Part shown: positions 1 through 64,000 of the stretch, one piece after another
Layout: each line of letters opens with the position of its first letter
Position numbering within the stretch: position 1 is the stretch's first letter
NCBI GenBank assembly: GCA_963931925.1
Contig: OZ007571.1
Coordinates: forward strand, 58,801,625 to 58,865,624
Reading direction: 5' to 3'
DNA: 64,000 nt
Origin: Onchidella celtica
Lineage: Eukaryota > Mollusca > Gastropoda > Systellommatophora > Onchidiidae
Translations under genes and position numbers: made by a program
The notes under the pieces: model-generated
Told to the model about the DNA's origin: nothing
Seen by the model: only the letters and a program-made list of their open reading frames with translations
The model's database searches: none

Positions 1-992
1 GAGCTCGAGACTACAGCAGTGGAATCTCCTGGCACATAACGTTGGGTTTCAATATGCCATGACCTCAAAAGGACCTTAATATTCTTCTTGGAGGGTGATG
101 TTGTAGTACTCAACGACCCTGGTGGTCTGAGCACAACCCTAGCCTTCATAATCCAGATGTATGGAGACTGTTAGTGTTTTAACATTGAGTCATCGAAGAT
201 GAGTTCTAAATCAGTTTTGCAATACAGTGGAATTGTTTGCCATCAATGCCACTGCCAGTGATGCAGTCCAAGGAAAGGAAACCTAGGACAACATCAACTT
301 TTGAGGTGCATAAACTATGACCAGTATAATATGTCAGCTTTATGGCGATCAAAACATTGTTGCTCTCCTGGGATAAACAGGAGGTGTAAAATTACTACTG
401 TCATCTTTGTGAATGCATGTAGAACAGTCTGACAAGAGATTCCCACTACATCCAAAATGATCCGCCACTCTGTGTGTCAACCATTGAAGCCTGGCAAAAA
501 AAGTGATCGGCACCCACGACCTGTTGAATCAAGGGGCATTTATTTTGCTATACGTCTTGTCTTTTGTCCATAAGTTATTTTTAATTTTATAATCCATTTG
601 CTAATTTTTTGAAGAGTCACTTAATTAGGGCAGCTATGAAACACATCATTACTTAAAGCAATCATAAACATTTGTTACGTTTATCATTAGACTGTGAGTA
701 AATCTCCACCACCAATCATTAAACGATGAATATATATCTCCATTACAAATCATTAAACTGTGAGTAAACCTCTACTATAAATCATTAAACTATGCGTAAA
801 CTCTAATATAAGCAATACACGCATTTAAATTATGGTAATGTAAATAGTGAAAAATTAAATATCTAAACAACGAGAGCTAATCAGCTGTTTTAAAGATAAT
901 TTTCGAATTCAGGCGATGGATTCCATATCCATCCATGCATCTGTCTATCCATCCATCTATCTATCTGTCTATCTAGCTATCTAACCTGATGG
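1..992. other. No gene recognised; short ATCC/ATCT microsatellite near its end
   Basis: I find no reading frame with a recognisable domain and no splice-consistent exon in either strand. From about 929 to 985 the DNA becomes a degenerate tetranucleotide run (ATCC then ATCT/GTCT). The first 560 bases are less AT-rich than the following 350 and may be an old transposon relic, but I could not assign them. Confidence 0.5.
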
Positions 993-996
993 TCAC

Positions 997-1064
997 GATC
1001 AATGGGAAATAACAAATAAAATGTCCTTAAGCATAATAGTTTTGCTAGTTATTTCCCTTAGACC
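997..1064. repeat. Dispersed ~70-bp palindrome, copy 1
   Basis: The left arm (GATCAATGGGAAATAAC...) is followed by a short loop and the inverted right arm (...GTTATTTCCCTTAGACC). The same arrangement recurs at 15014, 16192, 16822, 17462 and 17669. Arms are about 25 bases with a few mismatches, and the loop of roughly 18-20 bases is not palindromic. It looks like a small foldback element or the conserved core of a larger repeat. Confidence 0.6.
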
Positions 1065-1170
1065 GCGAGACCTCGTCTTGGTACTACCGGTATATTTTGC
1101 ACGTTGCCCTTACCATTTTATGAACGATCCTGAAATATTACATTGGTATACTTTCTGGTTTGGAGATCAA

Positions 1171-1268
1171 ATTTAGATAGATAGATAGATAGATAGACAG
1201 ATAGATAGGTATGTGGGTAGTTAAATGTGTAGGTAGGTGGGTAGCTAGATAGGTAGATAGATAGGCAC
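1171..1268. repeat. GATA-type tetranucleotide microsatellite
   Basis: Runs of GATA with GACA and GGTA variants. It produces a long but meaningless tyrosine/serine/leucine-rich reading frame on the minus strand. Confidence 0.8.
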
Positions 1269-1592
1269 ATGGGTCGTTTGATAGAAACGAACATCTGATG
1301 AATGGAAAGAAGGAAAGAAGGACCAGAAGAGAAATAAAAAGAGTAAACGAGACAATTTTATAACTTACTTTGGTGTTAAAAAATTTAGAACGGAAGATTC
1401 TAATTTCATTTTTCTTTCTAATCTTGACCCGCATTAGAACCTTTGAAACACTTGCGTGAATGCTGATTCTGAAAAGAAAGTGAAATTAGAAACGTGGAAA
1501 CAAAAACTGTCCTTTTCTATATTCTATTGTAAGTTAGAATTGTTGTAACACCAAGGCTGATTTTTATACAGTTCTCAAATGAAATCTTCTTA

Positions 1593-2344
1593 TTATAAAA
1601 AAAATAGTGGTGGGAGTAATTCATTGTGGTACAATTTTGCCCCTTTCTTTGCTCGACTCTACAGCCTAAATGACAGTTTCAAAAATTATAAAATTAATTT
1701 TCTTAACTGTCAACTTATCCAGACCAATCGCTTTTGTATCCACCGATTGTGTTGATTCAAGTTTCAGGTATTTTTAAGTAAAAACTTGCAAAAATGCAAA
1801 ATACAATGATCTTTGTTTTGGCTCCCTGAAGTAAGCCCATCGCACCGGAAACGATATATTAATACGTGTTCAATTCGGTGCACAGAATTTCCCTACCAGA
1901 AAAGAATGCTTAATGCACTGGTGCGCATAAAATCTGTAGTAAGTCTGTAAACTATGGGCAACTTTCCAGACCAAAAAGAGAGAGAGAGAGATAATGGTAC
2001 GGTGGGTTCACGGGTTTATCCCGGATAATACCGGGAACTTCATCTAGTTATAAAAAAAAATATTGGTGGGAGTAATTCATTGTGGTGCAATTTTGACCAT
2101 TTTTTTGCTCGACGCTGCAGCCTAAATGACAGTTTCAAATATTATAAAATTAATTTTCTTAAATGTCAACTACTCCAGTCCAATCGCTTTTGTATCGACC
2201 GACTGTGTTGATTCAGGTTTCAGGTACATGTATTTTTAAGTGAAAAGTTGTGAAAATGTAAAATACATTTTTTTTTTTGTTTTGGCTCCCTGTAGTAAGC
2301 CCACCGCACCGGAAACAACGTATTAATACGCGTTTAGTTCGGTG
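1593..2344. repeat. ~458-bp tandem repeat, two copies, second interrupted by a transposon
   Basis: The block starting at 1593 (A-rich run followed by GGTGGGAGTAATTCATTGTGG) recurs from about 2049 at roughly 85-90 percent identity by eye. The second copy stops at 2344, where a P-like element begins. Its lower part (pyrimidine/GA tract, then GGTTTATCCCGGATAA and GGGAACTTCATC) resumes at about 7135-7235 on the far side of that element. This continuity shows the element inserted into the second repeat unit, with some repeat sequence lost at the junction. Confidence 0.65.
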
Positions 2345-3478
2345 CATGGAGCTATTAATAACACTGGAGTCCGTACAGCTGATTTCATGCGTGCGCATTA
2401 GAAGGCAATAGTCGCCATATTGTATAGGGCAAGCGCGGACTGCGCCTCAGTGTTTATACATCCGTTGCACTACAGCTTCTTCTTTCTACCTTCCCTTTCC
2501 TTTTCCTCTGCTAACGCCTTCTTTCTTTTCCTCTGCTCCTGTACCTTCTGTTTCTTCTCTGCCTTCTTTCTTTCCTGCTTTAGAAGGAGGGAGAACTGTT
2601 CTCATTCAATTTAAGTCAATGAATTTACTATAAAAATAGACCTTAAAATATAGCCTATGTATTTGGATTTTACCACAATATTATTCTTTGTTTCTCATTA
2701 AATTCAGTTGTTTACTGTTAGCTGGTGTGCAGTGGCTCTTTTGAACTCTTGTTTTGAATATATCATGTAATCATATTAATAATAAATAATAATGGTGCTA
2801 GTGATCCCATACAACACTGATGTCACAATGCAGTTACCAGTGACCGCACCTCATGCAAGGTGTCAGATGAATGCATGTCGGTGTAGTCAGTGCCATATGT
2901 GCATAATCACACTCATAATACCCAGAAAACATATTTTTAATGAAAATCCACCCGAAGTAGAATGTCCAGAGCACTTCTGTGAGCTTACACCAGACCACAA
3001 AATAGAGAAAACTGTAGGGCCGCATATTTACTTTGAATTCAAGATGGAAGTTGTGCGGACACAAAACTTGGGAAAGTTATCCAGGGCAAAATACAAGCTT
3101 AAATAGCAGTCATATATGCTATGTGATATTGTGATCTCTTGATGAGAACGTCACAAAAACACCGGTAGTCTAAATGAAACTGTATGGAAAAACAAACATT
3201 GACCGCATCAACCTGCTGACTGCATCTAGTGCATTGACTATAGGTCTAGAATCTAGATTCACTAGGTGAGAGATTGACCTGTAGCCGTAGGAATCTATAC
3301 ATTTTTTGTTTGGAAAAGCTCTGGAATGCACAATCCAGCTGTGCTCAAACCTCTGAACCACTAGGCTAAGGCTCTTCTGATTTTTAGATATATACTTGAC
3401 TAAGTGACTACAGCCAAGCTTGTAGTTTAAGATGATCTGCTTCTTGGCTATCCAGATCATTTGCTACATCTCGACCTA

Positions 3479-3925
3479 TAGTGAGGCAGATTTGTGTCAT
3501 AATACACACTAATTGTGGGTTTTGTGGTAAAAGCACCAAAACTTCCACAAATGAGGTTAAGGACATACTAAAAGAATTTAGATATATAGTGCCAAGCTGA
3601 ATTTTTTCCCAGAAGCCCATAAATTTCAAAAATCCAAGATGGCCGCCATCCGAGACAATATATCTGTAAACGGTCATATCTTTGCCAATATTTGACACAA
3701 AAACATAAATGAGGAGTCTTTTTGTATGTTTTCACACATAAGGAATCCAATAGAACCATTATTTAGTTGATAAAATGCATATAAAACAACATATTGATCA
3801 AATTCATGTTAAAATTCCAGATAGCCGCCATCCTTGATATCTGTAAATTGTCATATCTTTGTGAATAGTTAAAGCAAAAACATAAATGACTCGTCTGTAA
3901 GTTATTCCAGGTACTGCCCTGTGTA
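3479..3925 (+). repeat. Left terminal inverted repeat of nested transposon, with internal subrepeats
   Basis: It contains two tandem subunits, each with a AATCCAAGATGGCCGCCATC-like core followed by a stretch near CATAAATGAGGAGTC and AACCATTATTTAGTTGATAA. The same subunits lie inverted at 6400-6894. Tandem subterminal motifs of this kind usually serve as transposase binding sites; that role is inferred. Confidence 0.7.
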
Positions 3926-4263
3926 CTTTAATTTTGATCTGTACAATCATACAATCACGAATGCCTGAAGAGGCTGGTCTCTTTTTACAAGATGGAAAAG
4001 AGATTTCTCAAAGGCAAAAGCAAATGATGTGTATGTGTGAGGTCTTGCACACGGCTTACGATGCTTACAGCTGTGAAGAAAATGAACCGAAATCTTTTGA
4101 CGAATGGTGCGTGAAGTGAACTGAGGCCTCTCCACAATTTCAATACTGGTTGATCATCATGCGACTTGAGCTACTAGTATTGGTGTATGTAAGATCTCTT
4201 CGTGATTCTAAGTTCTCGCTTTACGTCTCTGTACTTACAAAGCTCGCACCCTAGTTTTTCGCC

Positions 4264-6310
4264 TTGGACCACACACACTACTCTAGATGGGTGCCAATTC
4301 ACATTCGTGACATGATGACATTGCAGGAACGACATCCTGATATAGCAAACCAGTTTTCTCAAGGAGGATTCGTTGTCCACAAAACAAAGCGACCATTCTC
4401 TGCAATAGCGATCGATCAAGCACACGAACAAAACAACAAAATCGTAAAAGGAGATGGTGGGGCAGTAGGGTTGTTGCAAAACCCCAAAGCTCTATTGCGT
4501 TGGATGGTGGCGGGACCGGAACTAGCAAGGGTTATTGAAGAGTTTGAGGTTAATTGTCTGGATGGAGGTACAGGGATAACTAACAGAACCAATCTCAAGC
4601 ACCACGAGCATACTGCGTCTGCACAAGTCAAATTTGCCAATGAGGTTGGTGCTCTCGTTGAAGCATTTGAAGATATGGGAAATCCATTCATGGAAGAGAA
4701 TGGCGACCTCCTGATTCTTGACAGCCGAGATGTCGCTGATCCAGCTATAGTCCAAACTGTGCGTGTAATAGAGAAGACAGGCCAAAGCCAGTATGACAAG
4801 TACATGACCGAGCGAGTGATAGAGCGAACCAAATCTGTTTTTGATATTATCAGTAAAAATCAAATGCCCTTGTTCAGCAGACCACCATCGAGAGTTCCAT
4901 CAAAAACAAACCAAACCATCACATCCTTAAAGAGTGACTCTTCGTTGTTCTCAAGATTGTACATTGCTAGTCAAACCCGCGATGGAGACTTGGACAATAG
5001 CTTCAAACATGAGAATCATGCATATCCTCCTTCATTGTCCCAGCTAGGAAAACTTCGGTTTGGCACGAAATGTGACCTTGTCGAATGTCTGGAAAAGTTT
5101 TGCACATCTTGTGGAGAGGCTCCATTGATTGACGTCATCATATTGGATGGTGCTGCCATCATCAACATGCTGAAACCAATCGGTGTGAAGTCATTCCAAG
5201 AATATGCCACACGTTTTTCTACCGTTCATCAAAGCCCAGCTGTGAAACGTAACCAGAATGGACATTGTTTGGGATGTGTATCTGGAAGACAGCTTGAAGT
5301 CAACAGCTAGGGAGATTCGAGGAAGAGGTATTCGGCGGCGTGTTACACCTTCCAACACAATCCCAGGTAATTGGCAAGAGTTCTTGAGACTGGCAGACAA
5401 CAAGACGAACTATTCGACTTCTTGGCTCACCAGGTGGTAGAAAACCTTTCTGGAGAGAAGGACGTCTACACAACATGTGGTCAGAATGTGCTGTGCTCTC
5501 GAGTTCACCAAGACATGTCATCTCTTGCACCATGCACACATGAAGAGGCGGACACCAGGATGCTCCTTAACGCAGTTGATTCAGCAAACTAAGGATATCG
5601 CAGAATTATGTTGCGTACTGTGGATACAGATATTCTCGTCCTGGCAGTGTCCACTGTTGTGTGCCTTGAGGACACCGAAATCTGGGTTGCGTTCGGCACT
5701 GGCAAACACCTGAGGTACATTCCTGCACACGACATCGCCAAAGAACTTGGTTATGAAAAGACATGTGCACTTCCCATGTTCCATGCCTTCACGGGTTGTG
5801 ACACTGTGTCTTCGTTTGCTGGCAGGGGAAAAAAGACTGCATTCAACACATGGAAGGCTTTCGATGAGGTCACACCTGTATTTTCTACCTTGTTGATGGA
5901 CCCATCGGCGTTCAACGACGATTGCATGTCTGCGTTGGAGACATAACTCGGCCAGGAAGCACATGTTCACCACCAAAGACAGATCTATGGACAACATACC
6001 CCCAACAGCAGCAGCCCTGCTACAGCACACAAAACGGGCAATATATCAGGGTGGATATGTGTGGGGACAGGCACTCGTCCGTTCTCCAGTTATTCCATCT
6101 CCAGACACATACGGTTGGCGAAAGAGTGTGACACAAGGCTGGCAACCATTCTGGACACTGCTGCCAGAAGCGGTGGCCTCATGTTCTGAATTATTAAAAT
6201 GTGGATGCAAGAAAGGGTGTAGAGGACTATGCAAATGTGTCAGGGCTGCTCTCAAATGTACATCACCCTGTCATTGCAACGGGAACTGTGACCACAATGA
6301 TAGCAATTAG
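4264..6310 (+). pseudogene. Frameshifted XPG/FEN-like nuclease transposase gene with Cys-rich C-terminus
   Basis: The first open segment, 4264-5310 (348 codons from the first ATG, possibly preceded by coding at 3934-4119), includes a QAHEQNNKIVKGDGGAVGL block typical of a large uncharacterised invertebrate repeat-protein family. The similarity then continues in other frames: about 5255-5420 (WDVYLEDSLKS), 5371-5592 (HEEADTRML), 5608-5946 (DTDILVLAV, then FHAFTGCDTVSSFAGRGKK) and 5963-6310. The acidic pairs EEAD and DTD plus the GCD...GRGKK helix-turn resemble the FEN1/XPG catalytic core and its helix-two-turn-helix. The end has a CXC-like cluster (CGCKKGC...CKC...CHCNGNC). At least four frame changes or stops make this copy non-functional unless unseen introns exist. 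Nuclease assignment is motif-based. Confidence 0.6.
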
Positions 6311-6399
6311 GTATTATGATATTCCACATCGGCAATCTAGACAAAGTAACCACTCATATATATTCAAAATTTAAGTGGTAACCATTTTGAATTTTACAT

Positions 6400-6894
6400 G
6401 AATTTGTCAATATCTTGTTTACTATGCATTTTATCAACTAAATAATGTTTCCATTGAACCCCTTATGCATGAAAACATACAAAAAGACTCCTCATTTATG
6501 TTCTTGTGTCAACTATTCACAAAGATATGACAATTTATAGATATTGTGTCTAGGATGGCGGCTATCTTTAATTTTACCATGAATTTGTCAGTATGTTGTT
6601 TTATATGCATTTTATCAACTAAATAATGGTTCCATTAGATTCCTTATGTCTGAAAAAGTACAAAAAGACTCCTCATTTATGTTTTTATGTCAACTATTCA
6701 CCAAAATATGACAATTTACAGATTTTTTGTCTCGGTTGGCGGCCATTTTGGATTTTTAAGTTTTTTGGGCTTCTGGGAAAAAATTCAGCTTGGCACTATA
6801 TCTAATTTCTTTTAGTATGTCCTTAACCTCATTTATGCAAATTTTGGTGCTTTTACCACAAAACCCACATTTATTTCACAAAACTGCTGCACTA
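6400..6894 (-). repeat. Right terminal inverted repeat of nested transposon
   Basis: Mirror image of 3479-3925. Two subunits of about 165-180 bp each contain ATTTTATCAACTAAATAATG, ACAAAAAGACTCCTCATTTA and a GGCGGC(C/T)AT core, ending with the outer TIR that reads into CAGCAGTTTTGTG on the minus strand. Confidence 0.7.
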
Positions 6895-6924
6895 CTATGA
6901 TTTAGGCCTACATATATTATTATG

Positions 6925-6972
<48 letters not shown>

Positions 6973-6973
6973 C
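6925..6973. repeat. CT then CA dinucleotide microsatellite inside the P-like element
   Basis: About 17 CT units followed by CA units. The homologous position in the element at 13043-14921 carries a much longer GT/GA run, so the microsatellite was part of the ancestral element and has changed length. Confidence 0.85.
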
Positions 6974-7260
6974 AGCTCCAGGATCTTAATGGGTCTATGG
7001 CAAAACCAACTTTCCCTCAGGTCTTTGGCATTTTTTTGTGTGTGTGTTTCTGATCTAGGCCTAATTGTTATGTACACCCTATCATTGTTGGTTATCTGAG
7101 AGAAACTGACTTGTAAAGTTTCCTCTGTCCGCACGGTGAATAATTATGGGAAGCTTTCTAGACCAAAAATAGAGAGATGGGTTCACAGGTTTATCCCGGA
7201 TAAAGCCGGGAACTTCATCCAGTACAATAAAAAAAAGATTAGAACTGTGTACACACAGCT

Positions 7261-8797
7261 CAAGGACGATAAATTCTGAAGGCAACAAGAAATAATGTAT
7301 TTTCATGATAATGTCCCCTGAAACCCGTCAATGACAGAAGGAAACCCCGCCAGAAAATAACAATCAGTTCCGTCCTTTAAAATGTGCGTGTTTTGGACCC
7401 AATTTTGACTGATCTCCTGAAATCAGCTTGTCCCAACATGAGTTATCTCTCCTATCTTACTTCTGACTGATGCCCTGAGTACAATGCACGAGTCTGGCCA
7501 TTTTTGATCCAACTTCCATCAATTGCAATTTTCAAACATATTAGCTTCAACCATCCTCGTAGTAGTAGTAGTAGTAGTGATGGTTTGCAATAGTAATAGT
7601 TGTAGCTGCAGTAGTAGTGGTTCTAATAGTAGCGGTAGCAGAAGCAGTGATGGTAATGGTGGTGACAGTAATAATAGTATTTTTGAAGAAAAACGATTTT
7701 CCTTACCACAATGATTGACGTAGCCATTCACACAGTAAATAAGCTCGGAAGGAGGCAGTTTTGTGTGTGTGGGGGGGGGGGGGGGAGGGGGGGGGTGACT
7801 CAGGCATCTGAAAAGGTAGGGGAGGGGTTGAACGCACACACTCTTTTTAGTTATGGTAGTGTACATGTATTGTTTACACACACACACACACACACAAAGG
7901 CGTGGAGGAGGAAAGAAAAAAGAAAAAACTCTCGGAACTACAATGAACTGGGAGAAAGAGAAGAATCAAAATTAACACTAAATTATACCAACAGCGCAAA
8001 ACAAACAAATATCTAATTTATCTAACTTACTGCACATTATTGTTGTTGTTGTAATACGTTCTTCATGTTGTTGTTGTTACTGTTATTATTTTTATGTTTC
8101 AATTAGTTACTTCTCCAATGCACGAACCCCCCCCCCCCCCCCACCCCTTTTTTTTTCCTTTCTTTTTTCCCCAATCTAACATTTGAACTGCCATTAATTC
8201 TCTGACCATCACACCCAAGATAGGAAACATGAAATCCAAAATAATTATACAGTACTGTTGACTGACTCATTCAGTCATCCGATAAAATGTTAAGTCTTTC
8301 AAAAAATTTCTGTAAATGTAATGTAAAAAGTACCCCCAACCCCCACCCCACTCCTTCCAAATACACGAAAATGAAGAAGACGGAAAAAAAGAAAAATCTC
8401 CACTTTCAAAATACAGAAACAGACAGACAGACAAGAGAAATGTCTTCACAGAAAATGTGTACAAACAACTTTGGTGAGGGCTCGACTAAGAGTGACAAAT
8501 TTGGCCAGCCTGTCGTATAATAAAGGTGTGTTTACACTCAGTAGGCCCCGCGCTTTGGTGAGGAGCATGGTGTACATAATTATATAATGTGAGAAGCAAA
8601 ACAGGGATAAGAACTCGTGTTGGGCAAAGCCAATTTCTGGAGATACGTCAAAATTAGGTGCAAAACACGCACATTTTAAGGGACAGAACTGGCTGTTTTT
8701 TTTTTCTGACGGGGTTTCCTTGCTTCACAGACGGGTGTCAAGGGACCTTATCATGAAAATATGTTTTTCGTGTTGCCTTCAGAATTAATTGTCCTTA
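7261..8797. mobile_element. 1.5-kb segment bounded by ~195-bp inverted repeats, probable non-autonomous DNA element
   Basis: The left arm (7261-7455: CAAGGACGATAAATTCTGAAGG... TTTTCATGATAA... AAAATGTGCGTGTTTTG) matches the right arm (8600-8797) in reverse orientation at roughly 80 percent by eye. The interior has only simple sequence: an AGT-rich tract (7555-7690), a GT/G run (7763-7795), CA repeats (7878-7898), TTG repeats, and poly-C (8128-8142). No coding sequence is recognised and I see no clear target duplication. Its class is unknown. Confidence 0.5.
7555..7900. repeat. Cluster of AGT, G-run and CA simple repeats
   Basis: An AGT/TAG trinucleotide-rich stretch, then a long G homopolymer and CA dinucleotides. 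Short serine-, valine- or glycine-rich frames here are artefacts of the repeats. Confidence 0.8.
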
Positions 8798-8942
8798 GTA
8801 AGTTATAAAATTCTGTCTTTCAGTACCCTTTTCTTCTTCATTCTTGGTATTTTTTAAATTGTTTTTTTTTTTTCTCTCTTTCTTCTCATTTTCTGTTTTA
8901 ATTCTGTTAATTTCTACCGAGCTAACTGCCTGCGTACTTACC

Positions 8943-9128
8943 TACCATTTAAATACCTACCTACCTACCTACCTACCTACCTATCTACCTCCCTACCTAC
9001 CTGCCTAATTTACCTGCCTGCCTACCTGCCTATCTGCCTGCCTGTCTAACTACCTACCTACCAACTTACCCACTCACCTACCGACCACCCCATCTGCCTA
9101 CCTACCTGCCTGCCTACCTACTTAACTT
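8943..9128. repeat. ACCT/GCCT tetranucleotide microsatellite
   Basis: About 45 units of ACCT with GCCT, ATCT and ACTT variants. It is the reverse-type counterpart of similar runs at 49918 and 58897. Confidence 0.85.
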
Positions 9129-9251
9129 ACCTAAGTAGATAATGCGTTATTTCTCCTGTCTTCTTTCTCACCTATTTCCTTTTCTCACTTTCTTAGCCTA
9201 ATTCACCGGAAAAAATTATTTTCCTTTCAATATTGATAGACGGATGAGAAA

Positions 9252-9424
9252 AACAGAGAGAGAGAGAGAGAGAGAGAGAAAGAGGGAGAGAGAGAGAGAG
9301 AGAGGCGGAAAGGGAGAGGGGGAGAGAGATAAAGAAAGAAAGGCAAGAGAGAGAGAGAGAGAGAGATGGATGAGAGGGAGAGAGACAAACATAGCCGGAG
9401 AGACAGAGAGATTCAGAGATAGAT
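9252..9424. repeat. GA-rich microsatellite
   Basis: Interrupted GA dinucleotides with AAAG and GGAGA variants. It ends immediately before the 8-bp target-site copy at 9427. Confidence 0.85.
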
Positions 9425-9426
9425 AG

Positions 9427-9434
9427 GGGTAGAC
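9427..9434. repeat. Target-site duplication copy 1 (GGGTAGAC)
   Basis: The left flank of the P element starting at 9435. The identical 8-mer occurs at 13035-13042 and 14922-14929. Confidence 0.75.
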
Positions 9435-12400
9435 CTAGACGGCCTGATATACAGGCCAGCCAGCCGGAAAGTAGGCCAGGTTCATTGGAGGCCCAGCCTA
9501 GTGACTTCTCAGTTACCAAAATGCTACGGTGTGCGTGGGTCTAGAACGAAAGATTGTTCATATTATGGAATGTGAATCTATTTCAGTATAATTTTCTTTA
9601 TGTTTATCTTCACTTCTCTGTCACAACTGCAAAACTTCAGAGTTCTAGTTGTTGCTTATCATTTTGTTTTGCATCATAGAGGCGGATGAATGACGGAGGC
9701 CTAATGGATCATAATATTAACACTGACGTGATGTGAGAGAGAAAGGCGGAGTAGAAGCTGGAGAGCGATACGATTGTATTTCACAGTCCATAATATTTAT
9801 TTTGTTATCTCTATGATGAAGAAATCTAGATAGGTTGGTAGAAAAAAAGCATAATAATTATTATGGATGCCTAAGAGAAAATACAGTACAAATATCAAAA
9901 TGACTATTTTACACCTGGTTGAACACATGATATATTATGTAATTGTACATTAAGTCGGAGGCACTGGCATTAGAGGATCAGATGTTCATTAAAATGTTTT
10001 TGCTCAGTCAAAAAGGTGCATAATATTATTGTCTTCAGATATTTCAACTCACCAAGTGCTGAAGATATTGCTGCTGGTGAGCTCACTCACTTCGACGACA
10101 ATTTTGCGACCTTTCTGCGTTGTTGTTGCACTGAACTGTCAGCCTCCTCTTGACAGCAGAACTGTTTCATTAAAATGTTCACAATCCTGTGTAATGAGGT
10201 GGTACACATACTGATGTCCAGATGAAACAAAGCGGGAAATTCACTGAAAATATTCTTGAGTCTTTCCCTACAACTGGCCTTCGAGTTTTGAGTAAAAAAT
10301 ACATAGGTATATATCAAGAGTTGATACAGACTTTCTGATGGGTAACTCAGACCCCCTCGGTCAAGTGATTCTGTAAAAGATCTGACTTCTTGGGGAACAC
10401 ATACCAAATCTCCCCGCAACTCGCTATGTTTTGAAGCAATGTAGCCCCCGATGTAAAAGAGAGACATCCTCTCATCAACTGACAGGCTACTGGCTGCCAC
10501 TGGGATGTCGTCGACGATCAACAGTTCCTCATCTGTCAGTTCATTGCCGCATAAACTGCACATGTGACTTGACTTGGAGTAGTCAATCTCTGGGTCATGC
10601 TCCAACATCAACTTGGTTTTGTCTATGGCATGGGTGTGTGCAACATCCTGAGCGGTGATGTAGTAGTTGGATCCTGCCGACATACGAAAATGAGCAAAAT
10701 GCTTCTCAATGTCGTCTTGTTGAAAGAAACCAATTGGTACATATTGGTGATGAACATCTGATTCCGTTGTCAACAAGAATTGACAGACGTCAGTGAGGCA
10801 CTAGCAGGTCCAGAAGATAGCATCTGCTGTGTCAGTTGTGAGGGATTTCATTCTTGGGTTTGTGGATGGTTTCATTTGTAATGCGTGGTTGGCCCAAACA
10901 TGGAGCGTTTTCAGTTGTCGATTTCCTTCTTCAGACAAATCAACCACAGCTCTGTCTGGATCCCTTAAGTGTATGCTCTGAACTGGAATTTTGGTGTTGA
11001 AAACTTTCCACAGCTGCAACACTTCATCAATGAATAATGCTGTGTCCTTCCATGATAATGATGCGACACTAGATGATTTCAGAGCAGAACTGGTTCTTTC
11101 AGAAAATACGTTTAGGACAAGAGACACTTTTTGTTTTTCAATATTGCTGGGGTTAAGTGAAGCTTGAGAGTTTTACAAGTGTCATAGCCTCGTGATTATG
11201 AAGGTCCTGGAGATCTGACCACCGTGCTGATTTGGGCTCACTTGAATCCGTGGGGTAAAAGTCGAGTGTTTTGGTTTTTTCCGTTACCCAGTTGTTACGG
11301 ATGTTTTTCATAAGATGGACAGGATCGTACAATAAAAAGAGTGGATTGGAGCTGTCTGATGGAGATTTTGTGATCCAAGGTGTCTGAGGGTCTGTCTTCG
11401 GGAACATTTTAAAAAACTATTGATTCATTCGTTGATAATAGCAAGGACTTTCGCACCACAAGCTTCGAGGCTCAATATCAGACTGGTAACTTGGTCGAAC
11501 TGAAACTGTGCATTGAGAGCACAACAGGGAAGAAGTTTAGCAACAAAACTTTTGGATCCAAAAAAGCACTTCACCATCATGCATAAGAGAGTTGTTGCCT
11601 TTTGCCCTGGAGAGTCAAGTGCATAGCCGTAAATTGTTCCACCTCGGTATGAAATGGACGCTTTGATGTATATTTCATCAATAATGAGGATGCAGTATTT
11701 GCTTCTCTCAGTACTGCCTTTGAAAAAAGAGGCAAACAAGCTTTCATCTGTTGTGTTCTTTGCCATACTAGTGATCTTCTTAAGGGTTGAAATCGATGGC
11801 AACTGCAAGTAATCTCTCATATGTGAATAAAGAGACCTGGACCTTGCATACCAGGAAAACACCAGAAGCAAATCCTCAACTGAGTATATACGTGCATTTT
11901 TGGGACAATTATGTAGTGCCATTTGTCGCACGAGAAAGTCCATTTTCTTATCTGTTGGTTCATTCTCGGCCATAACAAAGCGTAGCAGTTCATCAAGTTG
12001 GCTCCAGCAGTTTATGTCTTTAATGAACGGATGATGGATTCTTCTTCGACAATGATAGTATTCACATTTTAGAAATGGAACATTGGAGTCATGACAAACT
12101 TCAAAGTAAATTGAAAACTTTGGAATCGGTCCAGTCCTCTGACGACTAATGAAAATATACAATTTTGATTCTACATCTGGCGCCAGCAACCCTGCATCTA
12201 GGCTATTCAACTTTGTAGAAAACATGTCATGAAAGGTATCTGTCTTGAACAGATCCAGTTCTTGAAATTGTGGCATTTCATCTATATCAACTACACGAGC
12301 CTTTTGTGTGGACATTTTTGTGGGAGGAGGAGTACTCTTTGATGTACTGGGAACACACGAAGGGGGTACATTTGGAAAAATTGAGGGAGGAAGTGCAGGA

Positions 12401-13034
12401 ACATGATATCTTCCATGCTGGCGTACCATTGGAGTATCCTTTGGCCAGTGCAGTGCACAAACACCCATGTAGTCAGTAACTTCTTCTGTTTTGAGTTGAT
12501 TAGGTAAGCTGTTAATCCAGACACGACGTTTGTCTGCATCCTTAGGAAACCTGTACACAGGAATTTTCTCGTCGGTAGGTTGATTTCTGTACCCTGGTCT
12601 TACATCCAAAAACAGAACACTTCCTCACCATGTTTGCTGCCACCAAAAATATATGCCAATCCAGTAAGATGTGATGAAACAATGTCTGGAACTATATATA
12701 TGTTATGATTGTTCCTGATCACAAAATGAACAGTTAATCCAACAAAATTCAAAACACAATGGTAGAACACATTCTAAGCCACATTTAAAAGTCCCAGCAA
12801 AACAGTAATGACAAGGTGACAGGATGTGTAAATGTAGCGTACCTAAGTATTCTTGTCTCGATACCATTCTCTTTGGCACTAGTAAACTGTGGTACCAGTG
12901 AATAAACGGTATCTGGCATCCTCGTACTCGATATTGCCAGCCATATCAAGTTACGTAACAGGGCATCAGTGTCTTGGGCCTCCAATGAATTGACCTAGAT
13001 TTCGGTTACCTGGCCTGTTAGTAAGGTCGCCTAG
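9435..13034 (-). mobile_element. P-superfamily DNA transposon (copy A) with degenerate transposase
   Basis: A 3600-bp element flanked on both sides by GGGTAGAC. The left terminus starts CTAGACGGCCTGATATACAG and the right terminus, read inward on the minus strand, starts CTAGGCGACCTTACTAACAG. The two remain alignable for about 60 bp to a shared TTCATTGGAGGCCCA. Its single gene, on the minus strand, is a THAP/P-type transposase. Known: P elements make 8-bp duplications and autonomous copies are about 3-4 kb, which fits. The terminal sequence itself differs from the CATG-type end of the neighbouring element. Confidence 0.75.
10087..12631 (-). pseudogene. Broken P-element transposase (THAP9-like)
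   Basis: The likely start is ATG at 12631 (Met-Val-Arg-Lys then CSVFGC), the first half of a THAP C2CH finger. A one-base shift near 12600 moves the frame to 12609-11425, which supplies the rest of the finger (YMGVCALHWPKD) and the P-type core. Further lesions: a stop and shift between 11425 and 11407, a shift near 11153-11127, and a TAG stop at 10801. Recognisable P/THAP9 blocks are LLYDPVHLMKNIRNNW (about 11330-11280), PIGFFQQDDIEKHFAHFRMS (about 10740-10680) and NYYITAQDV. Known role: THAP finger binds the transposon, and an RNase H-like core cuts and joins DNA. With four or five disabling changes it cannot encode a full protein. Confidence 0.85.
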
Positions 13035-13042
13035 GGGTAGAC
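13035..13042. repeat. Target-site duplication copy 2 (GGGTAGAC), shared by two adjacent elements
   Basis: It forms both the right flank of the element ending at 13034 and the left flank of the element beginning at 13043. Confidence 0.75.
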
Positions 13043-13672
13043 CATGGAGGTACTAATAACACTGGAGTGCGCACAGCCCTCTTCGCTTGCCCTGCGAGCC
13101 GCGCACTATTGAAACCCCAAAATGGCGGAAAAAGTAGGGCAAGGTACGGCAGCACAAGGCCCGCCCAGTACACTATTGTATGTAATAGATAGGGCCTAGT
13201 CAGCGCTGTTTTTTCTCTTTTCACGGTGGTGATCAAAATTAAAAGATACAAATAGAAATAATAACATTTGTTATTTACGGATTATCATATACTTGTGTTA
13301 TTTTCTTTTAAAGTGTTTGATAATAAATACAAATTTATGATTTATGCTGTTTTTATATTATGGTATTTTTATTAATTGGTCAATCGTTTAGAAGTAAAAC
13401 GGAAGGGAACTATGTAGTACTATTTTTACCGCATGTTAGTTTAGCTCATGATGAGTCATGATAAAAGAAAAAAAAAATCAGCGTGTGGACAGAGGAAACT
13501 TTACTAGTCAGTTTCCCTCAGATAACCAACAATGAGAGGGTGTACCCATAACAATTATAAAAAACACACACACAAAAAAAAACATGCTAAAGAACTGAGG
13601 GAAAGTTGGTTTTGCCATAGACCCATTAAGATCCAGGCAGCTGGTGTGTGTGTGTGTGTATGTGTGTGTGTG

Positions 13673-13749
<77 letters not shown>

Positions 13750-14921
13750 CATAATTATAATAATATATGTAAATCATAGGCCGAGATGTAGCAAATGATC
13801 TGGATAGCCAAAAAGAAGAACATCTTAACCTACTACAAGCTTGGTTGTACTCACTCAGTCAAGTATATATATAAATCAGAAGGGCCTTAGCCTAGTTATT
13901 CAGAGGTTTGAGCACAGCTGGATTGTGCATTCCAGAGCTTTTCCAAACAAAAATGTATAAATTCCTACGGCTACAGGTCAATCTCTCACCTAGTGAATCT
14001 AGATTCTAGATCTTCAATGCACTAGGTGCAGTCAGCACGTTGATGCGGTCAATATTTTTTTCCATACAGTTTCATTTACCAGTGTTTTTGTGGCTAATCC
14101 ACGTTTTGTGACGTTCTTATCAAGAGATCACAACATCACATAGCATATGATTGCTGTTTAAGCTTGTATTTTGCCTTGGATAACTTTCCCAAGTTTTGTG
14201 TTCGCACAACTTCCATCTTGAGTTCAAAAGTAAATATGTGACCCTTCAGATTTCTCCATTTAGTGGTCTGGTGTAAGCTCACAGAAGTGCTCTGGACATT
14301 CTACTTCGGGTGGATTTTCATTTAAAAAAATGTTTTCTGGGTATTATGAGTATGACTATGCACACATGCCACTGACTGCACCAACATGCATTCATCTGAC
14401 ACCTTGCATGAGGTGCGGTCACTGGTAATTGCATTGTGACATCAGTGTTGTATGTGCATCAACTGGGATCAATAGCACCATTATTATTTATTATTATGAT
14501 TACATGATGTATTCAAAACAAGAGTTCAAAAGAGCCGGTGCACACCAGCTAATAGTAAACAACTGAATTTAATGAGAAACAAAGAATAATATTGTGGTAA
14601 AATCCAAATGCATAGGCTATTAAGGTCTAGTTTTATAGTAAATTCATTGGCTTAAATTGAATGAGAACAGTTCTCCCTCCTTTTAAAGCAGGAAAGAAAG
14701 AAGGTAGAGAAGAAACAGAAGGCACAGGAGTAGAGGAAAAGAAAGAAGGAGTTAGCAGAGGAAAAGGAAAGGGAAGGTAGAAAGCAGAAGCTGTAGTGCA
14801 ACGGATGTGTAAACGCTGAGGTGCAGTCCGTGCTTGCCCTATACAAGATGGCGACTATCGCCTTCTAATGCGCACGCATGAAATCAGCTGTACGGACTCC
14901 AGTGTTATTAATAGCTCCATG
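13043..14921 (-). mobile_element. Non-autonomous P-like element (copy B), 1.88 kb, with intact 8-bp duplication
   Basis: The termini are inverted: CATGGAGGTACTAATAACAC at the left and, read inward, CATGGAGCTATTAATAACAC at the right, with similarity persisting for about 36 bp. GGGTAGAC flanks both ends. CATG termini resemble those of P elements. It lacks any transposase gene. Its right 1.4 kb is homologous to copy C at 2345-7134 and includes a long GT/GA microsatellite and a 64-codon low-complexity frame (14652-14846, minus) shared with that copy. It would have to be mobilised in trans. Confidence 0.75.
13644..13752. repeat. GT then GA dinucleotide microsatellite
   Basis: About 18 GT units (with a TATG interruption) followed by more than 35 GA units. 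Overlapping valine/cysteine- and glutamate/arginine-rich frames are artefacts. Confidence 0.9.
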
Positions 14922-14929
14922 GGGTAGAC
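14922..14929. repeat. Target-site duplication copy 3 (GGGTAGAC)
   Basis: The right flank of the element ending at 14921. Confidence 0.75.
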
Positions 14930-15013
14930 CGATAAATGGATGGAGAAACGCGTGTATGGAACTTTGGGTGGGTGAATGATTAAGCGAAAGCTTGTGCTGC
15001 AGACCTGCAGTCA

Positions 15014-15083
15014 CGGTCAATGGGAAATCACAAATATAATATCATGTAGCGTTGTAGTTTTACTAGCCATTCCCCTTTGACGG
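15014..15083. repeat. Dispersed ~70-bp palindrome, copy 2
   Basis: GGTCAATGGGAAATCAC... paired with ...CATTCCCCTTTGACGG. It is more degenerate than the other copies. Confidence 0.5.
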
Positions 15084-15159
15084 CAGAGGTGTGAGGACAC
15101 ACATTACTTATTTTCAAAGGTGTTAAATTTAGAGAAGTTTAAAGTTAAGTTTAAAATTT

Positions 15160-15222
15160 CCAACATGTCTGCACCGACCGGGAATCGAACAAGGCACCTT
15201 CGACATGAGATTGTGAGCACTT
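15160..15222 (-). repeat. tRNA-like (SINE-type) remnant upstream of the minisatellite
   Basis: On the minus strand, 15190-15181 reads GTTCGATTCC, a good Pol III B box in a T-arm-like context (followed by CGGTCGGTGC). No A box is found because the 30-bp minisatellite takes its place. This is either half of a tRNA-derived SINE or a chance match. Confidence 0.35.
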
Positions 15223-15223
15223 T

Positions 15224-15657
15224 GCCTCTGGATGAACATGTCCTCCTAAGTTTGCCTCTAGATGAACATGTCCTCCTAAGTTTGCCTCTAGATCAGATGA
15301 ACATGTCCTCCTAAGTTTGGCTCTAGATGAACATGTCCTCCTAAGTTTGCTTCTAGATGAACATGTCCTCCTAAGTTTGCTTCTAGATGAACATGTCCTC
15401 CAAAGTTTGCCTCTAGATGAACATGTCCTCCTAAGTTTGCCTCTAGATGAACATGTCCTCCTAAGTTTGCCTCTAGATGAACATGTCCTCCGAAGTTTGC
15501 TTCTAGATGAACATGTCCTCCTAAGTTTGCTTCTAGATGAACATGTCCTCCTAGGTTTGCCTCTAGATGAACATGTCCTCCTAAGTTTGCCTCTAGATGA
15601 ACATGTCCTCCTAAGTTTGCCTCTAGTCGAACATGTCCTCCTAAGTTTGCCTCTAGA
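15224..15657. repeat. 30-bp minisatellite, ~14 copies
   Basis: The unit is about CTCTAGATGAACATGTCCTC plus CTAAGTTTGC. One unit is extended by 6 bp near 15290, and point variants occur (CTTCTAG, CCGAAG, CCAAAG). Because 30 is divisible by three, the array is open for over 120 codons and would read as a ten-residue repeat, but there is no supporting gene context. Confidence 0.9.
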
Positions 15658-15997
15658 CCAATGTGTATCCCTTTCAGAATATTTCAGACAATTTTAATAT
15701 TATTAGGTATATGTCTCTCAGTTACGATAGAATATTAAGATCCCGTCTAAATTTATTAGTTGTATCTAGATTATTAAAATGTACAATAGGAAATAAAGCA
15801 AATGTAGACAATGATTTGAGTGGACAGAATTGAAGAGATAAATAATTTTTTTAAAGTTAATCAGAAACAAAGTACTAAGTACCTTATAATTGTATTAGTC
15901 ATCTCCCCTCATTGCTTATATTTGCACAGTATTTACTTTGAAAGAGGGAGACAGAAACAGATAGAGAGGTAGATAGATAGATAGAGAGAGAGAGAGG

Positions 15998-16028
<31 letters not shown>

Positions 16029-16191
16029 CACGGGGAGAACCAGGCTATTAGAAAGGCAGGCAGGCAGACAGACAGACAGCCAAACAAATAGATAAAGCTG
16101 GTGAGCAAATAGACAGACAAAAAGATAGATGATGGGCAGACAGAAAGTTAGGAGGAGGGATGGATAAGTGCATGGGTCGATAAGCTGCCAT

Positions 16192-16260
16192 GGTCAATGG
16201 GAAGTAACAAATAAAATACTCTGAAACCTCCGAATTTTATTGGTTGGTTCCCTTATACTG
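16192..16260. repeat. Palindrome copy 3
   Basis: GGTCAATGGGAAGTAACAAA paired with the inverted ATTGGTTGGTTCCCTTATAC arm; part of the satellite unit. Confidence 0.6.
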
Positions 16261-16821
16261 CCCTGATTCTATTATATAACTCCTGTTAGAGGATGTTATA
16301 TTATTAGGTATGTGACTAGTTGTTACAATAAACTATAAAGCGCTGAAATAAATATTTTAATTAAATTTATTGAATTTAATGTACAATATAACATAAAACA
16401 CATGTGAACAATAATTTAAATAGACAGATTTGTATTAGATAACGAAAGAAAAAACGTTAAAGAGAAATAAAGTACCATTAGCTTTTAATCGCACTGGTTA
16501 TGTCCCTTGCATTGGTAGTATTATTTTTACGCTTTTACTTTGTGAAAGAGACTGACAAAGAGGGAGAGAGAAGGGACAAAGAGAGAGGGAGAGAGAGTGA
16601 TTAAGAGAAAGATAGGCCCTAGAGGGGGAGAGAGAGAGAAAAACAGCCTTGCAGAAAGGCAAGCAGGCAGACAGATAGATAGGCAAACAGATGAAAAAGC
16701 AGGTGATCAGAGATCAGACAAAAAAAATGGATGATGGACAGAGAGAGAGACAGACTAACAGAGAGACCAATGGACTGACGGATGGACAAGAGCACAGATA
16801 GATTGGTGGATAGAAAAGGCT

Positions 16822-16896
16822 GGTCGTAATTCATGGGATGTAACAAATAAAATACTCTGAAACGTCGGAATTCTATTGGTTGTTTCCCGTAAACCG
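16822..16896. repeat. Palindrome copy 4
   Basis: ATGGGATGTAACAAATAAAA paired with the inverted CTATTGGTTGTTTCCCGTAA arm. Confidence 0.6.
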
Positions 16897-17461
16897 CCCA
16901 GACTATTATATAACTCACTGTTAGATGATGTTAATATAATTCGGTATGTGGCTAGTTGTTATAATTAATATCAAGTGCTGATCTAAATATGTTGAATTGC
17001 AAATATTGAATTTAATGTACAATATAACATAAAACACATGTAAACAATGATTTGAATGGACAGATTTGTATTAGATACGAAAGAAAAAACGTTACATGAA
17101 ATAAAGTACTATTAGCTTTTAATCGCATTGGTTATGTCCCTTGCATTTGTAATATTTTACGCTTTTGCGTTGTGCAAGAGGCAGGGACAAAGAGGGAGAG
17201 AGAAGAGACAAAGAGAGAGAGAGAGAGAGAGAGAGTGATTAAGAGAAAGATAGGCCTTAGAGGAAGAGAGAGAGAGAGAAAAACAGCCTTACAGAAAGGC
17301 AAGCAGGCAGACAGATAGACAGGCAAACAGATGATAAAGCCGGTGATCAGAGGTCAGACAAAAAGATGGATGATAGACAGAGAGAAAGACAGACTAACAG
17401 AGAGACCAATGGGCTGACGGATGGATAAGAGCACAGATAGATTAGTGGATAGAAAGGCTAT

Positions 17462-17532
17462 TCGTAATTAATGGGAAGTAACAAATAAAATACTCTGAAC
17501 CGTCGGAATTTTATTGGTTGTTGCCCTTAGAT
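17462..17532. repeat. Palindrome copy 5
   Basis: ATGGGAAGTAACAAATAAAA paired with the inverted TTTTATTGGTTGTTGCCCTT arm. Confidence 0.6.
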
Positions 17533-17668
17533 TCTATTATATAACTCACTGTCAGACGATGTTAATATAATTAGGTATGTGACTAGTTGTTGTAATAAAT
17601 ATCAAGTGCTGATCTAATTATTTTGACCCACAGATCAGTGTGTAGATAGATTGATGGATAGAAAAACT

Positions 17669-17742
17669 GGTGACAACCCATGAAAAGTAACAATAAAATA
17701 CTCTGGAACGTCTTAATTTTATTGGTTGTTTCCCTTCGACCG
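17669..17742. repeat. Palindrome copy 6
   Basis: CATGAAAAGTAACAATAAAA paired with the inverted TTTTATTGGTTGTTTCCCTT arm. Confidence 0.6.
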
Positions 17743-18150
17743 CCACGTATATAAGACGTACGTGATTGTTTAAATGCTGATCTAAAACTTTTTAGTTGCA
17801 TCTATTTAATTTAGTGCAAATATAAAACAAAATGAATGCGACTAGTAATTTGAGTAGACAGATTTGTACTAATCTAGGTAAAGAAAGGAAAAGCGTTAAA
17901 TAAGAAACAAAGTATCATTAGCGTTTAATTGTATTGGTTGTCTCCCTTGCATGCTATTGTTTCACACCTTTGCTTTGTGTGAGATACAGAGACAAAGAGG
18001 GAGAGAGTGAGTGAGAGAAAGATAGAGGTAGATAGAATTAGGCTGACAGAAAGGCAGGCAGACAGACAGACAGGCAAAAGATAGATAAAGCTGGTGAACG
18101 GACAGACTGACAGAAAGACAGACGGATTAGAAGTGCATTATTTTGTACGA

Positions 18151-19162
18151 AGTCTATGGAGCCACAAATTTAGAAATTATTATTTTTTTCCTTTGCTGGC
18201 AGTCTTTGTATTGAATAAACACTGGATAAAATATAAATTTAAAAAGGCATTTGTGGGAAACAACACATCACTATGAGGAAGAGTAAACAAAAATTAGATA
18301 TTTACAACATAAAATCAACAACAACAACAAAAAAGTCTCCATTGATTTGTGCACATGTATATTTTAATGTGTGAATCAGTCTTCACTACAGCTCAGTGCT
18401 AATGGAGTGGTATGAAGAAGTGAAATAAAACATTTTTGCAGCTTACCCTATCCATATTTAAACAACATAATATGCTAGTTCTCAAATGGGCAGACAAATA
18501 AGCTGTCAGTGATAAATAGCCTTGTTTTTGAACGAAATATCAATGACCACAGTGAGGTGTCTGTGCAGCTTTATGAGAGTTCACAATACTAAAATACGTG
18601 GTGCTCAAGACCAAGATCTGCAACAACGAAAGGAGCTAGGAAAAAATAGCAACAACAAAAAAATAATAAATAATAAATAACTAAATAAATAAGTAAATGA
18701 ATGTGCAGGCTGGAACCTTCAACTGTATGACCATTTCATGTCCAAGAATGTCAAAATAAACAAGTGCCTTAAATAAAAATCTATTTCTTGATTATATAAT
18801 GGAGTGAGTATCACAGTTGTTGTTCTTTCTCTTACACATATTCAATCTTTCACTCCTTTCACTGACACATATTCTCTTTCTCTCCATTTTATGTCATATA
18901 TAGCTTCACCTCTCATTACTCTCCATTCTGAATTTTTCTTTTCATCTTTCATTCATTGCACTTATTTCTTCACCTTCTGTTTTCCTCACTGTCAAGCACA
19001 CATTAATATATCTTCTGCAAACAAAATGCAACTGGTTTAGTCGGTGCAGTTTCTACTGAGTTTGTTACCTCATCAAGATGATAGATGGATTTTCCAGACG
19101 ATCTCTAACAGTTATAATTTAAAGGGAACAAGTCATTTAGCATAGTGTTTTGTTATGATCAT
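18151..19162. other. 3' flank / probable 3' UTR region of the ODC gene; no other gene seen
   Basis: AT-rich DNA with short A-rich runs (18640-18700). It lies downstream of the minus-strand stop codon at 19163. An ATTAAA variant poly(A) signal on the minus strand occurs at about 18368; no standard AATAAA is seen on that strand apart from one overlapping the stop codon itself. The true 3' end is unknown. Confidence 0.4.
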
Positions 19163-22100
19163 TTATTCCCCTTTGAATAATTCAAGTCTATAACTCCTTT
19201 TCCGTTGCCTATCAAAGTTCAAAGTGTTCTCTCCTGGAGTTGTTGAAGAGATATCTGAGGCCCCTTTGATACCGCCAGTCAAGGAAGTGCTGTAATCTGC
19301 TCCCATGGTGGTTGAAGTTGCTTCCGATAACTTTGGGGTTACAGGATACAATTTGTTCCTAATGAATAAAATATGTTACATCACTGCAGCAGTCATGGAT
19401 TTTCTCTGGCCCTTATGGATAAAGATAACATTGCGGTTGGGCACAAGTCTCAGAATACGCTCCACCACAAACAGGTGAAGACTTTATTACATCAGTGATG
19501 TTGACATTCATTTTGTTGTTATTGTTTCAAGAATATGTATCTCAGTTTAATATGATTTCAAGGATATTCATTTCAATTTAATATCACAATTTCAAGAATA
19601 TGTATTTCAGTTTAAATACGATTTCATGGATATGCATTTCAGTTTAATATAATTTAAATATACGTCATACAAATTTGATATAATTTCCGGACTAGACTTT
19701 ACCTGTTTAATATAATTTCAACAATACACATTATACAAATTTAATATAATTTCGGGACCAGACTTTAACTATTTAATATAATTTCAAGACCAGGATTACC
19801 AAGTTAGTGTAACTTCAAGAGCAGGCTTTAATGCAGATCAATATAATGCCAAGAATGTACATACCAGTATTGTTTAGCACACACATAGAAACGAAGTGGC
19901 CGGGGGATGCCGTTGAAGTCACAAGATAAACTGACAGTATAGGCGCCCATGTTGTAGAAATACAGCCACTGACCAATGTCCATTTCGGGCAGTCTGCACT
20001 CCTTCATCACACAATCCAAACCATCACAGGTGGGACCCCAGATCAATGACAGGCGTTCCCGTACAGGCCTGGAGTCTTTTCCCTCAGATTCCGTGTCCTG
20101 TGTGTAGTTAGCATTATCACTATAATATAACATCATCTCACATGTGTCACAGATTGTTTAATGTTATTAGATATTATGGCAATATAGAATAATAGTAACA
20201 ACAACAACAATAATCGGTAGGAAGGGATGGTCACACGATTCAGAAGAATTTTTAAAAGCTAAAAGGGACAGAGAATGCATGTCATTTGTTTAATTCGGTA
20301 TAAACTCTCACCGTTAGAAGAATGGGCCAGATGACGGCATGGTCTGTGAAGACATTGTTGAAAGCCCCATAAATTCCATCGTTGACATAGTACATAAACA
20401 CAGCAGATTCCTCCTCTAGACCATCGTCACTGAAGAACGAGTTGTCGCCTGTTACATCAACGCCACTGTCATCGTTGGTGAGATCGTCGTTAACATTGTA
20501 CGCTGGTGACGACAGGGATGGCAGATTCTTGGTGTCTAAAAATAAGTGTAGACCAAAGCCAGATAATTATTCAGTTGTATGTTTATTTTTCATGAAGCCT
20601 GCTGGTGCACGAACTTATAGAACATTTCTGGCTGGAACCCGCCCAGAAAGGCTTTCGAATCTAATACCTCTCGTGCTCAAAGCAACAGCTAAGCAACTGC
20701 ACCAGCAGGCAGGGAACATTTCTGAAGTGTAATTACAGTGGGATGTCAGACACAACATCTCAAATTATCTCTTCAAGTTAACTTTGCCTTGAAATAAGGA
20801 TGTAAAAGTCTGATAAACATGACACCATTTTTTCTGATGAACTTAATTAAAGAACAGTTGTTTTCCTCACAGCACATGGAACTGTTTTTGAAAACCGATC
20901 TGAAATACTCGAAAAATCACACATGTTTTAAGTAATGTATTGTGTTTTTATTGTATAATAATTATTAAGCACAGTTTTAGGGCAGGAACGGGAAAGTTAA
21001 GACCGTGCACAGTCAATGGATATGAAAAGCGGCCGTATCATGATAATTTTATCATCTTAGATTTGTATTTTCAGGTCAGAGTTAACGACAAAGATAAGGC
21101 CTCGCCCACATCCAGCATGATCATTTTATACTTCAGTGTAGAAGAGATGAACGGATTCAATTTCAATTCAAAGTGAGAACACTAACTTGATACAGATATC
21201 CAGGGAACCGAACGTGGTGATATTGTGGTTAAATGAATTGCATTTCACTCACCAAATTTGATAACTTAGAATACATCATGATAACGCTGAATTCAGTGAG
21301 ATGGATTTTTCTCTTTGAATTGGAAAAACTGGATAAGATTATCAACTAAAGAAAAATTCATAAAATCAAAGTTATTAAATACCGGTACCAGATCATTAAA
21401 TAATCGGCAAACTGACTCGTGAATCTGCAATCAATCAAATGATCAATCACATAACAATGAAACAAATATTCTGTTTAACATTTCACACAGTCGCCTACTC
21501 ACCCTCATCTGTACTTTCTTTTTTCACAACTCGCTTGGCAATCACATTGACGGCCAAGGTGAAAGCCGAAGAGACGAGATAACGACCAGGCTCAGCCATG
21601 ATGCGCACGCCACTTGACATGGGGAAGTATTTCTCTAATGCCGCGTTCACAACCTCGGCTACCTGTTACAATGATGAAAGAAAAACATTTTTACAATTAT
21701 GATTCGTTCTTCTCGTAAATTATTGGTTTGTTTTTGATTATTATCATTGGTTTTACATCACTAAAACTGAGATGTACACATGATAGAAATTCATTATTTT
21801 GAGTACGAGTAGACGAGCGAGTTCTAAGCAAAGCCAACCCATTGTCTAAATTTTTATTTTCGTTTCCATAATAATCTTAGTTAGTAATATTAGGCCCCTA
21901 CATTAAAGTTGCATGCCTTTGGAACTAATACACACGCGGCGGGCGAGAGAGTTACTGTGAAATATCTTAAATATGGTTTGGTTTGACTTGGAGTCAGAGA
22001 ACTTGTACTTCTCCAGTTTTTTAAAGTTACCGGTATTTCTGCTCACAATGGCGGCGAAGCAGTGGATGACTGTCTATATTTAAATTTTTATGGAACATGT

Positions 22101-25100
22101 CAATAGATGTACCGTATACGTACAGACTTTGTCACAATCTCGGTTTTTTAATTTGCCATCGTGACCCCATGTTGAATTCGCCTCTTCTCCATATTCATCA
22201 AATTTTAACTTCAAACGCCATCTGAAGACCCATTTCTTTCAGACAAACTAGGCTAGGTGTTTTTCAGCAGCAACAATAGTAAATATTTTTGAATTTCTTT
22301 TGTGTATGCGTGTGTGTGTGTGTGTGTAAGAGTTTGTTAAAGCGCCCAGAGCTTGTCATCGACGGGGTTGGGCGCTATATAAATGCAATATATTATTATT
22401 ATTATTATTAGATACAATTCTTCGGATAAGTTATAGTGGCCCCCTTTTCTGGGAAAATCCTCACAAGATACGTGCTTATACCTGTATGTTGCACTCACTT
22501 TTTCAAAGTTCATATCGTGGTCGTCTACTCCGGGGAATCCCCCACCAATGTCTAGAATTCTCATGTCAAAACCTAACTCTTCACCAATCTGGAAAACATC
22601 ATGAGCCTCTGAGATGGAAGACGCGAAGCAAGCCACTTCTTCTGGCAGACTTCCTACATGGAAGCTGTGGGACGTTACAAAACCACACCACACCATTAGA
22701 TTAAAATGGCTATCTTCCATAGTGTTAACAATTCACTCCCCGATTACAATGGTAATTCTTACCTACAAAATGCAACAATAGTTTATTCTCTTGCGCTTCA
22801 ACAAGAAAATCTCTTTTAAAAATGGGAGTTAAAAAATAAAATAAAATGGTAAAACAAATGAAATGAAATAAAATAAAAAATTAAATTAGAAAATAAATTA
22901 AAAGGCTATTTCGTGCAATGTCAACTAAAGTAACCAATCGGAGAAGTGATGTGAAATTTTAAAACATCATGTATGTACAAATATCTTTCAATACCTTGGG
23001 AGTGAAAGTAAATTATAACACATGTTAATTTCTTTTAAATCCCTTGACGATTTTGAGCAACTTCTACTAAAGGAACTCGTATGTGGCAGCGAAGTTAAAT
23101 TTCACAGATGATGTAAATAAGATGTAAATGAGCAGTTTGATACTTTAGCAGTCAAGAAAACATTTTAATTTTGTTGAATTTCGAACAAGTGATACCGCAG
23201 CCACCAAAAAATCACTATTTCTATAGAAACACACTGTAAGAAAACTAGAGACACTCCTTCTACATGCCAGTGGCGCATGGTCGCTGTATGAGGGCCCGCG
23301 ACGCAATTTTTCTTCGGCAAAAAGTGTGAGAGATATTTCTTCACGAAATCAAACCCTCTTAGAACTTGCAGCAGTGCACCTGTTCAGCAATTTCTTTAGT
23401 GAATGCGACCCTGGAATAAGAAATGTTTTACTTTTGCCAAAAACAAAATGGTCGCCTGTGCATTCATTTGTGAATTGTGTGGGATAGCACTGATCATTCC
23501 ATCAGTAAAAATTATTATGAAATTCAACTCAAGAAATGTCAAACGAGTTTTGATTTGGGCAAGGAAGACACAGAGCAACAAGTAAACCTTTTACTGGCGG
23601 TCTCAACAATAATATTTATGCATCTCAAGAGATTTACGGTATCAAAAGAAGTAGTCTTACACAAGTAGTTCTGATGAAAACATTTACTTCTAGAAGGGTC
23701 TTGCGCCAGTAACACCAATTATCTTTCTCGAAATACGAATGTGAAAAGACAACCAGAAAAAAAAAAAAGTCGTACCTAACTCCAACGATCTGGAGTCCCA
23801 TCTTCTTGGCTTGAAAAAGTAAATCCCGTGCATGTTCTGGGTTACAGCCAAACTTCTTGTTAAAATCATGCTTAGCGCTGTGTTCTCTACTGGACTGAAT
23901 CCGCAACAGAAGTCTGGCGGGAACAAAAGACAACCATTTGTGTAAGAATATAGGTGCAAGAGGTCTTGGTATTTTCATCTATGTAGATCACTACAATTTA
24001 CTGCTTTTGATACTCCCTAAAAGTGATGCAGTGATAGTAATAGTAATAGTATTGTTGATAAGGAGATGCAGTTGTTTTTGTTAAAGTTTTACGCCTTTCT
24101 TGAGTTTAAATAGGCCATAGGCTATCAGTGAAGGAACTTCCTCCCCACCCCCTGCCGACAACCCACTCCATATACACACCACCACCGACGAATGACTAAC
24201 TTCAAAAGTTGAAGTAATCCCGACATAAAAGGTATTTGAACTTGGGATCTCTTACATCAGGGTTGAACATTTTACCACTGGGCCACTATATCGGAAAAAA
24301 ATGTTAGTTATGTTTTCGGCCGATGGGCAAATTAATAATCTTTTACGTTTTATTTTTCCAAGTAATCTGACCTCTGACCATTTTCACTCTAATGTAAGTA
24401 GATGACATACTTGAGTGAGACATAAACAATAAACAACAGCAAAAAATATTAAACATAATGAATAAAATCTGTACAACCTTGCCACTGGGAAATGCTTTTT
24501 GATTTTGATCAGTTCGTGCACACCATCAAAGGTCATAAGGTCAACTTTCTTTTGAGCTGCAAACTTGATGTGAGTATTCTGCTTACATGGGTTAGCGTAA
24601 ACAATGCGGGATGGGTGGACACCGAGCTCGAGAATCTGTTCAAGCTCTTTCTGTGGAGTTCAAAATACAAGGTTACAGTGTCACATGAGGGATTAATCGA
24701 AGGTAATAGTATAGCAGAATCGATATCGATTATCTCGAAAACTGTGTTTGGATTTAGTTGAAATTTTGCAGGCGCTCCTATTTCACATTACACCCAATGG
24801 AACTGAGGCAACGGCGCATCAATAGAATGCACGAAATCTACAGCACGCGGGCAATTAACACATTTTCGATTGGTAGAATTTAGATTTGGTGCAGTTTCTC
24901 TAAAACTGGTCTCTTTATTTTCAGTCAGATCTAGCGTATGGTCAACATATCGAGGAGTTAAAACAAAATATATGATGAACAGTTAAAAGAAAACTAAATC
25001 AAAATACATGATGAATCTATACCACGCAAAACGGGCCAATCTGGGAAGCTCTGAAGTAAATAAATAATTCAATAAAGTAGCCTGATAACAAGCTTGTCTA

Positions 25101-28100
25101 GAGCGTCGCCAGGTATCTCATCTCAGTATTGTTATAAAGCTAAGATGCCAAATAATACATGATTTTCTGTGAAATATCAAAGGCGAACGGCAGCATGAAA
25201 AAAATGCCTCTGCCAATAATTTCTAACAACTTTCTTTCCAATGCAAGAGAGGAAATTGGAAAGGGGTGGGGGTGGAGGGGAGGGTGTCTTCTTTACAAGT
25301 TCATGAACCCTTCACATGTTTTTCACCCAATGAATGAAAACCACCAGATTTGTTGGGAATGACGAGCGATACTATGTGTTCACTAGAGAAACTGGCATGT
25401 GCGCACACCGCTGCACTGCAACAATACTTCCACCAATTAAGCATTGCCCCAGCCCACTTCCCTTTTTCTATGGATGAGCGAAGGCAGGACGAAATGGGGT
25501 GAGAGTGGTAGACAGACCGGTCAGCTGGCCCAAAGACTGCAAGATACTTTCATGGGTATTGGCTAATTATACCTCCCCACCCCCACCCCCCCCCCCAAAA
25601 AAAAAACCAACAAAAACGTGAACAATTGTCAGACACTTGAAACTTACAACAACAACAACAACAACAACAAAAAACAACTTTTGAGGCCCAGTGTGACCCT
25701 ACATGTTTACAGACTTTACAGTTGCCGTATTTTTTTTTTTTTTTAACTTTGTTCTGAAACACAAGGTTCGATTCTTTCACAGCGTTTTTGGCCCACCCAC
25801 GTTTTCAGCCTTGCCATTTACTAAAGTGCAAACTATTCAATTAGAATGAACTTGACCTGGGGACCTCTTATTTAGACTTAAGGGATAAAGAAGAAAACTG
25901 ATTCGATTTACTGTCTATTTATTAATATTTTCCTTACTGTTCTTTCAGGACCAAGCCTTTTGACTTACTGTCATTAAAAGAAGAAGCTTCTAAACATGTA
26001 TCTCAGTTATCAGGTAAGAAAACTCACTGTTTCGCGCCCAATCCATTATAATAATACAAATCTTTGTATTGAAAATTAATCCATTATTCGTTTACTACAT
26101 AATAACGTCTCGCGCATCCAAGCCAAAAAGGTCTGGGAAATGGTTTGTTTGTTCATTTTTTGTTCAGAAATAGAAGATTGGAATTTAAAAAAAAATAAAA
26201 CAGCGTCACAAGAACATTCTATCTAATATCGCGATCCTATTGGAGTTTTTTTCCCTTGTGTATTTTTGGTGAAAATAAATAATAATTTTAAAAAAATCAT
26301 TTGTATTGAGCACCGTCTGAGAAAGTTCATTTTTGACATCTATTATGAGTAAACTGAGTCAGGGCGGAAATAACGCCATTTTGTTTAGGCATTCAGCAAA
26401 ATTAGCTCGTAATCCCTAGGCCAAACAATGTAATTACGAATCAGTATGATCATCCGTTAATTTCATTGAGTAGAGTGAACCAGTAACTGGAAATATTCTC
26501 TACATGTCCACTGAGGGATCACACTGTCACATTGCGAGCTTTGTACCGGTATTATGGTGGCGCTCATAGTGAACACCGTGTGTTCTCCAGTTACAAAACT
26601 CTCTCAGTGTTGAGCACAGAGCTCTACAGATATCTATAGAACTCTATGGTGGTGATCCACAGGTAGGGCTAGGTATAGATTTGAAGTTACCAGTCGGCGC
26701 GTACTGCAGAAGTCAAAATGTTTGTGGTTTTTGACATTGCTTCCCAGCCAATCGCCATGGTTGCGTTGTCGTCTCCGTCTGATTATGAAACAGCATACCT
26801 AGAAAACGCCCGAAGTTGGGTATATTTTGATCTATATCTCCCACTCAACACCTAGAGTACGGACAATCCTCTACTGATCGTAATCATCTCACCTTACTGG
26901 CACAGTCAAACCCAACACCAGCGTTGGCAAGAAATCGAGCAGTTTCTGGATCATGGTTGCACTTCAGAGCTGAAATAAAGATCAGTTTTTCTATGTCAAT
27001 ACGATAGGCATGTATAGATCACTATTCTTTGGAAAGAAACATTTTCATACCTATTTTATTTTTGATTAATTTTTGATATTGTGTTCACAACCGAAAGCTT
27101 GTTTGTTTTCTTTTCTTATTCATATTTTTAAAATACAAAACACCGCATTTTTGCCCGCTCTGGTGATCTTATGTGTTTGGCCTTAACCGTTACAAATATT
27201 TTGTATATTCGAGAATAATATAAGAGTAATAAATGAGCCATAACACACGGCGATAAGTCAAAGGTTGAGCTTTATCTTAACTGGCATCCACAGTTTAGCG
27301 GGAGCTTCTACCACAACAAAGATCAAATCAGGCAATACATGTGCATCTCACCATAAAAAGGTTGAACTCGAGGTAACAAAAGTCTCCAGGCCTCCAATTT
27401 TCTGTAAATTTCCCCTAGATCCACGAGGAAAAAAGCGTCATCTCTTTCCTACACAAGATTGAAGAGTCAAATGCATTAAGTAGCGTTCAGATATTGTTTT
27501 TTCTGCAGATTTAATGCCAGTATGGGAGATTGCTGCCGTAGAAGTTTCTCTGCAAGATACTGCCACCAGGACTAAATCATAAAAAAAAATATCTAATAGT
27601 CCCTTTTCAAGGCGATACAGCTGCATCAAAGACAAGGGGTGAACCCCTTTTTTAAAGGCCGCTGAAGAGGAAGTGTCCTGAAGACACACAGAGAAACTTG
27701 ATTAGGACTATTTAACCGAGCCCTTAGCGTCGATCTGGGACTTCATTGTATCTGTCTCAAATCACCTGTTGTGCCAATTAAGCGCAAGAAATTATCAAAG
27801 ATTTAATGCCAGAACCCTAAAGGTTAAAGCCCAAAGCTCAGTCCATCGACGTCTACCAGTCACCGAAATAGCTAACTACACAACTCGGGGGAAAGAAATT
27901 GACAAGTGACAAACATAGCAGGAGTCAGCCCCTCAGTCAAGCAACTGTTTCACCGACTCATCAAGCACACGACGATTGGTGTAAAAAGATATTCACTAAT
28001 AAGCAAACTGGACAATTAAACCAGACCGGCAGAACAGCTATAATAACAACAAAAACAACAGTAATAATTAACTACAGAACTAAAAAAAATAAAAAACAAA

Positions 28101-28263
28101 AAAAAAACTTCCAATAGACTTGTAGATGGACGGTACAGGTAGTATTACTTACTGCCTCCTCAGGTAATGAAACTTTCTCCCTGATAATCTCGTCCATTTT
28201 TGGAACTTTGTCGTGCAATTCGATGACGTCATCGTTTCCATTTCTTGAATACAGGACTTTCAT
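19163..28263 (-). CDS. ODC1: Ornithine decarboxylase homologue, 10 coding exons, 524 aa
   Basis: Exons, all bounded by GT-AG with matching phases: 28153-28263, 27352-27448, 26893-26969, 24478-24650, 23776-23913, 22499-22664, 21503-21662, 20312-20535, 19865-20097, 19163-19358. ODC decarboxylates ornithine to putrescine, the first step of polyamine synthesis, as a cytosolic PLP-dependent dimer. Visible landmarks: PLP lysine at 72 (PFYALKCN), His201/Ser204 (FHVGS), GGGFPG at 239-244, Glu278/Arg281 (AEPGRY), Asp360 (YYVNDG), catalytic Cys406 and Asp407 (WGPTCDG), and NMGAYT. The usual GSGC is GSLP here. Residues ~303-350 are an acidic, Ser-rich expansion just before YYVNDG. The C-terminus lacks the vertebrate CASASINV-type end. 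An antizyme inhibitor is possible, but the retained catalytic residues favour an enzyme. Start: TATA-box context and the only frame joining exon 2. Confidence 0.92.
19520..19856. repeat. Degenerate ~35-bp AT-rich minisatellite in ODC intron 9
   Basis: Repeating TTTAATATAATTTCAAG with variable spacers (GATATGCATTTCAG, GACCAGACTTTAAC). It runs right up to the donor site of exon 9. Confidence 0.65.
22150..22412 (+). mobile_element. 5'-truncated LINE 3' end (CR1/L2-like)
   Basis: The plus strand encodes [13 protein letters not shown] followed by a stop, a typical last segment of CR1/L2-type ORF2. A GT microsatellite follows, then AGCGCCCAGAGC..., GCGCTATATAAATGCAA and an ATT repeat tail ending at 22412, the usual 3' end of such elements. 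It lies in ODC intron 6 (between exons 6 and 7), antisense to the gene. Confidence 0.6.
24228..24292 (-). repeat. tRNA-derived SINE head in ODC intron 4
   Basis: Minus strand A box TGGCCCAGTGGTAAAA (24285-24270) and B box-like AAGTTCAAAT (about 24243-24234), spaced as in a tRNA. It lies between exons 4 and 5. Too degenerate to be a functional tRNA. Confidence 0.5.
25565..25750. repeat. Low-complexity run: poly-C/A, CAA repeats, poly-T
   Basis: C and A homopolymers, ten ACA/ACAACA units and a T run inside ODC intron 3. No coding content. Confidence 0.8.
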
Positions 28264-28410
28264 CTTTTTTTTCTAGGCCGCGGAGGTAGCTAAACTGTGG
28301 ATAAATTGAAGAGGAAGAAAATAGGCAACAGACGCAGGCAGTACAGAAGTTCCTGAATAGAATCTGATTTGAGATGTCCAACACTGCTTGTCTCTGAACT
28401 AGAAAACAGT

Positions 28411-28419
28411 TCACGTCAT
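28411..28419 (-). promoter_or_regulatory. Minimal upstream ORF 2 (ATG ACG TGA)
   Basis: A two-codon upstream ORF about 150 nt before the ODC start codon. If a 5' UTR intron with acceptor near 28297 (pyrimidine tract then TTATCCACAG) removes this stretch, it would be absent from the mature mRNA. Confidence 0.4.
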
Positions 28420-28448
28420 AAAGTCTGGTCTTTGCAATATTACGGAGC

Positions 28449-28460
28449 CTATAGCAACAT
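28449..28460 (-). promoter_or_regulatory. Minimal upstream ORF 1 (ATG TTG CTA TAG)
   Basis: A three-codon upstream ORF in the predicted 5' leader. Short upstream ORFs regulate translation of polyamine-pathway mRNAs in other animals; the role here is inference. Confidence 0.4.
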
Positions 28461-28497
28461 CCAGTATCAGAGTGAAGCATTTTCTCTGTCTTTTGTG

Positions 28498-28506
28498 CTT
28501 TATATA
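28498..28506 (-). promoter_or_regulatory. TATA box of the ODC gene
   Basis: Minus strand TATATAAAG. An initiator-like TTCACTC follows with its A at about 28473, 33 bases downstream, giving a predicted leader of about 210 nt. ODC promoters in other animals are commonly TATA-containing. Confidence 0.6.
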
Positions 28507-28509
28507 CAC

Positions 28510-31069
28510 TGCCAACTCCACGGAAAGTTACATTAGAGTTTTCACTGTCCTTGATGAATATTACTAGAGCAATGTGTGTGGTATTGTGAAGGACTATGAT
28601 GACGTTTTTCGCTAAATTCGTGATCTGGTCATCGCACCCCCTTAAAACAATGTGGCCGTGGTTCGGATACCAAACCAGGTTCCCCGCTCCTGAAAAAAGG
28701 AGGGAGGAGGAAAAGGACGGGGAAGGACCTATTGACAGCTCAGACTATTGTAAAAGTACAGCGTGCTTAAAAATGTATAATGTCAGTTTTAAAAATAGAA
28801 ACGCTGGATTTCCGAAAATACAGCCAATGAGAGCCAGCGCTGACGACTGAAGCCCCCCAAAAAGGGTGAACTGAAAGAAAGAAAGATGTGAAGAGACTGT
28901 ATAGCCATTGGCAGCCAAGGAGTTTGAGAGTTAGACGGTGGAGGCGCACACAGTGTCTCAAATGATTTTAAAACTCGTTTATTCACTCTTTTCATTATTA
29001 ACATGGCTACGTGGCAAAAAAATAGAAAAAATAAAACAAACTACTCGGGGTTTTCCAACATGTGATCGGCAAGTCGTATAGAAAATAAAATGCTAATGGG
29101 TGTAATTTACTCATTTCTCCAAATACATCACTGGAAAAAAGAGGGGTCAGATCTCCTATGAGTGAAAATGGATGTCATTTCAAAGTGATTGAAATTATTG
29201 TGAACATATTATTAGTATGCTCACATGACAGCGTCTTATGTTGTACTTCAGATGGTTGATAAATAATTTTATGGAATCACTGACCCACATCTGATATATT
29301 ATACAGTTGCAAATTAATTTTCAAGTTTTCCCTCTGATCCCCAAGCACTAGATGCTGTTTCATAACAGTCATTGTCAAGGATAATTCATCCAAATATCGA
29401 TTACTAAAGACTAAACAGAAAGGGGAGAGGGGAGGTTAGTAGTGGTGGGCTCCTACATTTACCGCTGACCTTTCACAGTTACATTTCATGCTGTCTCTCT
29501 GATTTTAGCCAACCTGTGCTGTTTTTTTTCCCCCGTCGTATAATTGTAACTTTATCATTTGCGACTAATTTTCTTTGCCTTTTTCCATTTCGCCCTTAAA
29601 ATAGGTCTTTTAAATTTCGATCCTTTTTTATTTAATGTTTGTGCACTCTGTTCTGCATTCCCACCAATTTACAATAATACATCTATGTGCTGATTTAGAA
29701 ACAGTCAAGCTGGAACTAATGAGGATATAGGGGAGTGGGGAATGTTAACAATTATTATTTTGTATACTGCACGGAGCATGGAAGGAAAATGTGAAGGGTA
29801 ATCTATACGCATCTACTTTGCTTCTTTCTGCATATTAGCGAACACGAACATCTTTCAGACTTTTGGGGGAATCAACCTACCGGCCAGCCTGCTATCCTCC
29901 TCTCATCCCCCACTATAACCACCCCACCTTAATGCACCCATACTACCTCTAGTAATTTGCCAAAAAACGGTCTGGGGAGGCGCTGAGCATTCTGGGTGAA
30001 ATTGTAAGCTCTTGGCATTCATTTTTGAATGGTTGAAAACTGTTGTTTACGCAGTCTGTGTCAGACGCAAATGGAAGACAACATTCAGTAACATTAAAAC
30101 GAAGCTTTCGAATCCCGCGAAACAGTAGCCATTAAAAGAAAAAAAAAAACTCGACGGGAAGTAGCCCATTTGCATCGGATGTACGTTGCAGCACTGTGCG
30201 CACAGGGCAATTTGTTTATTGAACACAGGCAGATTCTTTGAATAATGGACTATTAAGGGAGGTATCATACCAAGCCTCTAACTGTACAGTTAGCTGCTGG
30301 CTGACAAGAAATGCACACCATAATTTTCTATATCTTCTTAGTAAATCGGGGAAGACCCGATCATACTAAACCTGATCAGACACAGTCAGCTTCCCCTATT
30401 ATTTTTTAGGTGTAACACTTTGCTTGCAGCAACTAGCTGTGACTTTCCGGGCTTGGTACGATACACACGTAATGCTGTCTGTGCCCGTCATAGATGAGAG
30501 GTGATAATATTTAAATGAAGTCTTCAGGATTTCTAATACTTGGGTGTGTTTTATGCAAACGGATCCTTAAGCCATTTCAGTTACTGTTATTTTTATTTAT
30601 GTTTGAAGGTTATACGCTTTAGATTGTAGAATGGGTCAGGTGTCTCTCGCTGTATTGTACGGCTGTTTTTGTGTGTGTGTGTGCTTTTTTTTTTTTATTG
30701 ATATAGATTTGCACTGCATTACTAACCCTTTCATTTCCTGCGTTTTATAATTCTCTCATTATCCTGAAAATTATTCTTTCCTAAATATATTCTATTCACC
30801 CTTATCCTAAATTTCCCTGTGTATTGTTTTACCCAGATTTCAGTACTGTATCAGAGGTTATATCAGAGACCAGGTTTGGGTGCCCGTCAGGTCGTTGAGG
30901 AATGAGTACACAGAATTTCATGTGCCCATCTCTAACTACAAATTATTTTAAAAAAATAATTTGGGTGAAACCCGCAAATTTCTATGTGCTATGACTATTT
31001 CGGAGTACTTAGAATAAGTTTTGCATTCGCTCATATTTCCATAGATTCAAAGACATGATCATATAATAG
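28510..31069. other. Intergenic: upstream of ODC; no gene recognised
   Basis: Mostly AT-rich unique-looking DNA with short homopolymers and a GT run near 30670. I find no domain-bearing frame and no exon chain on either strand. Confidence 0.5.
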
Positions 31070-31313
31070 AAAGGCTTGCGGGGACTTCCGGTGACGGCTT
31101 TGAAGTCAAAGCCGGCAGATACACTGGCTCTGCACATTTGGAAGTATATCTAGGTGCAGAGGGATTTTGTGTTATCGTTTCCATAGGAGGATTCCGGTAA
31201 GTGGATCTTAGTTATATGTGGAATTTTCTCTAAAGCGCTCGACTGCTCTTTTTGCCTATTCTGCGCTTCTGTTTGTCGTGCTCAGCTCACTTATCAAATT
31301 TTAGCTGTGCAAG

Positions 31314-32303
31314 ATGGCGGATTCTAACACGGCGAGCGGGGCTAGTGCGGATATAACTGGGCGCGGGGTGTGCTTTATCTTGCACTCAACTATTGCCCCT
31401 CCAGATGGTAGTTTAATTAAGGGACTAGACTTGTGTAGAGCCTGTGAGGCTACGACAGGTCCTCAAGGTATTGAGGGAGCTCAGAAGATTGGGGGTTTAT
31501 GGAGGATTTATGTAAAAGGGGCGGGGGCTAGACAAAAATTGCTTACTCAAGGGATTATCTTCATGGGCCAATCGGTGTCACTATTGGCAAGAAATCCCTT
31601 TGCTTTCTCGGATACAGGACGAAGCACTACGAAGATTATTAACGGAGGTACACCTCTGTCAGTAAGTAACGAGGAGATAGAGAAGGCGTTAACTGTCAAA
31701 GGGGTAGTGCTAAGGTCAGCAATAAAAGAGGAACACTATAGAGACGAGAACGGAGGGTGGACTGGGTATAAAACAGGCAGGCGCTTTATGTACACAGACA
31801 TCCCTGCAATCAATTTAGAAGTTTCCATCCCTATAGGTATATGGAGAGGGACGGTTTATTACAGGGAACAGATCCGACCATTACGACACCCAAAGAACAG
31901 TGACACTAACAGGACAGCAGTTGACGATGACAACGACAAAGGGGAAAACATATCAGTGACACACAATGACATTCCAAACACAGAGCACGACTCAGACAAG
32001 CACACAACAAACACAAGTATTCGCTCACCTACTTATGCAGATACAACTAGCCAGGGAACACACAACAGTAGACCAAAAACAAAAGACAGAACAGGTGAAC
32101 GAGGAACAGGTAAACAAACAAACATAAAACAAATGATGTTAAACCGCTCACGGAGTATGTCGTGTCGAGGACAACAACGCTCACACAGCCTACAGAACAA
32201 AAGAGCCGGCGACACAATTGATTCACCAAATGAAAAAGTGAGGAGACAGGAGGAGGAGGAAACAGAAGGCTGCGAGCACAGCCAGCAGGGAAAGGAAACC
32301 TAA
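31314..32303 (+). CDS. LINE ORF1 protein (RNA-binding type), 329 aa
   Basis: Starts at an ATG in a CAAGATGGCGG context. The central part (about residues 20-200) has the alternating hydrophobic pattern seen in ORF1 proteins of Tx1-type L1 elements (GLWRIYVKG...KLLTQG; YREQIRPLRHP). The C-terminal 120 residues are hydrophilic and basic with RSRSMSCRGQQRSHS. No CCHC knuckle is visible. The expected role is binding element RNA in the transposition particle. It ends at TAA, which is in the same frame as ORF2. Assignment rests mainly on position before an L1-type ORF2. Confidence 0.7.
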   Translation: MADSNTASGASADITGRGVCFILHSTIAPPDGSLIKGLDLCRACEATTGPQGIEGAQKIGGLWRIYVKGAGARQKLLTQGIIFMGQSVSLLARNPFAFSDTGRSTTKIINGGTPLSVSNEEIEKALTVKGVVLRSAIKEEHYRDENGGWTGYKTGRRFMYTDIPAINLEVSIPIGIWRGTVYYREQIRPLRHPKNSDTNRTAVDDDNDKGENISVTHNDIPNTEHDSDKHTTNTSIRSPTYADTTSQGTHNSRPKTKDRTGERGTGKQTNIKQMMLNRSRSMSCRGQQRSHSLQNKRAGDTIDSPNEKVRRQEEEETEGCEHSQQGKET

Positions 32304-32378
32304 TTTGAACCCCCGTCGTGTGTGACAACCGGGAAACGACAAGGACCGATAAAGGACTACGCTTTCAGAAAAAACCCC

Positions 32379-35300
32379 ATGCTGGTATTGTCTCTGAACT
32401 GCAGAGGCTTAAATAAAAAAATTAAACGTGTATTTATTTTTAAAAAATGCAGAAAGTACGATATCGCATGTTTACAAGAAACGCATGTTACAGATGAACA
32501 GGGAGAAGAGTGGAAGAAAGAATGGGGAGGAGAGATGTTCTATTCCGCTGGTACAAACAGAAGTAAAGGCCAAATCATACTCGTCAATAAAAATTTTAGT
32601 TTCGAAGAAATCAGACTGGTGTATTCATCCGCGCGGGTTTTAGGTATCAATATTAAAATACGGGGATCAGAATTTTCCATCCTCAACATATACGGCCCAG
32701 TAATGAAAGCAGAAAAAGCATCGTTTATATCTCAGCTGACCCAAACACTGTCTTTATATAATAATAAGATAATATGTGGAGATTTTAATATCGTTCGGGA
32801 TAATAACCTAGATATTGTAGCTGGAGAGCCACATGATCGAAAAGAAATTCTCGAGCTACAAAAAATGACTGACACGCTAGACTTGTTCGACGCGTGGCGT
32901 TGCTACCATGGGACCGAAAAGGATTACACTTGGGCCAGAAAAACACCTTTTATAGCTAGAAGGTTAGATTACATATTTTGTGATAACAACCTATTAGCCC
33001 ACATCGAAAATGCTTATCATGAAATTGTTACACTCAGCGACCACAAAGGGGTCATAGCAAAAATATGTACTGCTTCATTTAAAAAAGGACCATCAATCTG
33101 GAAATTCAACAACTCACTGCTGGAAGATGATAATTTCATTCTGGAAATGAATATGCTCATTGACGTTTTTATTCGGGACAACTTAGAGCTTGAGCCGACT
33201 ATTAAATGGGAACTTTTAAAAACTGAAATGAAATCTCTCTGCATACAATATTCGAAAACAAAGACCCAGCTCAGGAAAAATAAAGAACGAGATTTAGAAC
33301 TAGATATTGAAAGGGTAAATAAGCAGTTACTCGCAGAACCGAGTAATGAAAACCTACAAAAAGAAATGGCAATCTTAAAACAGAACTTAGAAGTATTTCT
33401 TTTATACAAAGCAAGGGGGGCTCAGATAAGATCGAGAGTTAAGTGGATAGAGGAGGGCGAAAAGAACACAAAATACTTCCTATCATTAGAAAAGAGAAAG
33501 GGGACTGCAAACACTATTTATGAACTAAGGGTGAATGATAACGCCTTCAAAAAGCCATTAGAAATATTGAATCAGATTCGACAGTTTTTTGAAAACTTGT
33601 ATAAGAAAGAGAGTGCAGAAACCGATGTAAAGTCATTATTGAATAGCTATTTAGAAAATATCGAATACCCAGTATTAGATGAAAGCGAAAAAGAAATAAT
33701 GGAAGATAAGATTACAGTAGAAGAACTTGGATACGCACTATCTAAACTTAATAATGAGTCAGCACCTGGGAGTGATGGACTGACGACTCCCTTTTATAAG
33801 TGTTTCTGGGGACGACTGAAAACATTGTTGTGGGAAAGTCTGTCCGACTCAGTGATAAAGGGAGAGCTTACAACAACGCAAAAAAGGGGCGTAATTACAC
33901 TACTGCATAAGGGAAACAACTTAGAGAGAAATAATATAAATAATTGGAGACCAGTGAGCCTTACTAATACAGATTATAAAATTTTCTCTAAATGGTTAGC
34001 GCTGAAACTTCAAAGGGTTATGGAGAAACTTATACATAATAATCAGGTGGGTTTTATCAAAGGCAGATCGATCTCAAATTTGATTCGTACTATAGATGAT
34101 TGTATGACCCTATTAAGGAAAGAGGAAGATGGGGCAGGTATCTTAGTCTCGCTAGATTTCCAAAAGGCGTTCGATAGTATTGATAAAAAAGCAATCATAT
34201 ATGCACTTGAAGCTTTCAATTTTGGCAATAACTTTATTCAATATATTAAAACATTGATACGAAATACTGAAAGCTGTGTAAAAAATGGAGGCTGGGTCTC
34301 AAACTGGTTTAAAACGGAACGCGGAGTGAGGCAAGGCTGTTGTGTCAGCCCTCTACTTTTTATTTTAGTGGCAGAAATTATGGCCATTAAGGTAAGATAT
34401 AATTCGCATATAAAATGCATACAATTAAAAAATACCCTGGATAATAAATTATACCAATACGCAGATGATGTAACATTGATGTTAAACCACACTAATGATT
34501 TGAGAGAAGCTCTTAGAGACATCGAAACATTCGGGGAATGCTCAGGGTTGAAATTAAATAAAAACAAATGCAAGGGGATGGAAATAGGTGATAGGATTGT
34601 GGGAACCTGTGATGTGGGAATATCGTGGCTTAAGAAAGGAGATAATATGAAAATACTGGGCATTTATTTTAATGCTGATCAAGAAATATCATGCGTAGAA
34701 GAGAACTGGAATGAAAGGATAAGAAAAATTGAAGAAATCATTCAAAGATGGAAAAGACGCAATTTATCATGTTATGGTAAAATAACTGTGGTAAAGAGCC
34801 TTCTATTGTCACAGCTGAGCTACATAATACAGTCCCTGAGTTTACCGCAAAATATATTGCAAGAAATAGATACTAAGATATTTAAATTCATTTGGCAGAA
34901 AAAATATTCAAATAAGAAAGCATTTGAGAAGGTAAAAAGAACTGTAATTTGCAAAGAATTCTCTAAAGGAGGTTTAGGTATGATTAGTTTAAAGGATCAG
35001 CAGAAAGTGTTTCTAATGAAGTGGATGAAAGGGGTGACATCGAAAAGTAATAGAATGAATGAAGGACGTGTAAATACTTCTGAACACTTTTTCTCACAAT
35101 TGGGAGGGAGCAAATACTTCGTAGAAGGTAATTTAAGCATCAAACATAAGGTAAAAATAAATAATATCAAATCTTTATTCTGGAGAACTGTAGCTAGTAC
35201 CTGGATAGAGGCCAAGGATACAAAAGTAGTAGAATACGATATGGATAACCTCTTACAACAAGATTTATTAAATCAACCTTTATTTAATAATACATTGTTT

Positions 35301-36116
35301 CAATACAAAAGAAAACTCCTTTTTTTCCCAAAATGGATTGAAGCAAATATTAGATATGTATATGACATATGGAATGAGGAAGGGGTAATTAGAAAGGAGA
35401 TAATACAGGAAAAGATAGGAAATTATCCAGGACTACTGTTTGAATATAATGCAATGGCAAATGCCTTTACGGAAAACCAGAGGAAATTATTAAACAGAGT
35501 CACAAAGGACATGATTAAGGAAGCAATAGTGAGATCCCGTAAGCTGCCTGAGCATGTAGAATCTTTCTTTGCCAAAACTAATAAGCAGATACGAAATTCG
35601 TTTTTAAACACGAGAGATGGCACTATTTGTGGAGTGAGCTTTTGGAAAAGAAAGATGGATATAGATATAACAAAATATTTTATGATAGCAAAGAATGCAT
35701 CTCGTGAAAGTAGACTTAGGCTTCTTCACTTCAAATTAATACATAATATCTATCCCACCAACATACTACTTACACGAATAGGAATAAAATCATCGGAAAA
35801 CTGTGCATATTGTAATGAAAGAGACTATATAGAACATTTCTTCTATCATTGTAAGAAAGTCAGAGAATTTTGGTATCATATTGGCCAGATCATCTTCATG
35901 AAAACAGGCTATAAATTAGACATGGACGAAGTGACAGCACTCTTTGGGATAGTTAAAGAAGACCATAACGAATGTACAAGTAAGAGGATAAATATTATAA
36001 ATCACATTATACTAATAGCCAAATTATGTATAAGTAAGATGAAATATGGAACCATGAATAACGTTTTCCACATCTTCGAAATAGAATGGCAGAATAGGGA
36101 ACATTTAATGGAATAG
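32379..36116 (+). CDS. LINE ORF2: APE endonuclease plus reverse transcriptase, 1245 aa
   Basis: The first ATG in frame is 32379; the frame is open back to the ORF1 stop at 32301. Endonuclease domain, about residues 1-230: LSLNCRGLN, QETH, NIYGP, GDFN, SDHKG. Reverse transcriptase, about 455-730: APGSDG, SLDFQKAFDS, GVRQGCCVSPLLF and the catalytic YADD at ~694-697. A C-terminal zinc-binding segment CAYC...HFFYHC begins near 1142. These are in L1-clade order. The enzyme nicks target DNA and primes reverse transcription from it. No stop or frameshift interrupts it. Confidence 0.92.
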   Translation: MLVLSLNCRGLNKKIKRVFIFKKCRKYDIACLQETHVTDEQGEEWKKEWGGEMFYSAGTNRSKGQIILVNKNFSFEEIRLVYSSARVLGINIKIRGSEFSILNIYGPVMKAEKASFISQLTQTLSLYNNKIICGDFNIVRDNNLDIVAGEPHDRKEILELQKMTDTLDLFDAWRCYHGTEKDYTWARKTPFIARRLDYIFCDNNLLAHIENAYHEIVTLSDHKGVIAKICTASFKKGPSIWKFNNSLLEDDNFILEMNMLIDVFIRDNLELEPTIKWELLKTEMKSLCIQYSKTKTQLRKNKERDLELDIERVNKQLLAEPSNENLQKEMAILKQNLEVFLLYKARGAQIRSRVKWIEEGEKNTKYFLSLEKRKGTANTIYELRVNDNAFKKPLEILNQIRQFFENLYKKESAETDVKSLLNSYLENIEYPVLDESEKEIMEDKITVEELGYALSKLNNESAPGSDGLTTPFYKCFWGRLKTLLWESLSDSVIKGELTTTQKRGVITLLHKGNNLERNNINNWRPVSLTNTDYKIFSKWLALKLQRVMEKLIHNNQVGFIKGRSISNLIRTIDDCMTLLRKEEDGAGILVSLDFQKAFDSIDKKAIIYALEAFNFGNNFIQYIKTLIRNTESCVKNGGWVSNWFKTERGVRQGCCVSPLLFILVAEIMAIKVRYNSHIKCIQLKNTLDNKLYQYADDVTLMLNHTNDLREALRDIETFGECSGLKLNKNKCKGMEIGDRIVGTCDVGISWLKKGDNMKILGIYFNADQEISCVEENWNERIRKIEEIIQRWKRRNLSCYGKITVVKSLLLSQLSYIIQSLSLPQNILQEIDTKIFKFIWQKKYSNKKAFEKVKRTVICKEFSKGGLGMISLKDQQKVFLMKWMKGVTSKSNRMNEGRVNTSEHFFSQLGGSKYFVEGNLSIKHKVKINNIKSLFWRTVASTWIEAKDTKVVEYDMDNLLQQDLLNQPLFNNTLFQYKRKLLFFPKWIEANIRYVYDIWNEEGVIRKEIIQEKIGNYPGLLFEYNAMANAFTENQRKLLNRVTKDMIKEAIVRSRKLPEHVESFFAKTNKQIRNSFLNTRDGTICGVSFWKRKMDIDITKYFMIAKNASRESRLRLLHFKLIHNIYPTNILLTRIGIKSSENCAYCNERDYIEHFFYHCKKVREFWYHIGQIIFMKTGYKLDMDEVTALFGIVKEDHNECTSKRINIINHIILIAKLCISKMKYGTMNNVFHIFEIEWQNREHLME

Positions 36117-36352
36117 CTATTTTGTACAGACAAGTTGTTTTTGATTGTTGGTGTGCCATGAGAGGTTTTGATACCCATAACTCAACTTGGGTTTCATTAG
36201 ACTGATGACATTTGATATGACCGCATAATTAGCCACCAGTATCGAGAAAGTGATCATCGTCTATGGCATATTAAAAAGTTGTGTCTTGCAGAGAGTTAAT
36301 AGAGATAACGTAGATGGCGGATGAAAGTGAAATAAAAGCAAAAAAAAAAAAG

Positions 36353-36699
36353 GGCAATGACGAAAGGTGAAAAATGCGAAACCAATTACATTCCAAAGTG
36401 CATGAAGTAAAGTTAGATTAAATACAGGTGTTCCTATTGTTATTATGATACTGATAGCTTAGACAATATTAAACACCTTTTTTTATGTCTCTGTGTCATT
36501 CATTGCATCTTTACCAGTAATTCATACACCTCAATTTTTCCCTCTTGACCAGTTTTTTAAAAAAGGACAGTTCTTATCGTTATTGTTTTTTTTTATTTTT
36601 TCATCATGTTCGATTTTGTTTGAACAGTTAATTTCTCTGAATGTTCAGAGCTAGAGTTTAGGATTTGTTGAGACTAGGACTATTTTCCCTTTTCCTGAA
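36353..36699. other. Unique-looking AT-rich DNA, no feature seen
   Basis: Short T-rich runs only. Confidence 0.4.
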
Positions 36700-37225
36700 T
36701 TACAAACTCGTCAGCTGGTAACGAAAAAACCTAAAGGGTTCGAGAACAGCCGACAACAAAGTATTCAGTACACTATTATTTATTATCTATACTTTCGGTA
36801 TATCTTAACAGATCTTTTATTTAATCTGTAATTCATTAATATTTTGTCTTATTCATTCAGTATTTTTAGTTACTGGAAGCACATGTACATGAAAAACTGA
36901 TTATATACCAGCGGATGTAACTGAATTACAAAACCGTCAGCTGATAATGAAAAAACCTAAAGGGTTCGAGAACAGCCGACAACAAAGTATTCAGTACACT
37001 ATTATTTATTATCTATACTTTCGGTATATCTTAACAGATCTTTTATTTAATCTATAATTCATTAATATTTTGTCTTATTCATTCAGTATTTTTAGTTGCT
37101 GGAAGCACATGTACATGAAAAACTGATTATATACCAGCGGATGTAACTGAATTACAAAACCGTCAGCTGATAATGAAAAAACCTAAAGGGTTCGAGAACA
37201 GCCGACTACAAAGTATTCAGTACAG
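36700..37225. repeat. 226-bp tandem repeat, ~2.3 copies
   Basis: The motif AAAAAACCTAAAGGGTTCGA recurs at exact 226-bp spacing (CCT at 36730, 36956 and 37182). Copies differ at only a few positions (for example ACTCGTCAGCTGGTAAC against AACCGTCAGCTGATAAT). The near identity points to recent duplication. Confidence 0.9.
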
Positions 37226-40200
37226 GACACTGCTAAAATACATGGCAGAAGCCCACTGGGTTTGATTTCTCTCTTACCTAGGAATATTCTTATTTCTATA
37301 TTTTATTTAATCTTATCTACTTTTTCAATTGCTAGACTATTTAGTCTTATCTAATTTTTCAATTGCTAGACTTGCAAAAAAAAAACACTTTATAATAATC
37401 TAAGCAAACTTAATAGCAATATCTAATTTCTGAGTCATGCACTGAATGAATGCATTAAAATTCGCATTTCAATCTGAGCCAAAAAAAAAAAAAAAGGCTT
37501 GCGGTTGTGGGGGCTCTCTCGTACCAGCCTGTTTTATTATATTCTCTCGTTCTCATCCTTTAACAGACAGCGCGACAAACAGTTCTATAGCCCCAAATCT
37601 TGAGAAAAATGGACGCAGTGTCAGAAATGGAGAACACAGTTTAACATGCGTTGCCCTTTTACAGTGGGAAAACTCCCCAAAGCTAATTTTGTCCCCCTAA
37701 AAGGTCACTTTAAAATCAATGAACTTGCTAAAAAAAGAAAAAGCTAAAAAGGTGAACACTCGAAGAAAGCAGGGATTCTCAAAATGCGAGTTTTGAAGGC
37801 TTCAGCAATGACTGGGGTCAATTCCCAAAGAGAGCGAGTACCAATGTTTCTGCAGGCTTTCCCGTTACTAATGCAGGTACTATTTCTCACTACAACCATT
37901 AATCATAATGTAGTTACAATGAAGAGGGTGGAAAAGTCGGGCAGAGAGTCACTTGTATGGTGACAAACTTGTATGCAAAAATTGGATTCTGTCTGTTGAT
38001 ATGTTCCAAATAAATTATAAAAAAAACAACAACACCAGCGAAAGAAACAACTGATTACGTTTACTTGGATATATGTTTGTAAATGAACTGGTGCTGTTCC
38101 AACATTTTCAACTGCTAATATGACTATTGGTGTACTGTAGTAGCTACCACTATAATCATTGTAACAACCTATAGTCAACGTAACCATGACTTTTGCCGGT
38201 GCTAAACGTAGTACAAACTGTGTAACTGTGGTGAAATGCAACAAAATTCCAGACCCACACTGAATTTCTTTTTGTTTTTAAAAATGTGTTGAGAGAAGCA
38301 GCTAAGGGATAATATCTTTGTTACTGAGCTTAGCAAGTTAAACAACAGAGACATCGAGGATGATAACTTTTAAAAAGTACATCAGTGGTATGAAATTTCT
38401 CCATTTCCGTGGCTCTGGAGACGCTACAAGGTCTTCGTAGTACACCACTTGAAACTGAACAAAATGAAATAGCTTCAATACTTATGGGACAATTTTTATC
38501 CAGTTTTGCGAACATGCAAATATTAGAAAAATTACATGTATAAAAACGTCAACGCTTTTAGTTCAACTAATTTTCAAGGGTGTCATGTCGAACTGCAAGT
38601 AATTTGAAATGTTCAAGCCAATTTTTAATGTCGTAAGTGCTGCAGTTACTGACAACACGTCTTAATTTTGGTCAAAGTCTTCAAATATATTATATGTGCG
38701 TACTAACACCCAATTCAAATTTGAGAAAACGGCAGGGAAAAACAGTTTTATTACCGACCCCTGAAATGAAATTCGGAATGAGTCTTTCATAAGACTAATC
38801 GATCTAAGAGTGAAGCAATAAATCAACGAACCCTGGGGATGCTTAGATTCCAGGGCGTGAGAACCGTTCGATCATGGGGAAAACCCGTGCTCTTTACACT
38901 TACAAGGATAATTAGAAAACACGCACCCGCATAAGGTAGGATTGAGTGTCGACAAAAGGAAACATTAAGGACCAAAACACACGGGACAGGTATCGGCAGT
39001 ACAGACAGTGACGGAGAAAAGTGTACAATTAACAACGACCTATACTTCAGAAATCGCAACGGTTTTTGATAGCGGTCAGTAAAGCGTTTTCTCTTAAGTT
39101 ATTCGAACTTACACGCAGCCTTCCATCCTGCTTTCCAACAGACAACTTTTCAGCTTGTCACTATTTGACATGAAGCGGGAAAAACCCAGATGTTATTGTT
39201 AAGCTGACCCTGAGCTTCAGTGAGTCTATCGCAGAGTCAAAATAGATGCAATGTTTCAAAACCGTTTCGTTAAATCTTTTCTGCGCAGAAGTCGTACAAA
39301 GGAGCTTTTGGACGAATAAACAGCCATCTCAACATTTGAGTCAGGGACTTGTTCGATCGAGCCATATCGCCAGACAAGGTTTTATTTTGGTCATTTCGTC
39401 TCTGAAAATCTAAGCTTATTGTGGCAAAATACAGAAATCTGACCCCAATCTTGCCCCTAAATTTTTTTCGAAAACTTCACTATGTAGACAAAATCTACAC
39501 TGGCTACATGTCTCATATAAATATTAAATATCACCTATTAAAAAAAATAAAGTTTAAGCATGGTATTTTCAAGAACAATGTTTTACTCTTTCCAGAAACT
39601 GATCAATAAATAGGTATGGAATAGAGGAGTGTGGACATTTTCAAATCCACAAGAATGAAACAACAACAAGAACCAAAAAAAAAGTCTTATTGGTTTGTTT
39701 CACTTGGCGTCAAAAAGTTGCGTTTTTCTCATTAATTCTTCTTTCTCTATCTCAAAAGATCTACTGACATAAAGTTGCAGATTTATTGCGAAAATTTGTC
39801 CATTGACTCCAGACCCCATAGAACATTGCATCAAAGTACAGCTTTTTTTTGTATGATTATTTTACTTTACCACCTCCCGCCGCGATGTACTAGAAAAGCA
39901 TTTTGAAAAAAAACAAAACAAACATATATCAGACAATGGGCTGGTTTTGCATGACCTAACAGAACTTGCATTTTTTCCATTTGTTAAATTACATTTTCTC
40001 AAAATAGCTACGGAGTTGGGCATGGCAATCTACAGTACACTTTTGGTGACGTAAATGAAGCATACCAGTGCGTCGCATGAGGTCCAGAGGTGTCACTTCC
40101 AGGTGACAAGGGTTTTTCCAAGATTGATACATACCTGAGTTGCAGTTTGTCTTGAGGCCAGCGGGTCCTCGTACTCTGGTTAGGCCGAACACTTCTGCAG

Positions 40201-42374
40201 GGGCGAGAGCTTACCTTGATCACAGACAATATAATAAAGCGATAAGGACTGAAACTTGATGGCTAAAAATACACCGGATTTGGGGGGGGGGGGGGTTGGG
40301 AAATTGGGCTCGGATGACACAGTGGACACTGTCTTTAGTTTACTATTTTGCCATTAAATTATTCAAATTCGTAAATTAATTGGGATGATAGTTCAGAAAA
40401 GGGCGAATGGTATGGATGACGAGTGTCACTGAAAGTTATGTGTTCACTAAAAATGATTAATTGAGAACAACAATGAAATATGTGATGAATTGTAAAATAT
40501 CTGTTATTACATTATTGCTTTCAGTCGTACATTTTTCGTCATTATCAAAGCTTTTCGGAAGTAATTATTTATTACGGAGGTGTTTTGGAATTTTTTTTTT
40601 AACACTCAGATTTCCCGCAGTTCGGAGATTATCTGTCCTCTCCCTTGCCAGGCTGGTGGTCATTTCAGAATAGAAGCTCTAGTTTTCTAATATTTCATAG
40701 GGCTTAGAGTTAGAGATAAGGTTAAGCTGATCGTCATCGACCCCCCTCCCCCCCCGCCAAAAAAAAATAAAAAATAAAATTATCCTATCAGTCTTCAATT
40801 GGCGTATCCGGCCGGAATATTTCTTTGAAGTTATAATGGTCACCTGAGCAAAATAGCTGTTTGCAAATTATAATCTGTGGTTTGATAAAATGATAAAAAT
40901 GGTTCCTTCCATTGAGGTATACTGTCCAAATGAGAAACATTCTTCAGAGCGTTCATTTTGAGGGGTTTGTAAAATAAATTAAAGAACGGGGGGCAGGTAT
41001 TAAGTGGGGGTAATCTAAAGAACCATAAAAACATCCATCCTGACGATTAATGCGACAAGGATGCCCTGCGATCCCCATCACACCGACCGTCCTAAAGCGA
41101 TACCCTTCAGCCGCCATTCTGAGTTCAGTGTGGGGGCCATGTGCCTCAAAGGGAATTCTTCCCATAAAAGAGAATATCTCTGGAAACGGGGCAAGAATGA
41201 CAACTTGTATGTATTTTATTATTAATTATTATTATCATTATTATTATTTTATTGTTGTTTTTGAACTGCTATTATCATTATTGATGTGCTTGTTTGTTTG
41301 CTCATGAATACAACTCCGTAATTTCTCTCCATCCAAATAAGCCTGAGTGTTTTGTTATAGGCCTAGTCCTACTCCCCAAGATTGTATAAATTTTAATATT
41401 TTATTCAAGCGCAAAATAAAGCTGACAAGTCTTACCCTGTTCCTATGTCAGATCTACTGAGCAACTACTAACAAACGGGAATAACGATAACGCAGGACAA
41501 ACTAGAATTTACAACGAGAAAAATCAGAAAAAGAGGACTGAAAATAACACAAGAACATTTCAGTGCAGTTTGTACTTTAATCTCAAAATGTCGTTGAGCG
41601 AGCACAGGACAAGCCAGCCTTATGATTATACTGTTCAAAGTCTTCTCAAGCGAACTGCAACATGCAAACATGAGCTAACATTACAACAACAAAAATATGG
41701 TCAAACTCTAGGTCAGTACAAACTGTTACTACAAGGTAAGAATCCAGTGACTCGAATAGTTTGGAGAATACACGGACAAACAAGTGGAGGATTACCGAAT
41801 CCAGTTATCTTGAGCTGACGGGTGGATGTACGGGCAAGACTAAGGGTTAGAAACAGGTTTGATATTAGATCTGAGATTGGGGATAGGATTAGTAAACTGT
41901 TTTCTTTCAAGTTTAAACAGTTTTAACATCTTTTCTCGGTGTTGTCCCATTGATAGGCTCGAATGTGCTTTCTGGAGGTTATCAGATTCGGTAATCCTTC
42001 CAAAACAAGTACTTTCTCTGTCAAAGTATAAATGTCGTAAGTGCTCAATTAATGAATTAATCAATGTCTAAGAACAAATAAACAAGCATGCATATCATAT
42101 AAGCAGACAAATCTTAAATAAATCGATCAATAACTTAATGCTGGGGCAAGTAAGTAAACAAATGGGAAGAGTTCCGAATGTCCCAACTATCCAATTAAAA
42201 CGTCAAAAAAGGGGATTGTTTTTTTAAAATTTATTTCTATCCTTAACTATATCCATATCATTTACCCTAACTTTTTCCTAACTCTAACCCCATTCCTCAT
42301 CCGAAATCTATCCCCAATTATCCCTAACCCCAATTGTATCTGTTCAAAGTGGTCGGAACGTACGGACTCTTTCC

Positions 42375-42409
<35 letters not shown>

Positions 42410-42429
42410 ATAGATAAATGTATAACGAA

Positions 42430-42468
<39 letters not shown>

Positions 42469-43061
42469 ATCGAGGGGTTTGTGCCATTGTTGTTTGAGGC
42501 TTTGTCATGAAAGTGGTTCTCTCACTCCTAATTTCATTATTATAGCCTAAGTGTCATTCCAACAGATGAAAAACATATCGAGATATGTATTTGTGACCTT
42601 ATGTTTTATAAATGCGTTTTAGCCCTTACAGATCAAACTTCAATCTTCATTTTCTCGAAAAGGCCAAAAAGCACATACAACAATATGGCAAACACCCGAT
42701 GAAATAAACAAGTAAATGAATAAATAAATTTTAATGTACTCACCCTCCGTTGCCCACAGGGTAGAAGTTATACTTTATGATTAAAATTTTCGTAGATTGA
42801 AGGGACAACAGTAGAAGTGAGATTTAATGTCCTCGTGAGTTGGAAAGCTCATTAGTTCTCTATGAGCTCAATATCCACCACGGAATTTTTATGAGGCAAC
42901 AGTGTGGCCAGAATTACAAATTTTCGCTGATTAATCAGAAATAACTTCACGACAATGTGAGCTTTCCAATATGAATGACGGGAAGGACAAAAACAAAAAC
43001 AAGCCCTTCCAAAAAACAAAAACAATAAATGGGGTACATGTCAGCCTTCAATGATCAAGTG
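37226..43061. other. Intergenic, no gene confidently recognised
   Basis: Contains poly-A and poly-G runs, a TTA-rich tract (41214-41275) and the AAAT microsatellite at 42378-42472. A few short frames with possible splice signals were considered and not accepted (see rejected list). Confidence 0.45.
42378..42472. repeat. AAAT tetranucleotide microsatellite
   Basis: Two runs of AAAT, each about 9-11 units, split by a short GATAAATGTATAACG spacer. Confidence 0.9.
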
Positions 43062-43983
43062 CAGCGGTTCTTAACTTGTGACCCCATCCTCCGGGATCAT
43101 TTTTTTTGCTTTGGGGGGCGGGGGAATTCTCAGATTTCAGAAACTGACTCTATATGTGTTGTAAAAGTACAGCCTCGCTTTCATTTTTCCCATTTCAGAT
43201 TTTCCTGCATGTGTACACGATAATTAGCACTCAGATTCATTTTAATCTCTTTTACACAATTCCACTAACCCATAACGCTGCCAGATATGGCACTAATGAG
43301 GTCGTCAACATGTAACATGGCTGGCCAAACTTGCTCAACGTAAGAGCCACATACGATAAACTCCAGATGTTCGAGGGCCACAAGATATGAACAAAATTTA
43401 CACACGCGATTTTATTGTTACATACATATTTTGTTACAAACATTTTATATAATATAAAGAAATATATATATATACAACACTATTTACTCCATGTATGCAA
43501 TTTTTTTTTTTTTACCTGTTAATTTGTAATAGTTTCAGTAATCACAAAGTACACATCACATACATACCAAATTTAATGTTTTCAAAACCTTGACTGCTGA
43601 TTGTTTTAACTCTACTATCGAATACGGCAAGGAACAATGGGAACGTCTAAGAAGAAGGTTCGAATTTGCATTTCAGTAACAAAATTAGACTGCCAAAAAT
43701 AAAACTACTTGGGTATAAAAGAGATCTCTTCAATGATATTTATATGTCTAAGTAAATATCTGGTCAAAACACGGAGGAACATAATTATTTCACCGAGCCG
43801 CACATTCAAGGTCAAAGAGCTGCAGGTGGCTCGCGAGCCGCGATTTAGCAACTCCTGATATATTTTCTGGCGGAATTCTGGGTAATTTAAAAAAAATAAT
43901 AAATTGGCTGAATATAGAGGGAAATATAGCTAGGAGAAGTGAATGATGAGGGAAACAGGTCTGAAAAAGGTTTAGAACCACTG
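43062..43983. mobile_element. hAT-like non-autonomous element (~920 bp)
   Basis: The left end starts CAGCGGTTCTTAAC and the right end, read inward, starts CAGTGGTTCTAAAC, a typical hAT terminus. Flanks are ATCAAGTG (43054-43061) and ATAAAATG (43984-43991), 6 of 8 matching, consistent with an aged 8-bp duplication. No transposase gene is present. A second hAT-like segment sits inside. Confidence 0.55.
43316..43857. mobile_element. Nested hAT-like element (~540 bp)
   Basis: The left end CATGGCTGGCCAAACTTGC and inward-read right end CAGGAGTTGCTAAATCGCGG share spaced matches. The subterminal GAGCCACATAC and CTCGCGAGCCGCG blocks resemble other hAT ends. Flanking 8-mers agree poorly, so the limits are tentative. 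Confidence 0.4.
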
Positions 43984-43991
43984 ATAAAATG

Positions 43992-45915
43992 GGTGGGCAT
44001 ACACTAGCAGTTGGAGGGCAAGACAAAACAGCAATTAACCCATTTGATGTGAGAGCAATTCAGCACTTCATATACGATTAGTCATAATAAATACAAATAT
44101 ATTAATATTAGTTGAAGTCGTGACTGTGTGTTAATGGGTTGGGTTTATTTACCAATCTTCACAGACATGTATTAAAATACAAATAAGCTACTTTCTACTT
44201 CTCAGCATCACTGTTACTTAGGACCGAATTTTCACAGATTTGTGGTAAAATAAAATCAATGAATAAATTCATTTATAATGAGCTAAATTAAGTTCAGTGA
44301 TGAGTAGTATGTTTTCGTGATATAAAATGACAAGATGATTTTATGACTGGTTCGATGCGGCTCAAAAAATTAAAATTTTGTCAAAATTTTGGTTCAACGC
44401 AGCTCATATTTCATTATCCAACCATATAATTTATTTCACTGGATTCTCTTCTACTGACTATAGAGAGTGATTAGAAATTAATGAACTGAACGCCTTAAAA
44501 AATGTGGGATACATAATTCTGAACATAAACGATTTGTAAACATGTAATACCCAGGAACTAGGTTACATACTATGAAAATTATAAAATATTGTAACTCTAC
44601 AACTCGGTGCATACCTTCATAATTATCTAACAACGCGTCTACCTAATTACATGTACTATGCATTAAATTTCTGAAAGTGTCCAATTCTATTTAAAGTGAC
44701 GTCTTTAAATCTAAGCAGTGCTGGGTGACTCTGAGTAGCGAAAAAACATGTTTTATTTCTTCCCCCATCTAAAATCATACCAGAAACAAGCAACCCCCCC
44801 CCCCCCCCAAAATATACATAATGTTTTGAGATGCCTGAAAGTTCTGAATGCATAGGAGCTTGTTGACCAGCAATAGGCTTTAGCAAAATTCATGGGCCAC
44901 TTCTACAGGTACACGACCCACAAGCAGACATATTGCCACTAACACCAGCAAGAGTACCTGACTGGTCAAACGACAACATATCTACCCGATCTTTACCCAA
45001 CAACACCAGCCTAGCCAGTGAACGTAGCAGCTGTGTGCGCAAGCGGAATTTTGCTAAGTGAATATATATAACTTGTTGAACATTGTTATTAAGGAAGTTT
45101 GTATCGGTCAAAAGTGAAAGATAATAAAAACATTAATACAAAGTTTTCTTGATTTCTAATATTTGAATGCCTTTTTGTTTGGCGGTGTTTTGAATCCCTT
45201 CAGCAGTATCAGGCATATAATATGTGAAGGTTTTAGGTTTGCCGTTAAGTGTGGATGAAAGAGAGATGTGCTGCAAATTTCGCATAGTTTATTTATTATC
45301 ATATCTTTCACCAATAATGTTTATGACGATCTTGTAAATTTAAATCATTACTGGTGTCAAAATATGAATACTAAACAAAGCCAAAAGAACGTCGTTTGAC
45401 GTCATGAACTTAATCTCATTGTTTGTAATGCAGTTTTCTGAGAAGCAGTTACATCAAACTGTCACCATTCGGCAGGAAACTTTCATCAAAACTTAAAAAT
45501 AAAAAGAACAACAAAGTGATTATTGTGGGTACCTTGGGAAAAATGAGGCCAAACATAAATTATCTATTTTATTGCAGTTCGTACAAATTCCTCGTCATTT
45601 CATTTTTTTGTATTTTTACTTTGTGAATATGTCAACAGTACTGAGATTTTTTTTTCTTTAGAGTTTTATTCTTTTTTTGAAGAAGATATTAAGGTAAGGG
45701 TGAGTATCGGGAGTAGTGTTAGGGACAGATTGCTGTAACATAACGTTAGTGTCTCTTGATTTACATCAATGAGAAGTGCTATGCAGGTCTACGGTTCGAT
45801 CACCTGACCTGAATAACCTTTCGGGGAACAGAATTTACACCCGGCCAGAATGACGTTTGTGAATAGAATGTTCGCCCTGCCAGAATACATTTCTGGCATG
45901 AAAATTATATACCTT
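43992..45915. other. AT-rich intergenic, no gene recognised
   Basis: Only a poly-C run (44796-44810) and a B-box-like GGTTCGATCACC at about 45793 stand out. Confidence 0.4.
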
Positions 45916-46575
45916 CACATATTAGAATGACCGCAAGTACGGAGAATCGTATCTAGAAAAAAAAAAGAGTAGTTTTTTAATCGATCTATTTTATGAATGT
46001 ACGTTGCACCGAATTTTAGTCAGGTAAACTGTCTGTTCTGCATTTTAAAAAACCACATAAACAAAACTGCATGTAAAAGTCTCCAGGTTCTTATGACTTG
46101 ACATCTACCATGTGAAAATACAACTATGTACGAGTATATAGCCAATAGGAAAATAATGCACCATTGTGTAATGCGTTCTCGTTGACTACATGATGCATGG
46201 CTTTAACCCTCTACAACTTGAAGTGCCATATTTGATACAGAGCAACAAAAGATTTGAGCTAACACTTTTCATATCTCTTTTTACGTAAATTTGCTACACG
46301 AATAGAGTTAAAATATAGGAAGATAGAACCTTGAAAATGCAAATGAAATGTTTTTTAATATTAAAAAAAAAAATTTATCGTTCATTCTTGGATTCTAGAG
46401 AACGTAAATTTTACAGTATTATTATTCTTTCAATCAAAATATCAAAATAGCTCCAATTAGCTTCAAATATTCGTTTTTCAATTAAAGCTCAGGTATTCTC
46501 TCCATCTTTGTGATAGTGTCGTAAGAAGCAACTCTTGCAGCTGCTGTTTCTTCTGGAGGTCGTAAATTCCGCAAG

Positions 46576-46676
46576 CTACGATGGCACGTAGTCGTTCTCC
46601 CTGACGGGAGTCGGTTGTTCAGTTGTTGCCGCCTTTGGTCGGTAGTCGTAACTTTGTGGGGCACTATACTCGTCAT
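46576..46676 (-). CDS. Second copy of the receptor's terminal exon
   Basis: Identical in the coding stretch to 48175-48275 and also preceded by the acceptor TTAACCTTCAG. Splicing to this copy instead of the proximal one would give the same protein tail but a different 3' UTR; alternatively it is unused. It encodes the tyrosine-containing cytoplasmic tail ending ENDYVPS. Confidence 0.6.
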
Positions 46677-46803
46677 CTGAAGGTTAAAAGATTTAAGGAT
46701 AGATATTATTCTGATTGATAGACTTGGAACACTGAGTGTAAGAATTTTTCTGTAGACTATTAATGTGCATTTCGGGCTCTATGTCAATAGACATGCTTTG
46801 CTG

Positions 46804-46870
46804 TTACGGTGGCTCAGCGATTACAGTTTTTGAATAGGGTGAAATGGATTTTAGGTTCGAATAACGCCCA
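46804..46870 (+). repeat. tRNA-like SINE head (copy in distal duplicate)
   Basis: A box TGGCTCAGCG (46810) and B box GGTTCGAATA (46854) at tRNA-like spacing. The identical copy lies at 48403-48469. Confidence 0.5.
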
Positions 46871-46885
46871 GGCCAGGGTTCAGTT

Positions 46886-47514
46886 TAACTAATAGTAATA
46901 CATGTATTTAACGAAGTTTAAAACGCACTCATTCGTCAGCGGTCTAGTGGGGCTTGATGTCTCATCTCTAATACAGCCTCAACAGAACAAAGCGTTCCAA
47001 AGCGTTAAATGAATGATTCCCAAAGTAAGCTGCATCTTTGGGAGGACAAGCAGCCTTATGCCGAGGTCCTCGAGAAATAAAGATCTGTGCCGCTTAATCC
47101 TCTAGTGCCCGGTGGCTGGACATTGATCACCGCATCCAAAACTGCTTAAATTAGCCAAACTATTTAAATTAACTTGACATGTGCAAGGAAAAAAAAATAT
47201 CAAGAAAATTCATTTCTTGATAATTGGAATATATGTAAAGGAAAAAAACCCATTATGTTGGCCCACGTCTTGGTCATGAATTTCAAATAAGGATTATGGA
47301 TCATAGGGTTACAGGGTATTGGAGGGTAAGCTGATTCTTCACTCATCTGGATTCCAAAGATAATGGTATGTTCCTTGCATGCTTTCTCTATATCACTTTT
47401 ACCATTTCTTTTCCTTCCAAAATCTGTCATTGTCTTCGTACTCCAAATAAAATGTTCATGGCTCCAACGGTTCTTGAATGGGCGCGTTGGCACCTGTTGG
47501 TGATAAAGCTTTAT
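46886..47514. other. Unique spacer between the two duplicated segments
   Basis: 630 bp not repeated in the window. It contains an open minus-strand frame (47200-47517, about 105 codons) with no recognisable domain; I do not call it a gene. Confidence 0.5.
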
Positions 47515-48484
47515 CACATATTAGAATGACCGCAAGTACGGAGAATCGTATCTAGAAAAAAAAAAGAGTAGTTTTTTAATCGATCTATTTTATGAATGTA
47601 CGTTGCACCGAATTTTAGTCAGGTAAACTGTCTGTTCTGCATTTTAAAAAACCACATAAACAAAACTGCATGTAAAAGTCTCCAGGTTCTTATGACTTGA
47701 CATCTACCATGTGAAAATACAACTATGTACGAGTATATAGCCAATAGGAAAATAATGCACCATTGTGTAATGCGTTCTCGTTGACTACATGATGCATGGC
47801 TTTAACCCTCTACAACTTGAAGTGCCATATTTGATACAGAGCAACAAAAGATTTGAGCTAACACTTTTCATATCTCTTTTTACGTAAATTTGCTACACGA
47901 ATAGAGTTAAAATATAGGAAGATAGAACCTTGAAAATGCAAATGAAATGTTTTTTAATATTTAAAAAAAAAAATTATCGTTCATTCTTGGATTCTAGAGA
48001 ACGTAAATTTTACAGTATTATTATTCTTTCAATCAAAATATCAAAATAGCTCCAATTAGCTTCAAATATTCGTTTTTCAATTAAAGCTCAGGTATTCTCT
48101 CCATCTTTGTGATAGTGTCGTAAGAAGCAACTCTTGCAGCTGCTGTTTCTTCTGGAGGTCGTAAATTCCGCAAGCTACGATGGCACGTAGTCGTTCTCCC
48201 TGACGGGAGTCGGTTGTTCAGTTGTTGCCGCCTTTGGTCGGTAGTCGTAACTTTGTGGGGCACTATACTCGTCATCTGAAGGTTAAAAGATTTAAGGATA
48301 GATATTATTCTGATTGATAGACTTGGAACACTGAGTGTAAGAATTTTTCTGTAGACTATTAATGTGCATTTCGGGCTCTATGTCAATAGACATGCTTTGC
48401 TGTTACGGTGGCTCAGCGATTACAGTTTTTGAATAGGGTGAAATGGATTTTAGGTTCGAATAACGCCCAGGCCAGGGTTCAGTT
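47515..48484. repeat. 970-bp duplicated segment, proximal copy
   Basis: Partner of 45916-46885 in direct orientation. The right boundary is sharp, where GTTCAGTT is followed by GGCTCG here and TAACTA there. Confidence 0.95.
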
Positions 48485-51400
48485 GGCTCGATAAAGCTAG
48501 GAGTGACGAAAGGTTTCTCTAAGAGAAGAATGTTCTGCCTAGGGTAACTGGACACAATAAGTATCTGCATAATATATGATTACGACACAATAATGTCAAT
48601 AATTAGGACACAGAAAGGGTCAGCGCGCATACATTTTGTTCACAGTCCTGAGCTTACGACAGTTACCGATTCGTGTGAATGAATAGGCGCGTAATTAAAA
48701 TAAATCATGTTCTTATAATGCAAGCCTCATTTTTGTTGTAAATAAGCTAATCGGAATCAATTATAGATCATTAATTATAATTTAGAATGGTTACGACTGG
48801 TGGCACTATGTAACAATACTTCAAGTATAAGCTCACGAAATATCATAAAAACCACAGAAAAACTGTGGGGTCGCAGCAGGGCTATAAGCAAAGTCAAAAT
48901 TGGGCAAAAAGAAAAGGTTGTATGTTGCGAAGGCCCGTGCGAGAAATAAAACCCAAACAATACAAAGCAAACTAAAGAGAAGACAGAAAATACACAAATT
49001 TTCTTTTTGCCCAATTTTGACTTCAAGTATAAGCATCTACATCAAAACCTCATGTTTTGCTTGTCAGCAAGTTACACAAATACTAAGTACTTCGCGCAGG
49101 GCAGTATTATTTAGCTTTTTCCATTGTCTTCTTAATCTCCAAGAGCCTAAAACTATTCATAATTTTAGATTACTTGAGAGCTGTGGCCAGGGCCAGTTTA
49201 TGGTCAAATTCAGAAAAGATTAATTTGCTCATCACGAAGGTGAGAAAGTTACTTTAGTCCACTGGCCAAACCTAAACATAACCTTGATACTATTCCCAAC
49301 ATTGTTATTTGCCCAAAATTCGGTGCCCGAAGAAAACGAAATTTAGACAATTGCGCCCCCCCCCCTCCTTCCCCAATGTTTATTAATACAATTATATCCT
49401 TTTGTTGTTCATTTATAAGTTGTTGCTTTTTTTAAAAAAATATAATTTCATCTACATTTGGTTTGTTTGGTTTTCACTCACAGTGTCGAGGAATACCATC
49501 AAATATAGCGGTAAAGATGACAAACAATAGCAGACTACTGACCTCCAGGCCGTGAACGCCTAGATCTGCGGAGAAAACTGCCAGCGTAGTACCTCTCTCT
49601 GGCAGCCTGGATCAAGGCAGCTATGCGTCTCCTCTTGTAGACGGCGACCACACCCAATGCAGTCAGTGCGGCCACAAGACAGACCACGATACCAATAGCA
49701 AGTTTGGCACCAAGGTCGAGTTCCTCGGAAATGGCTGGAAAGACAAGACAATGGCTTGAATGTTAATTAAAAGTGTTGAAAACACTAGCATGGAAACAAC
49801 ATCAAACAAATTTTAAAAATGTCATGTTCGGAGTACTAATTTCTTACTGTCATATCAGTATATTGCCCCCTCGCTCACCTATTTGGACACCCCCTCTTCC
49901 TGGCTGATCTGTCTGTCTATCTACCTACCTACCTATCTACGTACCTACCTGCCTACTTACCTATCTCTCTACCTACCTACCTAGTAACCTACTTACCTAC
50001 CTATCTACCCATCTACCTATCTTTCTATTTATATATCTATCTGTCCGCCTGTCGTTCGGTCTGTCGGTCGGTATGTCTCTTGGTCTGTCTGTCCGTCTGT
50101 CTGTCCATCTGTCTGTTTGACTGTCTGTCTGTCAGTCCATTCTTGCACCCGTCTGTCTGCCTGCTACCTTAAACATTGCATATCATTTCCTCGAACCCCA
50201 TGCCTAAAATGAGGCTCTAAAACTATTAAATTGTTAGTTAAACTGGCAACAATAGTTGCTGCCAACTGATTTGTCAGTTGTACATATCACCTGACCAAAA
50301 TCTTGGACTTCGTGTCGACGTGTTCATCATCCAGCGTTAAGTTTCTCAAAACGAATATCCAATAATTTAAGATTTCACCTATGAAATGTACATTTTCCGC
50401 TTAAAAAATTGTTCGACAGTTTTTGGACAAATACTTAAAGTCGCAAAGACCAGAATATTTTGGGGGGGGGGGGGGGGGTTCATATTGTGTGTTCATAGAC
50501 ACCTTAAATCCAACATAAACCCACTGGATACACTTTTTAGACACATTTTTTCATTTATTTTGGGAGAGTTTCATTTCCAAACATGGTCTGTCAAAGTGAA
50601 CTTCCGGCATAGGGAAAACCCTCATGTTTTGTTCACACATAGTATCAGTTTTTAAATGATGCTTTGGAAATAGTTTTCTTTTATTTACGTCGTTAGTCAG
50701 CCTTCACCTTTAGTACAAGTTAAACCTTCGTATCCGTCAACACAGCCCAGAATGCACGCTCCGGAATATGGAGAACAAATGGAAGGTTGGGACTCTAAAT
50801 CCACCGCGCAGAATTCACTACAGCTTGAATTGCAGGCTGGTCCAAATTGTCCATGTTCACAATCTGAAACAACAATCACTTAACTATAAAACATTGTCGT
50901 TACATAATTAATTTGTCTTTTCACCTAAAATTTGGCCCAAACCCCTAAACCTTATTGGGATAGACACTGCGAATGCAATTTTGGCCAAGTCCTCCAACCC
51001 TTGACAAAAATTAAAATTGACTTAGTTTGGCTGAAAATGCAAACACTTTGAGCGAGAATAAGAAAAACTTGAGGTTAGGTTTGTATGGAAGTGTCCCACT
51101 GAGAATTCTCATTCGCTTTTTTAATTCTTTCAAAATCTGCACTCAATTTTTTTTTTTCTCCAGTTTTTAATTTTCTGAGCTTGGCGAGGATCAGTGGTGA
51201 CCCAAAGCTTGCTTATTTTGTCTAATTTTTATTTTATGTGTAACAGCATACAAGAGGCAAATGAAAAGGGAGATATGAAAACCGCCTTTAGTCAGATGAA
51301 AGTAGCTCTTGGGCCAATCATCACCAAAAGCGCCCCACTTAAGTCTGTAAATGGTGAACCCATCACAGATAAAAATGAACAACTGAATAGGTGGGTAGAG

Positions 51401-53354
51401 CATTACTCTCTGTTGTATTCAACTGAGAAAAATATTCCACCAGATTTTGAGGAACACCTCCAAAAACTGCCAATAATGGCCGAACTTGACGCTGAACCTT
51501 CCTTAGTCGAGCTTTCCAATGCAATCGACCACCTGTCTGCTGGAAAAGCCACAGGAAGTGACAACATTCCTGCAGAGGTATTAAAAGACCTAAAAGGCCC
51601 ACTATTACCACACCTGTATAATCTGTTACTGCAGTGTTGGAAAGAAGGCGTGATACCACATGATATGAGAGACGCCAAAATTGTCACACTTTACAAGAAC
51701 AAAGGAGACAAAGGCGACTGCAACAACTATCGAGGCATATCCCTCCTCAGCATTACTGGAAAGGCTTTTGCTCGCGTCATCCTCTGCCGCCTTCAACAAC
51801 TGGCGGAAAAAGTCTTACCAGAAACACAATGTGGCTTTCGAAGCAAACGATCAACTATTGACATGATATTTGCACTTCGGCAAATCCAAGAAAAATGTAA
51901 AGAACAAAACAGGCCGCTTATAACATGCTTTGTGGACCTAACAAAGGCTTTCGACACCGTAAGCCGATCTGGCCTGTATGCAGTCCTTAAATCCATAGGC
52001 TGTCCACCAACATTGCTAAAACTTATTGCATCCTTCCACACTGACATGAGGGCATGTGTCAACTTTGAGGGCTGCACATCCAATTCATTTGCTGTAAACA
52101 GCGGTGTGAAGCAGGGATGTGTTCTTGCTCCTACCTTATTTGGTATATATTTTGCAGCCCTACTCAAGAATGCCTTTGGTCAATGTTCAGGTGGAGTACT
52201 TATTAACACCAGAGTGGACGGCTCCATTTTTAATGTTGCCAGACTAAAAGCAAAATCTCGTACAGAGCATATTATGTTACAAGAGCTCCTCTTCGCAGAT
52301 GATGCTGCAATCGTGGCCCACGATGAAACCACGCTCCAGGCTCTCATCAATAGCCTTGCCAAAGCCTGTGACAAATTCATGCTAAAGATCAGTATCTCAA
52401 AAACTGTAGTTTTGACACAAGGCTTGAGAAACCCCAACCCAATCATGCTGAATGGCTCTCCTCTGGAGCAAGTGGGAAAATTCTGCTACCTAGGCTCAAC
52501 CATCAGTGGTAGCACAGACATAACAACTGAAATAAATGCCAGAATAGGAAAGGCGGCCACAGCTTTTGGCAAACTCTCAAAAAGGGTGTGGAACAATAGC
52601 AAGCTGACCATCAAAACAAAGGTACTCGTGTACCAAACTTGCGTCCTAAGCACCCTGCTGTATGGCTCAGAGACATGGACCACCTACTCCAAACATGAAA
52701 GATCCCTCAACTCTTTCCACCTGCGCTGCCTACGCAAAATTCTCAAGATCAAGTGGCAAGACAGGATCTCAAATATCGAAGTTCTGAGCCGAGCCAACAT
52801 TCCATCAACTCAAGCTCTCCTAGGCAAAAAAAGACTGCGGTGGCTTGGACATCTCCACCGTATGGAAAATGATCGCATCCCCAGACAAATTCTCTACGGG
52901 GAACTTGCTACTGGCAACCGACCCAGAGGTAGGCCACATCTGCGATTCAAAGACACTTGCAAGGTCACGATGAAAGCATTCAACATCGACCCCAATGAAT
53001 GGGAGAACCTTGCAAATGATCGAAGCAGATGGAGACAAAAATTGCGCAGTGGCACGCTCGCAATAGACTTCAAGGCAAAAGAAACATACCTGACAAAACG
53101 ACAGAGGCGGAATGAAAACACTCGCCAAAGTGAACCCAAAAGACTGACCTGCAATCACTGCCATCGCACTCTCGGGTCAAACATTGGTAGAATAAGCCAC
53201 GAGAGAAGCTGTCAGTCAAAGTGAAAGTGAATATTCTAGCTGCTAAGACCGTCTGTAAAGACGCTAAAGGCCATATATATTTTATAATTTCCTTTTGGAA
53301 TTAATTGTACATACGCTTTCTTAACATTTGTTACTAACTCAGGGTTTTGCTATA

Positions 53355-53393
<39 letters not shown>

Positions 53394-53421
53394 GTCCTCT
53401 CTCTCCTCCCTCTCTCTGTCA

Positions 53422-53452
<31 letters not shown>

Positions 53453-56400
53453 CTCTCTCTCTTCTCTCCCTCTCCTCTCTCTCCCTCTCTCTCTCCTCTT
53501 TTTCTCTCTCACTTTCTCTTTCTCCTCTCTCTCATTGCCATATTTTAGTTCAGTGAAGGAATAACAGTGAAGAGGAGCAAGTAAAAAAAAAAGTAGAACG
53601 ATGCCTTACCTTCTTCGCAAAAGTCTCCAACTTTGCCAGGCACACACGCATGACAAGAGCCAGTAGTTTTATTACATGACCGCTTAGCACAGTTGGAGCT
53701 GCACTTCTGTGTACAGTCGATGCCGTGTTGGTGCCCACCACACTCTGCACGACAAGAACACCAAAGGATAATGTTCCTCTCCACAAATACAGGCCAGCAA
53801 AGAGCTGACCCCAGTCTAGATAGTTACTGAAATTATTCTTCCCTTTCAATCATACATGTATACTTGAAACGTTGTGCATGTTATCAAATAAAGTTAGCAT
53901 GTCAGACGCTACCTAAATTACTCGGTACATTAAAAGAATAAGTGGGCTGAACGATAACAAGAACCACAACGTGGGCACATACGACTACAACGGCAAGATC
54001 AATTATATCACTTTTTCCAAAACTAAACAACAACAACACTATCCCCTCCAATTATTAACAACACAGACAACAAGAACAAAAACCCACAATAAAACAAGCA
54101 ACAAATATGCTAAAAGACTCAGAATGAAAGCTACGGGGATACCACTGGATGAAACCACAGAATAATCGCACAGTATACATTGTGTGGTTGTCTGAAGACA
54201 GTTTCAGAAGCAGTCGCTAAAATTCGTGCCAGACGAAAAGTATTCACAAAAACGACTCATTGGCATCGATTTTCACCAAATTTTATAGGGTCTTCGAAAT
54301 TAATTTGTCTTACAATAAATGATTATTGTTTTTGTCCCCACAGCACTGCTGGGCGAAAAAAATCTACTTTATGATCTGTACAAATCGGCATAAGTTGATT
54401 GCCTGGTTTTGCAGGAATTTCGATAAACGTTGCATGCACAGTCTAGATACACCGATAGGTTGGGGAACTTTATACGTGCAACAAAATACAACACCTGAAA
54501 GTGACACTATCACTTCAAATTTTTGCCTATTACTGGAGGAGGGTTGAAATGACTGTCAAACGCCAAGAACTTGCAGAGCATGCCTGAAGCTGTAAGCATG
54601 CCCATTTCCTAATCACTGTTTATGATACTTTTTCGCTTGGCACGATTATGGCGTGGATTATAAGTTTTTCTTACCTTCGTCGCAGTACCGCCCCATTTTG
54701 CCGGACACGCAGGAAATACACTCCCCAGACACAAAGTCACATTGCTGTTCTGAACAGTTCGTGCTACACGACTGTGCACAGTTTAACCCGTGAGATGTTG
54801 GTGGGCATTCTGGTAGGAATGTGAAATTTCAACATTTTAATCAACCTTCGGTAAGGCCAGCAAAGTACTCAGTTTTTGCGAGGTGGCTGAGGTCAACCAT
54901 TCTGGTCTTTCTCTCCCAACGTAAGTAGTATCCTGCTTCCATTCTCTCAATCGCTAATCGAACGTGAAGGTTTGAACTACTATTGGTATTTCCATTAAAA
55001 AAAAAAAAGAAGACAAAAAGATTCTTTTGGAGCGAATTTTTATAGTTTACATGGTCATTTCATTTACATCACCAAAACCTGAGATGTTGATTGTCAAGCA
55101 ATGTCCCACGGCCATTTTAAGTAAGGTTGCTCTTAAAAATCGCAGGACAAATTTGGTGAAGTCAAGAGAAACCAACCCCTTATCTGTTGAAGTTTTCTTT
55201 TTCAAATATCTCTCGCACGTAACCAGCAGTGCCGGATTTACCATTAGGCTAGGTAGGCAGAAGCCTAGGGCCTCAAAATCTAGGGGGGTGGGGGGGGGGG
55301 GTGGAAGAGGTGGGGGGCTCGCCGCCTCAGGCCAATCTGAATGACATTTTTTTTACACGCGTAGCCATTTCTTACTTGTTACAATGCACAGTAGTTCCTG
55401 AACTAATCTTTTGTAATTAATCCTTTGCTTATGCCCTTTCGAGAAGGAACTGCGAAGTGCGGAATTTTAAACACCTGTCTTCATCAGTGGCGTTATTCAA
55501 ATTATTTAAAACACTTCCACCTTCCTCAAGACGTGAAGGTGGGGGACTGGGAGGGGCCGCGCAGCTAGAATAGCCTAGGGCCTCTCTTCATCTAAATCAG
55601 GCCTTGATAACTACATTATGGATAAAAACATGATATTTCTGTGTTGTACTATTTACCATGTTCATTATAGGATTTACATTTGGTTCCTCTACACTCTACA
55701 CGGCGCGGATATTTTGTAATAAATTTGCGACCTCATTATAGTATAATAATTATCTGTTTCCATTATCACAGTTGATGTTTTGACGTAAAGATAAAATATG
55801 AGTGACACGTTTATGACTGAAACAAATTCTTTTTTTCTTTTTACCGCATTTTCGCCCGAGAAATTCCAACAAAAAGAGAAAGCAGTTTATTCGGCAATAT
55901 CAGTGTAAAATTCCATACAGTATAATATACTTACCACTAAATAATTCAACTTCACATAGAGTCAGCATTAACACTCCTTCTGGGTTAGTGTATGTAGCAT
56001 TTATCCGTATGACTGAAACTGCCTGTCTTGGAGGTTTGGCCAATGTGTACACACTCAACGGCTCTTTCTTAGTGTCTATATAATTCAGCACAATTTCACG
56101 ATCTGGCGTGAAGGTCTGAAGACGAAATCCCTTCAGTCGAATTTCACGGTCTGTTCAGCATGGCAAGAAAAGAAACAAAAGAGGTTAAAAGATGACAAAT
56201 GATGAAAGATCATCGAAATGAAGCGTTTAAGGTTTGATTGCCTTGCATAGCCTTTACTCCTCACAGGGAGTCATCGGGGTATCGGGACAACCAGTCATTT
56301 TTAGGTTTGACGACCATGTGCCAGGACTTGCTTGTGTTTCGGAAAGCGTCTTGCTTGTCTACTCTTCAGTTCAATAATTGTTTGACGGCCATCTTCGAGG

Positions 56401-57520
56401 CTGTCCAAAGCGTTGTTTCCCGTGAAAAGTTTCCGGGAGTATAGCCTTGAAAAGCCCCATTTGGTCCTACAGCATGGCTAAACCACCAAACTCAGCTTGT
56501 TTTTCTAATGAAATAGTTGATTACATTCATTAACATTTCAGTGTTTTCAGACTTTAATTTGTGACATGTCGCATCGATCTGGCTTTAGACGTAAGCTGTC
56601 ATAATAAAATTATCTCAACTTTCTCCACAGATTGGTTTGCTTCATCGTCACTCGCAGCCCCACTCTCACACACAGCGGAATTATTACTCGATAACATTTG
56701 CACGATTATTACAGTCTCTCTATCGTCCTAGAACACTAGGAATGTTCACAACAACCATAGTCAATTATATTCTATGGCATTAAAACATCTTGACTGTCCT
56801 CAAAGCTTTCAAAATAATCCATCACCTCCCCCCCCCCCCCCGCCCCCTCCTCAGCAATCCAGATAATGTTTCTTAATGCGTTAGTTTACTTGACTTTGCA
56901 ACAGTTACTCCTCCAATTATTTTTTTTTGTATGAGTCGGCGGAGCTTTGCATTATTGTCTACACTTTATTTTAGGGATATAAATGAAAGAAATCAATCCT
57001 GCTGCATGGATTAATGTGTTTCAGTGGTCTTTTCAGCCTGCAAAGAGCAAGGAAATCACTATCCTTTCCTGGTACAGTATAAAATGATTAGCCTCAAACA
57101 CTTTGCACACATTTATATCTGCAGTGCAAAGATATTGATGTGAAAATAGACTCGTGGACATTATGCATCGTACTTCCTCAGGGGCAGTGAAGGAGTGGAA
57201 GTACAATTTAATCTGCTCGGAATAATGTTTACAACAATAAGATCACTGGTTTCTGTTCAGAATTGGGACAATACGTTTTAGAAATAATATAAATAAATAA
57301 ATACCGTTCCGATTGTAGAGAACGAATCTATTAATTCTTTCTTGACGGGAAAGCTCCACTTTCCAGAAGGTAGACCCTTTTTCGTAGGTATGTGTGCAAC
57401 TGCCCTTAAAATAGTCGCTGTCAGTGGTCCCATCTACTGCTAAATCTGCAGTGGGCCGTATACTGCCACTTTTGTATAATGAAGACTGACTTGCCTTCTG
57501 TTTCAGCGCAACATTGCGTC
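48175..57520 (-). CDS. Fucolectin-EGF type I membrane receptor (MEGF-like), 3' seven exons; 5' end not found
   Basis: Exons: 57305-57520 and 55935-56150 (fucolectin/FTP domain: NVALKQKASQSS, AVDG, CTHT, WKVELS, YNRN; then LTLCEVELF), 54675-54809, 53610-53744 and 50708-50863 (one EGF-like module each with eight cysteines, MEGF/laminin type), 49543-49734 (transmembrane helix LAIGIVVCLVAALTALGVV then YKRRR stop-transfer), 48175-48275 (tail with Tyr in EYSAP, YDYRP, DYVPS). Every internal exon is a multiple of three and every junction is phase 1. FTP domains bind fucose; MEGF-type receptors act in recognition and engulfment. Ligand and role here are inference. No NPxY motif is seen. The signal-peptide exon was not located upstream of 57520. 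Confidence 0.82.
48485..49542. other. Intron of receptor gene; includes a small inverted repeat
   Basis: TATAAGCTCACG... and AAGTCAAAATTGGGCAAAAAG at 48880-48911 recurs inverted as TTTTTGCCCAATTTTGACTT at 49005-49024, giving a stem with arms of about 20 bp. A poly-C run is at 49357-49368. No exon seen. Confidence 0.5.
49915..50162. repeat. CTAC then GTCT tetranucleotide microsatellite
   Basis: ACCT/ATCT units followed by GTCT/GTCG units, inside a receptor intron. Confidence 0.9.
51236..53224 (+). CDS. LINE reverse transcriptase, N-terminally truncated, ~662 aa
   Basis: The earliest ATG in the frame is 51236; the true protein would start upstream with an endonuclease, absent here. RT blocks: GSDNIPAEVLK, NNYRGISLLS, VDLTKAFDTVSRSGL, GVKQGCVLAPTLF and catalytic FADD (52292). 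These are followed by a conserved thumb/C-terminal segment (LLYGSETWTTYSKHE; KKRLRWLGHLHRM; GRPHLRFKD) and a final CNHC...HERSC zinc-binding motif. The frame is uninterrupted over 660 codons, so the insertion is young. The pattern is RTE/CR1-like, but I cannot settle the clade. Without an endonuclease it is not autonomous. Confidence 0.85.
   Translation: MCNSIQEANEKGDMKTAFSQMKVALGPIITKSAPLKSVNGEPITDKNEQLNRWVEHYSLLYSTEKNIPPDFEEHLQKLPIMAELDAEPSLVELSNAIDHLSAGKATGSDNIPAEVLKDLKGPLLPHLYNLLLQCWKEGVIPHDMRDAKIVTLYKNKGDKGDCNNYRGISLLSITGKAFARVILCRLQQLAEKVLPETQCGFRSKRSTIDMIFALRQIQEKCKEQNRPLITCFVDLTKAFDTVSRSGLYAVLKSIGCPPTLLKLIASFHTDMRACVNFEGCTSNSFAVNSGVKQGCVLAPTLFGIYFAALLKNAFGQCSGGVLINTRVDGSIFNVARLKAKSRTEHIMLQELLFADDAAIVAHDETTLQALINSLAKACDKFMLKISISKTVVLTQGLRNPNPIMLNGSPLEQVGKFCYLGSTISGSTDITTEINARIGKAATAFGKLSKRVWNNSKLTIKTKVLVYQTCVLSTLLYGSETWTTYSKHERSLNSFHLRCLRKILKIKWQDRISNIEVLSRANIPSTQALLGKKRLRWLGHLHRMENDRIPRQILYGELATGNRPRGRPHLRFKDTCKVTMKAFNIDPNEWENLANDRSRWRQKLRSGTLAIDFKAKETYLTKRQRRNENTRQSEPKRLTCNHCHRTLGSNIGRISHERSCQSK
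51236..53300 (+). mobile_element. 5'-truncated non-LTR retrotransposon in receptor intron, antisense to the gene
   Basis: Retains only the linker, reverse transcriptase and C-terminal part; the endonuclease half is missing. The 5' break is near 51240, where the recognisable AANEKGDMKTAF-type linker begins. The 3' limit is unclear; a T-rich, tail-less region follows the stop. Confidence 0.75.
53358..53535. repeat. CT-rich microsatellite
   Basis: CT dinucleotides with CTCC, TTCT and GTC interruptions, just before the third-last EGF exon. Long Ser/Leu-rich frames across it are artefacts. Confidence 0.9.
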
Positions 57521-58894
57521 CTGCATGGAAGCACGACATGTTATAAATGAGCATTGCAAGTCAGTCGAACACTATTAATATTACAGCATTACAAAAATGA
57601 TTTTTTGTTACCAATACTTTATATTTAATTAAAACTGGAAAGTTGAATGTACCGGTATTGTAGAAAATTAAGTTTTTTTAAAAGATTATTCTGTCTTTCA
57701 TATACATTTATTTATTAAACAATTTATATACAACATTTCAAGTCAGTCGCGACGTAATAAAATCAATTTATTTCATTTCATTATACAGAAAACATTACAT
57801 GATTTTTAAAAACATATCTATTTCTCTTTGCTCTTAATTTAAATTTATTTATTACAATAAAACAATTCAAGTTCAAAGATATTAATAAAAATATAAAATA
57901 AAATAAAAAAGAGATTGTGTTATAAAAAGTTATCTACATTTTACCCAATCTGAAAAATGAAACTGGCCAAGTTTCTATGTTCCCTCAGGAAAAACTGATC
58001 ATAAACAACTACTTGAGTTTAGAACAGTTGATTGCTAAACCTCTTAGTTTCTTGATTTCATTATTTTAATCCAGTCAATCTGCGATTCTTGTACTCTGCT
58101 AGACTATCATTTTGATAACAACATAGCCACCAGGAGAAAAAAAAAACTGCAAACTCGCACTATCGGCCCAAATAACCCGGAACCAGGGTTTTGTTCTATT
58201 TAGGCCGTATTCGGCCCAAATATACCTAGCCTAAAACTTACAGAAATAAAAAACCACTCGAAAGTTGAGAAAGTCAGATCGTATTGCTGCCAGTATGAAA
58301 AGAAATCAGGTGATGGACAAATGGGTTGTTTACGTCAATCCACTGAAGATTTTAAAACAAAGGGCTAGGCAAGCAAAATGATCAGATACAAAATGATTTA
58401 TACTTTGTTCACTTTAAAAAAAAAAGAATTAACCTTGTCTAATTTGATGTGGTTATGAAAAAACGGGATTAAAAAAAGGAAAGAAGAAAAAAAAAAGCGA
58501 ATGGAGAAAGCATGGTTCAGAGTTCGAGTGCATAAATTAATCTCAAACACACATGGCGACCATTGTTGTGGTTCTCTGGTTCTTCGGTGACGACTCCAAA
58601 AGCATTCAGGGCTTTATATGCCCGACCAAGTTCTCAGAGAAATTGTAATAGTTAGGTTCGTAAAGTGTATGAGTTCTTTCTGGTTCTAAACCCTCTGCTC
58701 TTGTGACTGAAAAAGAGACAAAGTGCTAGAAAAAGTGGACAAAACTGACCGCGACGCAACCATCAGAAAGTTCATGTCAGGCCAAAACCTCATTGAGCAC
58801 TATTCTGTGGGATAAGTGGATTGTCTTTGTGGTGGATGTTTTTTGCTCATTTACAATGGCTCCGGGTTGTATAGGAAAATTTGTCTTGCTCAGC

Positions 58895-58896
<2 letters not shown>
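57521..58896. other. AT-rich DNA upstream of the first receptor exon found; no gene recognised
   Basis: Expected to contain an intron and possibly the signal-peptide exon of the receptor gene on the minus strand, but I could not identify one. Contains several A-rich runs. Confidence 0.4.
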
Positions 58897-59440
<544 letters not shown>

Positions 59441-60634
59441 TGTCACGAGTGGAGTGAGTGCAATTAAGGGGATTGCTACAGAGCGGGTGTAGAGTAAGGA
59501 CTCACAGTAGACAGCAAGTTAAGCGTGCTGTTGTGAGTAGTAGTGGGGCGGGGTCTGAAGGAGGCGAAAGCGCTGTATAACTATCACTGCAAGTTAGAAG
59601 GTCCTAGGGATCGGACCTGTGAATAAAAGCCCATCGGGCGGACATAAAGGGGAAGCAGTCGAGAAGACTAGTGAGAGGTCTTTCCAGTTATGACTGGTAT
59701 GTAGAACGTTGATTGATTATTATGATTGATGTATTATATTATATTCGTCTTATTACCATGATGTGAATAAGTATATGTGAGGAATGTGGAAGTCCTTGAT
59801 ATTGGATATAGCAATGTGCGCCACGAGCGATAGATGAAAGTGAGTTCATGGATTTGTAGCGCGAGTGAGTAGTGTGTACTCCGATGGAGGTGTGTTACCG
59901 TAAGATGTGTGGTGAGTGAAAGGTGAACTAGTGTGTGTACGCTTCATGGATTGTAAGGAGAGGTGGAGCGAATAGAAATGGTAGGGTATTATACCAATGT
60001 AATGTTATTCTTGTAGGTGTCGGGGACGGGCCGCAGAGCCACCTCGATGAGCACAGGGGATAGGCCAGCATAGGGCCGGAGGCCACACATAGGCCAGAAG
60101 TGAGGCTGTCAGTGTAGGACAGTAGAGGCACATAAGGTCGTGGCAGTCAGGCCACGGACAGGGACGTAGATATGAGAGTGAATGAGATACTATATTGTTG
60201 CCATGTTGATAGGCTAGTGAACTGATATTATGTTGTTGCCATGTTGATGGCTATGGAAATACTAATGTGTTATTGCCCTGCTGAGGTGCTAGGGGAGTGC
60301 TAAGGTGTATGACAATAGGAAGGTGATATTGAGAGACTGCGGTGCCAGTGAATCATTAATGTACTATTAAGACCCTGAGGGGAGAGGCTGAGGCCGAAGT
60401 GCCTTTAGGAGTAACTACCGGATTGTGGATCCGAGGAAGAGTGCATGTGAGAATAAGGCCGTTGTACGGCAGTCATTTCAATAATATAATATATGTAATT
60501 GCGCTATTATATGTATAATTATGTTTAATAAATGTGTGAGTCTGATGGGTTGTTTTGTTAAGTGTTAAACTTGTTTGTTCGTGATTGTCGTCCTGTCATA
60601 AACTATTACATTTCCCAGTCTGGGATTTGTGACA
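59441..60634 (+). repeat. 5' LTR (1194 bp)
   Basis: It begins TGTCACGAG and ends GTGACA, so it is bounded by the inverted hexamer TGTCAC/GTGACA, the usual TG...CA form. A poly(A) signal AATAAA is at 60527-60532, about 100 bases before the end. The tRNA-Pro primer-binding site follows after one base, which fixes the boundary. Confidence 0.8.
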
Positions 60635-60635
60635 C

Positions 60636-60671
60636 TGGGGGCTCGTCCGTTGTGACACTGGGGGCTCGTCC
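60636..60671 (+). promoter_or_regulatory. Duplicated tRNA-Pro primer-binding site
   Basis: TGGGGGCTCGTCC occurs at 60636-60648 and again at 60659-60671. It matches the first 13 bases of the classical tRNA-Pro site. The repeated unit (23-bp offset) includes the last bases of the LTR, GTGACA, so LTR end and primer site were duplicated together. Confidence 0.75.
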
Positions 60672-61610
60672 TGGTTACCTGTGGTCATTTTGACATTGTG
60701 TATTCGTTATATCTAGTTGTTTTTCTGTTGTGCTAGGAATTCGTGCTGTTGTCTTTGTTCGTGGGATGAATGGAAATTTCATGATGATATGATTTATGTA
60801 TGTTTATGAATAATAATATGTATTGATGCATGTATTGCTATGAATAGGTATTAATGTGTATTTAAACTTTCCAGAGTGTGTGCGTGCAGCCTGAGGAGAC
60901 AAGCGGCCAGAGCTCCGATTAAGGGGAGGAGTTAAACTCAAAATTCGAAGTTAAGTGAAACTGAAATTTTGTGCCCTGGATCGGGGGCTGTTCCTTTAAT
61001 CTGTCTTTTTCCCTGTTTTTGCTGTTGTTGTCGTTATAGGTTATACGGGCGGTGGCGCGGGTTTGCTGTGTTGAACTTAGTTTATCCTTTTAAAAAGGTG
61101 TGGTAAACTTTGGAACTTCGTTCATCACAGTGAACAGTTCTGTAGGGACCTGTATTTTTGTTTAGATTGTAGCGTTCTATCTTCCTCGTTGTTTTAGGAA
61201 GACGTTTCTCTTGTCCTTCTCCTCCCTATTTGTAGATACGTTCTTTTTTTTCAGACTCTGTTCTTGTTCGTACCTTGTAGTGTAATCGGCGTAGTAGGTT
61301 GCATTTTTTTCCATTATAGTTTTTTTTTGTAGAAGCTTTGTCCTAGTCTGGTTCGTTGTCCTTGACGTACTTGTGGTCCTTCTACTGTATTTCTTCATTC
61401 TTGTCGTTTCTTTTTCCCTTTATAATCAATAGTGCTATACATTTTGTAATATATAGAATTAGTTGTGCTGTAAAGGTAAATTTCTGAATTGTATTCTGAA
61501 CTGGGTGTTGTTATATCTGGTGTGATCTCAGGTCTCTGGTCGTGTCGTTACTGATCATACCGACAGGTTAGCCGTTTTTGTAATACATACCATAACCATA
61601 AGTCTGTGAA
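60672..61610 (+). other. Retrotransposon leader, about 940 bp, non-coding
   Basis: T- and G-rich sequence between primer-binding site and gag ATG. No conserved ORF; expected to include the packaging region. Confidence 0.5.
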
Positions 61611-63749
61611 ATGGCGGAACTCCAACAATTAATGAAGTTGGGTAAGGAACTTGGCCTGGAGGGAGAGGAGCTACGCGGCTGGATCAAAGAACAGCAGGCG
61701 GATTTGCGCGATGAGCGTGCTAAGGATAGAGAGCGAGAAAAAGAGGCTAAGGCTCAGGAGCAGGAGAGAGAGGCTAAGGATAAGCAAGAGGAAAGAGAGG
61801 CTAAGGCTCAGCAACAAGAAAGAGAGGCTAAGGATAAGGAACAGGAAAGGGAGTTTAAGCAACAGGAAAGAGAGGCTAAGGCTCAGGAGCAGGAGAGGGA
61901 GTTTAAGTTAAAGGAGTTAGAAGATAAGCAGCAGGAGAGAGAGGCGCGAATAAGAATCGCCGAGTTAGAACTCAAGAAGAATACGCCAACGGAAACGGTT
62001 GAGCGGCAGGTACACAATAAAGGTGGCGTTAGGATTAAGCTCCCTACGTTCGACGACCGGAAGGACGACATAGACGCCTTCCTTTACAGGTTCGAACTGA
62101 ACGCACAATTGCAATGGGGGGAAAATAAGGAATTATGGGCCACGTACCTGGCGTCGCTATTGCAGGGGCGAGCGTTAACCTACTTTAAAGAGCTACAGCG
62201 CGAAGACGTGCAAGACTACGATAAGCTGAAGGCTTTGCTGCTTCGCCGATTTGCGCGTACCGAGGAATATTTCCGGGAGCAGTTTAGGCGAGCACGTGCA
62301 GATACCAGGGAGGACTTTGCTGCCTTCGTCGCGAGACTAACGGAGTATTTCGCGAACTGGGTAGACTTGGCGCATGTGGGCACGGATTTTGCTAAACTGA
62401 AAGACTTAATGATCCGTGACCAGCTGTACGCTTCGTGCCACAAAGATCTGGTGGCTTTCCTGAAAGAGAACGAACCCGCGACGGTGCAGGAGGCGTCTAA
62501 GTTGGCGGAAGCATACCGTACGGCGCATCCGTCCAAACCAGTCCCCAGGGCGTACGTCCAAGATGCTGGATACGTCGCCGTTGTCGAGGGGTCGCCGGCA
62601 GGACTTGGGGACAGGTCGCGTCAGCGTGGTGCCTATAGCGGGCAAGCCCAGGGGCAGCATAGGGGCTTTCACCAATCACCGGCGTTTGGATCCGGTAAGT
62701 TTGACCGAGCAGGAGGGCTAGGTCGCGGTAATGGCCGGGGGCGAGTTGTGACCTTTGCCGATGACCGACGGCATAGGGACTCTAGTTCCGGTCGCGATGG
62801 GTCACGGGGACCCAGGCCTAGAGCAGCACAGGGAGCGGAGTGTTGGACTTGCGGACGCGTGGGTCACTTTTCGCGCGAGTGTAGGGCCGCGAAGTGTTGG
62901 AACTGCGGAAGAGCAGATCACATCAGCGTGAACTGCCCTGCAGGTAGGATAGCGGCGAACGTGGACAGTAGCTCCAGTCCATGTTCCCCAAATAAATTTC
63001 ATCATGCGGCTGCGTGCGTTACATCGGACAACGGAGGCGGACAGTATTCTAAGTGTCCCAGTTGTGAGAAGTTATTATCTTCCGGTGTTTTACCTTGTGG
63101 GAGAAAGATCCCCGTTATAAATTCATGTCATACAGGAGGTGGTCTTAGGGTTTATCCGGGGTTTGTTGGGGACGAACCGGTCTCGGTTTTACGAGATACA
63201 GGATCTACCGTTGTGGGAGTGCATAGGGATTGCATTCGGGATTCACAGCTTACAGGTGAGACTGTCCCGTGCATCCAATTTTCGGGGGCCATTGAGAAAT
63301 TACCCATGGCAAGAATAATGATAGATACACCTTTCCTTAGCGGGGAAGTCGAAGCAGTCGTTGGTTGTTTTCCAGGCGCCCAGCTCATCATTGGGAATGT
63401 ATCACGGGTAGTTTCCCCTTCCGATGAGAACGTGCAAGCATGGTCGCAATCAAAAGGTATTGACTTTTGCGCCGCGGTCGAAACACGCCGACGGGTAGCC
63501 GATAAAGACAAGATTAGACCTTTGGCTACGCCAGCGGTCAACCTAGATATCACGCCAGAGCGCTTGGCGAAATTACAAAGGGAGGACCCATCATTAAACC
63601 CATGCTTTGGGGAAGCGCGAACCGAGAAAACGAGGAGATATAATATAAGAACGGGTCATCTTCTTTTTTTGTCCAGGGGGGCATTCTGTTCCGTATGTAC
63701 GTCACAGTGGCTTCTGTTCAAAAGCAGGTCGTCGTGCCACGATCGTTGA
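61611..63749 (+). CDS. Gag-protease polyprotein of the LTR element, 712 codons
   Basis: Starts at ATG in GTGAAATGGCGG. Residues ~25-135 are a highly charged, repetitive predicted coiled coil (EREAKDKQEERE-like units). About 145-305 is a capsid-like helical region (KLPTFD...FLYRFE; RFARTEEYFREQF). Two CCHC zinc knuckles lie at 411-424 and 429-442 (CWTCGRVGHFSREC; CWNCGRADHISVNC). An aspartic protease follows with its DTGS at 529-532 and a IIGN flap-side motif near 595. Gag and protease are in one frame without a stop. The last ~30 codons run out of frame with the integrase that follows. Confidence 0.88.
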   Translation: MAELQQLMKLGKELGLEGEELRGWIKEQQADLRDERAKDREREKEAKAQEQEREAKDKQEEREAKAQQQEREAKDKEQEREFKQQEREAKAQEQEREFKLKELEDKQQEREARIRIAELELKKNTPTETVERQVHNKGGVRIKLPTFDDRKDDIDAFLYRFELNAQLQWGENKELWATYLASLLQGRALTYFKELQREDVQDYDKLKALLLRRFARTEEYFREQFRRARADTREDFAAFVARLTEYFANWVDLAHVGTDFAKLKDLMIRDQLYASCHKDLVAFLKENEPATVQEASKLAEAYRTAHPSKPVPRAYVQDAGYVAVVEGSPAGLGDRSRQRGAYSGQAQGQHRGFHQSPAFGSGKFDRAGGLGRGNGRGRVVTFADDRRHRDSSSGRDGSRGPRPRAAQGAECWTCGRVGHFSRECRAAKCWNCGRADHISVNCPAGRIAANVDSSSSPCSPNKFHHAAACVTSDNGGGQYSKCPSCEKLLSSGVLPCGRKIPVINSCHTGGGLRVYPGFVGDEPVSVLRDTGSTVVGVHRDCIRDSQLTGETVPCIQFSGAIEKLPMARIMIDTPFLSGEVEAVVGCFPGAQLIIGNVSRVVSPSDENVQAWSQSKGIDFCAAVETRRRVADKDKIRPLATPAVNLDITPERLAKLQREDPSLNPCFGEARTEKTRRYNIRTGHLLFLSRGAFCSVCTSQWLLFKSRSSCHDR

Positions 63750-64000
63750 TTACTACAGTATTGCGTCTGGCCCATTATGTTCCATTAGCGGGTCATGTGG
63801 GAAGTACTAGAACCAAGGAGAGAGCTCTGAAAGATTTTTATTGGCCGTCAGTATACAGAGATGTACGTTTATATTGTAAGACGTGCAGTGCGTGCCAAAA
63901 GACGACGCATAAGGGTCGTTCACCCCAGGCTCCTCTTCAAAAGATCCCCACGGTTTCGGAACCGTTTAAAAAGGTTCCGATAGACCTTGTTGATTTAAGA
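63644..64000 (+). CDS. Integrase N-terminus (H2C2 zinc-binding), in -1 frame, cut by window end
   Basis: Open in the -1 frame relative to gag-protease from 63644. After a linker (RLAHYVPLAGHVG) comes the H2C2 finger: His at 63774 and 63795, Cys at 63875, 63883 and 63893, with the FYWPSVYRDV block between them and ACQK after. The beginning of the DDE core (PIDLVDL) reaches the window edge. A T-run at 63664-63670 (T TTT TTG, codon-aligned) lies where the frames could switch. This is either a programmed -1 shift or a mutation. Confidence 0.8.

Follow-up and report, generated by a model that had tools for sequence, protein, structure and literature searches.

A dead cut-and-paste transposon of Onchidella celtica with a FEN/XPG-like nuclease, probably of the AcademX kind

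What kind of mobile element encodes a protein that resembles the FEN1/XPG nucleases and ends in a cysteine cluster? Such an element lies in the window, the whole stretch of 64,000 nucleotides of Onchidella celtica DNA (contig OZ007571.1) analysed here. The original prediction, made from the letters of this stretch, was a DNA transposon with terminal inverted repeats (TIRs), a CTA duplication and exactly known ends, probably belonging to the Academ superfamily. The feature is a cut-and-paste DNA transposon, present here as a dead copy (Table 1). We put the probability at about 0.76 that the transposon is of the AcademX kind and that its protein combines a D-D-E region, a FEN/XPG nuclease and a CXC-like tail.

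Table 1. Positions in the window of the transposon copy, its parts and its empty target site
Feature	Position	Strand	Remark
Left target site duplication, CTA	3476..3478	.	Flank match
Whole transposon copy, 3,416 bp	3479..6894	+	Internally deleted; one of 17 family copies found
Left terminal inverted repeat	3479..3889	+	Starts TAGTGAGGCAGATTTGTG
Deletion junction	4045..4046	.	3-bp microhomology TTG; about 1.02 kb lost relative to copy c07
Remnant of probable transposase and linker	4046..5052	+	Broken frame
Candidate catalytic E in HEQNN	codon 4426-4428	+	
FEN/XPG-like nuclease domain	5053..6040	+	Split among shifted frames and stops
CXC-like cysteine cluster, C-terminus	6200..6289	+	Gene stop at 6308-6310
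About 181 bp duplicated in tandem (85%)	6386..6747	+	In the right inverted repeat region
Right terminal inverted repeat	6492..6894	-	Last bases CACTA
Right target site duplication, CTA	6895..6897	.	Flank match
Empty target site, one CTA (minus strand)	13777..13779	-	Opposite arm

Ends, target site and copies

The termini are of the TAGTG...CACTA type and read, with their flanks, 5'-CTA/TAGTGAGGCAG...GCTGCACTA/CTA-3', where the slashes mark the borders of the element. The inverted ends are about 0.4 kb long, and alignment of 3510-3889 with 6492-6873 gives 88.6% identity over 385 columns, the approximately 30 terminal bases beyond being less similar. The single CTA of the empty site, which reads TAG on the plus strand, lies in the opposite arm of a larger inverted structure, and the joined flanks of the element (the left one taken from 2345) align without a break to 14921-13478 in inverted orientation, a lone CTA marking the point where they meet (1,472 columns, 86% identity, 124 gaps partly within a microsatellite). 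End alignment, flanks and empty site together demonstrate the ends and the duplication and bear out the predicted transposon. The 348-codon frame at 4264-5310 and the motifs named in the original prediction are present, and in the compared region the gene is broken by three in-frame stops and three frameshifting indels.

The empty site had been expected near 13780 in a sister copy of a P-like element. The site is real and the flanks join there, but 2345-14921 is most simply read as a single P-like structure, with the empty site in its other arm and no separate sister copy. The inverted arms of this structure are 1.1-1.4 kb long and start with CATGGAGCTATT, and no 8-bp duplication was seen at its edges. 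Its gene (10087-12609, minus strand) matches the Pfam TNP-like RNase H family above the cut-off and THAP just below it. A direct duplication with a spacing of about 0.46 kb lies at 1597-2346, just outside the P-like arm, and a minisatellite with a 30-bp unit, open in frame across 126 codons, lies at 15235-15744.

A search of the 1.14-Gb host genome with the 348-aa piece gave 120 matches, of which 18 with at least 90% identity represent 17 copies including that in the window, one copy spanning two matches. The search with left-end DNA, which would also have revealed numerous short non-autonomous copies, found only 16 left and 17 right ends in the host genome. Both ends are paired in 16 copies, and c06 has a right end alone. 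All 16 paired copies are flanked by a perfect 3-bp target site duplication (TSD), the chance of which is about 0.016 per copy, and therefore the duplications are not due to chance. They comprise 13 different sequences (CTA, TTA, TCA, TAA, AAA, TGA, TAT, TAT, GTT, TAG, GTA, GAA, AAT, TCA, TGA and TTT), and a 4-bp match is found in none of the 16 when the ends are set at TAGTG/CACTA. The first position is T in 10 of 16 and the third is A in 10 of 16 (binomial p 2e-5, uncorrected for looking at all positions), a T-N-A leaning that presumably recalls the target taste of PIF/Harbinger. The ends of c03 and c16 are about 22 kb and 23.5 kb apart, respectively, and were paired by orientation and TSD identity, the interiors being read near the right end only. 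Copies without nested inserts are 3.3-4.5 kb long. The insert in c08 (G000:C12, approximately 20963515 to 20972160) has a 1,000-aa frame that looks by eye like that of a non-LTR retrotransposon.

Ends of the TAGTG...CACTA type delimit four families in all, and the other three are 35-51% identical to the window family in the nuclease. Clean 3-bp TSDs flank 7 of 12 copies of these diverged families, among which the duplication length is not uniform. Family L023, represented by an element of 6,159 bp with a 1,392-aa open frame and the ends TAGTGGGCTTGTTAAC...GTTAACAAGCCCACTA, has both ends in five of the seven copies examined and a 3-bp TSD in four of these five; no TSD flanks the L023 element itself. 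Family L028/L029, with the ends TAGTGGGCTTGC...GCAAGCCCACTA, is 5.7-6.4 kb long in most copies, and among six copies two have a clean 3-bp TSD, one has a 4-bp TSD (AGTA), two have none and the sixth has a 3-bp TSD only if the right end is moved 8 bp outward. At the right end of L029 (L094, approximately 1040) the terminal 8 bp are repeated (CCCACTA TCCCACTA), and the TSD match is obtained with the outer copy only. Family L020/L027, with the ends TAGTGGGGCAGATAA...TTATCTGCCCCGCTA, has seven right ends in the host genome and the TSD CAC at the one copy (L027) examined at both ends. The expected 3-bp duplications thus recur throughout the window family, and a different duplication length, named beforehand as a sign against the prediction, is absent there (0 of 16) but present in one diverged family. 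The same protein lies inside TIRs in three further families, and the proposed tie between this protein family and a mobile element is thereby upheld.

Two relatives are useful for reading the protein. L007 has an unbroken frame of 1,089 aa, and L103 (JAJRVU010000273.1, 1-4401) is complete, with every part in a single frame of 1,466 aa. The L103 contig has been binned as a Planctomycetota genome, and its DNA is probably eukaryotic DNA in a bacterial bin; scanning bacterial and archaeal genomes brought up one relative, L103, among 77 matching stretches, and two separate scans of viral contigs found none. An apparent open frame of 2,021 aa at G000:C5:74325363 was rejected as an artefact arising from a run of N.

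Domains of the encoded protein

The nuclease domain of an unbroken relative was modelled with a pLDDT of 83.7, and the 50 structure matches listed are all of the FEN/XPG/EXO1/GEN1/XRN type, with 7-16% identity to the domain and, for the nine best, modest Foldseek TM-scores of 0.41-0.51 by query length (rmsd 8.9-22). Clustered acidic residues in the FEN/XPG order are invariant in all nine chosen sequences, and we take them, by motif order, to be the equivalents of FEN1 residues. The structure prediction of an intact relative, proposed beforehand as a check, has thus given a FEN/XPG-type fold, and this predicted fold and the conserved acids confirm the reading of the domain as a nuclease of the FEN/XPG superfamily.

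All searches for FEN/XPG homology by sequence or profile stayed below significance. No Pfam match to XPG_I or XPG_N was found in 19 members, and XRN_N was matched by one of the 19 at E 0.053, not above the cut-off. An XPG_I search of the host genome gave four loci, none of which is the window element, and comparison with three host XPG_I exons by hhalign gave no match. Single-sequence searches of the PDB gave chance metalloprotease matches only for a 112-aa piece and no matches for the 1,089-aa protein. Profile A1 gave two unrelated weak matches, A2 gave one at E 0.47 and A6 gave seven rows, the best four being EXO1 at E 0.16-0.25, not significant. No family was found for the L007 protein in Pfam and NCBIfam, or for three window pieces in Pfam. 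The domain shares its fold and acidic residue pattern with FEN1, EXO1, XPG, GEN1 and XRN but differs from them in lying below the Pfam and PDB sequence thresholds and in being part of a transposon protein.

Upstream of the nuclease, the longer relatives have a conserved D...D...E region, which is new and, judged by sequence conservation, is probably the transposase. Across alignment A2, with 11 chosen sequences, and alignment A3, with seven, the first D, in VDN(L/I)DHNP, is present in 6/6 covering sequences, the second, in VDQPL, in 8/9 and the E, in HEQ, in 10/10; the H in GGLH is conserved in 10/10 as well. The triad and this H are all retained in L103 at 22-28% identity, and the region may carry out D-D-E chemistry of the RNase H type. 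The AlphaFold2 model of the region is of poor quality (pLDDT 45.1). The candidate region appears to have G/AxxH-like residues in place of the C/DxxH of five other superfamilies (PMC9587614, available part). A Pfam search with the L007, L023 and L029 frames found no families at E up to 10, and one with the L030 frame found two chance-level matches; L103 matches PF20231 (DUF6589) weakly, at E 0.003, below the cut-off. Thirteen other loci of the host genome match DUF6589 above the cut-off and are perhaps related transposases.

The nuclease and the candidate D-D-E region share one open frame in L007, L023 and L103. The window copy keeps the E alone, the region that holds the first two triad residues being deleted. 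A Cys/His-rich stretch was recognised by eye at the N-terminus of the longer relatives. None of c07, c08, c15 and c17 showed a match to the N-terminal third of L023, and the remaining fully read copies of the window family do not exceed c07 in length and can be aligned with it.

The C-terminal tail follows the pattern CxCKxxC...CxC...CxxxCxC, with five cysteine columns invariant in 11/11 chosen tails and the later cysteines missing in some of them. The Pfam CXC family (PF03638) is matched by one of the 11 tails, at E 0.0033; the L103 tail, at 15.8 bits, falls short of the cut-off of 23.5, and tail profile A4 found one defensin at E 0.01. The predicted CXC-like tail accordingly stands as regards its cysteine spacing but not as a member of PF03638, and CXC-like is how it may be described.

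Deletions, decay and movement in trans

The stretch lost from the window copy corresponds to positions 568-1591 of the c07 element. Comparison of the copies demonstrates one deletion junction common to five other copies at different sites, with the microhomology GTC, another common to two further copies, and that of the window, which is its own; since the junctions differ, a derivation of the window deletion from the five-copy deletion was dropped. The sharing of a junction by copies at different sites indicates that the deletion came first and that the deleted forms moved afterwards, in trans. If the triad is right, these forms needed protein from elsewhere. Likewise, since the first two triad acids are gone, any movement of the window copy after its deletion would have required another source of protein; the deletion may have preceded or followed its insertion. 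Internal deletions with microhomology are expected from abortive gap repair after excision of cut-and-paste elements, and those of the window family may have arisen in this way.

In the compared coding part the copies differ by 0.4-0.9% from c07, the reference, and c11 is the only one of the 16 others to lack stops and frameshifts there. Over all pairs, pN/pS is 1.15 in the transposase half and linker, 1.29 in the nuclease and 0.37 in the short CXC part; in subsets of copies it ranges from 0.39 to 3.31 with small counts, and among the five copies that have a deletion junction in common it is 0.54 for the nuclease, also with small counts. The copies thus appear to have undergone largely neutral decay after insertion, and we make no claim of selection.

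Classification and proposed mechanism

AcademX, a lineage of the Academ superfamily, has a nuclease of the XPG type. Later papers cite Kapitonov and Jurka (2010) and Kojima (2020) for this lineage. A whole-word literature search gave no papers joining Academ with XPG among the matches listed. The available part of PMC10045372 gives TSDs of 3 or 4 bp for AcademX and of 9 or 10 bp for AcademH and names the encoded nuclease or helicase as the likely reason for these lengths, and in that of PMC10294476 curated Academ elements average 5,565 bp and Academ is described as bivalve-rich. The present element resembles AcademX in its 3-bp TSD and its FEN-fold nuclease, and its fuller relatives, at 5.7-6.4 kb, lie near the Academ mean, whereas the copies of the window family are shorter and the window copy is without most of the transposase. 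AcademH would belong to the same superfamily if the AcademX assignment is right, but it has a helicase and its longer TSD in place of the nuclease and 3 bp (16/16) found here. The predicted Academ membership is thus retained as probable, not proven, resting on TSD length and nuclease as they fit the printed description of AcademX.

Other groups share single features with the element. Pfam has a model of the Harbinger-type transposase, and KDZ proteins carry CXC-type cysteine domains. EnSpm/CACTA elements share the 3-bp TSD and the CACTA letters at the ends, but the polarity here, 5'-TAGTG...CACTA-3', is the reverse of the EnSpm termini 5'-CAC..GTG-3' given in the available part of PMC12730594, and this excludes them; the FEN-fold nuclease is a further difference. 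According to the same part of that source, canonical Harbinger elements have 3-bp TSDs, as do 16/16 copies of the window family, whereas here no Pfam transposase family was matched and a FEN-fold nuclease is present. Zisupton/KDZ elements are likewise DNA transposons, but the Zisupton TSD of 8 bp (PMC12730594, available part) against 3 bp in 16/16 excludes this group.

It is unlikely that the element represents a separate, perhaps unnamed DDE superfamily with a FEN-like nuclease outside Academ. The TAGTG...CACTA termini and the CXC-like tail are absent from the Academ description in the available part of PMC10045372, EnSpm and Harbinger also make 3-bp TSDs (PMC12730594, available part), and the distant relative L103 has its weak, sub-threshold match to DUF6589; however, a TSD of 3-4 bp together with an encoded nuclease is what the same part of PMC10045372 prints for AcademX, and the length of the fuller relatives agrees with the Academ mean (PMC10294476, available part).

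If the transposon is of the AcademX kind, the protein of its longer relatives would consist, in order, of an N-terminal Cys/His-rich region, a D-D-E transposase probably of the RNase H type, a FEN/XPG nuclease and a C-terminal CXC-like zinc cluster. The Cys regions may bind the TAGTG...CACTA ends, and the D-D-E region would cut and join with a 3-bp stagger, as known through the TSDs alone. The nuclease would have a role in transposition, perhaps by processing branched DNA or flaps while the element is excised or the gap is repaired. A stronger version, which we regard as distinctly unlikely, makes the FEN-fold domain a second obligatory transposition enzyme and lets flap or gap trimming, rather than the geometry of the transposase, set the 3-4 bp of AcademX; the uniform 3 bp in 16/16 speaks somewhat against trimming and for a fixed geometry.

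A reading in which the main recombinase is the nuclease, which would cut the transposon ends, and in which the upstream D, D and E form no DDE site, is very unlikely. No other enzyme of the element is as well supported as the nuclease, the model of the D-D-E region being poor, and the nuclease coding region is retained in amplified deletion derivatives that are without the first two triad acids; yet movement of such derivatives in trans is possible and decay is largely neutral (pN/pS 1.15 and 1.29), the triad is conserved down to 22-28% identity, and the TSDs are exactly 3 bp in 16/16, as is usual for strand transfer by DDE enzymes. Transduplication, in which an unrelated transposon would have picked up part of a host gene, might be suggested by the truncated and broken window copy but is scarcely credible, since four families, three of them 35-51% identical to that of the window in the nuclease, hold the same protein between like ends of the TAGTG...CACTA type, as would not be expected from independent capture.

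The kind of element is already known, and what is useful here is the detail with which a poorly studied AcademX-like group is seen cleanly in sequence. A protein family for which no Pfam model was matched is now tied to a mobile element whose ends are known exactly. For annotators this means that such genes may pass as uncharacterised host genes and that reversed CACTA-like ends can be mistaken for those of EnSpm. The locus also raises the question of why a cut-and-paste transposon carries a nuclease of the DNA-repair type and whether that nuclease shapes the duplication length. If the trimming version were true, AcademX elements would bring their own repair step, which would set them apart from AcademH with its 9-10 bp.
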